A stretch of DNA of 64,000 nucleotides from Polytrichum commune (taxonomy: Eukaryota > Streptophyta > Polytrichopsida > Polytrichales > Polytrichaceae), in contig OX485805.1 of NCBI GenBank assembly GCA_950295325.1, forward strand, positions 25,903,501 to 25,967,500, in the 5' to 3' direction. Below are positions 1 through 64,000 of the stretch, in pieces (positions within the stretch are counted from its first letter, which is position 1; the number at the start of each line of letters is the position of its first letter). The position numbers and the translations under genes were made by a program. The notes beneath the pieces are model-generated. The model saw only the letters and a list, made by a program, of their open reading frames with translations. It was not told the origin of the DNA and did no database searches.

Positions 1-410
1 TATCACATTGGGACAAAAGTAAAGTATTCCGTTTCCATTCCCATATGGGCTGAAGTGCAAAGGAGTCCTCTTGAAGAACGTTGCTCTCTTATTATATGTG
101 TCCACCCAATCAACCAACTTCCTTTTCTCAACCCTTTCTCAAGCATCTAAACCTTCGGTGATTAACCTGATTTAAAATCCTTTTCCATACCAGATCCGGG
201 CAATCATCCACATGCCGATTCAGATTCACCTGCAATTGGCGCTTCCTCCGCATGGTGTGACTACATGAACCGAAGAGGCGAACTATAGGCGATTGAACCA
301 CGCTTAGATGAACTGTACGACGACAAATAGACAGATTGGCAAATGTTTTTTTCTCCGCATCTATTCCCTCCATCTCACATTGGGACCCGCTGTAGAAGTC
401 TACCACAATG
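1..410 (+). repeat. Dispersed repeat copy A, in the presumed intron of the NYN gene
   Basis: This stretch aligns by eye, in the same orientation, with about 34060-34560 inside the UreD intron. Shared blocks include a segment with GTGCAAAGGAGTCCTCTTGA, the CCTCAAGCATCT block, GGGCAA-TATCCACATG and a CTCACATTGG block near the right end. The motif TCACATTGGGAC occurs near both ends of this copy (about 3 and 373), which might reflect terminal repeats. It lies downstream of the donor of the minus-strand NYN exon, so it is probably intronic. The left edge may lie outside the window. Element class is unknown. Confidence 0.6.
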
Positions 411-443
411 ACAACAAAAAACATGGCAGAAGTGAGACCAAAC

Positions 444-935
444 CTGAACGATCCCTCTAGTCTCCAGCCGATCCAGCTCCCGTCTCTCCCGCCGCTGGTC
501 CTTCACCCAGCGTGGCAAGTAAGAAAACGCAAACCGATTCGCGTAAGCGGCCACATCCACCACCTCGCCAAACGCTGCCGCCATGTCGATCAGCCGCAAG
601 GCTGCGTCATACGGGGGCACCTGCTTCGGGGGCTTGTTGTCCAGGTCCCAGAACACCGCCACTTTCCGGGACCCGTCTTCCTCTCGCACCGAATCCTCTT
701 GCGCATGATTTTGTGCAGATTGTGAAGAATCCGCATCGGAAGAAGAAGAGACTCCACCGGAGCCTGCAGAATCTGAATTTAAGGTCGCTGTTGCATCAAA
801 AGCGCTCTGCGACTGCGACTGTGCAGAGGAGTGGCGGAGGGCGAGAAAGGAGAAGAGGGAGGAAGAGGCGCTAGAGTTTGTGAATGGCCGTGGCCGCAGG
901 AGGTTGGCAATCAGGTTGCGCCCTTGGCGAGCCAT
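444..935 (-). CDS. NYN-domain putative RNase, first exon (partial gene)
   Basis: The exon encodes 164 residues from an ATG at 935 and ends at a CAG/GT donor (exon end 444). Residues 1-40 are rich in Arg, Ser and Leu with few acids, like a mitochondrial or plastid leader. A Ser/Asp/Glu-rich linker follows to about residue 90. Residues 91-164 match the start of an NYN (PIN-like) domain: VAVFWDLDNKPP with acidic residues D97 and D99, then AYANRFAFS, PRWV and RRELDRLE. NYN proteins of the limkain/MARF1 type are usually metal-dependent RNases; in plants many are annotated as putative endonucleases of organelles. Reading past the donor gives a poor tail, so the rest of the domain should lie in an exon beyond the left edge of the window. 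The domain call is strong; the organelle targeting is inferred. Confidence 0.8.
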
Positions 936-1074
936 TCCGCAATTTGGAAGCTCTTCTGCGCACGCTAAGGAAAGGCAGGAGGTTTGAAACTCTTGGCTGT
1001 GTTCGTTTCAGGGTGTAGGATTTAGGGTTTAAGGGCATCACCACCCCTCACACTGTATCTCTAAAATGTAACTC

Positions 1075-1240
1075 TACAGTACAGCAAGGCAGTCCTCCTT
1101 CCAAAGCTGCAAAACGGTCGGCCATCGACGGCGACGTGTTTTTCGGTGCCGGGATGTTCTGGGATGCTAATTCATATACAGGGGTGCAACAGGTTGAGAC
1201 GGCATATGTTCGAACTAGTTTAGGTACATTAGATATTTGA
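1075..1240 (+). pseudogene. Possible methionine-sulfoxide-reductase-A-like exon fragment
   Basis: A plus-strand open stretch reads FFGAGMFWDANSYTGV and continues QQVETAYVRT before a stop at about 1240. MsrA proteins carry an N-terminal GxGCFW signature followed by a GV-x-x-T-x-VGY segment; the resemblance is to that part only. The catalytic Cys position reads Met, so it could not act as MsrA. It lies between the divergent NYN and CHLI genes. I see no second exon. It may be a captured, decayed exon or chance similarity. Confidence 0.25.
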
Positions 1241-1864
1241 TTTTAGCATGGCTTCCGGAATTTATCACCGACATCCATTTATGTTATTTGTCTTGCAAAC
1301 ACTAGGTGATATTTGAAGAGGGTGTTAATTCACACTCGGTGCCACATGATGAGTCACAAAGACCACTCTAATTAATATGGGACACCAATTTGAATGCCAC
1401 TGAATCAAATGTTCATTGAGGCAAGGGACTTGAGACATTTTCGTACAAGCGGTAACCCCATCATATCACCAACTCTAAATTTGGATACTACAAATGAAAA
1501 GGCAAATGCCATACTTCATTTTTGCATTGAGCAACCAACATGCGGTTTTTCATAAAACCCAGAAAAAATCACTGATGATGGGGGGTGAGGAGATGGGCAT
1601 GGGGATGGGGATGGCCACGGCTATGGGAATGGGTATGGCATGGAAGGAAGCCATATCCAATGAGAGATGCTCGGATGGAGAGCCCTATCCAATGCCAACC
1701 ACACGATGAGCTCACTCACTTAGCCTTTGGTGTCTCTGGATTCCCCTTCTTCGCTGCCTCTTTACTGCCTGTCTTCCAGCTCCACATTCAGAGGAGTGCT
1801 CGTTGCTACACTTCGCCTCGGGAATTAGGCCTCAAGCAGCTCCCAGAAGAATTAGGCACTCGCC
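1241..1864 (+). promoter_or_regulatory. CHLI upstream region and probable 5' UTR
   Basis: No gene is visible here. A purine-rich G/A stretch with repeated GGGATGGGGATGG-like words (about 1580-1650) precedes two CCAAT-type words, in CATATCCAAT and CTATCCAATG (about 1650-1695). A pyrimidine-rich, probably transcribed leader follows (about 1700-1864) up to the CHLI ATG. No clear TATA box was found. The region between the NYN start (935) and the CHLI start is the only candidate promoter space for both divergent genes. Confidence 0.35.
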
Positions 1865-4800
1865 ATGGCTTCGTTGCAGCTGGTGCGGGGAGCAGCAGCC
1901 GTGGCTGCTGCAACACTCGGCTATGGCAGTAGCAGCAAGCAGCAGGTGTCTTCTTCAGCTGGTACGCATTTGCAAATTTGAGCACATTCTCTTTGTCATC
2001 AGGGGTCCAATGTGGGAAATTATGTGAAAGGACATGGTGGGGAGGGTTTTGTGAGAATCCGGTGTTTGTGAGGTGTGGGATACTGTGGCAGCAGGTGTTC
2101 TGGGTTTTTGGGTTAGGATTGTGGAAGTGTTCTCTTGTTTTTTGGCGAATGTGAAGGTTGAGGGGTATTAAATTTCTGTGGGCGTGGGTGTTTGAAGGTC
2201 CAGGGAGCATGGGCGTTCTGATTATCTGTGAGGTTTATGTGGAAAAGTATGTGAAAGGATGTGGTGGGAGGATTTTGTGGAGAATTCGGTGTTTGAGGTG
2301 TGGGGATCTGTGGCAGCAGGTTTTCTGGGTTTTTGGGTTAGGATGGTGGAAGTGTTATCCTTTTTTGGGTAAAACTGTAGTTTGAGGTGTCGAAGGGAAC
2401 GCATTTGATTTTTGAGAGCACTGTGTTTGTCATCAGGGTTATGTGGAAACTTCATGTGAAAGGATATGGTGGGAAGATTTGTGGAGAATTTGGGTGTTGG
2501 GGTATTGGGTTTCTGTGGGTGTGGGGTTTTGAAGGTCCAGGGAGCTTGGGCATTCTGTTTGTCAGGGTTTCACGGAAAAACAAGTGAAAGGATATCATGG
2601 GAAGATTCTTGGAGATCCGATGTCTGGGGTGGGGGGATTTGCGGGTGCGGGGGTTTGAGGCAGCAGGTGTTCTGGGTTTTTGAGGTAGGATGGTGGAATT
2701 GATTTCTTTTCTTTGGTGAATTTGAAGTTTGAGGTGTTGGGTTTTTGTTGTGGGTCCAGGGAGCGTGGGCATGGGAGGCTTCTTCTTCCAAGGAGGGAGG
2801 GTGTCCTTGGCTGGGTGCCAAAGAAAGGAGGGCAGAGTATGTGGGCCATTGAGGGTGACCAATGTAGCCACTCCCGTCAAGGTCGAGGAGCAGTCTGCAG
2901 AGGTCGGTCATCTTAACCCTTTCCGATGCCTACATTTCAATCAAACAAAAACTATCAGTCAATGTGCGAAGTGAATACAATGTGGGAATTTGATCCTTAG
3001 ATTTGACAAGCTTTCATCCAAAGCTCAAATCATTGAGAGCTTCACGAATCGTCAAGGTCCTAACGATTTGAACAAGTGTAAAGTGGTCATGCTCAAAGTG
3101 AGATCATATCAAGGGGGTGAATGGTACTGTACAAAGGACAATTCATCCATGACAACCTAAAGAATTCTTCAAAGCCCATGAGCTTGGGGCCTACAAAACG
3201 AGAGCTTCAACTCTCAATATTCCTCTGCGACCTCCATGGAGTAGCTCAAGATTCTAACCCAGAGCTTGTCCTTAGTCGCTCCACATGATCAATCACGCCA
3301 TAATCTAAGCACTATAATCTAAGCATTATAAGCTCGGTAAAAACTTCAATCCCTCAAGTTTAAAGTTACAAGTGTAAATTGGACTTGAGTGAACAAAGAC
3401 GTGTAACATGAGGCTCCCTTCCACCAATGAAAAGGAACGCTCCTTTCTTCAAGCTCTAAATCTTCGAGAGGAAGACCTTATGTTGTGGAATTTACTTCAG
3501 CTCTGAAAAAACTAAAATCAGTTGGAATGTAAATTTGACACAGAGCAAGAAAGCCGCAAAGGAGAAGACTGCAAGGCCAGTGTTCCCATTCACAGCCATT
3601 GTAGGGCAAGAGGAGATGAAGCTTTGCTTGCTCCTGAATGTGATTGACCCCAAAATTGGAGGTGTGATGATCATGGGTGACCGAGGAACTGGCAAATCCA
3701 CAACCGTGAGAGCTCTTGTGGACTTGCTCCCAGATATTAAGGTTGTGACCGGTGACCCTTTCAACTCGGACCCTGAGGACCCTGAACTGATGAGCGAGGA
3801 GGTCCGGAAAAAAGTGCAGGCCAACATGGAGCTGTCTGTGCAAACGGCACGAATCAACATGGTGGATTTGCCTCTGGGAGCCACGGAGGATCGTGTTTGC
3901 GGAACCATCGACATTGAGAAGGCTCTCACGGAGGGAGTGAAGGCTTTTGAGCCCGGTCTGTTGGCAAAGGCAAACCGGGGCATTTTGTACGTCGATGAGG
4001 TTAATTTGCTTGATGACCACTTGGTTGACGTGTTGTTGGATGCGGCCGCATCCGGATGGAATACTGTGGAGAGGGAGGGTATTTCAATCTCGCATCCTGC
4101 GCGATTTATCTTGATCGGCTCCGGAAATCCAGAAGAGGGAGAGCTTCGTCCACAATTGCTCGACCGATTTGGCATGCACGCACAGGTATGTATAAAGAGT
4201 CATTAAGGGTTTTGGAGGGTATTTCAGAGGGGAGCTTGTCAAAGCGTTTCCCTCAGCAGAATGTGGGCGTATCCTGAAATGAATCAAACTTTTGTCTTCT
4301 GTTTTTCTTCCTCAGGGATTCTGTCAAAAGCCAAAAGATTATTTCCAAGCTTCTAAACTTTAAAAGCTTAGCATTACGTATCTCTTTTGATTCTTATTTG
4401 TGGTTTACTGGTTAGCGTTTTTTGTAAGTGTTGTCTGAACCTTGAGGATATTAGGTTGTGCATATTAAATTAAGCTCTGTGGGTTGGATGCATTCTACCT
4501 TTTCCTTCCCCTGCAATATTCTTGGTTTTATGAGCAGTGGTTACATAATCATCTGTCACAAGGCTTTTAAGGAATACACGTTTATGGTATTTAGTGTCAC
4601 GTACATAGTTGCAAAGGGCCTAAACTAGATGCCTAGAGTTATAAAGAATCACATCAGCTAATTGCCAATATAATACTATTCGTCAACATAAGTAATTTTC
4701 TTAAGTGAAGCATATCTGCATTATGACATTTAACGTCGCACATTTAGATACTTGAGATGATAGTTTTCCATTTTAGTATGCAAGGGGAAGATGCTTTTGA

Positions 4801-5533
4801 GGATACTAATGGCGAGTGTCATTTGTGTACTGAACTTTCTACACACTAAAGTTCACAAGGTTTTTCTGCAATGAAGGGCTATGACATTGGGGAACATGAG
4901 TAGATTTTGACTGAACTTTTTACACACTTAAGTTCACAAGGTTTTCATTGTATGTGGGATGCCAAGGTTTTTCTGCAATTGAGAGTGAGGGCCCAGTACA
5001 AAGCAAATCATTCTGTCAAAAAGTCATCGGGACTGATGGAGTTAATTTACAAAAACTCACAAACCTCATAAACTGACTCTGATATTTCATTCCGCTCTTC
5101 TTCAATTTTGCAGGTTGGTACAGTAAAGGATGCAGAGCTGAGGGTGAAGATTGTGGAAGAAAGAGGAATGTTTGATTCAAACCCCAAGTCTTTCCGCATA
5201 AGCTACGATGAATCGCAGGCTGAGCTTCGGAACCAAATTGACCGGGCAAGAGCCCTTTTGTCTCAAGTTAAAGTCGACCATGACCTTAGGGTGAAAATTT
5301 CTCAGGTTTGCTCTGAGCTTGATGTGGATGGTCTTCGAGGTGATATTGTGAGCAACAGGGCAGCCAAGGCCTTGGCTGCCTTGAGAGGGAGGACGGAAGT
5401 GACACCTGAAGACATCCGCACCGTGATGCCCAACTGTCTCAGGCACCGTTTGAGGAAGGACCCTCTTGAATCCATTGATTCAGGTACCTTGGTCATCGAC
5501 AAGTTCAACGAGGTTTTTGGATACTCGCAATAG
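1865..5533 (+). CDS. CHLI: Magnesium-chelatase subunit ChlI (four exons)
   Basis: Exons are 1865-1961, 2760-2902, 3544-4185 and 5114-5533, with matching phases (1, 0, 0) and GT-AG borders, giving 433 residues, close to plant CHLI (about 420). ChlI is the AAA+ ATPase that drives Mg insertion into protoporphyrin IX with ChlD and ChlH in plastids. Residues 1 to about 75 form an Ala/Ser/Arg-rich transit peptide spread over exons 1 and 2; the [13 protein letters not shown] segment of exon 2 corresponds to the mature N-terminus in other plants. Visible motifs are [20 protein letters not shown], Walker [10 protein letters not shown] (about 125-133), Walker [13 protein letters not shown] (about 227-238), [32 protein letters not shown], and the C-terminal [11 protein letters not shown] and [18 protein letters not shown]. 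No lesion is seen, so it looks functional. Exon 1 is assigned by phase and leader character and is less certain than exons 3 and 4. Confidence 0.95.
1985..2790 (+). repeat. Tandem array filling CHLI intron 1
   Basis: Three to four imperfect units of roughly 200-260 bp share the ordered blocks ATGTGAAAGGA, GTGGGAGGATTTTGTGGAGA, GCAGCAGGTGTTCTGGGTTT, GGATGGTGGAA and GGTCCAGGGAGC-TGGGC. The last unit runs into exon 2, so the true 3' splice site (AG at 2758-2759) has near-identical copies at about 2200-2210 and 2535-2545. Confidence 0.75.
4570..4845 (+). repeat. Dispersed repeat shared with 60590-60840, in CHLI intron 3
   Basis: The block starting TTATGGTATTTAGT and containing ATGCCTAGAG, CATTA-GACATTTA, TTGAGATGATAG and TTTTAGTATGCAAG recurs in the same orientation at about 60593-60845, near the right end of the hAT element described below. 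This copy is probably a relict of a related element in the intron. Confidence 0.55.
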
Positions 5534-5820
5534 AAAACCTTCAAAAACCTTCAACATGAATTTCAAAAGAGTTAGGAACTTGTAGGTGTAGCAATGAGAA
5601 TTATTTAGGATATGGTGTAAGGAGGTTATTATTTGTGAGGCCTGATATTTTGAGAGAATGAAAATCACCAGGTTTGCAGTGCGGCGTTATCATCAGGTAG
5701 TCGAGAATAGACCAGCTAACAAGATCTCCACATAAGTCGATCGAAAATGTACATCATGATTCCTGTTCTGTCTTTTTAAAAGCATGATGGTGAATCTTGG
5801 GAAGAAGATTTTTCAACTCT
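5485..5820 (+). repeat. CHLI 3' end, source copy of a local duplication
   Basis: Covers the last codons of CHLI (ending FNEVFGYSQ and TAG), the 3' UTR and about 280 bases beyond. The same order of words (ACTTGTAGGTGTAG, TTTTGAGAGAATGAA, GGTTTGCAGTG, AAGATCTCCACATAA, ATGATTCCTGTTCTGT, GATGGTGAA) reappears at 5915-6240. Confidence 0.75.
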
Positions 5821-5914
5821 TAGGCTACACGCCTCATTTACTCAATCTTGATTGGTGTAAAATATCCTTTGGACAGAATTGAGCACCCAAGTCATGGAGT
5901 TCTGTGAGGAAGCT

Positions 5915-6240
5915 TAGTCATTGACAATTTCAACGAGGTTTTTGGATACTCGCAACAGAAAACCTTCAATGTGAATATTAGAATGGAATTAGGGACTTGT
6001 AGGTGTAGTGGTGAGAGATTATTTATGATATTGGAGGAGGTTATTTTGAGAGAATGAATTCGGCAGGTTTGCAGTGGTGTTATTTGCTAGGTGTTTGAAA
6101 ACAGATTTGCTCGTCTGGAGTAACCAGTTCACGAGATCTCCACATAACTCAAGTGAAAAGGTAAATCATGATTCCTGTTCTGTTTTTCAAAGGAATGATG
6201 GTGAAACTTGGGGGGGGAAGATTATTCAACTTCAGGTTAC
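5915..6240 (+). pseudogene. Duplicated CHLI 3' end fragment
   Basis: A second, diverged copy of the CHLI terminus and downstream region begins about 380 bases after the true stop. The terminal codons for [11 protein letters not shown]-like sequence are readable, but the stop position is CAG instead of TAG, so the frame runs on. No other CHLI coding sequence accompanies it, so it is a non-functional tail duplicate. Confidence 0.75.
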
Positions 6241-6426
6241 CTATCTCAAATGGCCGCTCTCAAATGTTGTAAAATTATTACTTGGACAGAGACACATGGT
6301 TTGTATGTATGCATTGTCCTTGAGGCTTAGAAGTTATTTAGCAATCCACTCAGAGCAATTTTGCTTCCATCTATAGAAGAGGTGTTTATTCCTGGTCAGC
6401 ACCCCATCAGCAAGCTATAAGGTACT

Positions 6427-7130
6427 GGAATTTGGCGGACGCTAGGCCCCCCATACGAACTTTAAGGGGTTCAGATTTGACAGCATTAGACGTTGCTCAT
6501 GACCCAAATGTGGAACTGTCCGATGATGATGTCATCTTGGCCGATGAACGGAAATTCATCCACATCATTGTGCCATTTGAATTTGTACAGTGGACAATGT
6601 TTTTCGTGCCTGCGTCATGCAATACATCTCACGTAGTTTTGTGTACTATATTGTTGAGTTCTAGTTATACATGACATATTATGCAGATTTTGTCCTTTAG
6701 ATGTATTTCCCCAAAAATTGTGGATCTAGATCCATACTATATAGTCTACCCCAACGAGCTTCAATGTCATTTTTTCATTATTTTGCGTGTTTTATGGAGT
6801 GGTATTGTGTTTGCGCTATTTTTTGCTTCCTCCATGTTTTTCCATCACCGTTGTCATTGGTCTTTGATTCACATGAGATGTGCACTTATTAGAAGCATTT
6901 TATTGATGGGTTGTTGCTACGATCAGTAAAGGGCGAACTTCATGTCATCTTGCGTTGATTTAGAGTTAGGGTTTCTTTCCGTATCTATGGACTCATTTGA
7001 TCATCATTTAGTGAGCGCATGTCATCCATCTTATGTCCCATTGAGGGCTCCAATCAACATCTATTTCAGATGATGAACTTGCACAAACAAACCATACAGT
7101 GTTTCAAGCAAAGCAAGATGATCTAAATAT

Positions 7131-7168
<38 letters not shown>

Positions 7169-8462
7169 AAATTCCTTTTTTAGGGTCATTTTGCATAGAG
7201 GACCCAGTATGGACAGACCGCGTGGAAAGTGGTATACTTGCCATTATCTTCTAGGACCGATTGGACAATTTCATTAAAGGAGAACAACGCCATACTCATT
7301 TCCCTTGCAAATACACCAAAGATATCTTAAGGGTTAACTTGCCGAACTCTTTGAGGACACCTCGTGCAAATAGTCTTGCGTTCTTATTGAGGTAAGTATT
7401 GTTCTCCATGTTCTTTGTCTAAATATCTGTTGAATAAGCAACTAACTCATTGTATGTTACATTCAATAATCAATACTATCAATATAGAGTGAAAAAATAG
7501 TGTAAGCATGGCGAAACTTTATGTCATTTGTATATATTTTAAATCTTTCCTAGAAATATATAGTCTAGGAATTATTTTCCATGTATCCTGCATAGAGTGC
7601 ATGTACTGTTGATACACCCTCACCTTCATCTCATGTTCTTCATAGTACTTCACATGTAACATAGTTGATATTTCTAACAACTCATCATTTGTCACCAATG
7701 TAACAAACAAAATATCTATAGTAGCCCTTTTCTTTCGGTATATCATATTCATGTGTAACTTTGGACCGAAGAATAAGTTTGCAATCCCTCTAATTCCATC
7801 AATGTTCACATGTGGACAATGAAGAATCCAAAGAATATGTTCTACTACCAAGAGCACTTCTTAATGGACCTTAATTCACAAGTATAAGAAGACTCGTCAT
7901 TCACCTTAGGCATCCAAACTGAATAACAACATTGGCTAAGTTTGGCCACAACAACACTCTATCAATTAATGCAACATTTGGGACTTTATCAACACATGTG
8001 AGTCAAAGTTTTCTATCTTTCAATGTCATGCATGTCCTTCAACTGAATAACCATAATTGTTTTAGGGGTGCCTTCTATTTGTTCCATGTTGATGCACATA
8101 CTTTATGTTTTGTGCATGCAAAACAATGAAAATGACATTGAAGCTCGTTGGGGTAGACTATATTGTCTAAATCTAGATCCACAATTTCCGGGGAAATAGA
8201 TCCAAAGGACAAGATCTGCATGATATGTCATGTACAACTAGAACTCATAAATATGATACACAAAACTAAGTGAGATGTGTTGCATAACACATGCACGAAT
8301 TCAAATGGCACAATAATGTGGACGAAAGCGTTTTCCGTTCATTGGCCGAGATGACGTCATCAGCGGACAATTTCACATTTTGGGTTATGGGCAACATATG
8401 ACGTTGTCAAAGCTGAAACCCTTAAAGTTCGTATGGGGGGACTTAGCATCCGCTCTCAAATT
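6427..8462. mobile_element. Foldback or Mutator-like element with about 340-450 bp inverted repeats
   Basis: The left arm (about 6427-6775, weaker to about 6880) and right arm (about 8120-8462, weaker from about 7990) are inverted copies. The outermost shared part has CCCCCCATACGAACTTTAAGG on the left (read as its complement on the right), preceded by GCGGACGCTAGG or its variant. Internal shared blocks include GATGATGTCATCTTGGCC, TCTAGATC and CCCAACGAGCTTCAATGTC. The 1.1-1.3 kb interior holds a (GA)n tract and an unrecognised minus-strand open frame (7519-7857, 112 codons). Long inverted repeats with a short non-transposase interior suit a non-autonomous Mutator-like or foldback element. I could not define a clean target duplication. 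Confidence 0.7.
7131..7165 (+). repeat. (GA)n microsatellite
   Basis: About 17 GA repeats lie inside the inverted-repeat element. Confidence 0.9.
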
Positions 8463-9667
8463 TCAATGAAACTAGGATTCAATTTCAATCAAGCCGGAAC
8501 CAATAGTGTCATGACACATGTCTTGATTTTGAGTGCTAATGTGAGGAGGAATGAGCAGTTAAAGTGAGCAATTAAAATGAGTAGTTATGATAGGCTCTAG
8601 ACATTGGTAATATGTTTGGGCCAACTTTTGGCTTTAAAAATTCATAGTAATTTCAATTTAAGAAATAAAAGTATCAAAACTTCTACAATCCTCCTAATTT
8701 CTATCTTCCTACAAGGGATGAATTTGCACTGCTTTATACTTCTCCAAATTTGGCATAGAATCTATTAAGTGATTGGTTATGGACGCCTCTACTCTAAAAC
8801 ATATCCCTGAAGATGAATGGGTTTACTTTTGAAGTCAATTCAACAATTAGTTGATTTATTGGGTTCCTACCTCATGGAAATCATACCTCTTGATTCCCCT
8901 TTTAATAATACCTTGACTACACTTTTAACACCTTGACACAGCTAGTAAATTTAGATTTGTTGGAACTGGTTAAATTTTACTTGAAGTTAAGTGAGCTTCA
9001 GATCTGTCTCAGTACCTCTGCTGATTCCTTTGTGTCTTTTGTGAGGGTACTTTGAGTCACTCTCAGCTTCAGCAACTTAAGAGGTTATTGTGACATAAAC
9101 CTCACACCAATCCTCTAAAGAAGTTTGTATACAGATTGCAAAATACTTGTGGTGTGTGTACAAAGTGCTAATGCCACTTACGCTGCATGCCCTATGACTA
9201 ACATAATCTACAAAACCTAAAGAGCAAATGAAACTACAGACCTAAAATTATCATCTACATATGTACCTACAGATGTACTGAAAATTGGAGATTGGAGTCT
9301 CCACTTTTGTCACTCGGTTGAGCAGCCAGAGTCTTACCACTGATACTATCCCATGCCAAAATCCTGAGACAATCCCAATCCCAATAAGCTTTTGGGAAAC
9401 ACCAATCGCACTGACAGAATGACCATGTGACAACAGCTCACAATTCTCCAATATTCTGGTGATCAATCAAGTCTATCTAGCAGACCTATAAAAAAAGATA
9501 CTGACCCACTGAATTTTCTCAATTGAAGGAGCCCTTTTCCACTCTGATGAGAGACGCTGCCAAGTTGGGTCATTTTCCTGATCCATAAATCTAGTGAATT
9601 TTGAGTGAATTACTATGAATGAATTGCAAAACTCCCGGTTCGCATATGAGATCGCACTTTGGACAAA
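8463..9667. other. Intergenic, including probable LAZ1-like 3' UTR
   Basis: No gene is visible. The part just below the LAZ1-like stop (about 9250-9667) probably includes its 3' UTR; short open frames here have no recognisable features. Confidence 0.5.
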
Positions 9668-12600
9668 CTACTTGGTAACAAGCAGCTTCCCATTTTCATC
9701 TCGCTGTTTCAGTTCTTTTGTAACTTCTTCATTCATCACCTCGCCTTGGCTGTTCTTCTCCACCCTCCGTGCTGTCGTCTCTTTTGTCGTGACATCGCCC
9801 TTGCTGTTCATCCCGAATTTCTCGCTCACGCTCATGCTTTCATCCCTCTCAACTTTCCCATCGTCGTTTGTCTCTTTCGTCGTGCTCGTCGTCTCTTTCT
9901 TCTCGGACAAAGGCGTCTTCTCTTTTTGTTGTGTGAAACTAATCGTCTCTTTACCTTGAATATCCTCGTTGGCGCTGCTGCTCGTGCTAGTGCCCGAAAC
10001 TTCCTCCTTCACCGTTTTTGAGGAATCATCGCCACCACCACTAAGCCGTCGCGAATGCGAAGAAGTAGACGACTCAGGAAAGTCGTGGGACTCAACACGG
10101 ACACGTTCTTGCGTCTCCACGATCTCGTCATCTTCGCTGTCATTGTCGTCATGGTTTACACGGTAAGTGCTTTCTTTCGAGACTTCCTCAGATCTCTTAC
10201 CACCCCAACTTTGGACCTTCTCATGAAAGTTTTCGTTCAATTTTGAGACGTTGTCTTGTAGTTTGTCGTTCATTTTACTAACATTTTCTTGGAAGGCTTC
10301 ATTGAAGTCTGAAATACCAGACTCTACAGGCTCCACTGCCTGTGCCACGGTCAGCTTCACATCCTCCACAACCTTTTCCCACAAAGACCACCAAACAACA
10401 CACAATTAATTCAGATTACTAGAGGCTTGATATGCATCAATTAAAGATACTGAAGTCAAAGGATCACAACAAGTATTGTAATAATATTCTATTTGGTCTA
10501 TGGTATTGCATTCATATTTAGCACAACCTATTGAAAAGAGGAAGTGAAAACAAAGTCATAAGTGTGATGGTGATTAGATATACATGTCATGTTTTTGAGC
10601 CTAGATTACTTATGCGAGCTCAAATCTCCCTATAATTCATTCTACATGTATGTACAGTAAGTGGGCTAACTTTAAACAGAGTCACTTTTGACACTTTAAA
10701 CTAAACATCAAGAAATAATTTAAAACCCCTCTGTATGACACCTGCAGGTCCAAATAGACCTCTCTGACCTTTAAGGGTTAAGGAGAAAATAATGCTTACA
10801 TGTTCACCACCTCCCATAACCACATCTTTTAAGCTCTCCTTCACACTTGTTGCGGCAATTTCGATATCTTCTTCAACCTCACCAGCAATACTATCAATCT
10901 GGTTCAGATTGTATTTACTTGGACGCCGATACGGAGTTGCTGGGTATACATAGATATGCGCCACTGCAGCTATTGCCATCTATGTGCAACACACAAAATT
11001 CTAATTAGGTGACAAACGAGGGTCACAAAATGATCCCAAGTAAGAAAATAGATATTTACAACACTCGGGATTTGATTAAAGCCAAAGTTTGGGTGCCAGC
11101 TATTCCTATGGACCATCATCCCAAGTGGTGTGTATGTCGCCCTCTAAACAATGAAGGCACCAATTCTTTTAAGAGTTGATTTCTGCACTAAGGGCACTTT
11201 ACACTAAGGTATGCGGGTGTTTTCAATTACTTTTCTTAATTGGACATTTATGTTTGACTGCTGTGTGGTTAGGTGAGGTCAAAGAACAAAAACCATAAAG
11301 ACTTATGTTTAAAAGACATTCGATTACGCCTTCAAATTTTATCAACTACTCGACACTTAATAGTGACGCAAACGGTAGAACCTATGTATTCAGTTAAGGA
11401 ATCATCATACATGCCCTTTTGATAACCTTAAATAAATCAGGGGAGGACTGACATTCAATCTGATTTTTGTTGATGCTTCATAGATTTGTTAATGCAACAC
11501 AAGTTTCATTGTGTGCATCTAAATGGTAGAAGTTGGAGAACATGAAAAATGAACCGAATAAAACCTACACACCTTAGAACTTGAGGGCCCATAATCATTG
11601 AAATCAATGAAGGGACCAAGGAAGTTTGAATGGATGAAAAACCTGCATGGCTTCCTACATGGAATGAAATGGATAATGTTTCATGGGCTACCAGAAATTG
11701 CGTCAAGCCCACCTCAAAGAAGTGGATCTCATACAAACCCAGGAGACCATGACACTTCAAAATCTCACAACTCTTGATTAATCATCGCTTATTGTGTAGA
11801 AGAGCCCACATGAGTAGAATGGTAATGAAATAGCATTCAATCATATACCTTTACACTGCACTTAAAGGCCCATGACCACACAAAATTCATTTTTCCATGG
11901 TACGACCTTTCAATGAGTATAAAGGGCCCTCACAATTTCAGTCACAGCCATTAGCCATAGTGTAGAGCTTCAAAAAGAAGAACCAACAGCCATGTAATAG
12001 TGCCACATAAAGTAAAAGAACCAGCTCACGGACTCTCTTTATTTAATTCTCTTCTCGAACAATATGATATAAAGAAAACATACCTCAATACAGATGATGA
12101 AGTCCTGGAGGTTTGTCTGAAGCATATCAGCTTGCTCATCCGTAGGATGGAATGGTAACCCCTTTGTTGCAATTCCAGTTGCAAAGAGGAGGGCAATGAT
12201 CACTCCTTGCCACCATGTTACAAAGACAACTGCCTTGAAACACAAGAACTTGGCCAATGGATTGATCTCATGGAGCTCCTTCTTGGTTTTGTAATAAAAC
12301 TGGACTAGACAGTAGAGAGCCCACATCTGGCTGAAATTTTGCACAAGTGTAATGTATGGATACCTGTGATCATCATACCATGCAGGGCAAGAATAACTGC
12401 GTAAGATTTGACAGAAAAACAAACAAGCTCAATACACACTAGGTATTCAATGGAAATCGATCGTTCAAAGGAAAATCTAAAATAGCAGCTTTAGGTCAAA
12501 CCAGTGGTGGTCTGGTATATAGGTGAATGCATGGTGTCAATGATCAACACCAACAATGGTATCCCAGAACCTACCCTTGGGTATCAAAATTGTAATACCA

Positions 12601-15084
12601 GTCATATATTGATATTTTGTGCGTATGTGAACGTGAGAGAATCTCTGTATACCCGAGTTATAATTTGGGTCAATACCATTCTAAACCATATTGATACTAG
12701 GGGGATATTGCCTAGGTATGAGGGTTCTTGCATGGTATATAGACCCGAATAATATTGAAAGAAAAAATATAATCAAATACCCATACGCTACTGGTAACAA
12801 AAAAAGACAATACCAGATCAAAACTGGTTCAAACATCAAGTTCTTTGCTCACAGGCAGCATTCCTTGCATGCAGCTTACAAAGGTTGCCATTGTTTAGGC
12901 ATCATAGAGTTGTTTGCGTTACTTGTAGATATTAAGAGCTCATGGAGATACAAAGTCCATACATCCCTGAAACCAAGCTCCAAGCTGAAAGATAATTTCC
13001 TAACGCCAAATAATCGAGAATAAGGAGGCAGCTCACCCCATGGTGAAATCAAAATCACCTTCGCCATACATGTCGAAGATGCTTAGAATCAGCGCTGCCC
13101 AAGAGCAGCCCACCTTGATAATCATCTGTACAAAATGCATTTATGGAACTGCGATGCTCAGGATTTTTTATTTGTTTACACATAAAATACTCTCAATGAT
13201 CTTCCCTCCTATTACTCCAATCCGTGGAGTGGAGACAAACAATTTATAAATTCTTGTGGAAAGTTTGTCTAAGATTGATTGCTCCTACAAATCCACTCCC
13301 ATGCTTTTGGCCTCGAAGTTCGCTCTCCCGTTGACACATAGTAACTACAATCAAAATAGGACCAAAGAAGGTTAAGTACAATCATCGCAACTACCCCCCA
13401 ACTACACCTTGTATTGTAGCTGGGCGAGGTTAAGTAGTTGTGGTTATGGTCGTCATCAATGCATTTTATCTCTCCTTATCTCTCAAAAACTAGAGTCAAA
13501 GAAAATAAGCTACAACCACCGACCATGAAAACGGCTCTTGTGTGTAAACTCACCTTGATTCACCTACTCTAGCTTGACGATCTAATTCTGTTGAATGGTT
13601 TACAATTTCAACAACCCACTTTGAGCAATGGAATCTATTTTGGTCCTTGAAACTTGTTTGAAAACTTACATATTGCACAATCCCAAACTTGGTGGTGTCG
13701 TAGAATGAGCGGCCGAGTGTCCATGGTTCCACGAACCATCTCAAAGGAAGTGGATGCACCACTTGAGGGGCATCAGTTTCTTTATCGAGCAATGGTGTTT
13801 GTGCTCCCACAGAGCCTTGCTTTGCCAGCTTCTGTACTGCCAATTCCTCTCCCCCTGTAGGATTCAATGAAAAATATATTTCGCTTCAACCTTGCCAACC
13901 TCATTCACGGAACATCCAATTGAAGTATTTAAATTAATTCACTCTTTGGAGGCGGAATCTTGACCATCACATACATGACTCTGTTTACAAAGGATGCAGG
14001 AAGCTTCAATGAATAAAAGCATTGTATTAGACATTACTCTTGCCAACCTCATCGAAAGAACATCCAATCAAGGTATAAAAAACAATTCATTCTTTCGAGG
14101 CGGAAATTTGATCACCAAATACATGAGTCTGTTTTCGAAGCATGCAAGAAGCAACAAGTTTCCATACCCCAAGCTTCCATACCCCAAGTTTTCATTGCCA
14201 CAACAGATCTTGTAAAGGAGCCTTGAAAAACCTGAAAGTCTGAAATTTAGGTAGACAAAGATAAATGTTCAGAATGTTATATACCTAAACACGCAATGAG
14301 ATATCGGCCAAAGGAGTATAACGCAAACGCTTCGTAGCAGTTCCCTATTATGTTGAAGTAGATCGCAAACGTTGGCTTCCATAAAGACAAAAACTGAGGG
14401 CTATGCAAAAGAACTCCAAATCAGAACCATTCCAAACCCTGTTTGATGAGGGATTCTCCCATAACCCTAGCTGATTCACCCCTATATGGAAAAACATACA
14501 TGTAAACACACAATCTCACTCATAATAATGACGGCTGGGACAATTACCGATGTGATAGTATACACGGGAACCATGACAATGATGCCTATCAGCCACTTTT
14601 GCTCCTGCAAGACCACAGGCTCAGGCATCAGCAGCTTTGCTCCAAAACCCTACTCACAGGTTTTGAAGAGAATTACACAATCAGAGACTAAAACCTAAAT
14701 GTTGCAATATCACTCAGCACCTGTACACACCGCGCCACGAATTTTACATTTAATATTCGAAAAGAAGATTTTCTTCAGCTGTCCTTGCAACATATCATGA
14801 ATAAAATGAACATGGTATTGAACCACACGCAAATTAACAGTCAGTTTAATTGAGAGAAAATCAATTCCTACCTCAGGTTTATTGTACCCTGAGAGGTGGT
14901 CAAACAGTAGATAAAATGAAAGTGAGAGCCCAAACAGCACAAATGCGGCCGAGATTATCAGTGCCCACGTAAGCAAAGTGAAGGTCCCCATCTTTAAGAT
15001 AAAAGTCTCCAAGGCTTCCGGATCGGCCGCCTTTTGCCATGCTCCCCTTCCCATGATCACATAGGGTATCCCAATGTCTGCCAT
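9668..15084 (-). CDS. LAZ1-like DUF300 / TMEM184 (OST-alpha fold) membrane protein, eight exons
   Basis: Exons on the minus strand are 15084-14872, 14604-14548, 14393-14285, 13854-13670, 13125-13037, 12396-12084, 10979-10800 and 10372-9668. All have GT-AG borders and consistent phases, giving 616 residues. Hydrophobic segments fit seven membrane spans: LLTWALIISAAFVLFGLSLS, WLIGIIVMVPVYTI, NCYEAFALYSFGRYLIACL, FGIVQYMIIK, ITLVQNFSQMWALYCLVQFY, FKAVVFVTWWQGVIIALLF and the FIICIEMAIAAVAHIYVYPA region. NCYEAFALY, NFSQMWALYCLVQFY and FVTWWQG are family hallmarks. The C-terminal 230 residues are hydrophilic and Ser/Thr/Glu/Lys-rich; this tail is longer than in Arabidopsis LAZ1. LAZ1 affects vacuole morphology, brassinosteroid signalling and cell death in Arabidopsis; the role here is inferred. 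The start at 15084 was preferred because it gives a short N-terminus; an in-frame ATG lies at 15189. Confidence 0.92.
12501..12828. mobile_element. Small MITE in LAZ1-like intron 5
   Basis: Ends form imperfect inverted repeats: CCAGTGGTGGTCTGGTAT on the left and the complement of TACCAGATCAAAACTGG on the right. TCAAA flanks both sides (12496-12500 and 12829-12833). At 328 bp, with no coding sequence and repeated GGTAT/ATACC words inside, it fits a MITE of unknown superfamily. Confidence 0.5.
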
Positions 15085-17600
15085 GCTGTGAATTTTCAAA
15101 TGAAATATGTGCCCCACCGCTTCACGAACCAAATATTCGTTGCAATTTTTGTGGTTGCAACTGCCTGTTAGCTCCTGCTGGATTCCCACCTAGCACGGGG
15201 CCTCCTTCCCTCTTTCATTTTGTCATAGATTGTATGCTGTAAAAACAAAAGGAGGTGCATTGCACAAAGTCAGAAACTCATAACGCTTAACCCAAATGAA
15301 AATACATGCCTCCCTTGTGCTTCATATCATACTGAAGTTTCTAAAACCTAAACCAGCATTCAACAGATTGAAAAAAAAACAATTCACGGCAACGACACGA
15401 CGAAAAATTGGGTACCAGTAACCACACACTTTAGAATTCAAAGTTTGTCATGACTTTAGAATACTGAGAGTAGGTCAATCGCTCTCTATATTTGAATTGG
15501 CTCTGCCAAGACACAATTACCTATTTTCCAAGCTCCACATCATTCTCACTAAGTGTGCATGTAAAATCCAAATCAAGACCGTAGCCTGCCATCGACGTTG
15601 ACATTCAATGATGAATGCATGTATGCATTATGCACAATCTACCATCAATTTAGGTTCATCATACATCGACCATACGTGTAGACAAAAAAATTGATGAAAG
15701 AGTAATTATAACGCTTACTACACCGAAAAAAGAAACGAACAATGTCCACTACCTAAGACGTCAAGTTTCTCATGGAAGCCCCATTAACAAACAGTTTTCA
15801 CGCATGCACTACCCTAATCCCTCCAAATCGTGATGCTGATGACCTTCTACTGCTTTTCTCCAATCCGAAACCTTCTGAACAGGTTTCTACCAATTTCAAC
15901 CACTCGAATTTGAATGAATGGCAGAAAAATGCATTCAAATTTGAGAGGTAGAAATTGGTAGACATCAATAACTGACATGACAGGTGAACAAACCCATCTT
16001 GCAAATTCCTCTGGAGCTCTAAAAGGAGTAACCCAAAATCCCCCCCAGCCCCACCTGACCACTCAAAAAAATCAGAGGAGCCACCAAAGCAAGAAGGATC
16101 TTCAAGCTTTCTGACGACCCTTTGAATTTGCAACAGAGCACTAATACTCCCAATACCCAAAACTCCGATTAAGTCACTCTCACCTGGCCAACAGTTGCTA
16201 CAGCCTCCCAAATACTTAACACTTGAATCTTGAAGCACTACAAGATCCCCCACACAGCCACAACACAGAGCTCCACCGCCAATGGGAATTTCTGTCTCAC
16301 TCCAATCTTGAGCTCGCTCAAAACAAATTCAAAGTACCCAACTCTGCACTCCAAGACTTCCCTTCAGGTGCAGTGCTAGAGCTGAAAGTTAGTTGGAGAG
16401 GTGTAATCTAAGTGGCTATGGCAGGCTTTGACTCAACTCGAAAAACTATATGCATGCAAATGAGTTATTGTTTACTTCGGGACTGAGAAGCCGGTGACTC
16501 AGGTGGTTCTTTGATGTGTGCATTTCTGCATTGTGCAACATGCAGAGAGAGAGAGACATACGTATGGTGATGTGGAGCGGTATAAGAATATGTATAGTTT
16601 ATCGTATAATACGGGGGCGTGATATCTCCAAGGTGGATGGGTTCCAAGTTGTATTTGCCTTCCTGCTCCCAGGAGTGCCACGTGTTGTCCACATGTCCGG
16701 AAGAGGACCTGTTTCCGTGCATGGGAGCGCTGCCACCTCAAAGATTTAAAAAGGTTCTTAAAAGGAATGTGTATGTGTGGTCCTATTCTTTTGGGTGGCA
16801 TTTCCAACTCCACAAACATGTGTGTTTCTTTAACTGGTGGATCGGCTTGAGAGTTGTCTTTTTGGGTTAGGGCAAGCCCACTCATTCTACACTTGCATCT
16901 GCACTTTTTTCATCTGCAATGCATATGCATATGCAAGAGAGTGTCCCACTCATCTGCAAATATCAAATGTAGATGAAAAGTAGATGTACTTTGGCTTCCC
17001 TCCCTACATATATCTTGATTAGGCACATGAGTTTTATATGAGAAGGGACAAGGTCATTTATTGATGGGATTTGACCCATACAGTACAATAAGTTAGTGAA
17101 TCTACCTAGCCTAGATACTATGTAAACATAAATTTGCAATGTGACTAAATTGTTAATTGTATTGCTATTCGTCACCTTCCGGGTGACCTGATGAGGTAAA
17201 AAAAATCAATTGAGGTGTAGGATGAGTGGTAGGAGTTCTTTGCTTCTGCATCTACATTCTGGATGGAGGCCACTTTCCAATCCTGGATGCAGATGCATAA
17301 TTCCCTGGCTCTTTTAAGGTATACCATGTCCACACCAAAGCCAATCACTGCTCCTTGGCAATAAGAGGAGTTTTTCTTGATAAGAAAGTTCATCTCTTTT
17401 CTGAAATTAACTGCTACTAATAAAGAATTTTTGTCCTACTCACAGTAACCTCATTGGATGTAATGTACTACAATTTCACTCATTCACTTCAATACATACA
17501 AGACAAAAACTCCTATCAAGATGGAAAATCTCTCACTGCTTTGGACTAGTTGTTGATCCTAATATGGGCATGGTAGTAAACAACCCTTGTTGGCTACTTC
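15085..17600. other. LAZ1-like upstream region and intergenic DNA
   Basis: No gene is recognised. The first few hundred bases above 15084 are the likely leader and promoter of the LAZ1-like gene. A minus-strand open frame at 15798-16253 has no family signature and overlaps a strong hairpin (15887-15961). A CACGTG palindrome lies at 16679-16684 and a short GA run near 16545. Confidence 0.4.
15887..15961. other. Near-perfect hairpin, about 30-bp arms
   Basis: Left arm 15887-15916 begins CTACCAATTTCAACC. Right arm 15932-15961 ends GGTAGAAATTGGTAG. They pair with only a few mismatches or one bulge, around a 15-base loop. The size fits a tiny palindromic element or a small-RNA precursor; either is inference. 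Confidence 0.65.
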
Positions 17601-17920
17601 CTATTAAGACACCTATATTTGAGTGAGATGTGGTTTGGTGTGACTTGAAAAACAAATACCAAAAAGACATCATATGTCTAAAAGAGATTGGATTGCGTGC
17701 TCAAGATATGATAACCATTCTAAGCTTAATAGTCAACATAATGAGGGGGGCGGGCATATATGACCATTTAATGAGCACAAGAATCTTCGCATTTGATAAC
17801 AAATAAGATATTCATATGAACTCTAACAAATATGAGGAAAGTGGCTATAGCCTTCATTTGGATTAACCATCTTGTACTAATCACATGTTTCGTATCCTAG
17901 GAGAAGTGGGTAAGTCACAA
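17600..17920 (+). repeat. DR1 dispersed repeat, copy 1
   Basis: Shares ordered blocks with the other DR1 copies: GACACCTATATTTGAGTG, TGTGGTTTGGTGTGACT, AAAGAGATTGGA, CTCAAGATATGATAACCATT, ATAGTCAACATAAT, ATGACCATTTAATGAGCA, AAAGTGGCTATAGCC, ACATGTTTCGTATCCTAGGA. About 320 bp, no coding sequence. Class unknown. Confidence 0.7.
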
Positions 17921-18573
17921 AAAATAAACAAATAAGATCCATCTACCTTAAGTAGAAATTCCGAAACTCGGAGAGTGTCGTTTCAAGTTCCATAATTAGA
18001 GTAGAGATGCAAAAGTTATAAAAGTTCAAAGGGAGGATTATCATTCCCTTTCAATTATCATAGAGATGTTTTCTAATTATGTCATAACATTCTTTAGCTA
18101 GGGGGTTGTGTTCAGTGGGGCCGGTACCCAATCCTCAAGATTCCAACATCAAGCGATATATGATGAATGTGAGATAGGAATGGTCAAAATCTTATATACT
18201 TAGTACATAGTGCATACGTTTGTCTCACTCCCACCAAAGCTAGGCCCCCCCAAAAAACAAGTGAAGTTACATTGTCTTGCTAGGTACCGGAGAATGTGAT
18301 GTAATTGTTGAATCTAGAATCATGACTATATTTTGAGCGCATACCTAGTCCAATCACATCGTAATACATGTCCTCTGGGCATCCATTCTTAAGTAGTATA
18401 ATCTTTGCCATATACTACTTAAATAGTAGGTGTCTAATCAAGAAGAGTGATCACATAATGCCTACATAACTCAAAGGCTAGATAGGTAAGTAGAACTTGA
18501 ACAAGCCTATTGTATCAAAAATTGTTGGTCGTACCATTGCTGCAAGGGGTGTGATGGATATGAAGAACAAATC

Positions 18574-18574
<1 letters not shown>

Positions 18575-18609
<35 letters not shown>
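18575..18609 (+). repeat. (ATT)n microsatellite
   Basis: About eleven ATT units. Confidence 0.9.
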
Positions 18610-18929
18610 GTAACTAGTATGGGCCCATGTTGTCCCATGATGATAACAATGGGGTTAGGTGGGGTGATGGCGTTGAAATTTGTGCACGTTCTTCACTGTA
18701 TATTAGATATACATGTAGGTGTTGAACTTAAACCGATTTTTTTTTGCAAAAAGTAAAATCACAAGTAAATTCATATTGGTTAAAAGAAAAAATTGACCCA
18801 ATATCTAATGTGAAAGTTTTGAGATTGTACTTAGACAAACACCAACACTTTAAGACTACTATGAAGAACCCTAAAGTTTTAAGGATAAGTGGGCCTTTCA
18901 TGATTACTATAGTTCTAAATCAAATAGCT

Positions 18930-19245
18930 ACATTTGTGTGGTTTGTGGTTAGGCATGGATTGAAGAATGCACACCAAAATGACATGTGTTTACAAGATAT
19001 TGGACTATGTGCTCAAAATATGGTAACCATTCTACCCTCAATAGTCAACATTATTGAGGAGGACCTATATGACCATTTAATCATAGCAAGAATCTTCGCT
19101 TTGACAATGAGTAAGATAATCATACAAGCCTTGAAAATCATGAGGCAAATTGGCTATAGACATGACATGAATTGGAATTGGCAATCATCTGAAACGAATT
19201 GCGTTTTTTGCAACATGAGAGAAGTGGGTGCAAAGCTTAAAGGGA
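18930..19245 (+). repeat. DR1 dispersed repeat, copy 2
   Basis: Carries the DR1 blocks from the GTGTGGTTTGTGGTTAGG region through AATGAGTAAGATAATCAT and a GGCAAATTGGCTATAGAC variant. This copy preserves the sequence of the LINE target site seen in copy 3. A 169-codon open frame spans it but has no recognisable domain. Confidence 0.7.
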
Positions 19246-19309
19246 CCATTTAACACCCATTCACATTAATTTAGCTTCAAGGTAGAAGTGCCTAATTTGG
19301 GTATTTATC

Positions 19310-19510
19310 TTAATCGGACACCTATATTTATTTGAGTGGAATTTAGTTTGGTGTGGCTCCAAGAACATATACTAAAAAGACATGTGTTTAAAAGAGATTA
19401 GACTACGTACTCAAAATACGATAACCATTTTAAGCTCAATAATGAACATAATTGAGAACCTATATGGTCATTTAATGAGCATGGGAGTCTTCACTCTGAA
19501 AATGAGTAAG
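19310..19510 (+). repeat. DR1 dispersed repeat, copy 3, left part
   Basis: The copy begins near a GGACACCTATATTTATTTGA block and runs to AATGAGTAAG, where the retrotransposon is inserted. The remainder resumes at 30790 and again, after a second insertion, at 31501. Confidence 0.7.
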
Positions 19511-19702
19511 AAAAAAAAAAAAAAAAGTAACGCCCGCACATTGTGCCGGCGTGAATGCGAGCCCGTTGTCCGAATGCTAAACACGGCGGGCCGTGTTGTA
19601 GCATGGGGAGTTATACCTCCGTTAGGAGGTGGGCTCTGTTAGTAAAAAGAAAGAGAAAGTGTAGTGTAAGGGGGTTATTGTAAAGGAGTGGTGGGGAAAT
19701 AT

Positions 19703-21130
19703 TTAGGGGGGTGCAACGGGATTTTTTTTGTTATCGAGTTTTCTTTTATTTAAAACGAGGTATGTGAGATATTTGATGGCATTTTGGTGTATGTTTTTCA
19801 TGAGGATTTTGATATTAGATTTTGGGATTTTGAGGTCTTCTAATTTTTTGATGGAGTGTTCGTGTATGGCACCTCTAACTCCTGCTGTGATGGTTATAAG
19901 AGGGTTTATTTTCCATCCCTTGCTTTGTATAGTGTTGATTAATGGATCGTATTTGGCATGTTTGTGTGTTATGGCTTGTTCTGGGAATCTGTCGTGACAG
20001 TACGTGAATTCAATGAATTGGATGGTTCGTGCGTGGGATGGTAGCATGGGTGTTGGGGTGTGGTTAGGGGCTCCTATAATACATAGGATGTCGGGTCTTA
20101 GTCTAGCGTGACACTGACACCCGGTTTGAGGGCATAGACATTCGATGAGCCATTCGGGGACTGTTTGTTCTTGCTTGTTGTTGTTGATATTACCTGCATT
20201 TGTTAGTGTGTAATATCTGGTGTGTTTGTTGGCTTGGAGTGTTTGGGTGATGAGATGTACTGCCTTGTTGTGGCGTGCTATTCTTAGGCCCTTTAAGTAT
20301 GGGTGTTCGCACGTTGAGAGTAAGTGTGGCCATGTATCCCTTTCATTTTTACGGCATAATGTACAGTTTGGGTTTTGAAATTTGAGGGGCCAAAAAATAT
20401 TCTTTCTATGGTTACCCATGTATTGGGCATATCGAAATTTTAAAGTTTGGGTGATTTGGGCGTCCGTTATTTTATTGTTTTTCCAAAAGTGGTTGGAGAG
20501 TTTGTGGCTTATTTGGTCGTTGGATAGCCATTTGTCTACATATGGGTGTTTATGTTGGGCCAACCTAATTTCTTGTTTTACGTGTGTTTTTGTGATGAAT
20601 GTGTGCAAGTTGCGGATTGCCCCATTACGTGTGGCTGTGGGACAACTTGCTAGCCAATATGGTGTAGCGTGTGCGATGTGTATATGGGGTGTGGGAGTGG
20701 GTTTTTCTATATTTGTGCCTTCGTTGGCTAGCGCATCGGCTATTTCATTTCCTTTGATGCCCGTGTGGGCACGTACTTTATGTATATGTACTAAGTGTGG
20801 TGTTAGATAAATTTGGTGTATTATGGCGGCTATGAGGATTTTGTCCGGGTGGTGGTGTTGTGAGGTTGGGTGTTGTATATGATTACTAAGTAGATATATG
20901 CTATTAAGGCTATCTGTAAAGATGTGTGTTTCGATTTTTGTGACTTGAATGGTTTTGACTGCTATGAGTATAGCATTTAATTCTGCTCTAAGTATGTTTT
21001 GATATCCTGGTAATCGTTCTGCTATACGGATGTTTGCGTTGGGGCTATATACTCCTGAACCTGCGATATCACCCTCTATTTGACCTTCGGAGTTCTTAGT
21101 TGGTGGAATAAATGAGCCATATGTGTACAT
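19703..21130 (-). CDS. Retrotransposon C-terminal part: RNase H, CCHC knuckle and PD-(D/E)XK-like domain
   Basis: 475 codons in one frame. Residues 1-145 resemble RNase H1: MYTYGSF, RAELNAI, HIFTDSLNSI and GNEIADALAN; the first catalytic Asp (TDGS in the family) reads Tyr here. Residues about 256-275 form a knuckle, CTLCRKN with a following PHLLSTC (C-x2-C-H-x4-C). Downstream comes RPDILCII (about 345-352), then FIEFTYCHD (E about 374), then HKHAKYDPL (about 395). PD, E and K in this order after a CCHC knuckle is the plan of R2-type restriction-like endonucleases, although the PD-to-E spacing (26 residues) is longer than usual. The frame is open to 19703 and ends with a basic tail. A frameshift, probably at the poly-C run 21207-21218, separates it from the upstream frame. 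Confidence 0.75.
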   Translation of the reverse strand: MYTYGSFIPPTKNSEGQIEGDIAGSGVYSPNANIRIAERLPGYQNILRAELNAILIAVKTIQVTKIETHIFTDSLNSIYLLSNHIQHPTSQHHHPDKILIAAIIHQIYLTPHLVHIHKVRAHTGIKGNEIADALANEGTNIEKPTPTPHIHIAHATPYWLASCPTATRNGAIRNLHTFITKTHVKQEIRLAQHKHPYVDKWLSNDQISHKLSNHFWKNNKITDAQITQTLKFRYAQYMGNHRKNIFWPLKFQNPNCTLCRKNERDTWPHLLSTCEHPYLKGLRIARHNKAVHLITQTLQANKHTRYYTLTNAGNINNNKQEQTVPEWLIECLCPQTGCQCHARLRPDILCIIGAPNHTPTPMLPSHARTIQFIEFTYCHDRFPEQAITHKHAKYDPLINTIQSKGWKINPLITITAGVRGAIHEHSIKKLEDLKIPKSNIKILMKNIHQNAIKYLTYLVLNKRKLDNKKNPVAPP

Positions 21131-21324
21131 GCAATGTTGTGGGTGGAATTTGGGGGGGTGTTGGTGGTAATATTTAATGGGGAGGTTTGATTGGGGGATT
21201 GTTGGTGGGGGGGGGGGGATGTTTTTTATGGGGGCGTTTTTCCATATGTTTGAGAATTTAATGTGGTAATTTGGCGTTGTGGGTTTGATGGGGAATGTGT
21301 CTATGGGTGCGTTGATGGTATGTT

Positions 21325-22170
21325 CTAGTACTTGTGCGAGATCTTGTGGGGTTTTAGGCTTGGTGTGAGGTGGGCGTGGTTATGTATACATAGTATTGTT
21401 GTGAGCGAGGGTTCCACGTATTGGTAGTATTTTGGCCATTCCGGCGTAGGGTTATATAGTATGGTATGCGGAGGGATGGTTGCGAGGGTGTGTATGTCGC
21501 CACTTGTGGTAAGTGGGATTTGTTGTGTGGTCCAGTCGTTATGGTTGATTATGAGTATGGTGATCGTGTTTGAGTCTTCTTTGGCCGCCATTCTAGCCCA
21601 GTGGATGGCTTCAATGGTTGTTTTATGGTCTGTGGGGTAGGCTAAACCAATGCCTTTCCATCTAGATATTTGTGCGTGTCCTAGGGAGCCAAATATTATG
21701 TCTCGGTTATGGGGTGAGTGATGTTGTGTGGGGCATGTGAGTGGGGATGAATAGTAGGAGTGCGTGATTTTGAGGGAGTTTATTAATGTTGTGATAATTG
21801 TCGGGTGTATTGTATGGTGCATGTTTTGGGGTTGTATGTTTTTTGGCTTTCTTTTGGGGAGTATGGTTATGTATCTTTGTATTAGCCAAAGTATTTCAGT
21901 TTCAAAGTTTTGTGGTGGGGGTTGGAGGGCTTTTGTAATTTGTGAGAAGTGGTGGTAAGAAAATTGGTTCCATAGCCATTGTAGCCTTTCTGTAGTGATG
22001 GTGGCCATGTAGTTTCCTTTTTGGTCATATATGTTGGCTTCGGAGTTTTGTAGTTGGATGGTTGGTTGGTTTACTTGAATGTCTTTATCCGGGTTGCATT
22101 CTTGTATGGATAATTTTAGGTTGGTGATGTGAAGAGGGGGGTGTATGAATTTGTTGTCTTTTGATTGCAT
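21325..22170 (-). CDS. Retrotransposon linker between RT and RNase H (broken frame)
   Basis: 281 codons with no domain I recognise. The frame extends upstream of its first ATG without a stop to about 22430, through GAQAIRTNYLCQWQTPQG, to the nine-C run at 22428-22436 where the RT frame closes. The two are therefore one reading frame split by an indel. Downstream the frame closes at a TAG-type stop while the neighbouring frame stays open, implying another indel near an AAAACCCC stretch at about 21340-21350. Confidence 0.6.
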   Translation of the reverse strand: MQSKDNKFIHPPLHITNLKLSIQECNPDKDIQVNQPTIQLQNSEANIYDQKGNYMATITTERLQWLWNQFSYHHFSQITKALQPPPQNFETEILWLIQRYITILPKRKPKNIQPQNMHHTIHPTIITTLINSLKITHSYYSSPLTCPTQHHSPHNRDIIFGSLGHAQISRWKGIGLAYPTDHKTTIEAIHWARMAAKEDSNTITILIINHNDWTTQQIPLTTSGDIHTLATIPPHTILYNPTPEWPKYYQYVEPSLTTILCIHNHAHLTPSLKPHKISHKY

Positions 22171-22424
22171 GTGATTGAGGCAATTAGCATATGTGTGGGT
22201 GGTTAATAGTTCAGCTTGCTTTGTGTGATATTGTGTAATACATAGTATGTTATGTTCTAGAAATATATTATCCGGGTGTAGTAGTTCTACCTCACTTCTC
22301 CATTGTTGTGTGATGCCTTGTGGAGTTTGCCATTGGCAAAGGTAGTTCGTCCTTATTGCTTGTGCACCCCATTTGTCTTTTTTGGTGGAGGTCTTTTCTT
22401 TTATTATTGTTTGGATTGCTTGTC

Positions 22425-24938
22425 CTAGGGGGGGGGATATTCACCATGCCCTCGCTTTGTGTTGGTGTTTGTTGTATTGTGTTTGTAGAGTTTGTGGGTG
22501 GGGGGGGGGAACATTATTGTTGCTTGTTGGAGAGCCTCCTTGATGGTTTTGGGTATGTGTTTGTAAATGGATTGAAATTCTTTCGGGGTTAGTATGGCTT
22601 TGGTAGTAGAGTTTTGGATTTGTATTAGTGTGGTAATGCCGTATATGTATAGTTTGTCTAGATATTTTTGGGTCTTGGCTTTGGATATATCCGTTAGGGT
22701 GTTATAATTTGGGTTGGTTTTCCAAATTCTTTCTAGTGATGTTTCTTTGATGGGGAATGCTTGGCTTGTGGAATGGACGTGAATTTCATATTCTCTTTCA
22801 AGGAGGAAGAGTGTTCGGGCTATAGGGGAATGGACACATGCTTGTTGTTTGAGTTTGGGGAGGTATCGGGCCCCACCATACTTGGCCGCTATATGTTTGG
22901 TTAGCCCTTGGTATATAATGCCTAATTGGCCCGGGTCGTTAAGTGCTTGGATTAATTGTTGTCCTATGCATCGGATGTAGTCGGGTAGTAGGGAGGTGAC
23001 GTTAATGCCAAAGCTCTCTTGTGGGAGGTGGGTGAGAATGTTGGCCGAGCTTTTAGGAATGTTGCAAATTTCTTTGGTTAATTTGCTAATGATTTTGTCT
23101 AATTTTTTAATATCCGGTTTGGAGAATGGGACGGCGTAATAAGCGTATGCTATTCGCGGTTTAATGACTGTATTTAAGATTTTGATTTTTTGTGTGAGGC
23201 TAGCCGGTGAGGTAGTTAAGAGTTGGCTTTGTTGTTTGACTTTCTTCATCGTTATTTCTTTTTGTAGGTTCCATTTGAGTGATGGTGTGAGGTTTATTCC
23301 TAAATACGTATATGGTTCGTTTTGGGTGAGAATGGGGAAATTTTGAGAGTTGTATGTGATATGTTGTGATTGGATGTATGCTTTGAAGGTAGAGGGTTTT
23401 AGTTTAGATTTATTAGGGCATCCGGTAATGGCACATTTTGATAGATTGAGGTCCATGTGGGACCATTTCGCGAATTTTTGGAGTTTTGTCACTTGTGGTT
23501 GAATATGTAATATGTGGTCCGTTATAATAGCTAGGTCATCCGCGTATGCGGTTGTGGTACATGTGGCGGAGGACGTGTTGAAATGATAACCTATGTTATC
23601 TTTTTCTAGCCATCTTAGTAGTGGTTCGAGAAAAATGATAAAAAGATATGGGCTAAGGGTGTCCCCTTGTATGGTCCCGCGGCTTATTTCTATTGGGGGT
23701 GTCGTGCCAAAATGACTCCCGGTGAAGGATGTGGTGGAGTTGGTGTAGATATTGCCTACGATTTCTACCGCGTCTAATGGGTAGCCTAGGTCCTCCATTA
23801 TGGCTAGGAGTCTTGCGTGGTCTATAGAGCCGAAGGCATTTCTAAAGTCTATATAGGTTAAGTATATATATTTTGTGGTTAGTCTTGCATCTTCTAGTGT
23901 TGCTATGATCGTTTGAATTTGTCTCGAGGTATTTCGTTGTGGTCGAAAGCCTTCTTGGCTAAAGTGTAGTAATCTATGTTTTTCTCCGTAGCTTGTTAAG
24001 AGTGATGTTAGTGTACTAGTGTATAGTTTATAGATTGTATTAGCTAGGGAGATTGGTCTATAGTTGGATATGTGGGTGGGGTCGTCTTTTTTGTGTAATA
24101 AGATGGTCTTACTATGTTTCCAATAGTGCGGGATCGTTCTTTGTTTGTAACAATGTTTGAAAAATAGATATAGGAGGTCTTGCCATTGTGTGGGTAGTGT
24201 TTTAATGATATCATTTGGGATATTGTCTAGGCCCGGGGCTTTCCCTTTTGTTAGGCTTTTGACGCAACAATCGTACACTTCTCTAGTGAATTGGTTACTT
24301 ATTTGTGTATTGGGGTTGCCTCGTTTTTCTAGAATGATTCCTTGATGTGAGTGCCACGGATATCTTCTTACTGCGCATATGCACGTATTAGGGTGGTCCG
24401 TGATGTCCTCACATAGGGGGGCTTGTCGTTGGAATGAGGTTTGTTGGGTATGGTATATCTCCCTAGCTATTTCGGCGGGTTTGGTGAGGATTTGACCTTG
24501 GGGGTTTTGTATATAATCGAGTGTGTTGGTGGTTGTTGGGTGAAATATTTTTTTGTGGATGATTTTGGGTTTAGTATTTAGTAAGATTCTATATTTGTTA
24601 ATGGCGGCTTTGCAATTAAGTGAGGTTTGCTTGGTTATGATTTTGTGGGCTTCTGTCTTCGCATTTTTCCCTATAGTGGCTAGCTGAGCAATCCATGTGT
24701 GTATTTCTGTGGGATGTGGGGGTAGTGGTGGAATATTGGGGTTTCTTAGTAGTTGAAGATTTTTTATATCTGAGTGGTTATGTAGTTGTGTGTGCGGGTA
24801 GTGACATGCGGCTCTTATGGCTTTCCGGGTGTTATGGTATATTTTCAATTGATGTTTCCATTTATTCTGTTGGGTCCTGGGGAGAAATCCTCCTTGAGGT
24901 TTTACCCTATTTGGTAGTGGTGGGGTGGGGTAGGTCAT
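22425..24938 (-). CDS. Retrotransposon reverse transcriptase
   Basis: 837 codons continuing the endonuclease frame after an in-frame TAA. Order of RT blocks: KGKAPGLDNIPNDI, HYWKHSKTILLHKKD, NYRPISLANTIYKLYTSTL, QEGFRPQRNTSRQI, YLTYIDFRNAFGSIDH, ISRGTIQGDTLSPYLFIIFL, TAYADDLAII (YADD about 465-468), then the LNLSKCAITG and YLGINLTPSLKWN thumb blocks. All are typical of APE-type non-LTR elements. The frame closes at a nine-C run (22428-22436). The RT domain itself looks intact. Confidence 0.93.
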   Translation of the reverse strand: MTYPTPPLPNRVKPQGGFLPRTQQNKWKHQLKIYHNTRKAIRAACHYPHTQLHNHSDIKNLQLLRNPNIPPLPPHPTEIHTWIAQLATIGKNAKTEAHKIITKQTSLNCKAAINKYRILLNTKPKIIHKKIFHPTTTNTLDYIQNPQGQILTKPAEIAREIYHTQQTSFQRQAPLCEDITDHPNTCICAVRRYPWHSHQGIILEKRGNPNTQISNQFTREVYDCCVKSLTKGKAPGLDNIPNDIIKTLPTQWQDLLYLFFKHCYKQRTIPHYWKHSKTILLHKKDDPTHISNYRPISLANTIYKLYTSTLTSLLTSYGEKHRLLHFSQEGFRPQRNTSRQIQTIIATLEDARLTTKYIYLTYIDFRNAFGSIDHARLLAIMEDLGYPLDAVEIVGNIYTNSTTSFTGSHFGTTPPIEISRGTIQGDTLSPYLFIIFLEPLLRWLEKDNIGYHFNTSSATCTTTAYADDLAIITDHILHIQPQVTKLQKFAKWSHMDLNLSKCAITGCPNKSKLKPSTFKAYIQSQHITYNSQNFPILTQNEPYTYLGINLTPSLKWNLQKEITMKKVKQQSQLLTTSPASLTQKIKILNTVIKPRIAYAYYAVPFSKPDIKKLDKIISKLTKEICNIPKSSANILTHLPQESFGINVTSLLPDYIRCIGQQLIQALNDPGQLGIIYQGLTKHIAAKYGGARYLPKLKQQACVHSPIARTLFLLEREYEIHVHSTSQAFPIKETSLERIWKTNPNYNTLTDISKAKTQKYLDKLYIYGITTLIQIQNSTTKAILTPKEFQSIYKHIPKTIKEALQQATIMFPPPTHKLYKHNTTNTNTKRGHGEYPPP

Positions 24939-25193
24939 GCATGTTTGTTCTATGCATTGACTGAGAGAGTTGGTAATTTCTTGGAGTTTGAATTATGCGT
25001 CTTCCCATTGTGTTGGGGTAAGATATTCTTGGTGGAGTATTTGTGTAAGGTTCTCTATTGCTATATTTTGTTTTCCTATAAAGGTTGTTTGTAAGTTTTG
25101 GAGGTTGTTAGGGGGTATGGGGTATGTGATTCGTGGGGTGTTTATGGGGGTGGTGGATTCTTTGATGACTATAGTATTGGGGGCTAATTGTAG

Positions 25194-28100
25194 TTAGACT
25201 GGGTAGTGATCCGAGTTTTGGTTTAGGTTGGTTAGCGTGTGGCTATGAAGATTGGTGATATTGGGGTCGTTGGTGTAGAAGCCATCTATATGGCTAGTTG
25301 ATGTGTAGTTGTGGCCTCCTTGCCTTGTGAATTTTACTGGGTTATGGACCACTTTGAGTCCGTTGTTTCGTATGAAGCATGCCCATTCTTGGTCCTCCAT
25401 ATTAGGCGGGGTGGAAGTGCTATTATTGGTTCTTTCTTGTAGTAGTATGTCTCGGTTAAAGTCTCCGGCTAGTATGGTGGTGTGGTGGGGGTGTTGTACT
25501 ATGATGTTTTGAATTTGGTTTTGGATTTCGGGTATTAGGTACTCGTCATCTATGTGTGATGGCATGTACATGTTTAGGATGATTAGCGGTGTTAGTGGTT
25601 TGTTATTGATTATTATGGCTTGTAGGTAAGGTGAGATTAGGCTTGGGGTTGGTATTTTGGTGATGTTTTCGTTTGTGTATATTGATATTGGTATCATGGC
25701 TAGGATGCCACCTCTAGCTTGCGTGGGGCCCGCATATTTATTATGTCTTTGGGATGTGGTGTTTGAGTTGTTGTATATGATTTTGTATTCTTTTAGTTGG
25801 CGATCTATGTATGATGTGGATTTTATTTTTGGGATTTTGGTTTCTTGGATGAGTATAATATGAGGGTTGTTGTGTAGTGTTTGGGTGAGGTCTTGGATAC
25901 CGGGGAGGCTAGAGTTGATACATCCAGTGTTCCAAGTGATTATTTTCAGGGTTTGGGTTGTTGGGTTATTTGGCCTGGTATGTATGTGTGGAATGTCATA
26001 GTTAGGTATGTGTGTGTTGGGTTGGTATCCTTTTATTGTGTGGGAGCATTTAGTTAGTTCTTGCACTATTTTATTTGGGAGGTGGGATATTTCATTTTGT
26101 AGGTTTTCTGCGGTTATGGGTATTCCTTTAGCGATTTTGTCATTGATAATGGAATAAGCTTGTGGAATGGTGATTATTGTTGGGGTATGCAAGTTATGTT
26201 CATATGATGTGCGTGGGTGCATATTCATTGGCATTTTTTGTATTCTTCGGAGGATGGTTAGGTATCTGGGGTCAAGTTTGTTAGTCATTTTTTTATTACA
26301 TATTTGTGATAGTGGGCTATATGTTATAATAAGGGCATATATTTGGTGGTGTGTGGGGTAGTTTGAGAGTAATGATGAGTGGTTTTTTAGGTGTGTTAGT
26401 TCTTGAGAGTCGGGGGTGTTTTTGTTTAAATGGGGTTCAAATAGTTTTTCAAGGTGGGCGTATTGAGGTTTGAGTGTTAGGGTATTTGGAATAAAGTATT
26501 GTTTTTGCCTTTGTGTATATTCTTTGGGGAGGTTCTTGAGGATGGTTGAGAGCGGCCCCGGGTTTAGTTCAATGTCTCCGTGGAGGAGTATGAGTGTAGA
26601 GTTGTTCCAAGTGTAATATGTTATGGTTTTAATTCTTGGTTTTGTGTGGTATGTGTGTGTTATGTAGTAGATGTTGCCTATATGTATCATTATATTAATG
26701 AGGGTGATTGTGTGGGTTGTGTTGTTGTGATTTGTGTGTAGGTTGTGTATTTGTTCATGTGTGGTGGATGTACATGTGGTGCCTTTTTTTTGGTTAGTTT
26801 CGTGTTTGGGGAAGGTAGTGAAAATACTATTGTGGTAATGTGTGTGATTATTATCGATGTGTTGATGTTTTGGTGATAGCGTGATGTGTGGTGGGAGTGG
26901 GAGTGTATGTGACTGTAGTGTGGGTGTTGTTGGTGTTTCCGTTAGGTAAGATTGTGGCATTTTTTTTTGTGTGTGGACTGATGATTTGTGTTGTAAGGGT
27001 GTTAGGTTTAGGTTTCGGGGGAAAGAGGCATGAAATTCAAATAATTCCTCTAGGTGTCCATATTGGGGTTTGAGTGTTAGTATTTTGGGTATAACATATT
27101 GGTGTTGTGTATGTGTGTATTCTTGAGGTCGGTTCATGGGAGTTTGTGATATTGGGCCAGGATTAGGTTCCACATCTCCGTGTTGAAGGATTATTGCGGA
27201 GTTGTTCCAAGTGTAATATTTTATGGATTTAATTTTTGGATTTTTATGATGGGTGTGCGTTATGTGATATATGTTGCTTATGAGGGTTAGTATGTCTATT
27301 GGGGCCATTGGTGAGGTTATCTTATTTTGGGTGTTATGTTGGGTATTATAGTTGTTGTAGGAGTGTTTGTGTGTATTGTAAGTGTGGGTGTTGCCTTTAT
27401 TGGGGTTGGGGTGGTATGTGATAAGTGGGTGTGGTTGTTGTGTGAAGTGGTTGTGGGATGTGCATGAATGTGGTTTATTATATATATGGTTGTTGAGGGG
27501 GTGTGTGGAAGGGATTAAGGTGTTAATGAGGGATTGTGTTGTGGGTGTATGTTGTATTAGATTGTAAGTGGGGGTTGTGTAGTGGGTCTTGTTATGTGTG
27601 AAGGTTATACTAAATGGGATTTTTTTTGGTGGGGTGGTATGGGGGTTGGATTTGTTATGGTATGTAAGATTATCTTGGTGGGTGACGGGGGGGGGGGGGT
27701 GGCTTATCCAAATTATGAGGGTGAGACTTAATGTTATTATTTTTCTCATGCGGTAGTGTGGGTGTGTATGGGGGATTGGTGATGTGTGTGGGGGTAGCTT
27801 CCTTATGGGTTTTCCGGTTTGTATTTGATGGTGCTTAGTGTGGGTGTTTTTGTTGTGCCAATACAATGGTTTTAGTGTGTTTGTATATTTTTTGCTATAG
27901 GGGGGATATGTAGAGAGATACATAAAGTAAGAGAGTACTTGGAGTAGGAACAAGAATGTGGGCTCTTTATTATAAGATAACATCAAACTATAACATATAA
28001 GGTAGAGCGGCCATTTGTGATATGCTAAGGGGACACTATCCATTAAATGTGTGGGGTCCTTGATGGTACATTTGTTGGTTGTTTTGGAATCCGGGGGGGG

Positions 28101-29132
28101 GGCTTGGAGTGGTAGAGGTAGGGCGGTTGTATTGAGGCCGTGTATTGTTGGTGATGGGGCGGACCTATGCAATAGTTCCGGGGCGGCGGTGGAGAGACCG
28201 GTGATGATGCCTTGCATGCGGATGTTGGATTGTTGGAACTCATGTGCTATCGTACCAAGTAGCGCATGGAGGTTGGTGGAGTGGTTGGTGATGGTCGTTG
28301 TGGTTGCATCGTGTCTCCGATCCGTGTGGTTGTTTATGGTGGTAGTGAGAGAGCTAAACTTCTCATCTAGTTTATCCTCGAATTCCTTCATGGTTTTTGT
28401 AAGATGCTTCTCGGTGATGAGTGGGTGGAGGTTGGTGGCATTACCCATAGCTTGGATTTTATCCGCGATGACTTCTCTAACGGGAGCTTGAGCTAGTCGG
28501 ATCGCCGTCTTGTTGGGGGCCGTTCCATCGATGCTCCCATGGTGCGGAATGAAGTCGATGTGTCGTCCTAGAATGTAGGTAGACTTGTGTTTCCATGCCG
28601 TGTAGACCGCGGCGTTAAGACACTGAATGTGGCACCATCCTGCTTGCTTGTTGGTGGTACCTTGATTAGTGTTGCCAAAGCTAATGCCTACGACATTGTC
28701 TTCTCCAAAAATTTGCTTGATGGCCTTGGTGATGGCGGTTGGTGTCTCACGTTGTGGGAGGTTATTAGCCACTAGAGTTGTGCTAATTCGGAGTTCGGAT
28801 GGGTTGTCGCCATTCCTATCGCGGGTGATGCTCACTTGTAACCTCTCATTGTTGTAAACAATTCCTTCCTTGAGTACTAAATCCCTAGCCTCCTCCATGG
28901 TGAGAGTAAGAAAAGCAAAAATTTTATCGAGTTCCGGTTTGGCAAAACCCATAAACTCGTGTTGGTGGCCATTGTAGTAACTCTCTTGCACTAGTGACTC
29001 AAATATGGTAGATGTATGTTCATGGCGGAGGGTTTCACCTTTGAGGTGTAACCTTAGGTTGCGGGCTTTAGTAACTAATTCATACCCCTTTTCTACTTTA
29101 CCTATGACCCTTTCACCATCCTCCATTGCCAT
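25194..29132 (-). CDS. Retrotransposon frame: gag-like region, two 2A-like motifs and APE endonuclease
   Basis: 1312 codons, in phase with the frames on both sides. Residues 1 to about 330 finish the gag-like part: an RRM-like stretch (LVANNLPQRETPT, VVGISFGNTN, KQAGWCHIQC) and a likely coiled coil. Residues about 340-1060 are poor in Gly/Ala and rich in His, Thr, Asn and Pro; the G-poor sense strand makes stops rare, so some of this may be a spacer that is open by chance. Two motifs match D(V/I)ExNPGP: residues 653-660 (27153-27176) and 853-860 (26553-26576), each in a repeat of about 200 codons. A possible second start, MAPIDILTLI, lies 44 codons before the first motif (ATG at 27308). From about 1062 to the end comes an APE domain: ITWNTGC, ILIQETK, RGGILAM, LAGDFNRD, SDHYPV. 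The frame ends at TAA two codons after the catalytic His region. Confidence 0.85.
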   Translation of the reverse strand: MAMEDGERVIGKVEKGYELVTKARNLRLHLKGETLRHEHTSTIFESLVQESYYNGHQHEFMGFAKPELDKIFAFLTLTMEEARDLVLKEGIVYNNERLQVSITRDRNGDNPSELRISTTLVANNLPQRETPTAITKAIKQIFGEDNVVGISFGNTNQGTTNKQAGWCHIQCLNAAVYTAWKHKSTYILGRHIDFIPHHGSIDGTAPNKTAIRLAQAPVREVIADKIQAMGNATNLHPLITEKHLTKTMKEFEDKLDEKFSSLTTTINNHTDRRHDATTTTITNHSTNLHALLGTIAHEFQQSNIRMQGIITGLSTAAPELLHRSAPSPTIHGLNTTALPLPLQAPPPDSKTTNKCTIKDPTHLMDSVPLAYHKWPLYLICYSLMLSYNKEPTFLFLLQVLSYFMYLSTYPPYSKKYTNTLKPLYWHNKNTHTKHHQIQTGKPIRKLPPHTSPIPHTHPHYRMRKIITLSLTLIIWISHPPPPVTHQDNLTYHNKSNPHTTPPKKIPFSITFTHNKTHYTTPTYNLIQHTPTTQSLINTLIPSTHPLNNHIYNKPHSCTSHNHFTQQPHPLITYHPNPNKGNTHTYNTHKHSYNNYNTQHNTQNKITSPMAPIDILTLISNIYHITHTHHKNPKIKSIKYYTWNNSAIILQHGDVEPNPGPISQTPMNRPQEYTHTQHQYVIPKILTLKPQYGHLEELFEFHASFPRNLNLTPLQHKSSVHTQKKMPQSYLTETPTTPTLQSHTLPLPPHITLSPKHQHIDNNHTHYHNSIFTTFPKHETNQKKGTTCTSTTHEQIHNLHTNHNNTTHTITLINIMIHIGNIYYITHTYHTKPRIKTITYYTWNNSTLILLHGDIELNPGPLSTILKNLPKEYTQRQKQYFIPNTLTLKPQYAHLEKLFEPHLNKNTPDSQELTHLKNHSSLLSNYPTHHQIYALIITYSPLSQICNKKMTNKLDPRYLTILRRIQKMPMNMHPRTSYEHNLHTPTIITIPQAYSIINDKIAKGIPITAENLQNEISHLPNKIVQELTKCSHTIKGYQPNTHIPNYDIPHIHTRPNNPTTQTLKIITWNTGCINSSLPGIQDLTQTLHNNPHIILIQETKIPKIKSTSYIDRQLKEYKIIYNNSNTTSQRHNKYAGPTQARGGILAMIPISIYTNENITKIPTPSLISPYLQAIIINNKPLTPLIILNMYMPSHIDDEYLIPEIQNQIQNIIVQHPHHTTILAGDFNRDILLQERTNNSTSTPPNMEDQEWACFIRNNGLKVVHNPVKFTRQGGHNYTSTSHIDGFYTNDPNITNLHSHTLTNLNQNSDHYPV
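26420..27320 (-). repeat. Internal 600-bp tandem duplication carrying the 2A-like motifs
   Basis: Two diverged units show the same order: NIY-ITHT-H-KP-IK, YYTWNNS, L-HGD-E-NPGP, P-EYT, Q-Y-IP-LTLKPQY-HLE-LFE. The offset between the two motifs is exactly 600 bases (27176 and 26576), so the frame is kept. Confidence 0.85.
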
Positions 29133-29171
29133 AACAAATGCTCTATGGCCTCTAAGTAACGCTATTCCATC

Positions 29172-30461
29172 TTATTGTGGGTTTTTTAGATGTACCTTAA
29201 TGAAACCCGCCCAATGTTTGGTGACGGCATTGGTCCCAATATCGATTGGGTTGGAGTAAGTTGAGCCAAGTGGGATGTCCATTTGTCGTAGTCGTTCCAC
29301 ACATGCTCCTCGTGCTTCGTGTTTGCTCATGCTTTTGAAGCCGTAGTCGAACCGGATGGTGATGTGGAAGCCCTCGGAAAGTCCGGTGGTGGTGTCCACT
29401 CTTTCTTGCCTTGGAATTTGCGTGAAGTGGAGGTGGTTACCGGGTACCGCATCCGGCCTCTCATTTGGATAACATATTTGTGGTACTCTTGGAAATGCAC
29501 GTCTAATGGTTTTGAACTCTATGACTTCATTTGTGGGGGTCCCTAATCTCTCAAATTCCTCAAGGGTACGAGTTTCATGGATGATTCCCTTACCCCTTTG
29601 TGTAGCGATGGCCTCGTGTATTGAGAAGCCTAACCACATGTGTGACACAATGTCAATGCTTGGGATTGCCTCTTTGGTGCGCGTGTTTGAAAGTTTGCTT
29701 GCGTCGGAGTTGAGTGCATGACCCCCTACTTCGCTCCTCCTACGTTTGGTGCTTTGTGTGTCTTTCACGGACTCTATCCTAGGACTTTTGTGTGGGTTGT
29801 TGGGAGGTGTCGCGTCATCGAGGTTGGTGATGTCCATTCGGTCGAGCGACATGACGGCTTGGCGGGGGGCGGCCAAGTACTCATCGTTTGAGGTAGAAAT
29901 GTGGAGGGAGCTTCCCCCATGCTCGGGTGTGACATTGTCGAGTTGCATGTCGATGTCGGCATCATGGTATGGTGTGGTTTTCTCTTTAAAAATTGCTGGT
30001 TGGCTAGGTGGTATGTCGATCTCTTCTTCATCCTCACTGTAATCTTGGATAAGTGCCCTCCTTCTTCCTGCACTTCGGGTGCTGGTGTTACGGTGCCTGC
30101 TGTTGGTGCTTCCGACCTCGATTCTAGAGCCGCCTCCTTCACTGCCATTAGCTGCTCCGGCTGCCTCCTTCCCGGCCGTTGGCTGCTTCTCTGCCGAGTA
30201 GAGCCTGGCTGCTCCCCGGCCGTTGGCTGCTTCCCATGTGCCTCCCTCTCCCGCTCCCGCCTCTGTGTCGATGTGGAACCCGCTGGCGCCTCCCGCTTCC
30301 GCACCTGCGCCGGTGTTGGGTTGCCCGCCGCTGATTCTCTCCTCCCTTCTCCCTTCTGCTTGACTCCTGAGGCTGCGACTGCTTGATCCTGAGTGGCGGA
30401 GGCGCTGCATTTGGGACGCTGCTGCTGAGTCCGCGGCTACTGGCTTACTGCTGGGTGTCAT
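29172..30461 (-). CDS. Retrotransposon gag-like N-terminal frame
   Basis: 429 codons from an ATG at 30461. The first 140 residues are low complexity, rich in Ala, Gly, Ser, Arg and Glu. An acidic stretch DYSEDEEEIDIPPSQP follows, then a basic STKRRRSE patch that could be a nuclear signal. A folded-looking C-terminal part includes SHMWLGFSIHEAI and GFHITIRFDYGFKS, and ends WAGFIKVHLKNPQ. After a single TAA the same frame continues DGIALLRGHRAFVMAMEDGE, clearly one domain, so the TAA is either a lesion or a readthrough site. I see no zinc knuckle in this part. The function inferred is RNA binding within the retrotransposition complex. Confidence 0.7.
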   Translation of the reverse strand: MTPSSKPVAADSAAASQMQRLRHSGSSSRSLRSQAEGRREERISGGQPNTGAGAEAGGASGFHIDTEAGAGEGGTWEAANGRGAARLYSAEKQPTAGKEAAGAANGSEGGGSRIEVGSTNSRHRNTSTRSAGRRRALIQDYSEDEEEIDIPPSQPAIFKEKTTPYHDADIDMQLDNVTPEHGGSSLHISTSNDEYLAAPRQAVMSLDRMDITNLDDATPPNNPHKSPRIESVKDTQSTKRRRSEVGGHALNSDASKLSNTRTKEAIPSIDIVSHMWLGFSIHEAIATQRGKGIIHETRTLEEFERLGTPTNEVIEFKTIRRAFPRVPQICYPNERPDAVPGNHLHFTQIPRQERVDTTTGLSEGFHITIRFDYGFKSMSKHEARGACVERLRQMDIPLGSTYSNPIDIGTNAVTKHWAGFIKVHLKNPQ

Positions 30462-30789
30462 TGTGTCTGGGAGGGTGGGAAGAGAGGTGTGAGAGGTGGT
30501 GTGAGGTGTGAGAGGTGTGAGAGGTGTGAGAGATGTGTGTGAGGTGGGAGGGAGAGGTGTGTGGGAGGTGGGAGGGAGAGAGATGTGCGATGTGAGAGGG
30601 AGAGGAGTGTGAGAATGTGTGTGTTGGGAAGGTATTTGAGTGTGTGTGTGGAGCGAGAGAGATGGGCGGCTGTCTGTTGTTTTTGGGTGTGTGAGTAGAT
30701 TTGGGAGGTTGGTTTTGTGGGTTTCTACATACTTAGGGTGATGGGTTGGAATGTCAGATCTAATATGGGGGAGTGATGTGGATTTTGGT
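30462..30789 (-). repeat. Retrotransposon 5' leader with GTGTGAGAGG-type short tandem repeats
   Basis: On the plus strand the region is made of GTGTGAGAGGTGTGAGAGGT-like units with GTGTG and GAGAG runs (about 30480-30660). No coding sequence. It may act as the internal promoter and leader; inferred from position only. Confidence 0.5.
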
Positions 30790-30874
30790 TGAGTAAGACA
30801 TTTAGATGGTGCTCCGCAAAATGATCAAGAAAGTGGCTATGGCCTCGGTTTGGATTTGCTAACCATCTCTCACT
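30790..30874 (+). repeat. DR1 copy 3, middle part
   Basis: Resumes at the duplicated TGAGTAAG and contains GAAAGTGGCTATGGCC and GATTTGCTAACCATCTCTCAC, matching the 3' half of DR1 copies 1 and 5. Ends at the TA target of the mariner-like insertion. Confidence 0.65.
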
Positions 30875-31498
30875 ATAGTAATCTCCCACTTATGTACGCA
30901 CCCATTTAAGTACGCATCCCAATTAAATGCGCAATTTTTTTGACAAAAATTAGGGTCGGTACTTTATTGTTCGAACATGTCAAGCATAGTCATTTGCCAC
31001 GAATGCATGAATTTTTTATGCTTGACATTAAATGTCAGTTTATTAACGTTTCACTGAAATGTCTCAAACAATCGTCGCAATTCATCATACATTTGTCATA
31101 CTTCCATTTGAACATTGGAGCAAAGCAGTTGGTCATCAATGTCGAGGACAATGTTATGTAGAGCTTCAAAGCCTTTGAGGTTGGTAGCACTTTTAGATTC
31201 ATCAAATGTCTCAATAGGTTGGATTCCGTTGCAACATGTTCTCCTGATTGCCCCAAACTGTCCGGATGGCAACTTCACTAACTTCTTACTCCAGCCCTAG
31301 CACCTACTTGCTTAGCGCGTTCAGCTTGCTCAACTTTGTAATGATTTCCACATCAATGGGCTTCGGTCAAGCGGGTTGCCTCAAGTTTCATCCGGTTCCC
31401 ATTGCAATTCATCGAAAAAAAGAGTCTAGAAAACGATATGAGTAAAGTACACACCAATGACTCCAATTCAAAGTGTGTACTTAAGTAGGAGATTACTG
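30875..31498. mobile_element. Tc1/mariner-like (TA-flanked) non-autonomous element
   Basis: Ends are inverted: TAGTAATCTCCCACTTATGT on the left and the complement of ACTTAAGTAGGAGATTACTG on the right. TA flanks both sides (30873-30874, 31499-31500). It interrupts DR1 copy 3, whose sequence resumes AATGGCGTGTTTCATATTGT. The 624-bp body has only short open frames with no DDE/D signature I can recognise. The superfamily call rests on the TA duplication and terminus. Confidence 0.65.
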
Positions 31499-31500
31499 TA

Positions 31501-31550
31501 AATGGCGTGTTTCATATTGTAGGAGAAGTGGGGGGAGGGCGAACCAACAA
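31501..31550 (+). repeat. DR1 copy 3, right part
   Basis: GTGTTTCATATTGTAGGAGA and the following AGTGGG correspond to ATGTTTCGTATCCTAGGAGA and following bases in copy 1. Confidence 0.6.
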
Positions 31551-31661
31551 GTACATTGGTACCTTTCCAGATCATTGCAGTGAATCGCGCCGTCCAATTC
31601 TCATCCACTCCCAACCCAAGTGGATTTAACCATGGTTAAGAGGTGGAGTAGGCGGAATACT

Positions 31662-31845
31662 CTAGCTTTCTTTGCCATGTGTGAGGAAAACTATTTTTAA
31701 GCATCACTTTTTGGATACACATCTCATGATGCCGAGTCGCCAACTATTATTATTATAGCTTTCTTTGGCATGTGTTAGGAGAATTATTTTTTAGCATCCC
31801 TTTTTGGATCCACTCCCATGATGCCGGCTCTTATTATTATAACTT
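31662..31845 (+). repeat. Two-unit tandem duplication, about 100-bp unit
   Basis: The blocks TAGCTTTCTTTG-CATGTGT, TTTT-AGCATC, CTTTTTGGAT, CATGATGCCG and ATTATTATTATA occur twice in order. Confidence 0.7.
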
Positions 31846-31942
31846 ATAAATAAGAAAGAATGCCACATGCCAACTATAATTACTATATATTGAAAATAAA
31901 TTAATGGGTTAGGGTTTGAAATTTCAAAATAGGTGGTGTCCA

Positions 31943-32281
31943 TGCTTTTACTTTTAAATATATTAATGCACTCCTCTTTTATAGTGTGAGAATCCTATAT
32001 ACTAAGTCTTTAGGGTTTAAGGGTACACATAACAATGAGAAGATGTGCATTACACTATAAAAAGAGGATATTCCTGACAATTTTTCGGCTTGAAGAGCCA
32101 GTATGCAAGTAACGGTGGGGGAGTGCCACCCTAAAAAAATTTAGTGCATGCTTGGAGCCCTTCAAAGCGCATTTCGAGAGCCTGCCTTTCTGCCCAAGGG
32201 TGGAGATGCTCTAAAGACTTAGTATATAGGATTCTCACACTATAAAAGAGGAGCACATTAATATATTTAAAAGTAAAAGCA
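31943..32281. mobile_element. Foldback MITE with about 70-bp inverted repeats
   Basis: Left arm about 31943-32012 starts TGCTTTTACTTTTAAATATA. Right arm about 32212-32281 is its near-exact complement. Both contain CTTTTATAGTGTGAGAATCC on the left or its complement on the right. The interior is about 200 bases without coding sequence. I found no certain target duplication. Confidence 0.75.
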
Positions 32282-32594
32282 AGTGCCGATTGATTGAGCT
32301 TTGTAAATCTCATTTGACAATCTCATTTGCAATTGCACTTACTTTTACTTTGTGACCAACTGTAAGTGCCGATTGATTGAACTCTTTCTTTAGTTGGCCT
32401 AACCCTATCTTCATCTGCACACATAAGAGGAGAAACACCAAATTGCATGTCCAAGCTCGTCGTGTATAGGATGAAAGAGCCGAGTATTGAAGTTAGTGCA
32501 GCTGGAAGCCCAATTGGGCTCCTGGCATTAGCGGGATTGATATAATGAGTCCAAAGACACTCGCAATGAGAACAATATTTACAAGGCGTCCCCA

Positions 32595-33310
32595 ATTTCA
32601 TAACATAAGTTAGATTGGTCAAGCTGGCAAACACAGGATCTACAGTAGCTATTCTTAAGATGGAATTAGGGTTTTGTCAAGTGAGGAATTACTTAGAGTT
32701 TGTAAACTTTTTGATGTGAACTGAATCTTCAAGTATGAGATTTGGGGTCCCAAACAACATGATCTCTATGTTGCCAGTACTAACACCCAATGCAGTAATT
32801 GCATCTTGATGCTCTCAGTCATATAACGTGGAATGGTCGAGCTGGCAGCCCAGGATCCGCCGTAGCTCTGACTCAGATGGAAGTAGGATTTCCTCTTTGT
32901 TGCTGAATAGATTTTAGGTGAGAAAATATTAGAGTTTGTAGAGTTTTGATGTGAACTGAATCTTCAAGTGTGACTGGGGTTCCAAATTACGTGATCTACA
33001 TCTTTTCATACACCAATTGCATTTTGGCACTCAGATTGCATTCAGTACACCTAATCCAGCAATTGCAATTTGACGCTCTCAATTTCATAACACAGAATGG
33101 TCGAGCTGGCAGACACAGGATCTACAAGTAGCTCCGACTAAGATAGAATTAGGGTTTCATTTTTGTTGCTGGGTAGATTTCCAAGTGAGGAATTAAATAG
33201 AGTTTGTAGACTTTTGATGTGAACTGAAACTTCATTTGTCACTGGGGGTTTCAACAACATAATGTCCATCTTTCCATGCAGTAATTGTATTTTGGCGCTC
33301 TGAATTTGGT
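32595..33310 (+). repeat. Triple tandem repeat just upstream of UreD, about 240-bp unit
   Basis: Each unit has TTCATAACAT-GAATGGTCGAGCTGGCAG-like sequence, ACAGGATCTAC-GTAGCT, GGAATTAGGGTTT, GAGTTTGTAGACTTTTGATG, TGAACTGAATCTTCAAGTGT and AGTAATTGCAT-TTG. The last unit ends about 140 bases before the UreD ATG, so the promoter or leader is probably embedded in the array. Confidence 0.75.
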
Positions 33311-33451
33311 GTTTGAACAACTCTTCCGATGCGGTGGAGTCTGTGGACGACATACACTTGAGAGCAGTTTGCTCTTCTACAATGGATAAAGTGAGCTTAC
33401 GTTATTATTGCCGAAATTTTTAACGCAACGTAATATTTGGTTTATGCACAC

Positions 33452-35156
33452 ATGGATGATCCCGGTGTCCAATTAGGGTTTAAGAAATTGTTAGGCGCTA
33501 GTTTTAAGGAGAAAGCGCTCACAGGAATCCTCAAGGTGGAGAGGATCGCAGGGAGGTCTGCCGCAACTCGGACATTTGCAAAGTACCCCCTCAAGTTTCT
33601 GTTACCGAGAAAGATCGTTTCTCGGGGTGTGGATGCGGTGTGGATATTTGCCATTTCATATGGCGGGGGAATCGTTTCCAACGATTCTATCAGTCAGAAC
33701 GTGGATATTGGAGCCTCCTGCTCCGCTGTCATCACCACGCAAGCGTCCACCAAGATCTACAAGTCTGTGAATGGACAATTCTGTGAGCAGATCCTCCAGG
33801 CTCAAGTTGGCCCGGAAGGCTTCCTCGCTGTTTTGCCCGACCCCATCACCTGCTTTGCAAATTCTAAGTACATTCAGGTAAGATCTCAAGTGCACCGTCC
33901 TGAATCTTGATAGAATGAGAGTTTTGTTACTTTGTTTGCTGGGTCCTTTGAACGCGATTCAATAGCACGAAGTGCCCAAAGAATTAGCACACGTAAAGAA
34001 AAATTGATTCATCAGAACCAGTACAGCTTTTCCATGCCAAATGTTTTTCGCAAAATGAAAGAAAAAATATGGGATCCACGTCACGACAAAATGAAGTACT
34101 CCTCACCCACATGGCTCAAGTGCAAATGTCTCATTGCACTATAGCAAAGGAGGAGTCCTCTTGAAGAAGGTTGATGCTCTCTTATATGTGTGCACAGAAC
34201 CAATTGCCTTCCTTTTTGCAAGTGCAAACTTATGATGATTGCACTAGTGGTTAAGACGAAACTTAAGACGAAATCCTCTTGAAGGTGGTTGAGGCTCTCT
34301 TAAAAGTGTGCACACAACCGCCTTCCTTTCCTCAAGCATCTATGTGTTGCGGTGAGTAACCTGGGAGTCATTTCCCTTACTCGATTTGGGCAACTATCCA
34401 CATGTCAGTTGAAGGCCACATACAAGTCGTGCATCCTCCCTGTTTTTCACATGGTTAAATGCACCAACGACCAGTAGGAGATTGCCTTTCTTTCTGCTTC
34501 TAGTGCCTCCATCTAACAGATCCCATCTCACATTGGTTAGAGGATTCCTTATTCTATCATAATACCTGTTGTAATGACAGGTGCAAGAGTTTTATCTCTC
34601 AGCAGGCGCCAATTTAGTGCTCATAGATTGGATGACAAGTGGCCGCATTGACAATGGGGAGAGTTGGGAATTTGAGATGTACAGAAGCACAAACCACATT
34701 TATGTTAACGAACAAGAAGCCGATGGCGACTTCGGCAAGTCGAAACCTGTCTTCTTAGACTCTGTCTGTTTAGAGCAAGGTGTTGGAACATCGGTCGCAG
34801 ACCGAATGCAAGGTTTCCATGTGGTGGCGACAATGGTGATTTATGGACCAAAATTGGCAGGGTTGCGAGGCAGTGTTCAGAAGAAAGTGCAAGAGCTCAC
34901 ACAGGGGGCTTTCACACGACGAAAATCGGTCGAATTGACATCTCAGTTGAGAGATTATTCAACCTGCTCATCAAAGCGTGCAACAACTAACATCGAGCCT
35001 TTGATATTTATATCCTGTAGTACTATAGGGCTACAAGATGAAGGTTTAGTGGTGCGTGTAGTCGCGAGTAACACCGAACTCATGTATAACTTTTTCAAAG
35101 AGCAATTGGCTGTCATAGTCCATATTACTGGAGCTTGCCCTTATGCTGGCAGATGA
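33452..35156 (+). CDS. URED: Urease accessory protein UreD, two exons
   Basis: Exons 33452-33877 and 34581-35156 join in phase 0 (CAG/GTAAGA donor, ATGACAG acceptor) to give 333 residues, near the length of plant UreD plus a short N-terminal extension. UreD acts with UreF and UreG in delivering Ni and CO2 to cytosolic urease. Conserved blocks: TRTFAKYPLKFLLP, YGGGIVSNDSIS, ITTQASTKIYKS, FLAVLPDPITCF, SAGANLVLIDWMTSGR, NGESWEFEMY, VADRMQGFHVVATMVIYGPKL, and C-terminal VVRVVASNTELMYNFFKEQL. Arabidopsis UreD has the same block order. The ATG at 33452 is the first in frame; earlier codons lack one. The frame is clean, so it looks functional. Upstream is the 240-bp triple repeat; the intron holds a dispersed repeat. 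Confidence 0.93.
34060..34560 (+). repeat. Dispersed repeat copy B, in the UreD intron
   Basis: Homologous to 1-410 in the same orientation. This copy has an internal duplication: AGTCCTCTTGAAGAAGGTTG...CTCTCTTATATGTGTGCACA is followed by a second version, AATCCTCTTGAAGGTGGTTG...CTCTCTTAAAAGTGTGCACA. It ends within 25 bases of the exon 2 acceptor. Confidence 0.65.
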
Positions 35157-36507
35157 TGTTAGACTCCCACAATTCAGTATCCTCTGTTATTAACCCCTTT
35201 CAGCAAAGAATTCATTGCTACATGCAGTGATATGTAACATTGCATGCTGCTTGACAGCACAGAAACTAGATTTAACAATTTCATTGTAACAAAGAGTTGA
35301 ACTAATATGGGTATATTTGGATTGCTGACAAATGACTTGAGAATTTGTTAGTGTTTCTTTCCTTGTGGTGATTAGTATCAAGTGTCACTGATTACCTACA
35401 CCTTGTTACTCCATTCAACCCACTGTCGATTCAGTTGCATCCAACAATCGAACTGTGTTTACACAGAAAAATCCACCTTCTAAAATGATGTCATTATGTA
35501 CAAGACACTTATTCTAAGTTTTTTTGATGCCACATGAAAGTACATAACATTATTAAGCAGAGTGTGTTTGTTCATGTAGGCCCTAAGAACATAACCATGA
35601 GATGTCACAACCTAATGTAGATTCAAACTTCATGAGTCTCCTTGCACTAGGTTGGGGCATCCCATTGTTATATTCTCAAGGTCACATGACCATTTGCGCA
35701 TTGCTTTATAAAGTTATGTAGGTGGTTGTCTAGTCGTTATTTAAACCTTATTGCCCCCAAGAGCCTCTCTCAGAAAGAGAAGCCCCTACAAAGCACATCA
35801 TTTCTTCTTCCAGCCGACCCACTTAGCATGGAAATTCTTTAATGTTTCAAGAACAAATAGGTGCAAGTCTCATTCAATCTCGTTTTGATTTGAAGGAGAA
35901 CAATGCTCCAAAGTTTTATTTAAGAAGGTAGGTCACTGGGACTTGAAAAAGAAACAAACTTTAATATCTTGGGTGTTGCCCATTGCAAGGATTACCTATC
36001 TTTAGTGTTGTGGACAATGCCCGAACCAAAAATGTTCGAAATGACATTCTGAGAAACACTCTTTATCTTGTCAATAAAATTTGACCACCTCTAGAATAAG
36101 TGGCATTGATCCCAATTTTTTTGGAAAAGCCAAATTATTGAAAATATTATTTCAAAGCGAAAATAAGAGTAGCTCTAAAAAACTTGCCAACTTGTTGATG
36201 TCAGTAAACACTTAAACTTCCTGGCACTGGAGCAATTACCGATGAGCAACCACTAGAATAAATGTCAAAACAATAACCTCATTGTATTACATTGATACCT
36301 CAATTCCCAAGACACTTTTATTGATACTCCTCAGTGCAGCAACCCAGAAAAATGTGGCACCTCATCTTGACATGTGAGACTTATAGTACAAATTCACAAT
36401 GTTACAGCGAGCACTTTCTATGTCCAATAGCTCCTCTTGGCATTCCTGAAATTGAGGAGCCTTCAAAACTTAAGGAGACTTCAAGATAGATATGTTACAT
36501 ACATACA
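35157..36507. other. Intergenic between convergent UreD and cupin genes
   Basis: Contains the 3' ends of both genes. No gene, RNA or clear repeat is seen. Confidence 0.5.
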
Positions 36508-38476
36508 TCATTTAAAAGGGTCAGGGTTGTTCACTTCAGGTGTCCTTGACAACTGCACAATTAGTTGTTGGCAGGGCTTGTTTCCAACCACTCCTGAGTA
36601 ATGCTGTGGCTGATTCTGCGCAGGGGAGTCCTTGGTGTTGTCCTGAAACAACACATCTCCAGCCTTGAAATCATGCCTCGTTCCATCACTAGTCTTCACA
36701 TACCTGAAATCCATCCATTCAAAGAGCGACATGCTTAATGGGAACCTCAAAAAATACTTCATAAAGACAGGTCATTTACACAATCTGTAGAGTGAGTTCG
36801 GATAGAACAAACTCCACAAATTCATATGAAATTACAATGTTGATGATGTTTGAAGTAACCATAAGTGTCAATACTGCTCATTGCATATTGAAAATGTTTG
36901 GTCAGCATGCATGAGGAGAACCACTTCAACACTAATGGTACTCTGAGAGATAGATATAATTTCTTTTTCTAATCTAATTTTTTGCATCACATCGCTCTAC
37001 AGTTCCAGCAATTATCCACAATTGTCAAGTTACTCACTCATGCAAAATTGCAGAATAAGCAAGCCAATTTCATCATTTCTTTAAGATTTTGGATTCCATT
37101 GGCATCCAGGTACCGTGGTCAATGAGAAGCCCTTTTAAATATAAAACACAGAGACAGGTCATTTATGCGATCTGTAGTGAAAATTCAGAACGAACTAGAT
37201 ATTTCTTACAGAAATCCAATGTTGATGATGTTGAGGTTACCCTGAATGCCACTGAAGCTCATTGCATGTTGCAACAAATGTTTGGTCAACATGCATGATG
37301 AGGAGAACCACCTCACCACTTATGTTCCTTAGTGTCAACTCACTTAAGCAGAATTTAATGCGGGACAAGAAAGCAAATTTCATCAATTTTCAAGATTTTG
37401 AAAGAAGATTTGGAACGAACTCGACAACTCTTATGTTGATAATGTTGAGGTAACCCCGAAGTCACTCAGCTCATTGCATGTTGCAAATGTTTGGCCAACA
37501 TACATGAGGAGAACCACCTCATCAGCATTGATGTCACATAGTGTCATGAACTCACTTACACAGAATTTCGTGTGGGATAAGTAAGCCAAATCTCATCAGT
37601 TCCCAAGATATGGAATAACTAATCTTCACAGAATCAGGGTTGAGTATGGTTGATAATTCTAGTGGAACTACAGCTCATTGCATGTTGCAAATTTAGGTCA
37701 CCACACATGAGGAGAACCACCTCATCAACAGAAATGTCACATAGTGTCATCCACTATCTTATGCAAATTCTATGCGGAATAAGCAAGTCAATCTCATCAA
37801 TTCTCAAGATTTGGAAAAAAAAAATCTTCACAGAATGAGGGTTTAAGGATGGTTGGTAATTCCAGTGGCACACATACCAGGACCCGGAGAGCGTGACGAC
37901 GAATTGGACCTGCGGGCAACTATGGAGTGACTGCTCCAACCCAGGAGCCAGCTCCGTGAACACAATCTTGGAAGGCTCACCCCCAAAATCTGACCGAACA
38001 AACTGGGGTGATGAGGCGTAAGCCTTCAGGTCAAACCCATGCATCCTGCACTCCTTGAAATGGGTGGTACCATCCTCCGAAGCATAAATCTGGTAATACC
38101 GGAAATCTTCCGGCTGCTTCTCCTCATCCCCACCCTTGTTACCACCATCCGAGGATGCCATTCGAAGTACGCTTGGGGTTGCTGCCGAAACCAAGAAAAT
38201 GGCAAGAGTCGAGACCCCTATTACCGCTGCTCCTGCTCCTCCTCCTCTTCCTCCCGGGAACCCCAAGCCCAAGGGCGGTCTCAGATCCCAGGGACTTCTC
38301 AGGTTCAATGGAGACGAAGAATGCAACCTCGGTAGTGCAGGAGACGGCGATTGTTGCTTCCTCGAAGAACTTGTTGCAGGTGGGGATTGTCGGAGAGAAG
38401 ATGGAGAGATTGCAACCGAATTACATACGCGGGAATGGATGCTGCTGGGGATACTGCTAAGTGTGGCAGAAATCAT
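36508..38476 (-). CDS. Cupin-fold protein with organelle leader, two exons
   Basis: Exons 38476-37878 and 36703-36508 join as TCC TG/G TAT (phase 2), giving 264 residues. Residues 1 to about 75 are Ser/Pro/Arg-rich like a plastid transit peptide. A Gly-rich patch and a hydrophobic stretch, AAVIGVSTLAIFLVSAAT, follow at about 90-110. The rest is a single cupin-like domain: EDFRYYQIYASEDGTTHFKE, FTELAPGLEQSLHSCPQVQF, VVTLSGSWYVKTSDGTRHDF, KAGDVLFQDNT, then HYSGVVGNKPCQQLIVQL. The usual histidine metal ligands of cupin motif 1 are not obvious, so catalytic activity is uncertain. Similar plant proteins are annotated only as RmlC-like cupins. The start at 38476 was chosen because it opens the leader; an upstream in-frame ATG at 38641 gives an unlikely Lys/His-rich extension. 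Confidence 0.85.
36770..37815 (+). repeat. Tandem array in the cupin intron, about 230-330-bp units
   Basis: Four imperfect units share TGTTGATGATGTTGAGGTAA, GCTCATTGCATGTTGCAAAT, CAACATGCATGAGGAGAACC, ACCTCATCA-CA, GTCACATAGTGTCAT-ACTCA, CAGAATTT-TG-GGGA-AAG and CTCATCA-TT-TCAAGAT-TGG. They fill most of the 1.17-kb intron. Confidence 0.75.
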
Positions 38477-39780
38477 CCTAATTCCGCTGGCAAAATGTAG
38501 ATTTCGTTTGCAATTGGAGTTGGGAAATGTGGATATTTCCTTGTGATTGTTGATGGATTTGCTAAGTGTTAATTTATAGCGAGGTTTCTTATGATGATGT
38601 TGTGGGGGAGTGAGAGATGTGGGCAGGCCTTTTGCCTGCAAGGTGCCTCATCTGCTGCCAGGTGGACTGATAGTAGGTTAGCAGGTATGTGAGGGTGACA
38701 CGTGGGTAAAGGGATGGTTTGAACACTTTTGTGAGGTGGGATAACAAGCACCACCTCTATTGGGCCACCAATAAGGTAAGTGGGTGTTGAATGGACACTG
38801 TTTAGCTCTGCAGCCAGTTCTTGTAAGTTAGGATATGGAAACATGCACTTAAGGTAGATGAGGCTAATGTGGACACCTCCACCTTTGTTGAATCATCCAG
38901 TTGATGGATTCAAGCATTTTGAAATCGTTGAAAATCGGAGTTGAGGAAGGTGAAGGTGTTGATCTAGGTTTTGAAATCAAAGATTGTCTATTTTTCAATG
39001 TGGTGTCACAGAGGGGAACTCTTTTATCATCCAATGTTGTGTAAGCGGATAACATCATTGCCAAATTATACATGAGTCAGTTGCCAATGAAAACCAAGTT
39101 TAATGTTGATATTGGTTATGTCATGTCTCTAAAGTGGTCACATGTAAGATAAAATGTTGCCTAATTGTTTTTAATTATAGAATACCCACAATACAAGTTG
39201 GTCGGCACCTCACAGCCACATGCCACCTCTTAATTTGCCCACCTCAGGCACAAAAATCAAGCGTGTCATAACTCAGTGATAGCCCTCCTAATTATGAAGG
39301 ATGGTGGGTGTAGTTTTACTTTTGTGAAGGTGACTAACCCAAATATCATCACGGCGGAGCTAAATCACCCACAGAATTAAAGAAATTGTATGGCCAATTA
39401 GGAACCAAAAATAGGTGTCCAATTAAAGAAGCTAACCAAATGAGCCTCCTCTACCTTAGTGCGAGATGATTAACAAGAAAACGGTAGAACCGTGAGGCTC
39501 TGCACATAGGCTCCATTGGGTACGAATATTGGAGGCCTCTTAAAGGCCCGATAACTTTTCTAATGTCAAAGACCCCAAATATGATAGTTGTCCACTTTGC
39601 TCATGCCAATCCATGGCTATTTACTATACCAAACCTTTCTTGGATTTTATGCACCTTCTTCTCAAATGTGGGTCAAGGATTAAAGCTACTCGTTTATCAC
39701 CCGATTTAAAAAAAAAAAAATCAAGAACTGCCAAAATAATTATAGTTAACTAGATTTCTTTCAATGCATTTTAGGGAGCA

Positions 39781-39818
<38 letters not shown>

Positions 39819-39974
39819 CATATACATACATATAACTATAGTTAACATCCACATTAAATAAAGTGGACCAAAAAGAACAAGAATAAGTAATGTTCAAGTG
39901 TGAACACAAAGTGGTTAAAAAATTTGCTCTTGAAATGAAGAAGTTGATGCATATGGTAGTCTCTTACCTATAGA
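38477..39974. other. Cupin upstream region and intergenic DNA
   Basis: The first part holds the probable cupin leader and promoter. No gene is seen further on. An (AT)n run lies at about 39784-39811. Confidence 0.45.
39784..39811 (+). repeat. (AT)n microsatellite
   Basis: About fourteen AT units followed by ACATAC-type repeats. Confidence 0.9.
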
Positions 39975-40290
39975 CATAGCCAACAAATCCAAATTATGCC
40001 TGTAGCCTATTTCCTCGTGATTTTTGGAGCTTGTATGAATATTCTATTAGTCTCAAAGTGATGGATCTCTTATTGATTGATCTTATAGGTCGCTCGAATT
40101 CATATGTGTTGACTATTGAGCCTAGATGATTAACAAACATTGAGCACCTATAAGTCCAATCTCTTTTAGATATTCTTATCTATTTTAGAAGTCCGCATAT
40201 GTTTTGATATACATCTGAAGGTCAAAATTGAATATAATCAAGGGTCATGTAACTTTATAATCTGACCTTCTTGGTGTCTTTTCTTAAATC
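39975..40290 (-). repeat. DR1 dispersed repeat, copy 4 (inverted)
   Basis: The complement reads AAAAGAGATTGGACTTATAG, GTTAATCATCTAGGCTCAATA, GTCAACA, then AAAATCACGAGGAAATAGGC and AATTTGGATTTGTTGGC, in the DR1 order. Confidence 0.6.
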
Positions 40291-41689
40291 TACACGTAAC
40301 CATGCATTGGACTCACAAATAATGTAGATGTCTGTGAAGGATGTAACAAAATTAGAAATGCTAATCTTAGTGTGTTTATCACTTATATGGGTGAGACATT
40401 TATAAATGTTGTTTTGTTGAGTATCACCACATTTGCTATCAAGTGCGTCAATGTAATCAAGACTTTTCTTGGATTTTTCTTTTTCATTTACATTGGGGAA
40501 CGGCAGTCAATTGATTTTTTATTTTTTTTGTTTTACCAACCAAGGTCATTGTGGCTATGGATTTGCGATGGCCATGTGGGAGTCCAAAGTAAACCCACTC
40601 CTCAGTGGGTGTGCTCTTTGTAAATCACGCATAGCACATGTGTTTGTAGATTGATATATAATTAAACCCCTTGTTTACATGTCAAGTTTTGTTATGGATT
40701 CACTTATTCATGACAACCTTCATGAAAACATGTTTATTACAATTTTATAATCGATGGCAATAGCCAACCACCACCTTTAAATGCACAAACCTTCAAAATA
40801 TAGCATAGAATCAACACCTAGAAATGTCCACTAAAACATATGATCATCAACTTCTCTATTTAGATAGGATAGGACCATTTCCAAGGGTTTCCAATGTTTT
40901 TGAACTAAATCACTAGGATTAAGACTCTAGCAATTGGTTACTCCATTTATTGGGATGGCACCATCAGTTGGATGGAAGCACTTGCAATTGCGATAATCAT
41001 TTGCAAGTTGTGTTTTACGGGGAAATGGTTTATCTATGCATATAGAAAAATGTCTAATGTAGTACTATAGGGGGTCATACACATATGCATTTGGATTATT
41101 CATTTAGTTCTTCTCCATACATTGGTAGGTAGACATTTCTATGGAAGGAATTAGGCCCACCTACCTTAATATGTATATATGACATGACAAGGTTTTCATA
41201 TGAAACAGTGTCAAAAGCCATGCATAACTTGAGAAAACCATGGAATTCTCCACCATACTTGTATAGACATTTCTATATCTATGCATGTTTATATGCTTGC
41301 TTCAATTGTAGTTTGGCGGGCTCTCTAACACAATGCAATAGAATTGTTGTAGAATTACAAGGCACATATAAAAACCCAACACAAAGACCAATCCACCAAT
41401 ATGGAAGACCCGATGCCTCAACGTAACTTAATGGATCCTATATGTATTGTAATGCATGATGAGAAGTTATGGCGTTGAGAGAAGGCCATATATGCACAAC
41501 ACCATATAAAACACATGGCTTGCCCTTGCAAACTTTGTAAAGAGAGCAAGAAACACATGGTAATGGATACAATTGAAAATCATCTCAAGCAAAATGGGAG
41601 ACACCACTCCTTGAAAAGATGGAGAGGCTCGGGTGCAATGGACGATTTTGATGATGAATGAGATAACCACATTTGTGATGGTGGAGCCT
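40291..41689. other. Intergenic, probably transposon-derived
   Basis: No gene recognised. AT-rich with short open frames only. The right part may be the 5' section of the CACTA remnant that follows. Confidence 0.35.
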
Positions 41690-43265
41690 CCTTCCCCAAA
41701 CTTCTAGTGGACATGATTATTAGACTACAAAGGTTGTTTCAAAATGTGAATGCTATCCCATCTACAATTATCCCTCCAACCCGTGGACATCATGATGTAG
41801 GTCCTAAAGAACAACAAAACCTTAGAGACATGACGTCAAATTGGGAAGATGCAGAATTAGATGATAACGTTATTGAGGTTGTCCAACAAACCCAGACCAT
41901 TGTGAACGATGTGTAACCAATGACAAACTCTATGGAAAAATACAATAGAGTGATGGTAGAGGTTGTTGCATCTGTATTTGGAAATCCTTTTGGCAAACCT
42001 GAAATGAACAATGGGACAATGGGTTCAAGGGACACACCTCTAGATCATGTTGAGGATTTGAATCTAACAGATGTTTTGTTGTCATGCCATCCCTTGCTTG
42101 TGGGGGCCTCTGTGACAAAGTTGGCAGCCTCCATGTTTTTCATGACTATCTGCACAATGCATGGGGTAAAAAATAAATTCATGAATGATTTGTTATACTT
42201 TCTATATAAATACATATTGCTTCAACCGAATTCTATGTCTTCCAACATGTACTATGCAAAGGTGCTCGTGGAACAAGTCGTCCACAACTACGAGAGCATA
42301 CATGCTTGCAAGAATGAATGTGTGTTGTTCCAAAGGGGCACATACAAAAATATGAAAAAATATCCAGTTTGTATATTTTAATCGATTTAAAATTTATGGA
42401 AAATCACAAATGCTAGTGAGTGTCCTGAGACATTTCCCTTTAATACTCCTATTGGTTAGATGGACAAGTTACCAAAAATAGTTGTATTGTTGAAGTGGGC
42501 TTATTTAAACAAATCCACCCATGGCAAAATGCATGATGTATACAACTCACCAGTGTAGCATACCAAATTTCTTTTATTTAGAAGTGATTTCCGAAATATT
42601 CGTATGACGTTATCAACATATGGGCTCAACGCATTTTCATCCTTCTATGCCAATGGTCAATCTAGCTAGTATTTGTATTCATATATAATTTGCCTCTTTA
42701 AATGACCATAAAACATATTTTTGTCATTCTTATCCACTCATTCCAAGATAGTATAACATTGATGTATACATGAAACCAATTATAGAACAACCGAAAAACT
42801 GTGATGGTTTTATATGTGGCCAGATGACCATAACATACCGCCAGATTTCATAAAGAGGTTCATACTCAGAAGATGCTTGATGTGGATAATCAATGATTGG
42901 CCAAGATATGACCTCTTATCTGGAATGACACACGCCGGCTATGTTGGTTGCCCTCCATGTAGGCCCGAAGTAACATCAATATACTCAAGGGAGCTACATA
43001 AATGTTTGTCTACTAGATCACGATATTGGTTGCGATCAATGCATCACCCTACAGAATACCGGCCTATAGTGTTGCATTTGAAAATAATACAAAATTACGA
43101 GCCCAACCCATAAGGCCAACAACGAGCGAGATATTGGAACGAGCAACCAAGTACAAAACTTGGTTAGAAGCCGGCAATGTGGCAGGGGAGAGCTAAACCC
43201 ATCGAGGTGGCACAATGTCAAAAGAAGATCATATTTTTTTGAGTTGTCATATTTCAAGGTTGGTC
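41690..43265 (+). pseudogene. Decayed CACTA (En/Spm, Transposase_21) transposase
   Basis: Pieces in several frames follow the order of plant CACTA TNP2-type transposases. An N-terminal part (41920-42381) reads HGVKNKFMNDLLYFLYKYIL, then SSNMYYAKVLVEQ, NYESIHACKNECVLF and YPVCIF. VLRHFPF follows near 42420. A core part (42814-43113) reads LRRCLMWIINDWPRYDLLSG, then THAGYVGCPPC and RSRYWLRSMHHP. VKRRSYFFELSYFK lies near 43215-43255. The frame is broken by stops and shifts and by a gap between 42440 and 42800, so it cannot encode a full transposase. No termini were identified. Confidence 0.8.
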
Positions 43266-44010
43266 TGAAACATACATACTACACATACATCGTTATCTAT
43301 AATTAAGTTTATGGGTTTGCACATGTAGGGAGATTATGAAAATACTGCATATAATCGATATTAACTTGTACTAGGATATATGTGCAGCATTTCCTTGTGC
43401 GCCATTACGATTATTTTGTGCTCCTATCCCATGTCCAGTATGTTTTCTACACCAACACAGAAAACATTGGACCTTAGCAAGTTGTACTACACAACAAGCC
43501 AAGATCTAGAAGGTCCTAAGTTTCTGACTACGAGGAATCCATAAACACTCGGATATGTGTTCCAACCTTAGAGGCCGAAACCTTGTTGTATTCCACATCT
43601 AACATTCCTAATATGGTGGGTGCTATAACGTTGTGTGAGAGAGACGTAGAACTTACAATAACATCTTTGCTTAGGGGTGATTTTGGCAATATATTCGATG
43701 AAGATTGAGTACGACCATGCCTCATAAAAGAGAGTAAAAACGACAACAAGAAGACGCACATGAAAATAAAAATGGAAAATTTGTTGCAATGCATGTTGTG
43801 TCTTCCACATGGGACAAGGACCATAGATCGTTGACGCACGATGTGTACATTGGTTCTCAACTCCCGACTCCCTTGTATGAGAGGTTGCACACATAAAATT
43901 ACAACATAGAAAGAACAACACAAATGCGGCACTTACTGCACAATTTATATCCATCAACAAGTGGTGGTGTATCATGATTTGTAGACTATAAATCGGGAAA
44001 GTTTGTTTCA

Positions 44011-44571
44011 TCACCTTGAAGGGCACCTTTCAAACAGGGGAGGCAAAAGCGTTTCAGAGACCAGAATGGGTTCTTCTATGTTGCACATTGATTCGTAGTC
44101 GCCAACAAAAATGGTTTGATGACCATATGAATCTCCAAACTTTGCATCATAGAGGTATCTCCCAAGGGACAAGCAAGTGGAGTTTTCCAAAACATGCTTG
44201 ACCACCCAAGTCTCTGCACATGTGGCCAGTGCAGGTTGGTTCACACATACAAATTTATTGGACAGTCTTCTGGTAGCTTCAAAGTCTCCATTCCAAGAGC
44301 CGTGACATTCTTCGCACACAAGGTTTGCCGCATTGTTGCCGCCACCACATGAGCATGTCCCATGCGCATGACCAAGCATAGGTGCACAACAACCATCCGG
44401 TGCAACAAGTTTTAGGGATGGGAAACGACTACCATGCATTCCCGCTGATGGTATATGTGCAACAACTGGTTGTTTTACGAAACAAGCATGTAGTTGTGAT
44501 CCAAAGCATTTCAGGGACCCGGAGGATACCCCTCCATTGTTGTCATCATTCCCCCCCTTAACATCCTCCAT
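44011..44571 (-). CDS. Unrecognised Cys-rich open frame
   Basis: 186 codons with paired cysteines (CSCGGG and CEECHG) that could bind zinc. No family is recognised, there is no visible promoter or intron, and the neighbourhood is transposon debris. Treat as hypothetical, possibly part of a CACTA element. Confidence 0.2.
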   Translation of the reverse strand: MEDVKGGNDDNNGGVSSGSLKCFGSQLHACFVKQPVVAHIPSAGMHGSRFPSLKLVAPDGCCAPMLGHAHGTCSCGGGNNAANLVCEECHGSWNGDFEATRRLSNKFVCVNQPALATCAETWVVKHVLENSTCLSLGRYLYDAKFGDSYGHQTIFVGDYESMCNIEEPILVSETLLPPLFERCPSR

Positions 44572-45837
44572 AGGAGATTGAACAATGCCATGTACACTTG
44601 GAATTGTCGTAGAGGCATGCTACACCAAATGGGCTTGCAATATTTGTAACATTGACCCATTGCCATGTGCCAATGATCCCTGGATGGGCTGACCATCATT
44701 GTGGACACACCCGCTCCCTTCACTCAACAACAATGGACATCCTTGTCGAAGGAGATCCATGCATGCAGAATTGCCGTCCGCAGACACGATGTGCGGGAAG
44801 CCTCCAATGTGTACCTCCACTACGCACCCATCATATTACATTGGCTGCAGATTACAAACCAAAATATGCACATCAATTGGACTATGTTTGGTGATATTGG
44901 TATCATGTACAATGTACTGTTTATGTGTATTCAAATTTTGCATGAAACGCGTGTTAAATGTACCATTGAGAGCGTATTTGTGAGAGCTTTCCAAAGGTAT
45001 ATCATATGCCCATTTTGATGGAGAAATTAGTCTGAGATGGTTGGTCAAAGTTTTGGGGTCTGTGAAAGTACACTAGCCAACTTGTCAATCAACTTCTAAG
45101 AGCGATGTCCATGGGGACTCAAGGCCCCCCCACAGGGCCCAAAAATTACTCAACTTTGAGAATACACTTATCCCCATATATATATACACATATAAGGTTG
45201 TCTTCTTAAACTTCTATGTGTATATGTACTTGATAAATGGTAAAAAAAGAGCAACTTCCTCAATTGTATGTATGTACTAAGGTTCATACAAGTTAGTGCA
45301 TCCCTAGGGATTTATTCCTATAGGTTTTAGGTTGGGATTATTAAAAACAACTAGGGAAATTAAAACTCATATGCATGTCCATGTTGAATCTCAATCGAAT
45401 TTGTAACATAAACATATTAAAAGTCCATTAACATCCTTTATATATAAATTTGTTCTAAATTGGGTATATGTAATCAATGAGATCAATTCTAGTATTCAGA
45501 GGCCATTGGAGTTTTACCACTAGGGTTGGAGAATAATCATAGTTTTTGTTGGTGTAATAGCTGAGGGTGATTGTGGAATTCGGGTTGTTGGTGTTGGTGA
45601 TAGGATTTTAGAGGTTGAGTGGGATACTAGTATTGGTGGTAACGGTGGTGTTTTAGGGTTCGCTATTCTTTGCGAGAGGTGGATTACGAGACGGTGGGAT
45701 GACGACGCCCGTGTGGCAGCAGAGCCAGCGTTGCAGCTAACTGTTGGATTTCATTTTGTGGATTACCTAGCCTTCATTTTGTGTCGCGCTGAGGTTCTAC
45801 TCGTTTACCTCATATATATCCTTCCGTGAAGCCAATT

Positions 45838-45866
45838 GAAAAGAAAAGAAAAGAAAAGAAAAGAAT
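45838..45866 (+). repeat. (AAAAG)n microsatellite
   Basis: About five to six AAAAG units. Confidence 0.85.
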
Positions 45867-46420
45867 GGCCACTTTAGGTTTGGGTTGGTTTGAAATAGTG
45901 CAACATACATGATGATTTTGGCCAAATTTCCATCATGTTTGTGTGGAGTTTTGACAGGTCCTCATTTGCGTCCACCTGGTTCTCAACTGTGTTCGCCACT
46001 CTTCGTCATCAATCCAAAGGCAATGCACTGCTTGAATAATCAATTGGATAAGTGTTGGTATGGTTGAAACCCTAATTTCTTGTCAAGAGCATGCAGATGT
46101 TTCTGACATTCCACTTCTATTCCAGGACTTGTTTGCAACTTTGCATTGAGGGCTTTATGGTAATTTTGAATTGTCTTGTGCTGCTCATAAACCCTCAGGC
46201 CGAAATCTATTGTATAGGTTGACTTTATAGCCGGACTGACATGCTTGACGTATTTGACTGTTGATGATTATCAATGAGAATTCATTTTAGCTTCTAGGAT
46301 TTAGGAATGGTGAGAGTCAGTTAGAATCTCCAGGACCTTCCTGTGCATGTCGATGGTGCTGAGTCTGCTGACTAAAGGAGTTTTCATTTTTGGGTATCTT
46401 GGCCACTGGACAATGTCTAT

Positions 46421-46635
46421 GATCGGGGAGAACCGGCAGTTAGTTACATACGAACTGGTTGAGTTTAAGAAATAACCGGTTGAAGTTCAAGATTTCAGGG
46501 GAATTACCGATCACTAAGGTATTCATGGAATATACTTCAAATTCATATAGAAAAACCGAAGTATGTCAACATGTAACCGGTTGGACTTGCAAACACTAGG
46601 ATCTCAACCGATTATGCCCATAAATCTCCCCGATC
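46421..46635. mobile_element. AACCGG-rich MITE, copy 1
   Basis: Exact 11-bp inverted ends, GATCGGGGAGA and TCTCCCCGATC, bracket 215 bp rich in AACCGGTTGA-type words. Similar words occur just outside both ends (CACTGGACAATGT before, CACTGGACAACGT overlapping or after), a possible target duplication. A related copy lies at 52547-52765. Confidence 0.7.
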
Positions 46636-47665
46636 ACTGGACAACGTAAGGTTTTCATATTCTAAAACTTTGAATTTTTCTCCAACACAAATGTGAGATT
46701 TTGCAAAGTGTGTTAACAAGATTTTAAGCTTACAGAGTCATTACAGGTACATGCAAGGGAGTCGGACATTGTCTTCTCCAGTAATGGGTGATGCTGTTAA
46801 CATTCGATAAGCAGCAGGATTGCTGTCAAAGAATAATTTGAAGAGCAATTATCACTTAATTCAACCTTCTCATCTACAGTGTATTAAGGCATACGTCATG
46901 CTATGTCTTGGGGCCTCATATCATGGCGTGCAAATAATTGTTGGTACCATAGTGAGTGTGGTGTTGCAACAAGGTGGTTTTCGGGCTTGGCCATAAATCT
47001 TCCATGCACTAGTCCAGTGCCTAGATAACAATGAATACAACAATATGGAGGGTGCCTTGGGTGCTCTTTTCAAGGTCTGATACTAGCATGTGCATTCAAA
47101 ATTCTCTTAAGATCAAATTTAATTCATATCCAATCATCTTTCTATTTGAGAATATTTTGTTTTCCTTTCATTCTTCCCCCATGGGCCATGTAAACCTTAT
47201 CAAATCCTCACTGATTCGTATACATGGATTGGAATATTAAACTTGTGAATTTTTGATGTCTTGTCAACTGTATTTATTTACTTTTCTTTGAAACATTTTC
47301 TCATTTTCCATCGCTTTAATTATTGTGAACGTAATTTAGTGTCTTATTTCTTTGCTACAAATCTAAATTTGTATGTGATAGAAGATTAAAGTCTTCGATT
47401 TGACACTTTATTCAAAGAAAGTAAGAGTGCAGAGAAGTTTTTTTTAATTTTTTTTTAAATTAATCTTTTCTGTTACCTCACATATGAGCTGTGGTTGTTC
47501 ATGTGAATTGGGAGTTTTGAGAGCTCAATGTTGTTGATATTTGAAGTTCTGAATCACAGGTATTTGAGGAAATACCTTAAATGTTGGACTCAGATGTCCC
47601 ATGAGTTCCTGACTGCCTTATTAGTATTTTCCCCCTACTAGTTTACTCCACGTATTTGGTCAAGA
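46636..47665. other. Intergenic
   Basis: No gene or structured repeat recognised. Confidence 0.4.
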
Positions 47666-47669
47666 CCAG

Positions 47670-48010
47670 TTGCGGCACATAAAACTTCACCTAATAAACA
47701 CCAAACTAGACCCAATATACATCAAATTGGACCCAATATATACTAAAATGCATCCAATAGGCAATACATTGCAAAGTGCATCATTCCCATACCCAAACAT
47801 GAACCGAACGCCATCCAATAGCAACCCTACGGCACCCAATACAACCAGGATGGCAACCCATTTAAATCAAACGACACCCCATATTAACCGTTGTTGCACC
47901 CCATGCAAACCGGACTACAACCCGACCAACCGGAGGGCACCTCATACCTCCCTAAACCCAACCCATGCCACCCACTATATGGGCAAAGGGTATGCCTCAC
48001 CCTAACAAAT
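47670..48010 (+). repeat. Degenerate short-period array, about 17-20 bp
   Basis: Words like ACCCAATA, GCACCCAATACAACC and CATCCAATAGCAA recur every 17-20 bases for about 330 bases, much diverged. It produces a long but meaningless open frame. Confidence 0.55.
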
Positions 48011-48589
48011 TTGATTGTAACCCCATATAATACCCAGTGGGTTTGAAACATCAACATTGGGAACACCACCTAGCTTTCGACTAGGCCATCAAGACTACAC
48101 CAACTTATTGCTACCACCGGATACCGGTGACCGCATCCATTGTGATTCCTGCAACCCTACACGGTTGATTTGGACAAGTTTTCTTCTAGTGACTTTGCCT
48201 ATATCTCTCATATAAGGCTTTAGCTTCCTAGTGGTACTTCCCAAATTCCCCTAGTGGCATAGAACGTCAAATGTTATCTAATAATTATTTTAAAAATTCC
48301 TATGGCCTCTAATATGCTTCAATGGCAAAGATTTGAAATTTACCTCAAAAACAAAACCATGTCCATAACAATACTCAGTTGGTGAGCTATCTTCAACTAC
48401 CATGCCTTCAGATTCAGTCTGAAGCTCTAGGATTCCAACATCAGGAGGCTCTAATCTTGAATTTGTTGTGGGGCCCATAAACATAGCTCATCAACTGAGC
48501 AATTTCATGTCTACTAATTAAGGTTGCAATTGAATAAAAACTTTAAAAATATCACATATCTTTCTCCATCCACATAGTATTATCAATTT

Positions 48590-48935
48590 TTGCGAATATT
48601 TTTTGACTAGATCATAGAATCTCCTAGGATATGAAACACGAGATTGATGTGAGATGTCTAGCAAATCCATCCAAAATGCAGCCATAGCCAAATTCCTCAT
48701 AATTTTTGGAGATCACATGAACATCTCTATCAATAACAAAGCAAATATTTTCGAGCATAGTAAATGGTCATACAAATACCCTCAATTATGTTGACGATTC
48801 AACCTAGAATGGTTAACATATCTTGAGCATGCATTCCGATCTATTTCAAATAAATGTCTTCTTGGTATCCATTCTCGGAGCCACACCCAACCACACCCCA
48901 CTCAAATTTAGGTGTCCGATCAACACAAGTAACCG
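48590..48935 (-). repeat. DR1 dispersed repeat, copy 5 (inverted)
   Basis: The complement reads GATCGGACACCTAAATTTGA, GTGGGGTGTGGTTGGGTG, CTCAAGATATGTTAACCATT, ATCGTCAACATAATTGAGGG, ATGACCATTTACTATGC, GGAATTTGGCTATGGCTGCA and TTTCATATCCTAGGAGA. It has the same order as copies 1-3. Confidence 0.7.
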
Positions 48936-48984
48936 AATTAGGCACGTCTGTCTTGTGGGTCACTCTTGTACCTAGTACATGGAC

Positions 48985-49848
48985 TAATTCAAGTTCCTTG
49001 TAGAACGCCCAATTCTATCTGCCCGATGAACCTGTTGCAAACATGAAGCTGGCTTCAAAGGATCCCGTTGTCGTTGTGTCAGCCTCATCTCGCAATCCTT
49101 GTCTACGGGAAGAATTGGACCAGTGATCATCCAATGTAGATTCACTGCTTATCGAACCTCACAGGCTTGTCGAAACCATACATCAAGCTCGGTTTGCATG
49201 CTGGCAAAAACGGCATCAATGCTTCGGTCACCAGGAACTGGCGAGCAACACGCATCTTGGGTCTAATTTTCCTTGTGTACGCCCAGTGCCATCTGCCGAC
49301 GAACCTGTTGCAGATATGAATCTGGCTTCAAAGAATCCCGTTGTGGTTGTTTCAACCTGACCTCGTAATCCTTGTTCTGTGGGAAGAATTGGACCAGTGA
49401 TCATCCAATGTAGATTCACTGCTTATCGAACCTCACAGGCTTGTCGAAACCATACATCAAGCTCGGTTTGCATGCTGGCAAAGACGGCATCAATGCTTCG
49501 GTCACCAGGAACTGGCGAGCAACACGCATCTTGGGTCTAATTTAAGTTGCTTTTCCTTGTGTCGCCCAGTGCCATCTGCCGACGAACCTGTTGCAAATAT
49601 GAAGCTGGCTTCAAAGAATCCCGTTGTGGTTGTTTCAACCTGACCTCGTAATCCTTGTTCTGTCGGAAGACTTAGAGCGGTGATCATCCAATGTAGATTC
49701 CCTGCTTATCGAAACTCACAGGCTTGTCGAAACCATACGTCAAGCTTGGTTTGCTTGCTGGCAAAGACGGCGTCAATGCTTCATCCACCAAGACCTGATG
49801 AGAAACACACGTCTTGGGTCTAATTTGAGTTCCTTGTGTACGCCCAAT
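48985..49848 (-). repeat. Three extra tandem copies of the LecRK 3' end, about 280-bp unit
   Basis: Units at about 48990-49270, 49271-49550 and 49550-49830 are near-identical to the terminal coding part of the kinase gene (about 49835-50100). Each holds GAACCTGTTGCAAATATGAA, GGCTTCAAAGAATCCCGTTG, GTGATCATCCAATGTAGATT, CACAGGCTTGTCGAAACCAT and CGAGCAACACGCATCTTGGG. Short minus-strand frames within (49228-49419, 49502-49687) are reading-frame debris. Confidence 0.85.
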
Positions 49849-52086
49849 TCAATCTGCCCATGAACCTGTTGCAAATATGAAGCTAGCTTCAGAGGATCCC
49901 GTTGTGGTTGTGCCGGCCCGACCTCGCCATCCTTGTCTGTGGGAAGAATTCGAGCGGTGATCATCCAATACAGATTCACTGCTATCGAATCTCACAGGCT
50001 TGTCGAAACCAAACATCAAACTCGGTTTGCATGCTGGCAAAGACGGCATCAATACCTCGCCCACCAGGACCTGGTGAGCGACACGCATCTTGGGTCTTGC
50101 ATCGGGATCCGGGTGGCAGCACAACAACCCAAGCTGCAACAAACACGTCAATTGCTCCACGTCAAACATTGATTCTAACCTAGGGTCTGCAACACGGAGG
50201 AGATGACCATCCTCGTGGGCACACCACACATAGTCGACCAGCGTCGTAAACTTTTCCTCCTCTTCCTGCTCTTCAGACAGGGTGAACTCGATCAGCGCAG
50301 GTCTTCCGCATGCCACTACCAGTGCGAGAACTCCAAAGCTGAAGACATCGGATTTTTCCGTTGCTCTCCCTGTGTGCGCCATCTCGGGTGCAATGTAGCC
50401 GAAAGTGCCTGCCAGGCGGGTTTGTTTGGAGGAAACGCTGTGGTTCATGAACCGCGCCAACCCAAAATCACCAAGATGCGCATTGAATTCCTCGTCCAGC
50501 AAGACGTTACTATCTTTTAGGTCTCTGTGCAGGACACGCTTCTTCCATCCATCGTGTAGGTAAGTGACCGCGGCGGCCACTCCCATCATGATGTGGTGGC
50601 GCTTCTCCCACGTGAGCACTGGCTTTGACTCATGAGACGGAAAAATCCATTTGTCAAGGCTGTTGTTGGGCATGTACTTGTACACAAGCAATAGGTGTTC
50701 ATTTTCCCAACACCAGCCGTAGAGCTGAACTAGGTTTCGGTGACGAATCTGGCTGATGACGGAAACCTCCGCAAGGAAATTGCCTGCAGCACGAGCTTCA
50801 GCGGATGATTGCAGCATGCGTTTCACAGCTACATCGATATTATTCATGGATCTCGTGTCTCTCACAGCCCCCTTGAATACTTGACCAAACCCCCCCTTGC
50901 CCAACACATGGTCCTCGCTGAAGCCATTGGTGGCGCTGCTAAGCTCCTCGTATGTGAACTGCCGTAACCACATGTGCTCCTGCTCAAACTGCATCTTGAT
51001 ATTCAAAGCAACCGTGTCCGCTCCTTCATCAAGTTGCCCCTGCGCTTGTTTCGCACGCACAATAGCACGACGACGCATGAGTAGAAGACACGCTGCAAGG
51101 CCAATAAGAAGAATCAAGGCCACCCCTGTGGCGAGTCCGGCGACCAGGCCAACCTGTGAATTACTTTTTTTCGCGAGCTGCATTATCAAATTACTGGAGC
51201 TTTGGAAGCTCCACGACTTGATGTGGTGAACCTCCGGAGCACTGGCAACTGAGCCACTGAATCCGACGTACATGTAGTCGTCAACCACGCCGCTTAGGTC
51301 AAGGTTCTTCACGGTTATGATCGGGGTTGCAGGCCTTGCCACACCTTGAAGGGTTGATCCTTTTGTGAAACGAACTTGTAGGGTTTGGTTTCCCCCATCG
51401 TAGTCAATCCAGGAAGTGAAGTCGTCGCCTGCAATGAGGTACACGCAAGAGTTTATTGAACTACATAGATCGAAGAAAGCTGTTGAGTTCATGCTGTTGA
51501 CATTGACACCGATGTGATTGGCACTAGGATCATTGAACTCGGGGTTTTCCCAAGTATCAAATTCCACTGCAAACACGTGGTTGTTTGCGTCTCCGTTGTG
51601 TGTCTTATTCAAAAGGCACATACAAGCACCGGCGCCTGCGAGTGTAGAATTGTGCTGGTTATAAGTAGCAAGCATGAAGGCGAACCCGGCGGAACTACTC
51701 CCCATAATTGAAAAAGTGAAGGCAGTACTGAACGAGGCTACTCTTTTTGGCGCAGTTGTATTAGAAGACGTCCGCATTTGGACAAGCTGTGAATACAGCA
51801 CCTGTCCACAAGTAAAGTTACGAAAGGGGCTGGCGCTGGAAGCGTCCGCATTGAGCAAGACGGAGGAACCGTTAACTCGTGAATCGTTCACAAATGTGAG
51901 CAATGAATTGTCACTGGAGCTGGAATTGAAGGTATTAAAGGCAAAAGTGGTGGTGTTCAGGCTAAGACCTTGACATGTGGACAGAGTTGTAATTGTCAGG
52001 TAGGCTAGAAGAAGCACTCGGCAGACTAAGAGGCGCCAACTTGAGGCTGCAAGTGAGCTGCCCAAAATCGTTGGAAGCAGCAGCAT
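49849..52086 (-). CDS. L-type lectin receptor-like kinase (intronless)
   Basis: 745 residues from ATG at 52086. A signal peptide comes first (about 1-40), then a legume-lectin domain to about 300: [20 protein letters not shown] carries the metal-site pattern, followed by [14 protein letters not shown] and [13 protein letters not shown]. One membrane span lies at about 313-338. The kinase domain has GKGGFGQVF (G396), VAVKR (K422), [12 protein letters not shown] (D522), GDFGLARF (D540) and [10 protein letters not shown], so it is an RD kinase with all core residues. It would sit in the plasma membrane and signal from an external ligand, as LecRKs in immunity or development do; ligand unknown. 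The tail after about residue 680 is Ser/Arg/Gly-rich, and its DNA is repeated three more times downstream. The ATG is the first in a long clean frame with a hydrophobic leader. Confidence 0.93.
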
Positions 52087-52546
52087 TTTGTCACCTCACG
52101 TAATAAACTCGGGCTAGCCCTACCCCATCCTCCCTGAACAATTGCAGGTATTGCTGTTCAACCCCCATCTATGGATCTGAAGGAGGTCTCACTTCTCTTG
52201 AACATCTTCGGTAAACGAAATCCAAGTTTCGTTGACAAGATGCACCCTGAGAAACAAATCACTGGTGTACTTACATCACAAAATCTTAGAATTATGTCAC
52301 TCCCGGTGCGCACACTCGCTTCAAAACTGCGCCGCAGTAGGCATCGCAGCGAGGGTGTCGGGTGTGAGCCTGCAGCGCAGGGGGGAAAGACGTCCAAAGT
52401 CACGATTCCATAGTCTTCGAGATTACTGCCCATGGTCGATCACTTCCAGAGATTTTCACAACTTGTCAGACCATGTCGACAAGAAATATTATCGTGTAAA
52501 GAAGCAACCTTGAAATTACTAACAACTTGTACTAACTGTCTTCCGA
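52087..52546 (-). promoter_or_regulatory. LecRK upstream region
   Basis: Probable promoter and leader by position only. No distinctive element seen. Confidence 0.35.
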
Positions 52547-52765
52547 GCTATGTCCGGGAAGAACCGGCGGTTAGTTACAGATGAACCGGTTGAGTTTGAG
52601 AAATAACCGGTTGAAGTTGGAGACTTCAAGAAAATTACCAAATCATTTTAGAGGAATGTATGGAATATACGTCAAATGGAATAAAGCAAATCCGGAAGAT
52701 GTCAACATGTAACCGGCTGGATTTAGAATCACTGGCATCTTGACCGACTATGAAATTTGGGTGGA
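52547..52765. mobile_element. AACCGG-rich MITE, copy 2 (degraded)
   Basis: Aligns with 46421-46635: AGAACCGGCGGTTAGTTACA, GAACCGGTTGAGTTTGAGAA, ATAACCGGTTGAAGTT, ATGTCAACATGTAACCGG. The outer ends are mutated, so the inverted repeat is no longer clear. Confidence 0.65.
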
Positions 52766-53795
52766 GTTATACTCTTGGCACATTGTGATGCTACCCGAAG
52801 ATCCTACAAGTGGTGTGCACGTAGGTGATATTGAACAAGTGATTGTCTATTTTTTTAATATAATAAAATTATATTAAACTAATGTTTTTTTACAAATTTT
52901 TGTGATGATGCCCTCAAGTACATAATGAATTCAAGGATCATGAAAAAAAATCCAACTTCAAAATAATTAAGGTCATGAAATCTACGTTCAAAACCAAACT
53001 CAACCATTTGCTTTTGCAACGATGCTAAGATGTGAGCATGCCAACGTGAGCCTAAGAGCGGTGAGTAGGGATTGTATGAGCCCACAACCTCCAAAAATTT
53101 CAAAATGATGTAATTTCAAAATGTTTTTGGTTAACAAGTCAGAGATCGATGTTTTTTCAATTAAAAATACTATGTTTATTTAAAATACCTATTACCACAT
53201 GACCGATGACCGAGGATTTTAGATTAAATAAACCTCACAAGGTGATGCTATTGCATGTTTTAAATTTTATATCATTGTGAGGCCAAACCCACCACCCTTA
53301 AGCGTCCTAGTCCGGGTGATGGTTTTGTGAGTCACATGTGTAGCACCAATTTCACAATATCATGGTAGGTACCCTCCATGTTAATGAATATCCCATGGCT
53401 CAAGATTGTGATACTTTATTATTGCTTGTTTCTTGAACAAGTGGGGCATTAGCCTTCTCTAGGGTCCACCCTGCACCCTTGGCCACACATGCCATTAAAG
53501 ATATGCCTCTAGCACCCTTAATCTTCACTTCCCTTGCCTTCCCCTTGTTAGGATCATTCATCTTCTCCATTCTTGTAAATGTAAGTTATTTTGATCAAGA
53601 GGATGCAAGTGTTTAAAAACACTGTTCTCAATAATCAATCTCAATTACACTTACTTGTGGAGCAACACCTAAAACTATATAGTCTAATAAATCCAACATC
53701 CACACATGTACCACGTCATCAAAAGGTAGTGTGACGTGGCCGTCATTTAATCTTGGTGATGCCACCCAAAATTAAGCCAAGCTTTAGGCCACTAA
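52766..53795. other. Intergenic
   Basis: AT-rich, no gene recognised. Confidence 0.4.
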
Positions 53796-53799
53796 CTAG

Positions 53800-54320
53800 T
53801 ATCCACTAACCAATCCCAGCTAGTAGTAGCTATCGGCCACAGCCCAGAGTTAGCTCCAGCGCTACCAAGTTAGAACCAGCCTTCGGCCACGGTCCAGAGT
53901 TAGCTCCAGCGCTACCAGTTCAACCAGCCTTGGCCACAGTCCAAAGTTAGCCCAGCGCTACCAAGTTCAAACCAGCCTTGGCCACAGTCCAGAGTTAGCT
54001 CCAGTTCTACCAAGTTAGGACCAGCTTCGGTCACAGTCCAGAGTTAGCTCCAGCGCTACCAGTTCAACCAGCCTTGGCCACAGTCCAGAGTTAGCTCCAG
54101 TTCTACCAAGTTAGGACCAGCTTCGGCCACAGTCCAGAGTTAGCCCAACGCTACCAAGTTCAAACCAGCCTTGGCCACAGTCCAGAGTTAGCTCCAGCGC
54201 TACCAGTTCAACCAGCCTTGGCCACAGTCGAGAGTTAGCTCCAGTTCTACCAAGTTAGGACCAGCTTCGGCCACAGTCCAGAGTTAGCCCAGCGCTACCA
54301 GTTCAAACCAACCTTGGCCA
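53800..54320 (+). repeat. Minisatellite, about 50-bp unit, ten copies
   Basis: The word CCAGAGTTAGC (with variants) occurs ten times at intervals of about 45-52 bases, each followed by CCAGCGCTACC or CCAGTTCTACC, then AAGTT-CCAGC and TTGGCCACAGT or TTCGGCCACAGT. Two sub-types alternate in parts of the array. Confidence 0.92.
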
Positions 54321-55606
54321 CCCTAAGCTAACCCTCTAAGCAACTATCTACACACATTAATCACCTCAATTCCCTAATGGTCCAAGCTAGTCCTAACATT
54401 CTAACTCCACTAACTTCTACCTAATTCCACATATGGCATTAAACTCTAAGAGTTTCCCCCGCTTGGGAGGTATAAGAGAGGGATCTTAACTACTTAGCTT
54501 CACTAAGACTAGTAACCCACACACGTGGCTCAAGCTCTTAAGAGCTTGCTCCCTTGAGAGTGCTTGATGGAGAGAGAGGAAAATGAGAGAGAAAACACCT
54601 TAAGTAGCAAAGAGGGAGAGAGGGAGAGAGGGAGAGAGAGGTGAGGATAGGGTGAGAGGATTAGCACCCCCAATCACAATCCTTTAACCTTCTCCTCCAA
54701 AGTAGGGACTAATCCCCATCCACCAAGCTTCCTTCTTCCTAAACTACCAAGGTGGATCCAAAAGTGGGCATTTAACCCGCGGAGCTCACCTTGCTTCACC
54801 TTACCCCCTACTCACATAATCAAGGCATTCTCCTATTGAACTCAACCCTTGAAATAACCACACAACACATTCTAATGCCTAAACTTAAATCCACACCACA
54901 CTTCACTCTTTTTATGTTTTGTGAATAAACATAACACATCAAAGTCAAACAAAAATTGGGTTCGAAGAGTTAATCACCACATGTGGGCACGATTTTGGGC
55001 TCACAATCATGTTCAGGGAGGCCATCCCAAAGTGGGTTGACCAAATCATAGTACAGATAATTTAAATGCAATTTTGAGGATGAGAGGGAGCAAACGTTGT
55101 GAAAACACCATAGGATGTGGAACATCGGATACATAATAAAATATTACAATATTATAGCAAGGGATACATATTGGATTATAAATATAATAATTGGCTATTG
55201 GAATTTAGGTATTAGAATATAATATATCGATATGATATATCTACTTGATAGCATCTAATATTTATCAACTAACTTGCTCACTCACATGTCTTGATGATTT
55301 CAGCAGCAACAAACACTTGCTTAACTTCATCCCACTTGAGGGTAGGAGTGTGGATGAATGTGTCTTTCTTGTAATTCAATTTGCAGAAGTAATAGAAAAT
55401 GTAATAAAGGTATTTGCAATTTATGTACATGCCATGCTTTCCAATGAATGTTTTGTTCATGCATCCATAATGGGGACAAGTACAAGATGGAAAATTACAA
55501 AGTGTGATGTTATAAACTTTCTCATTAGAAGCAATCTTGGATGAAAGCGTGATAATAGCACCAAGTCAAGGGTAAGGAAGGAGGTTCACCCTGGTAATAA
55601 TTCTAG
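54321..55606. other. Intergenic with GA-rich tract
   Basis: No gene recognised. A GAGAGGGAGAGA-rich tract lies at about 54565-54645. Confidence 0.4.
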
Positions 55607-57277
55607 TTACATTCCTTGCACTCTCCCACTGATTGCGGTGATTTTCAGTGGGTGCCTTACAACTTCAACGAACTTGTTTGCCATTCCAAAGAGAAGGGAT
55701 TCTTTCGGCATGTGTTGGTCGAGGATGAGTCCACAAAACATGTTGAAATACCCTAGACGAGGAGATAAGTCATCGAGGGGAATTGAACACGTTGGATTGT
55801 AGGCAAAACCCAGCTTCTTCAAGCTGAATGACTTCAATACGGGTAAGGTTGGTACCAGTAAGAACATGCCAAACTTCAAGGATTTTAGGTCATGTAAGAA
55901 CATGAGAACGCTTAGGTCCCATGACGCAACATGCAATTTGGTGTGGACAAAACCAAAATTCCTCGATTTCAACTGCCGTGCCCTTATACTCACGTTTCTG
56001 CCCTTTGTAAGTAGGGGCAGTAGTGGGTTTCCCATGCCTAACAACCAACAACTTGCATTTGACTTGTGTGTGTTTATGAATGGCGTGACATTGTTTCTGT
56101 GATTTGTGTGAGATTCTTGCAATGTGCCATTCCGATGTATCACAATTTGTTTCCACCACAGTTTGGATATGGGGCATGACATAGTTGACTTCCTCAGCAA
56201 TAGTTCCTAGTTGCACTCTAGTAGTGGCAAATCTAGTTTGAACCCGGGGATGAGAGAAATTAACTTTGTCAGGGCGATGAGAATCACCTTTAGATGCAAT
56301 CGGAAGATCCAATTTCCTTTTGGTGGAACCGAATACCTCTTCCCCTTCCAAGTGTGCAAATGTCTTCAGCGCCAAGCATCTCATTGAGTGCTTCGGCAAT
56401 TTTCTTTCCGTCTCTAGATGCCATAGCTCTTTTCAATTGCAAATTCTATTTAGAATGGCCTTTACCGGAAGGGCCCCCACATAGATAAGTTCTATAGTTG
56501 GTCATTTGCATGAAGGCTCGAATCCAATCATCACATGTGGCAACAAACAAGTCGGACCCGCATTTCCTTGAAGTTTGCATCCATTTGTTGTGCATTGTTT
56601 CTGCTAGGTTGCAAGTTGGGATGTTCGCCAATTTCTCTGTTGTGAGTTCTGCAAAAATGATGAATGTAGACATTATTGAAATGATTAAGAGATTAAGTCT
56701 TATAGAAGAAACAGAAAAAGGCACAAAAATGACAAAGGTCATACCATTTCCATGAATCCACCACACTGACAATACCGGAAATGCCAAAATGCGAGCCAAT
56801 CCTTGAGTTCACAAACTGTTGATTATGATGCAGCTCCAAAGGAGTACCACCAAACTTTGATTTCTAGGTACATTTTGTCCGCCTCGGACATCGAAGTTGC
56901 ATCCTTATATTGCCTGCAGAGTCGAATACATTGGTTTTGGAATTATTTGGCAATGTGTTTTTTAATATGCTTGTGCGAGCTTGTTGCCCAGTGGAATAAA
57001 CAATTCTTTTCACAGTCCACCATTGGAACGAATGGATCTCCCATCCCATACACAATGCGAACTGCATTAAAATTGGCTTAAGCACTGCCACACATGAATT
57101 CTCTAAATGTTGGATCAAACATCCCATTTTGTGTCATGATTTGATTCAGACAATGCCAAAAAATAAGTTGGCCTTCACTGCCCTCAATTTGCATATTGCA
57201 GACAGCAATGATCATTAATTTGCAATAAGTGCAGTCATAGACATGACATGCGATAGTTGATCATGATTACACCCTTT
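55607..57277 (-). pseudogene. Transposase-like gene, C-terminal half
   Basis: Continues the protein begun at 62498-61329 beyond the hAT insertion. Readable pieces in order: NFNAVRIVYGMGDPFVPMVD and CEKNCLFHWATSSHKHI near 57090-56960; AFWHFRYCQWWIHGN near 56790-56745; then a 96-base intron (donor ATG/GTATGA, exon end 56745; acceptor TTGCAG, exon restart 56648) joining to ELTTEKLANIPTCNLAETMH and NKWMQ. RAFMQMTNYRTYLCGGPSGK follows, then HRPDKVNFSHPRVQTR, CHAIHKHTQVKC and EEFWFCPHQIACC. The mix of a DDE-like middle and Cys/His-rich tail suggests a transposase family of seedless plants that I cannot name. Stops and shifts break it. Confidence 0.6.
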
Positions 57278-57544
57278 CAAGGTTGTCTATCCCACCGTTA
57301 TGACGGTGTCGTGCCGTCATGACGTGTCGTGTCGTGACGGACCCCTCCGTCACGACACAATAGGGTCCACGTAGGGTCAACATAGGGGGAACGGACTAGG
57401 GTGGGTAAAATACTTACCTTCTTGCCAAGGTGGCGTCCTATGTGGCAGAAAACGCCGACGTGGATGTGGATATGCCTAGCGCTAGGTAAACCATTTTGCC
57501 ATTCTGTTTACCATTTTGTTAAAATCAAAGTAGTAAAAAACGAC

Positions 57545-57665
57545 TAAAGAGGGTGTGGGGCGGACGGGGGACGAGGGTGGGGCAGACGGGGGGGAACGCG
57601 GGGGCGGACGGGGGGAACGCGGGGGCGGACGGGGGGAACGCGGGCAGGAACGGGGAACATAGACC
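57545..57665 (+). repeat. GC-rich minisatellite near the hAT left end
   Basis: Units like GCGGACGGGGGGAACGCGGG, about 22 bp, four to five times. A related array lies near the right end in the same, not inverted, orientation. Confidence 0.85.
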
Positions 57666-57998
57666 CATTCATGACCCATAGACTTATCCAAAAGAAACAA
57701 AGGAACAATTGTGAAGCAACACAAATGATGGCGAGAAATGTTCATGTATATATTGAAAGTCGGCAGAATTAGGTCGTTGTCATGAATAGGTGTAGACCTT
57801 AGTACAAATCGACGCAACGATCTGAAACGATTGTTGAAGGATGTATTTGAAGAAGATTATGTAGTGGTTTTACACATTCATGCAATTCGGTAATGTCATG
57901 ACCTACTCCCTACAATGCATGTTGGCGCTATTGGAATATTCAAAGATGAAGAGCTGCATTGGTATGAGATCATAGGTTTTTTTTAATTATATTTTTAT

Positions 57999-58980
57999 TT
58001 GAACTTGCTTGAAGATGTTTTACAAGAGTTGAATAAATTGAATATGAAATTTAAATATGATATGGTTGATATCACAACTATTAATGCAATCATCAATTTC
58101 ATTATTTCAATTTATCACGTCAATTTAAAATCTAGGAATGAACCTATGTTGGGTCGTATAAGCAAGAATTTGGGAAAATTCTTGAGGAAATTTGCAAGAA
58201 ATCTTCAGTTGAGTTATGAAAATAATACAAGATATTGTGTTGTTCATGCATTGGCAACTGATGGGTATAACATTAAGTAGCAAGCCCGCATTGACCTTCT
58301 CAAAAGAGCATCAAACCGGCGCGTGCTTAAACTATTTGGATAGTTACTTTCAATGTTTAAAATTAATATGTCGGTTTGTAGGACAAAACTAATGCCAAGT
58401 GGTGGTAAAGGTTCTAATCTAGGCTAAATTACGATCTAAACAAATCTTAATAGCTATATAGCAACGGAAAACTTGGTGAGGTCAAAAAGGTAGTTGCACA
58501 CTTTGAAAAGTCTCCCGACACCCGCATTGGAAATATCTTTGATGCATTTTTGAAGTTTCTATATTTGATTAATTATCCATTCATTCACCCTTGCTTTGCA
58601 AATTTTTCCCTTCTTGTTGAGGTAAATTTGCGGGTACTCAAAGGGTACCTTCCTAGCCTTGCTACTTGATGTTATGGGCCCAATGAATTACAACCCTTCA
58701 TGTTATTGGGTGCATCTTATGTGCAAAAAGTTGTTCATACTTTGAATGATCGTTTATCATACCTCCCAATATTCAATGCAGCCAAACTTTTTAACCCTCG
58801 TAAATATCCAAGCGATGATAGTGATCGAAACACAAATACCGAATTGTGGCTCATAAGAATATTGTTGGAGTTTCAATACACTGAAGAAGAAAGTGACATG
58901 TGTAAAGGAGAACTATTGGAATTTATAGAAACACTTCTACATGAATGTGAGAACAAAACAATGGCATATATGTGGTAGCA
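57999..58980 (+). pseudogene. hAT-like transposase remnant
   Basis: Fragments in different frames. 57999-58280 contains TTINAIINFIISIYHVNLKS and NTRYCVVHALATDGYNIK. About 58470-58620 reads GEVKKVVAHFEKSPDTRIGN and then FDAFLKFLYLINYP. 58700-58978 contains VVHTLNDRLSYLPIFNAAKL, then FNPRKYPSD and LLEFIETLLHECE. The LPIFNAAKLFNP type of segment occurs in DUF4371/hAT-like proteins. No complete frame or dimerisation domain is seen. Confidence 0.5.
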
Positions 58981-59019
58981 ATTTGTAATGGTTTAGGGTT
59001 TAGGGTTTATAAACCACAA

Positions 59020-59390
59020 ATGTTGAAGCACAAATTCGTGATTTGTTGAATGAGAGTGACGTTCGGATGCGTGTGGGTTGTCAAACCATATGAACCACTA
59101 AGGTTGAATCACAATTTTGTGATTTGTTGAATGAGAGTGGCATTCGGATGCGTGACATGGGTTGTGAAACCATATGAACCACTAAGGTTGAAGCACAAAT
59201 TTGTGATTTGTTGAATGAGAGTGACATTCGGATGCGTAACATGGATTGTGAAACCATATGAACCACTAAGGTTGAAGCACAAATTTATAATTTGTTGAAT
59301 GAGAGTGGCCTTCGGATGCGTGACATGGGTTGTGAAACCATATGAACTACTAAGGTTGAAGCATAAATTTGTGATTTGTTGAATGAATGG
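59020..59390 (+). repeat. Tandem repeat in the hAT element, about 80-85-bp unit
   Basis: ATTTGTGATTTGTTGAATGA, GAGTGACATTCGGATGCGTG, GGTTGTGAAACCATATGAAC and CACTAAGGTTGAAGCAC recur in order about four and a half times. Confidence 0.9.
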
Positions 59391-60592
59391 ATAACTAATA
59401 AAATATAGAATCTTTAAAGAGGTATCTAAAAGGTTTCCAATGCGGGTGTCGGGGAATTTTTTCCAAAAAATGCAACTAACTTTTTGACTTCACCAATTTT
59501 CTTTTTATTCCTATTGTGTTGTCTTTATCTTACCAACGAGAATTGGATCCTCTACATCTTGGTTTACATCAATTATTATATATTTTATGAAGTTATTTGA
59601 GCTCAGTATATAAGTAAAGCCTTTAGACTCACACATATAACGAGGGTAGAGTATCATGGATAGAATGGGAGAGAAAAGAGACATGTTTGAGGGTCTAGGA
59701 TGTGATGAGGATATAGAGAATTTAGGAAAACTCATATTCCATTCAATCCATCACCCGAGCGTAAGAGAGATGAGAGAAGTACTAGAGATCGATTTCGTGA
59801 TGACTATATTATGACCCCCTTCTCACAATCTACACAAGCATAGAAGTTGAGGGCGGAGGAGGACCAACGACGATATGCGGTCAAATTCGAGATCGATGCG
59901 GTGGAGATCCAAATGATATGGTTGATTTGAGCGCGGATATTTTACGGAAGCCCAAGGATGTGGATATGGATGACAATTCAATCGACATTGAAGAAGTCAA
60001 GGTAGCGGGAGAATCTTCAAGGACTTTGCCTTATCGTAAGAAGAAAAGAGGATTATCGCCTCATCGGCTACCATTGAAGGAATGGATGAAAGACCGAACA
60101 ATTAGCTAGATTGATTTACTTAGGCCGGATCCTCTTCCGCCAAGATTGGACCCTCGATGGAAGCCACAAGCATCACGAGGTTGCCATAACGGAAGTCAAG
60201 TTGACGGAATGAAGTGAAATATTAGATTATGCATGGTTTGTTCATGTATGTGATTTATAAAGGGCATTTGTATCGTCGTCCCAATAATGAAGTTATTACT
60301 TGTACAATATATTGTACCACTTTTAGGATTTTTTATTTTTATTTAAAAATTCAACCAACCGTTTATTATTGCATACTTCTATGCATGTTCATCGTTGTCT
60401 TACAAAATTTGAAATTTTAATGTTATATATAGAGTAGCAAATATGTGTATTTTAGTGTATTTGTCCTTATGACAAATTGTTGTATAGATCAAAAATCTCC
60501 ATAGCGGTGATAATTTGTTGATCATCATACTACATTGGTTACTTTGTTGCTTGAGGGATCTCTAATTAGTTTTGTGTGGATAAGTAAACTGG

Positions 60593-60845
60593 TTATGGTA
60601 TTTAGTATCACATATATTATTTGCGAAGGACCTAAGTTAAATGCCTAGAGGACTCAAAGTGCCAATATGACATTATTTATGAACATTAGTAACTTCATAA
60701 AATGGAAAAATATTTACATTATAACATTTAGCATTGCACATTGGAATACTTCAGATGATAGCTTGCGTTTTAGTATCAAGGATACTATTGAGCATACTAA
60801 TAAAAAGTGACATATGCTTCCATTTTAGTGTGCAAGTGATAGATA
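60593..60845 (+). repeat. Dispersed repeat shared with CHLI intron 3
   Basis: Second copy of the 4570-4845 repeat, here inside the hAT element. Confidence 0.55.
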
Positions 60846-60934
60846 TTCTTAATTCATTTGAGTACATGGGTGGCTATTACGATGTATTTTGGTGGATGGA
60901 TGAATTCGGAAGGCAGGGCGTTAGTTAGTTAGGG

Positions 60935-61085
60935 AGAAAAAGGGGCGGACGGGTGGGAACGCGGGGGTGGACGGGTGGGAACGCGGGGGCAAACGGGTGG
61001 AATGTGGGGGCGGACGGGTGGGAACGGGAGCGGAGGGGGGGGGGACGGGTGGGAACGGGGCGGACGGGGGGGGGGCGGACAGGGG
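60935..61085 (+). repeat. GC-rich minisatellite near the hAT right end
   Basis: Units like GCGGACGGGTGGGAACGCGG, about 22 bp, six to seven times, ending in G-runs. Confidence 0.85.
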
Positions 61086-61328
61086 TTTGATCGGGGGCTA
61101 GTAATATTTTTCCCACTTTACCTCTACTTTGCTGACATGTCATCACATGTGGACATCTTACATCCTACGTGTCCGAAATGGGGTAATGTAATTACACACA
61201 AAATTCGGTAAAATTCAAGTCCGTCAGGATAAAGACAGCATCCGGCATAATGTCGTGACGGATACGTGTCGTGACGGCACGACATTATGCCGAGATTGGC
61301 CTCCATGACGACACAATAAACAACCCTG

Positions 61329-62498
61329 CATCCTTCTGACACGGTCAAACATAACAAAACAAACATGACAATTTTGGAGGTCGCCCCCTAGTTGCATCCG
61401 CCGTACAAGATCAACACCACTCGTAGGTCCATCCACAAGCATCTTCAACAAATAAACCTTCTCATGGCCTTGGCCCGGGAATACACTCTCGTGGATGTAT
61501 TCCATTTTGGCACGTCCTTTCATGTCAAGAATACGATCAATCTCGCCACTGCCTTTGTTGTTGTTCTGGAAAGAGGATATCATGTTGTGAATGTTGGGTG
61601 AGCTAAAGAGATGAAAATTATCCTTAACATTCTCCAACGCATCACCGCAGAAGATCTCTTTTGGTCCATGTCCATAGTGAATAAGAAATGTGTTGAAGAA
61701 GTCCTTGCTTGCGGCAAGGGCAATGGTGAAGGTTCTGGTGGATGGAGTTCTGGCCACTTCGTGAGCGATCAATCCAGTGATTGCTTCAAAAGACTCTTTG
61801 TATTGGCCGTCAGCAACTGGATGGGAATGGGCTCCCAAGTGAATGCACGCACGTGAAAAATCTTTGGATCTGAGTACATAATAAATCCGCAAACTACAAA
61901 GATTGAAGCAAGTAGGAGATTGGTCACAGATTCTACAAAGCACAGTAGAATTTGGTGGAGGAATAAGACCTAGGCTAAAAGAATGGTTAGTGATTCCAAT
62001 CCACTCAGTTTCGTTACTCTTTGAAGATCGTATACAGTGTTCACAGCTTGTATTCTCACAAATCAAATGTCCATCACAATAAGACTTTCTAAACTTCAAA
62101 CCCACGTCATTATGGATGTTGGACGTACTGGTGCGACACCATGTGTGACTATCATACTGTTTATCCATGCCCTCCATGCCTTTAGTCCCAAAAATGGACC
62201 CACGACATGGAGGCAACTCAAAGAGAACATCGCCATTGAATGTAGCAAGGAGGAACATGACCTGATGATATTCAATGACATCAAAGTTAATATGAGCAAG
62301 CTCATTTCGTAATCCGGGCAATAAAGATAATTTGCGACGGCATTGCAATACAGTAAGGGAATCGTGAGGATTTGGGGGAAGAGGAGGATGAAAAAAACTG
62401 AACGATGCAATACTAGGAAGGGTAGTACGGATGTCACGACCCTTGTTAGTTTTTCTTAACTTAGCTTGACCGCCTCCCAACTCTAGCAAGTGCCACAA
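61329..62498 (-). pseudogene. Transposase-like gene, N-terminal half
   Basis: The open frame (424 codons including some hAT sequence at its end) is interrupted by the hAT at 61328. Visible segments: KQYDSHTWCRTSTSNIHNDV, LICENTSCEHC, STVLCRICDQSPTCFNLCSL (paired Cys, probably zinc-binding), ACIHLGAHSHPVADG, RTPSTRTFTIALAASKDFF, LLKMLVDGPTSGVDLVRRMQ and CFVMFDRVRRM. The LVDGPTSGVDL...VMFDRV stretch looks like the start of a DDE-type core whose continuation appears below 57278. The family is not one I can name. ATG at 62498 is the first in frame, but an upstream start is possible. Confidence 0.6.
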
Positions 62499-63094
62499 GC
62501 GCTAACCTGCACATCCCACGCACATGCATGGTTAAGTCCCAATACCGCGGACCTCCAAGCTCATGGCTTGGTCACCAAGCCATCCTACACATGCATTCGG
62601 GATTCTCCCCTTAGTAGATAGCCAATGGCTAATGTGGACTTCCATCCATGGAAGTCCACTCTTGAGTTGCTTATTAGAGTTATCTTTTAATTCAATTGGA
62701 GTTTTTGTAGGAAGTTGGTTGTTTCGCATGCATAATTTTTCATGTTCGGTAAGTTTTGGATGCATGCTTGGAATTAATGTGGAGGTTTGAACGAAGGATA
62801 TACCCAATTTATAGCACACATGTTCATTGGGTACCAAACTCATTTTGGCATCTCTTGGCATGCCAACATTTTGCACTTCATCCAAACACTTTGGCATCTC
62901 TTGGCACTTCATTCAAACAAGAAACTTGTGCCAAGTGCTATGGTGGTCTGAAGCTGCTTGGATGAAATGCCATTCGGGCAAGTATTGAATAAGTTATGCA
63001 TGTTCAAACCTTGGCAGTCCCGGGAGCCATTCCCAGGCCACTACTGCAACAGGCCGTTGTCTTGGGACAACACTCCACTCAAATGGTCATATCT
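62499..63094. other. Flank of the transposase-like gene
   Basis: No gene recognised. The word TTTGGCATCTCTTGGCA is repeated at about 62840-62910. Confidence 0.35.
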
Positions 63095-63260
63095 CACTAC
63101 TAGAAAATCATGACCAAATCAATACAAAATCAACAAATCTATGTTGATATGGGCATTGCAATGACCAATTTCACTGATTTTTGAACTTTTGTAAAAATCA
63201 ACAGTTTGCTGCCTATTTTTTTATTGATCTGAATAGTACAATGACCAAATCAACAAAATT
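63095..63260 (+). mobile_element. Possible CACTA element terminus
   Basis: CACTACTAGAAAA at 63095 resembles common plant CACTA ends. ATGACCAAATCAA-type words follow three times within 150 bases, like subterminal repeats. The opposite end would lie to the right, outside the window or unrecognised. Confidence 0.45.
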
Positions 63261-63389
63261 TTAGTAACTGTGAAATATTTTTTGGATTCTTTTTGGAATA
63301 TTCTAGAATCTCTTTAATCTTTTGCAATTGGACTCAGTTTATGGACTTGTAAGTGTATGGGTGTGGAAATAATTATGAATTCGAAGGAA

Positions 63390-63940
63390 AGAAAATATTA
63401 TAGATAAATAATGATATTAAATAATAATAATAGACGGTAACTAGTAAATGATATACTATAAAAGTAAATGATAATAGCATACCGTAAATAATAAATAATA
63501 ATCTGTAAACTGTAAATTATAGATAGTAAATAGTAAATAGTAGGTTGAAAACAACAAATAGTAGGAAATAAAAAATAAAAAGTAAATAGTAAATATCAAA
63601 AAAATATTACACAATAAATATCAAACAATTTATATTAGACAATAAAATTAGCCAATAAATAGTCAAAGGAAGGCAGTAAATTATATACAGTAAATATACA
63701 GTAAAGAAAGGCAGTAAATTATATACAGTAAATATATACATCAAATATTTATTGTAAATATATACAGTAAATATACAGTAAAGGAAAGCAATAAATTATA
63801 TACAATAAATATATACATCAAATATTTACTGTTAATATATAAAATAAATATATACATCAAATATTTATTGTTAATATATAAAATAAATATATACATCAAA
63901 TATTTACTATAAATATTTACATCAAGTAGGTAGTAGAGAG
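63390..63940 (+). repeat. AT-rich short tandem repeats
   Basis: Words such as TAAATAGTAAA, ATATACAGTAAATATA and ATATACATCAAATATTTA recur, with a 38-44-bp period clearest from about 63715 to 63910. Confidence 0.8.
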
Positions 63941-64000
63941 AAAATAGTGGCCTTAGTCTAGAAAGGTTTAAAGCACTCCATATACATCATGTGTGATGTG

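Follow-up and report, generated by a model that had tools for sequence, protein, structure and literature searches.

The window, a 64-kb stretch of DNA analysed as a whole, carries on its minus strand a disabled non-LTR retrotransposon. Eight frames lying elsewhere in the window were compared with Pfam at E 0.001, and four of them match: one is a legume-lectin receptor kinase (PF00139, 1.6e-52) that also has kinase domains, two are parts of the magnesium chelatase ChlI, and the last is an exon of UreD (PF01774, 1.3e-22). These genes suggest a land-plant host, lectin receptor kinases being streptophyte genes. Three repeats lie outside the element: a MITE-like inverted repeat at 31943–32281, with 71-nt arms that are 97% complementary and 197 nt between them; a 283-bp tandem repeat in four copies at 48984–50097, which overlaps the lectin receptor kinase frame (49849–52095, minus strand) at its 3′ end; and a tandem 268-bp repeat at 32783–33300 and 34578–35156, near the UreD exon and a few kilobases from the 5′ end of the element.

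Read in its own direction, the element consists of an N-terminal part, two 2A-like cores (2A1 and 2A2), an APE-type endonuclease, a reverse transcriptase (RT), a PCIF1-like stretch, an RNase H domain and a tail with CCHC, RHN and PD...E...K motifs. This set of domains, the APE endonuclease and RT among them, bears out the identification as a non-LTR retrotransposon made in a preliminary description of this DNA. The features of the element are as follows.

30798–30790, minus strand: candidate target-site duplication, 5′ side, TCTTACTCA, adjoining the 5′ start that is inferred at 30789
30789–19512, minus strand: non-LTR retrotransposon, disabled copy of ~11.3 kb, recognised by its domain order, its boundaries inferred from the T run and the 9-nt flank match
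30461–29175, minus strand: N-terminal frame, from an ATG at 30461 to the stop in the same frame at 29174; it is gag-like in position alone
29171–25197, minus strand: uninterrupted frame of 1,325 codons, holding the N-terminal remainder, 2A1, a middle peptide, 2A2 and the endonuclease
25952–25197, minus strand: APE-type endonuclease (Pfam PF14529, 1.8e-8, and PF03372, 2.3e-7, both above the curated cut-off)
24095–23289, minus strand: reverse transcriptase core (Pfam PF00078, 2.2e-33), with YADD at 23546–23535
21930–21673, minus strand: PCIF1-like stretch between RT and RNase H (PF12237, 2.7e-6; 27.5 bits, below the Pfam cut-off of 31.1)
21067–20717, minus strand: RNase H domain (Pfam PF00075, 7.6e-13; PDB RNase H1, 4e-4)
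20365–19706, minus strand: candidate restriction-like endonuclease with CCHC finger, RHN and RPD...E...K (weak PDB match, E 1.1, to two chains, both R2-type)
19640–19512, minus strand: structured 3′ end with T-run tail (−54.7 kcal/mol, z −7.3)
19511–19503, minus strand: candidate target-site duplication, 3′ side, TCTTACTCA, at the end of the T run

The endonuclease is visible only when its part is scanned alone, because a scan of the whole 1,325-codon frame against Pfam at E 0.1 returned no family; against the PDB, the endonuclease piece matches exonuclease III with E 0.04 at best. The PCIF1-like stretch has no PDB match at E 10. The PCIF1 family is that of a cap m6Am methyltransferase, and downstream of the stretch the position of the catalytic NPPF seems, by eye, to be changed. 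The sense strand of the element, as measured in seven stretches of 28400–22443 (minus strand), is poor in G (5–12%) and rich in A and C. The 3′ end folds into nested stem-loops and finishes in a run of T, not A.

The 9-nt flank match is the sole exact match of at least 8 nt between the stretches 31000–30600 and 19620–19380; alone it is weak, with approximately 0.4 such matches expected in the compared stretches by a rough estimate, and what favours it as a target-site duplication is its position, just where the T run ends. Between these ends, the frame is broken by stops at 29174, 25196, 24995 and 22427 and by slips near 22440 and 21379. This copy is disabled and unable to make a whole polyprotein itself. 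Three stops in 7.8 kb correspond to ~1% random substitution since insertion (Poisson range 0.2–2.8%), an estimate that counts the stops at 29174, 25196 and 24995, leaves out 22427, which lies beyond the presumed slip near 22440, and would be lower if an ORF really ends at 29174. By blast, there is no second copy of the element within the 64-kb window, the only other matches being the 2A duplication described below and a 29-nt internal repeat, and within-window tblastn matches other than the element itself have E 0.43 or worse. Relatives of the RT, the RNase H–tail region, the endonuclease and the alignment of the two 2A units were absent from viral contigs, as were relatives of the RT and the two-unit alignment from prokaryotic genome contigs; these searches say little about plants, since the collections hold viruses and prokaryotes.

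NPGP occurs twice in a six-frame translation of the window, both times on the minus strand and in a single shared frame. The preliminary description had reported two exact D(V/I)ExNPGP motifs here, in phase with the downstream endonuclease and each preceded by hydrophobic residues and His-Gly, and it was right on each point: the residues before D are IILQHG in 2A1 and LILLHG in 2A2, with G directly before D, and both cores share one frame with the APE-type endonuclease, inside which that frame ends. It had also placed the motifs between a leader or gag-like part and the endonuclease–RT part. The position holds; the gag identity found no backing in Pfam, the N-terminal part before 2A1 having no match in two pieces scanned at E 10. 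The description had left unmentioned the duplication set out below, the R2-like region at the C terminus and the disabled state of the copy.

27341–27045, minus strand: 2A unit 1, 99 codons, defined by alignment with unit 2
27182–27153, minus strand: 2A1 core HGDVEPNPGP, NPGP codons at 27164–27153 (motif scan of six frames)
27155–26556, minus strand: middle peptide of 200 codons, the expected product if both 2A sites skip
26741–26445, minus strand: 2A unit 2, 99 codons, 69% nucleotide and 57% amino-acid identity to unit 1
26582–26553, minus strand: 2A2 core HGDIELNPGP, NPGP codons at 26564–26553 (motif scan of six frames)

Both cores satisfy the StopGo core (D/G/C/N)(V/I)ExNPGP (PMC12846837) in its canonical form, D(V/I)ExNPGP. 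The predicted skip site lies between G and P in each, at the P codon 27155–27153 in 2A1 and 26555–26553 in 2A2, and the two are 200 codons apart in the same stop-to-stop frame. A frameshift route to the endonuclease is unnecessary, as 2A1, 2A2 and the endonuclease occupy one open frame. Internal initiation is possible for the endonuclease part, because Met codons are present 3′ of 2A2 within the 1,325-codon frame.

Could the motifs be a chance similarity within a compositionally odd frame? The G-poor sense strand and the richness of the frame in T, N, H, P and I residues would lend themselves to this. Among 300 Markov-1 random windows, however, bare NPGP appeared at 0.78 per window and the full octapeptide in none, so the full octapeptide is not attributable to chance. 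The decapeptides, moreover, count 8 and 9 G among their 30 bases, the G content of the respective units being 9% and 7% (the chance of such counts at 8% G being 2e-3 and 4e-4). Together with the selection on the 2A units, these results make a chance origin highly improbable. The two cores are not independent occurrences, because both belong to one tandem duplication.

This duplication, offset by 600 bp and diverged, has the 2A cores at its centre. Units 1 and 2 differ at 18, 21 and 52 of 99 first, second and third codon positions, respectively (chi-square p 8e-6), and pN/pS between them is 0.32 (bootstrap 95% 0.22–0.44). Owing to this third-position excess and the low pN/pS, the 2A units, judged from two units of one element, show purifying selection, which the preliminary description had put forward as a check of its proposal. 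Only 1 of 20,000 neutral simulations reached the observed amino-acid identity; in the same whole-block runs the motif was kept in 64 and the block stayed free of stops in 1,576 of 20,000, motif survival and absence of stops being weaker measures of selection than amino-acid identity. The Nei–Gojobori method gives dS 1.6 and dN 0.25, and since this dS is near saturation the resulting dN/dS of ~0.15 is rough and pN/pS is the safer figure. Within the octapeptides, 9 of 24 bases differ between 2A1 and 2A2, all of the changes being silent or at V/I or x, and when nine substitutions were placed at random, the motif was lost in all 200,000 trials. There is no third copy of the 2A unit elsewhere in the element; the best stretch was equalled by 12 of 200 shuffles.

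Conservation of the 2A unit reaches beyond the core, over ~100 codons and on both sides of NPGP, and dN/dS is still low, at 0.19, when the decapeptide is left out, and the unit could therefore be a domain that is maintained for a different reason. It would then be a module in the linker that precedes the endonuclease, repeated once and serving structure or nucleic-acid binding, in which NPGP is kept for the fold and no skipping takes place. The StopGo context is described as spanning ~30 residues or more (PMC12846837; PMC2885027), so that conservation upstream of the core is expected under StopGo as well, whereas conservation downstream of NPGP is something that StopGo does not explain. Inside the octapeptide the pattern points the other way, with the residues that StopGo requires invariant and the permitted positions varying, and on balance we consider a module without skipping unlikely.

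The residues around the cores bear on how well the sites would work. In F2A, D12 and N16 are reported to be essential and L7 to matter (PMC12846837); both copies here have D at position 12, N at 16, G at 11 and I at 7. Position 15 is P in 2A1 and L in 2A2, and both residues are among those described as favoured there in viral StopGo (PMC12846837). Leucine-rich contexts that end in G and have D at position 12 are among the described classes, of which motif 6 was active when tested (PMC12846837). The leucine-rich motifs end in (A/S/C)G (PMC12846837), whereas position 10 is His in both copies and position 9 is Gln in 2A1, and skipping efficiency could be low for these reasons. A sea-urchin 2A-like sequence is reported to separate proteins in Nicotiana (PMC4981915). 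Ribosomes probably skip at both 2A sites.

The same His and Gln, along with the disabled state of the copy, would also fit a history in which 2A was active in ancestors and one or both sites are now relic or inefficient, with the other site still working or the fused form as the main product. Both copies match the core despite large synonymous divergence, which suggests that neither was under relaxed constraint before insertion; we give such a history little credence. The divergence of the 2A units far exceeds that gathered by the insertion itself. The insertion seems young relative to the duplication, and both 2A sites have probably persisted over many copying rounds.

We favour, as likely, a reading in which the element is Dualen/RandI-like, this copy of it is disabled, and its active relatives split a polyprotein by means of two tandem, diverged 2A (StopGo) peptides. 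An intact relative would be expressed from one mRNA and one frame as one long polyprotein. The ribosome would make an N-terminal gag-like part of ~1,100 codons, by the coordinates, ending in NPG at 2A1, and at each NPG|P the upstream chain would be released while the ribosome continues. Between the skips at 2A1 and 2A2, a middle peptide of ~200 residues would emerge, and after 2A2 an enzyme starting with proline and comprising endonuclease, RT, RNase H and perhaps a second nuclease. The duplication would raise or tune separation: two imperfect sites in series would secure it or, alternatively, the N-terminal protein would be made in excess of the enzyme through partial fall-off. Some 2As are reported to yield the upstream product alone (PMC11512398).

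The placement of the element among non-LTR groups draws on the RT and on both ends of the enzyme. At E 0.01, the RT matches eight PDB sequences, led by three R2 chains at 107–115 bits, while two other R2 chains, of the 8gh6/8ibw kind, score 74–78 bits, similar to three L1-type chains at 75–77 bits, one of which is titled only RNA-directed DNA polymerase. Among the PDB chains compared, the best match is thus an R2 chain, at 115 bits. The C-terminal 220 residues, compared with 177,635 PDB sequences at E up to 10, gave two matches, 8gh6 and 8ibw, which we take to be R2Bm; these weak matches (E 1.1) cover the place of the CCHC and RHN motifs. A longer, 558-residue C-terminal piece gave 11 PDB hits, all RNase H, with R2-type chains absent. 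The region has no Pfam match and reads, in order, CX2CX9HX4C, RHN, RPD, E and K. The catalytic residues of R2Bm are given as D996, D1009 and K1026 (PMC10499050), with spacings of 13 and 17, as opposed to 27 and 16 or 19 for D92, E119 and K135 or K138 as picked by eye here. A second, C-terminal endonuclease of restriction-like type is likely present.

Two features of Dualen/RandI are found in this element, an APE endonuclease upstream of the RT and an RNase H domain. Dualen is also said, by Kojima and Fujiwara in 2005, to carry a cysteine protease domain. We found no Pfam match to a protease domain in five frames at E 0.1 or in six sub-pieces at E 10, and for this reason we claim only a Dualen-like element. 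If the second endonuclease is real, the combination of APE and restriction-like endonucleases would place the element near Dualen/RandI, and on that footing it looks Dualen/RandI-like, although the placement is weak. Taken together, the tandem 2A arrangement is real and under selection; the retrotransposon that carries it is probably Dualen-like, and its host is probably a land plant. A more far-reaching proposal, which we put forward tentatively and would sooner doubt than assert, is that of a land-plant lineage of Dualen-like, dual-endonuclease elements that release a gag-like protein and an enzyme from a giant polyprotein at two tandem StopGo sites. If true, these would be the first natural users of StopGo in plants and a case of 2A acquisition outside the APE-only LINE clades, in a lineage that possibly carries a domain derived from a cap methyltransferase.

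Most known 2A sequences belong to viruses or to certain jumping genes of animals and trypanosomes. A survey from 2026, which covers nearly 10,000 StopGo sequences of viruses, reports no evidence that plant viruses use StopGo naturally, attributes six ‘plant virus’ cases to host misclassification and describes StopGo as functional in plants when engineered (PMC12846837). Among the literature matches listed, as judged by titles and the starts of abstracts and with Odon 2013 and Rao 2025 outside that scope, none describes a plant 2A retrotransposon, and none a LINE with PCIF1. That this is the first plant 2A retrotransposon is unproven. Selected 2A sites in a plant element would mean that StopGo is used naturally in the plant kingdom, and would offer plant engineering 2As that have evolved alongside plant ribosomes; should the Dualen-like placement hold, they would also link 2A to a retrotransposon group near the split of R2-type and L1-type endonucleases.

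Several known systems share parts of this architecture. With R2, the element has in common the best PDB match of its RT and the weak resemblance of the CCHC/RHN place to R2-type chains; R2-type elements, however, are described as using a C-terminal restriction-like endonuclease, in contrast to APE types (PMC10499050), and here the APE domains PF03372 and PF14529 are present. Plant LINEs are given in reviews as L1 and RTE (PMC9033089); nearly all those of flowering plants are described as L1, and several species as having RTE (PMC3747384). An APE endonuclease and RT, and often RNase H, are shared with these (PMC9033089), whereas the CCHC–RHN–PD C terminus, the 2As, the joining of the N-terminal part and endonuclease–RT in one frame, and a tail that is a T run rather than an A run or GTT repeat set this element apart. 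Among viruses, picornaviruses of the Paavivirinae are reported to carry several 2A-NPGP in series, with peptides of ~50–150 amino acids between them (PMC11512398). The serial arrangement is alike, but here 200 amino acids separate recognisably duplicate units, and the host is a retrotransposon, not a virus.

Dualen/RandI elements, with both endonuclease types, are described from Chlamydomonas and its relatives (PMC4640811, PMC3636483, PMC8226300). Shared with them are the APE endonuclease, RNase H and, if real, the C-terminal PD-(D/E)XK-like endonuclease (PMC3636483, PMC4640811). The 3′ repeats of green-algal RandI are described as T-rich, (ATT)n and (CTATTT)n (PMC3747384); the 3′ end inferred here carries a simple run of T. 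The passages compared on Dualen/RandI mention neither 2A motifs nor a PCIF1-like stretch; conversely, this element has no protease match and its host appears to be a land plant.

Non-LTR retrotransposons that carry a 2A have it next to the APE endonuclease or upstream of it. D(V/I)ExNPGP is reported from L1Tc of T. cruzi and from LINEs of sea urchin and other animals (PMC4981915), and its occurrence in a non-LTR retrotransposon is the likeness between these and the present element. As opposed to those elements, the one described here has a plant-type host, two tandem diverged 2As, and an extra C-terminal R2-like region and RNase H in one long frame.
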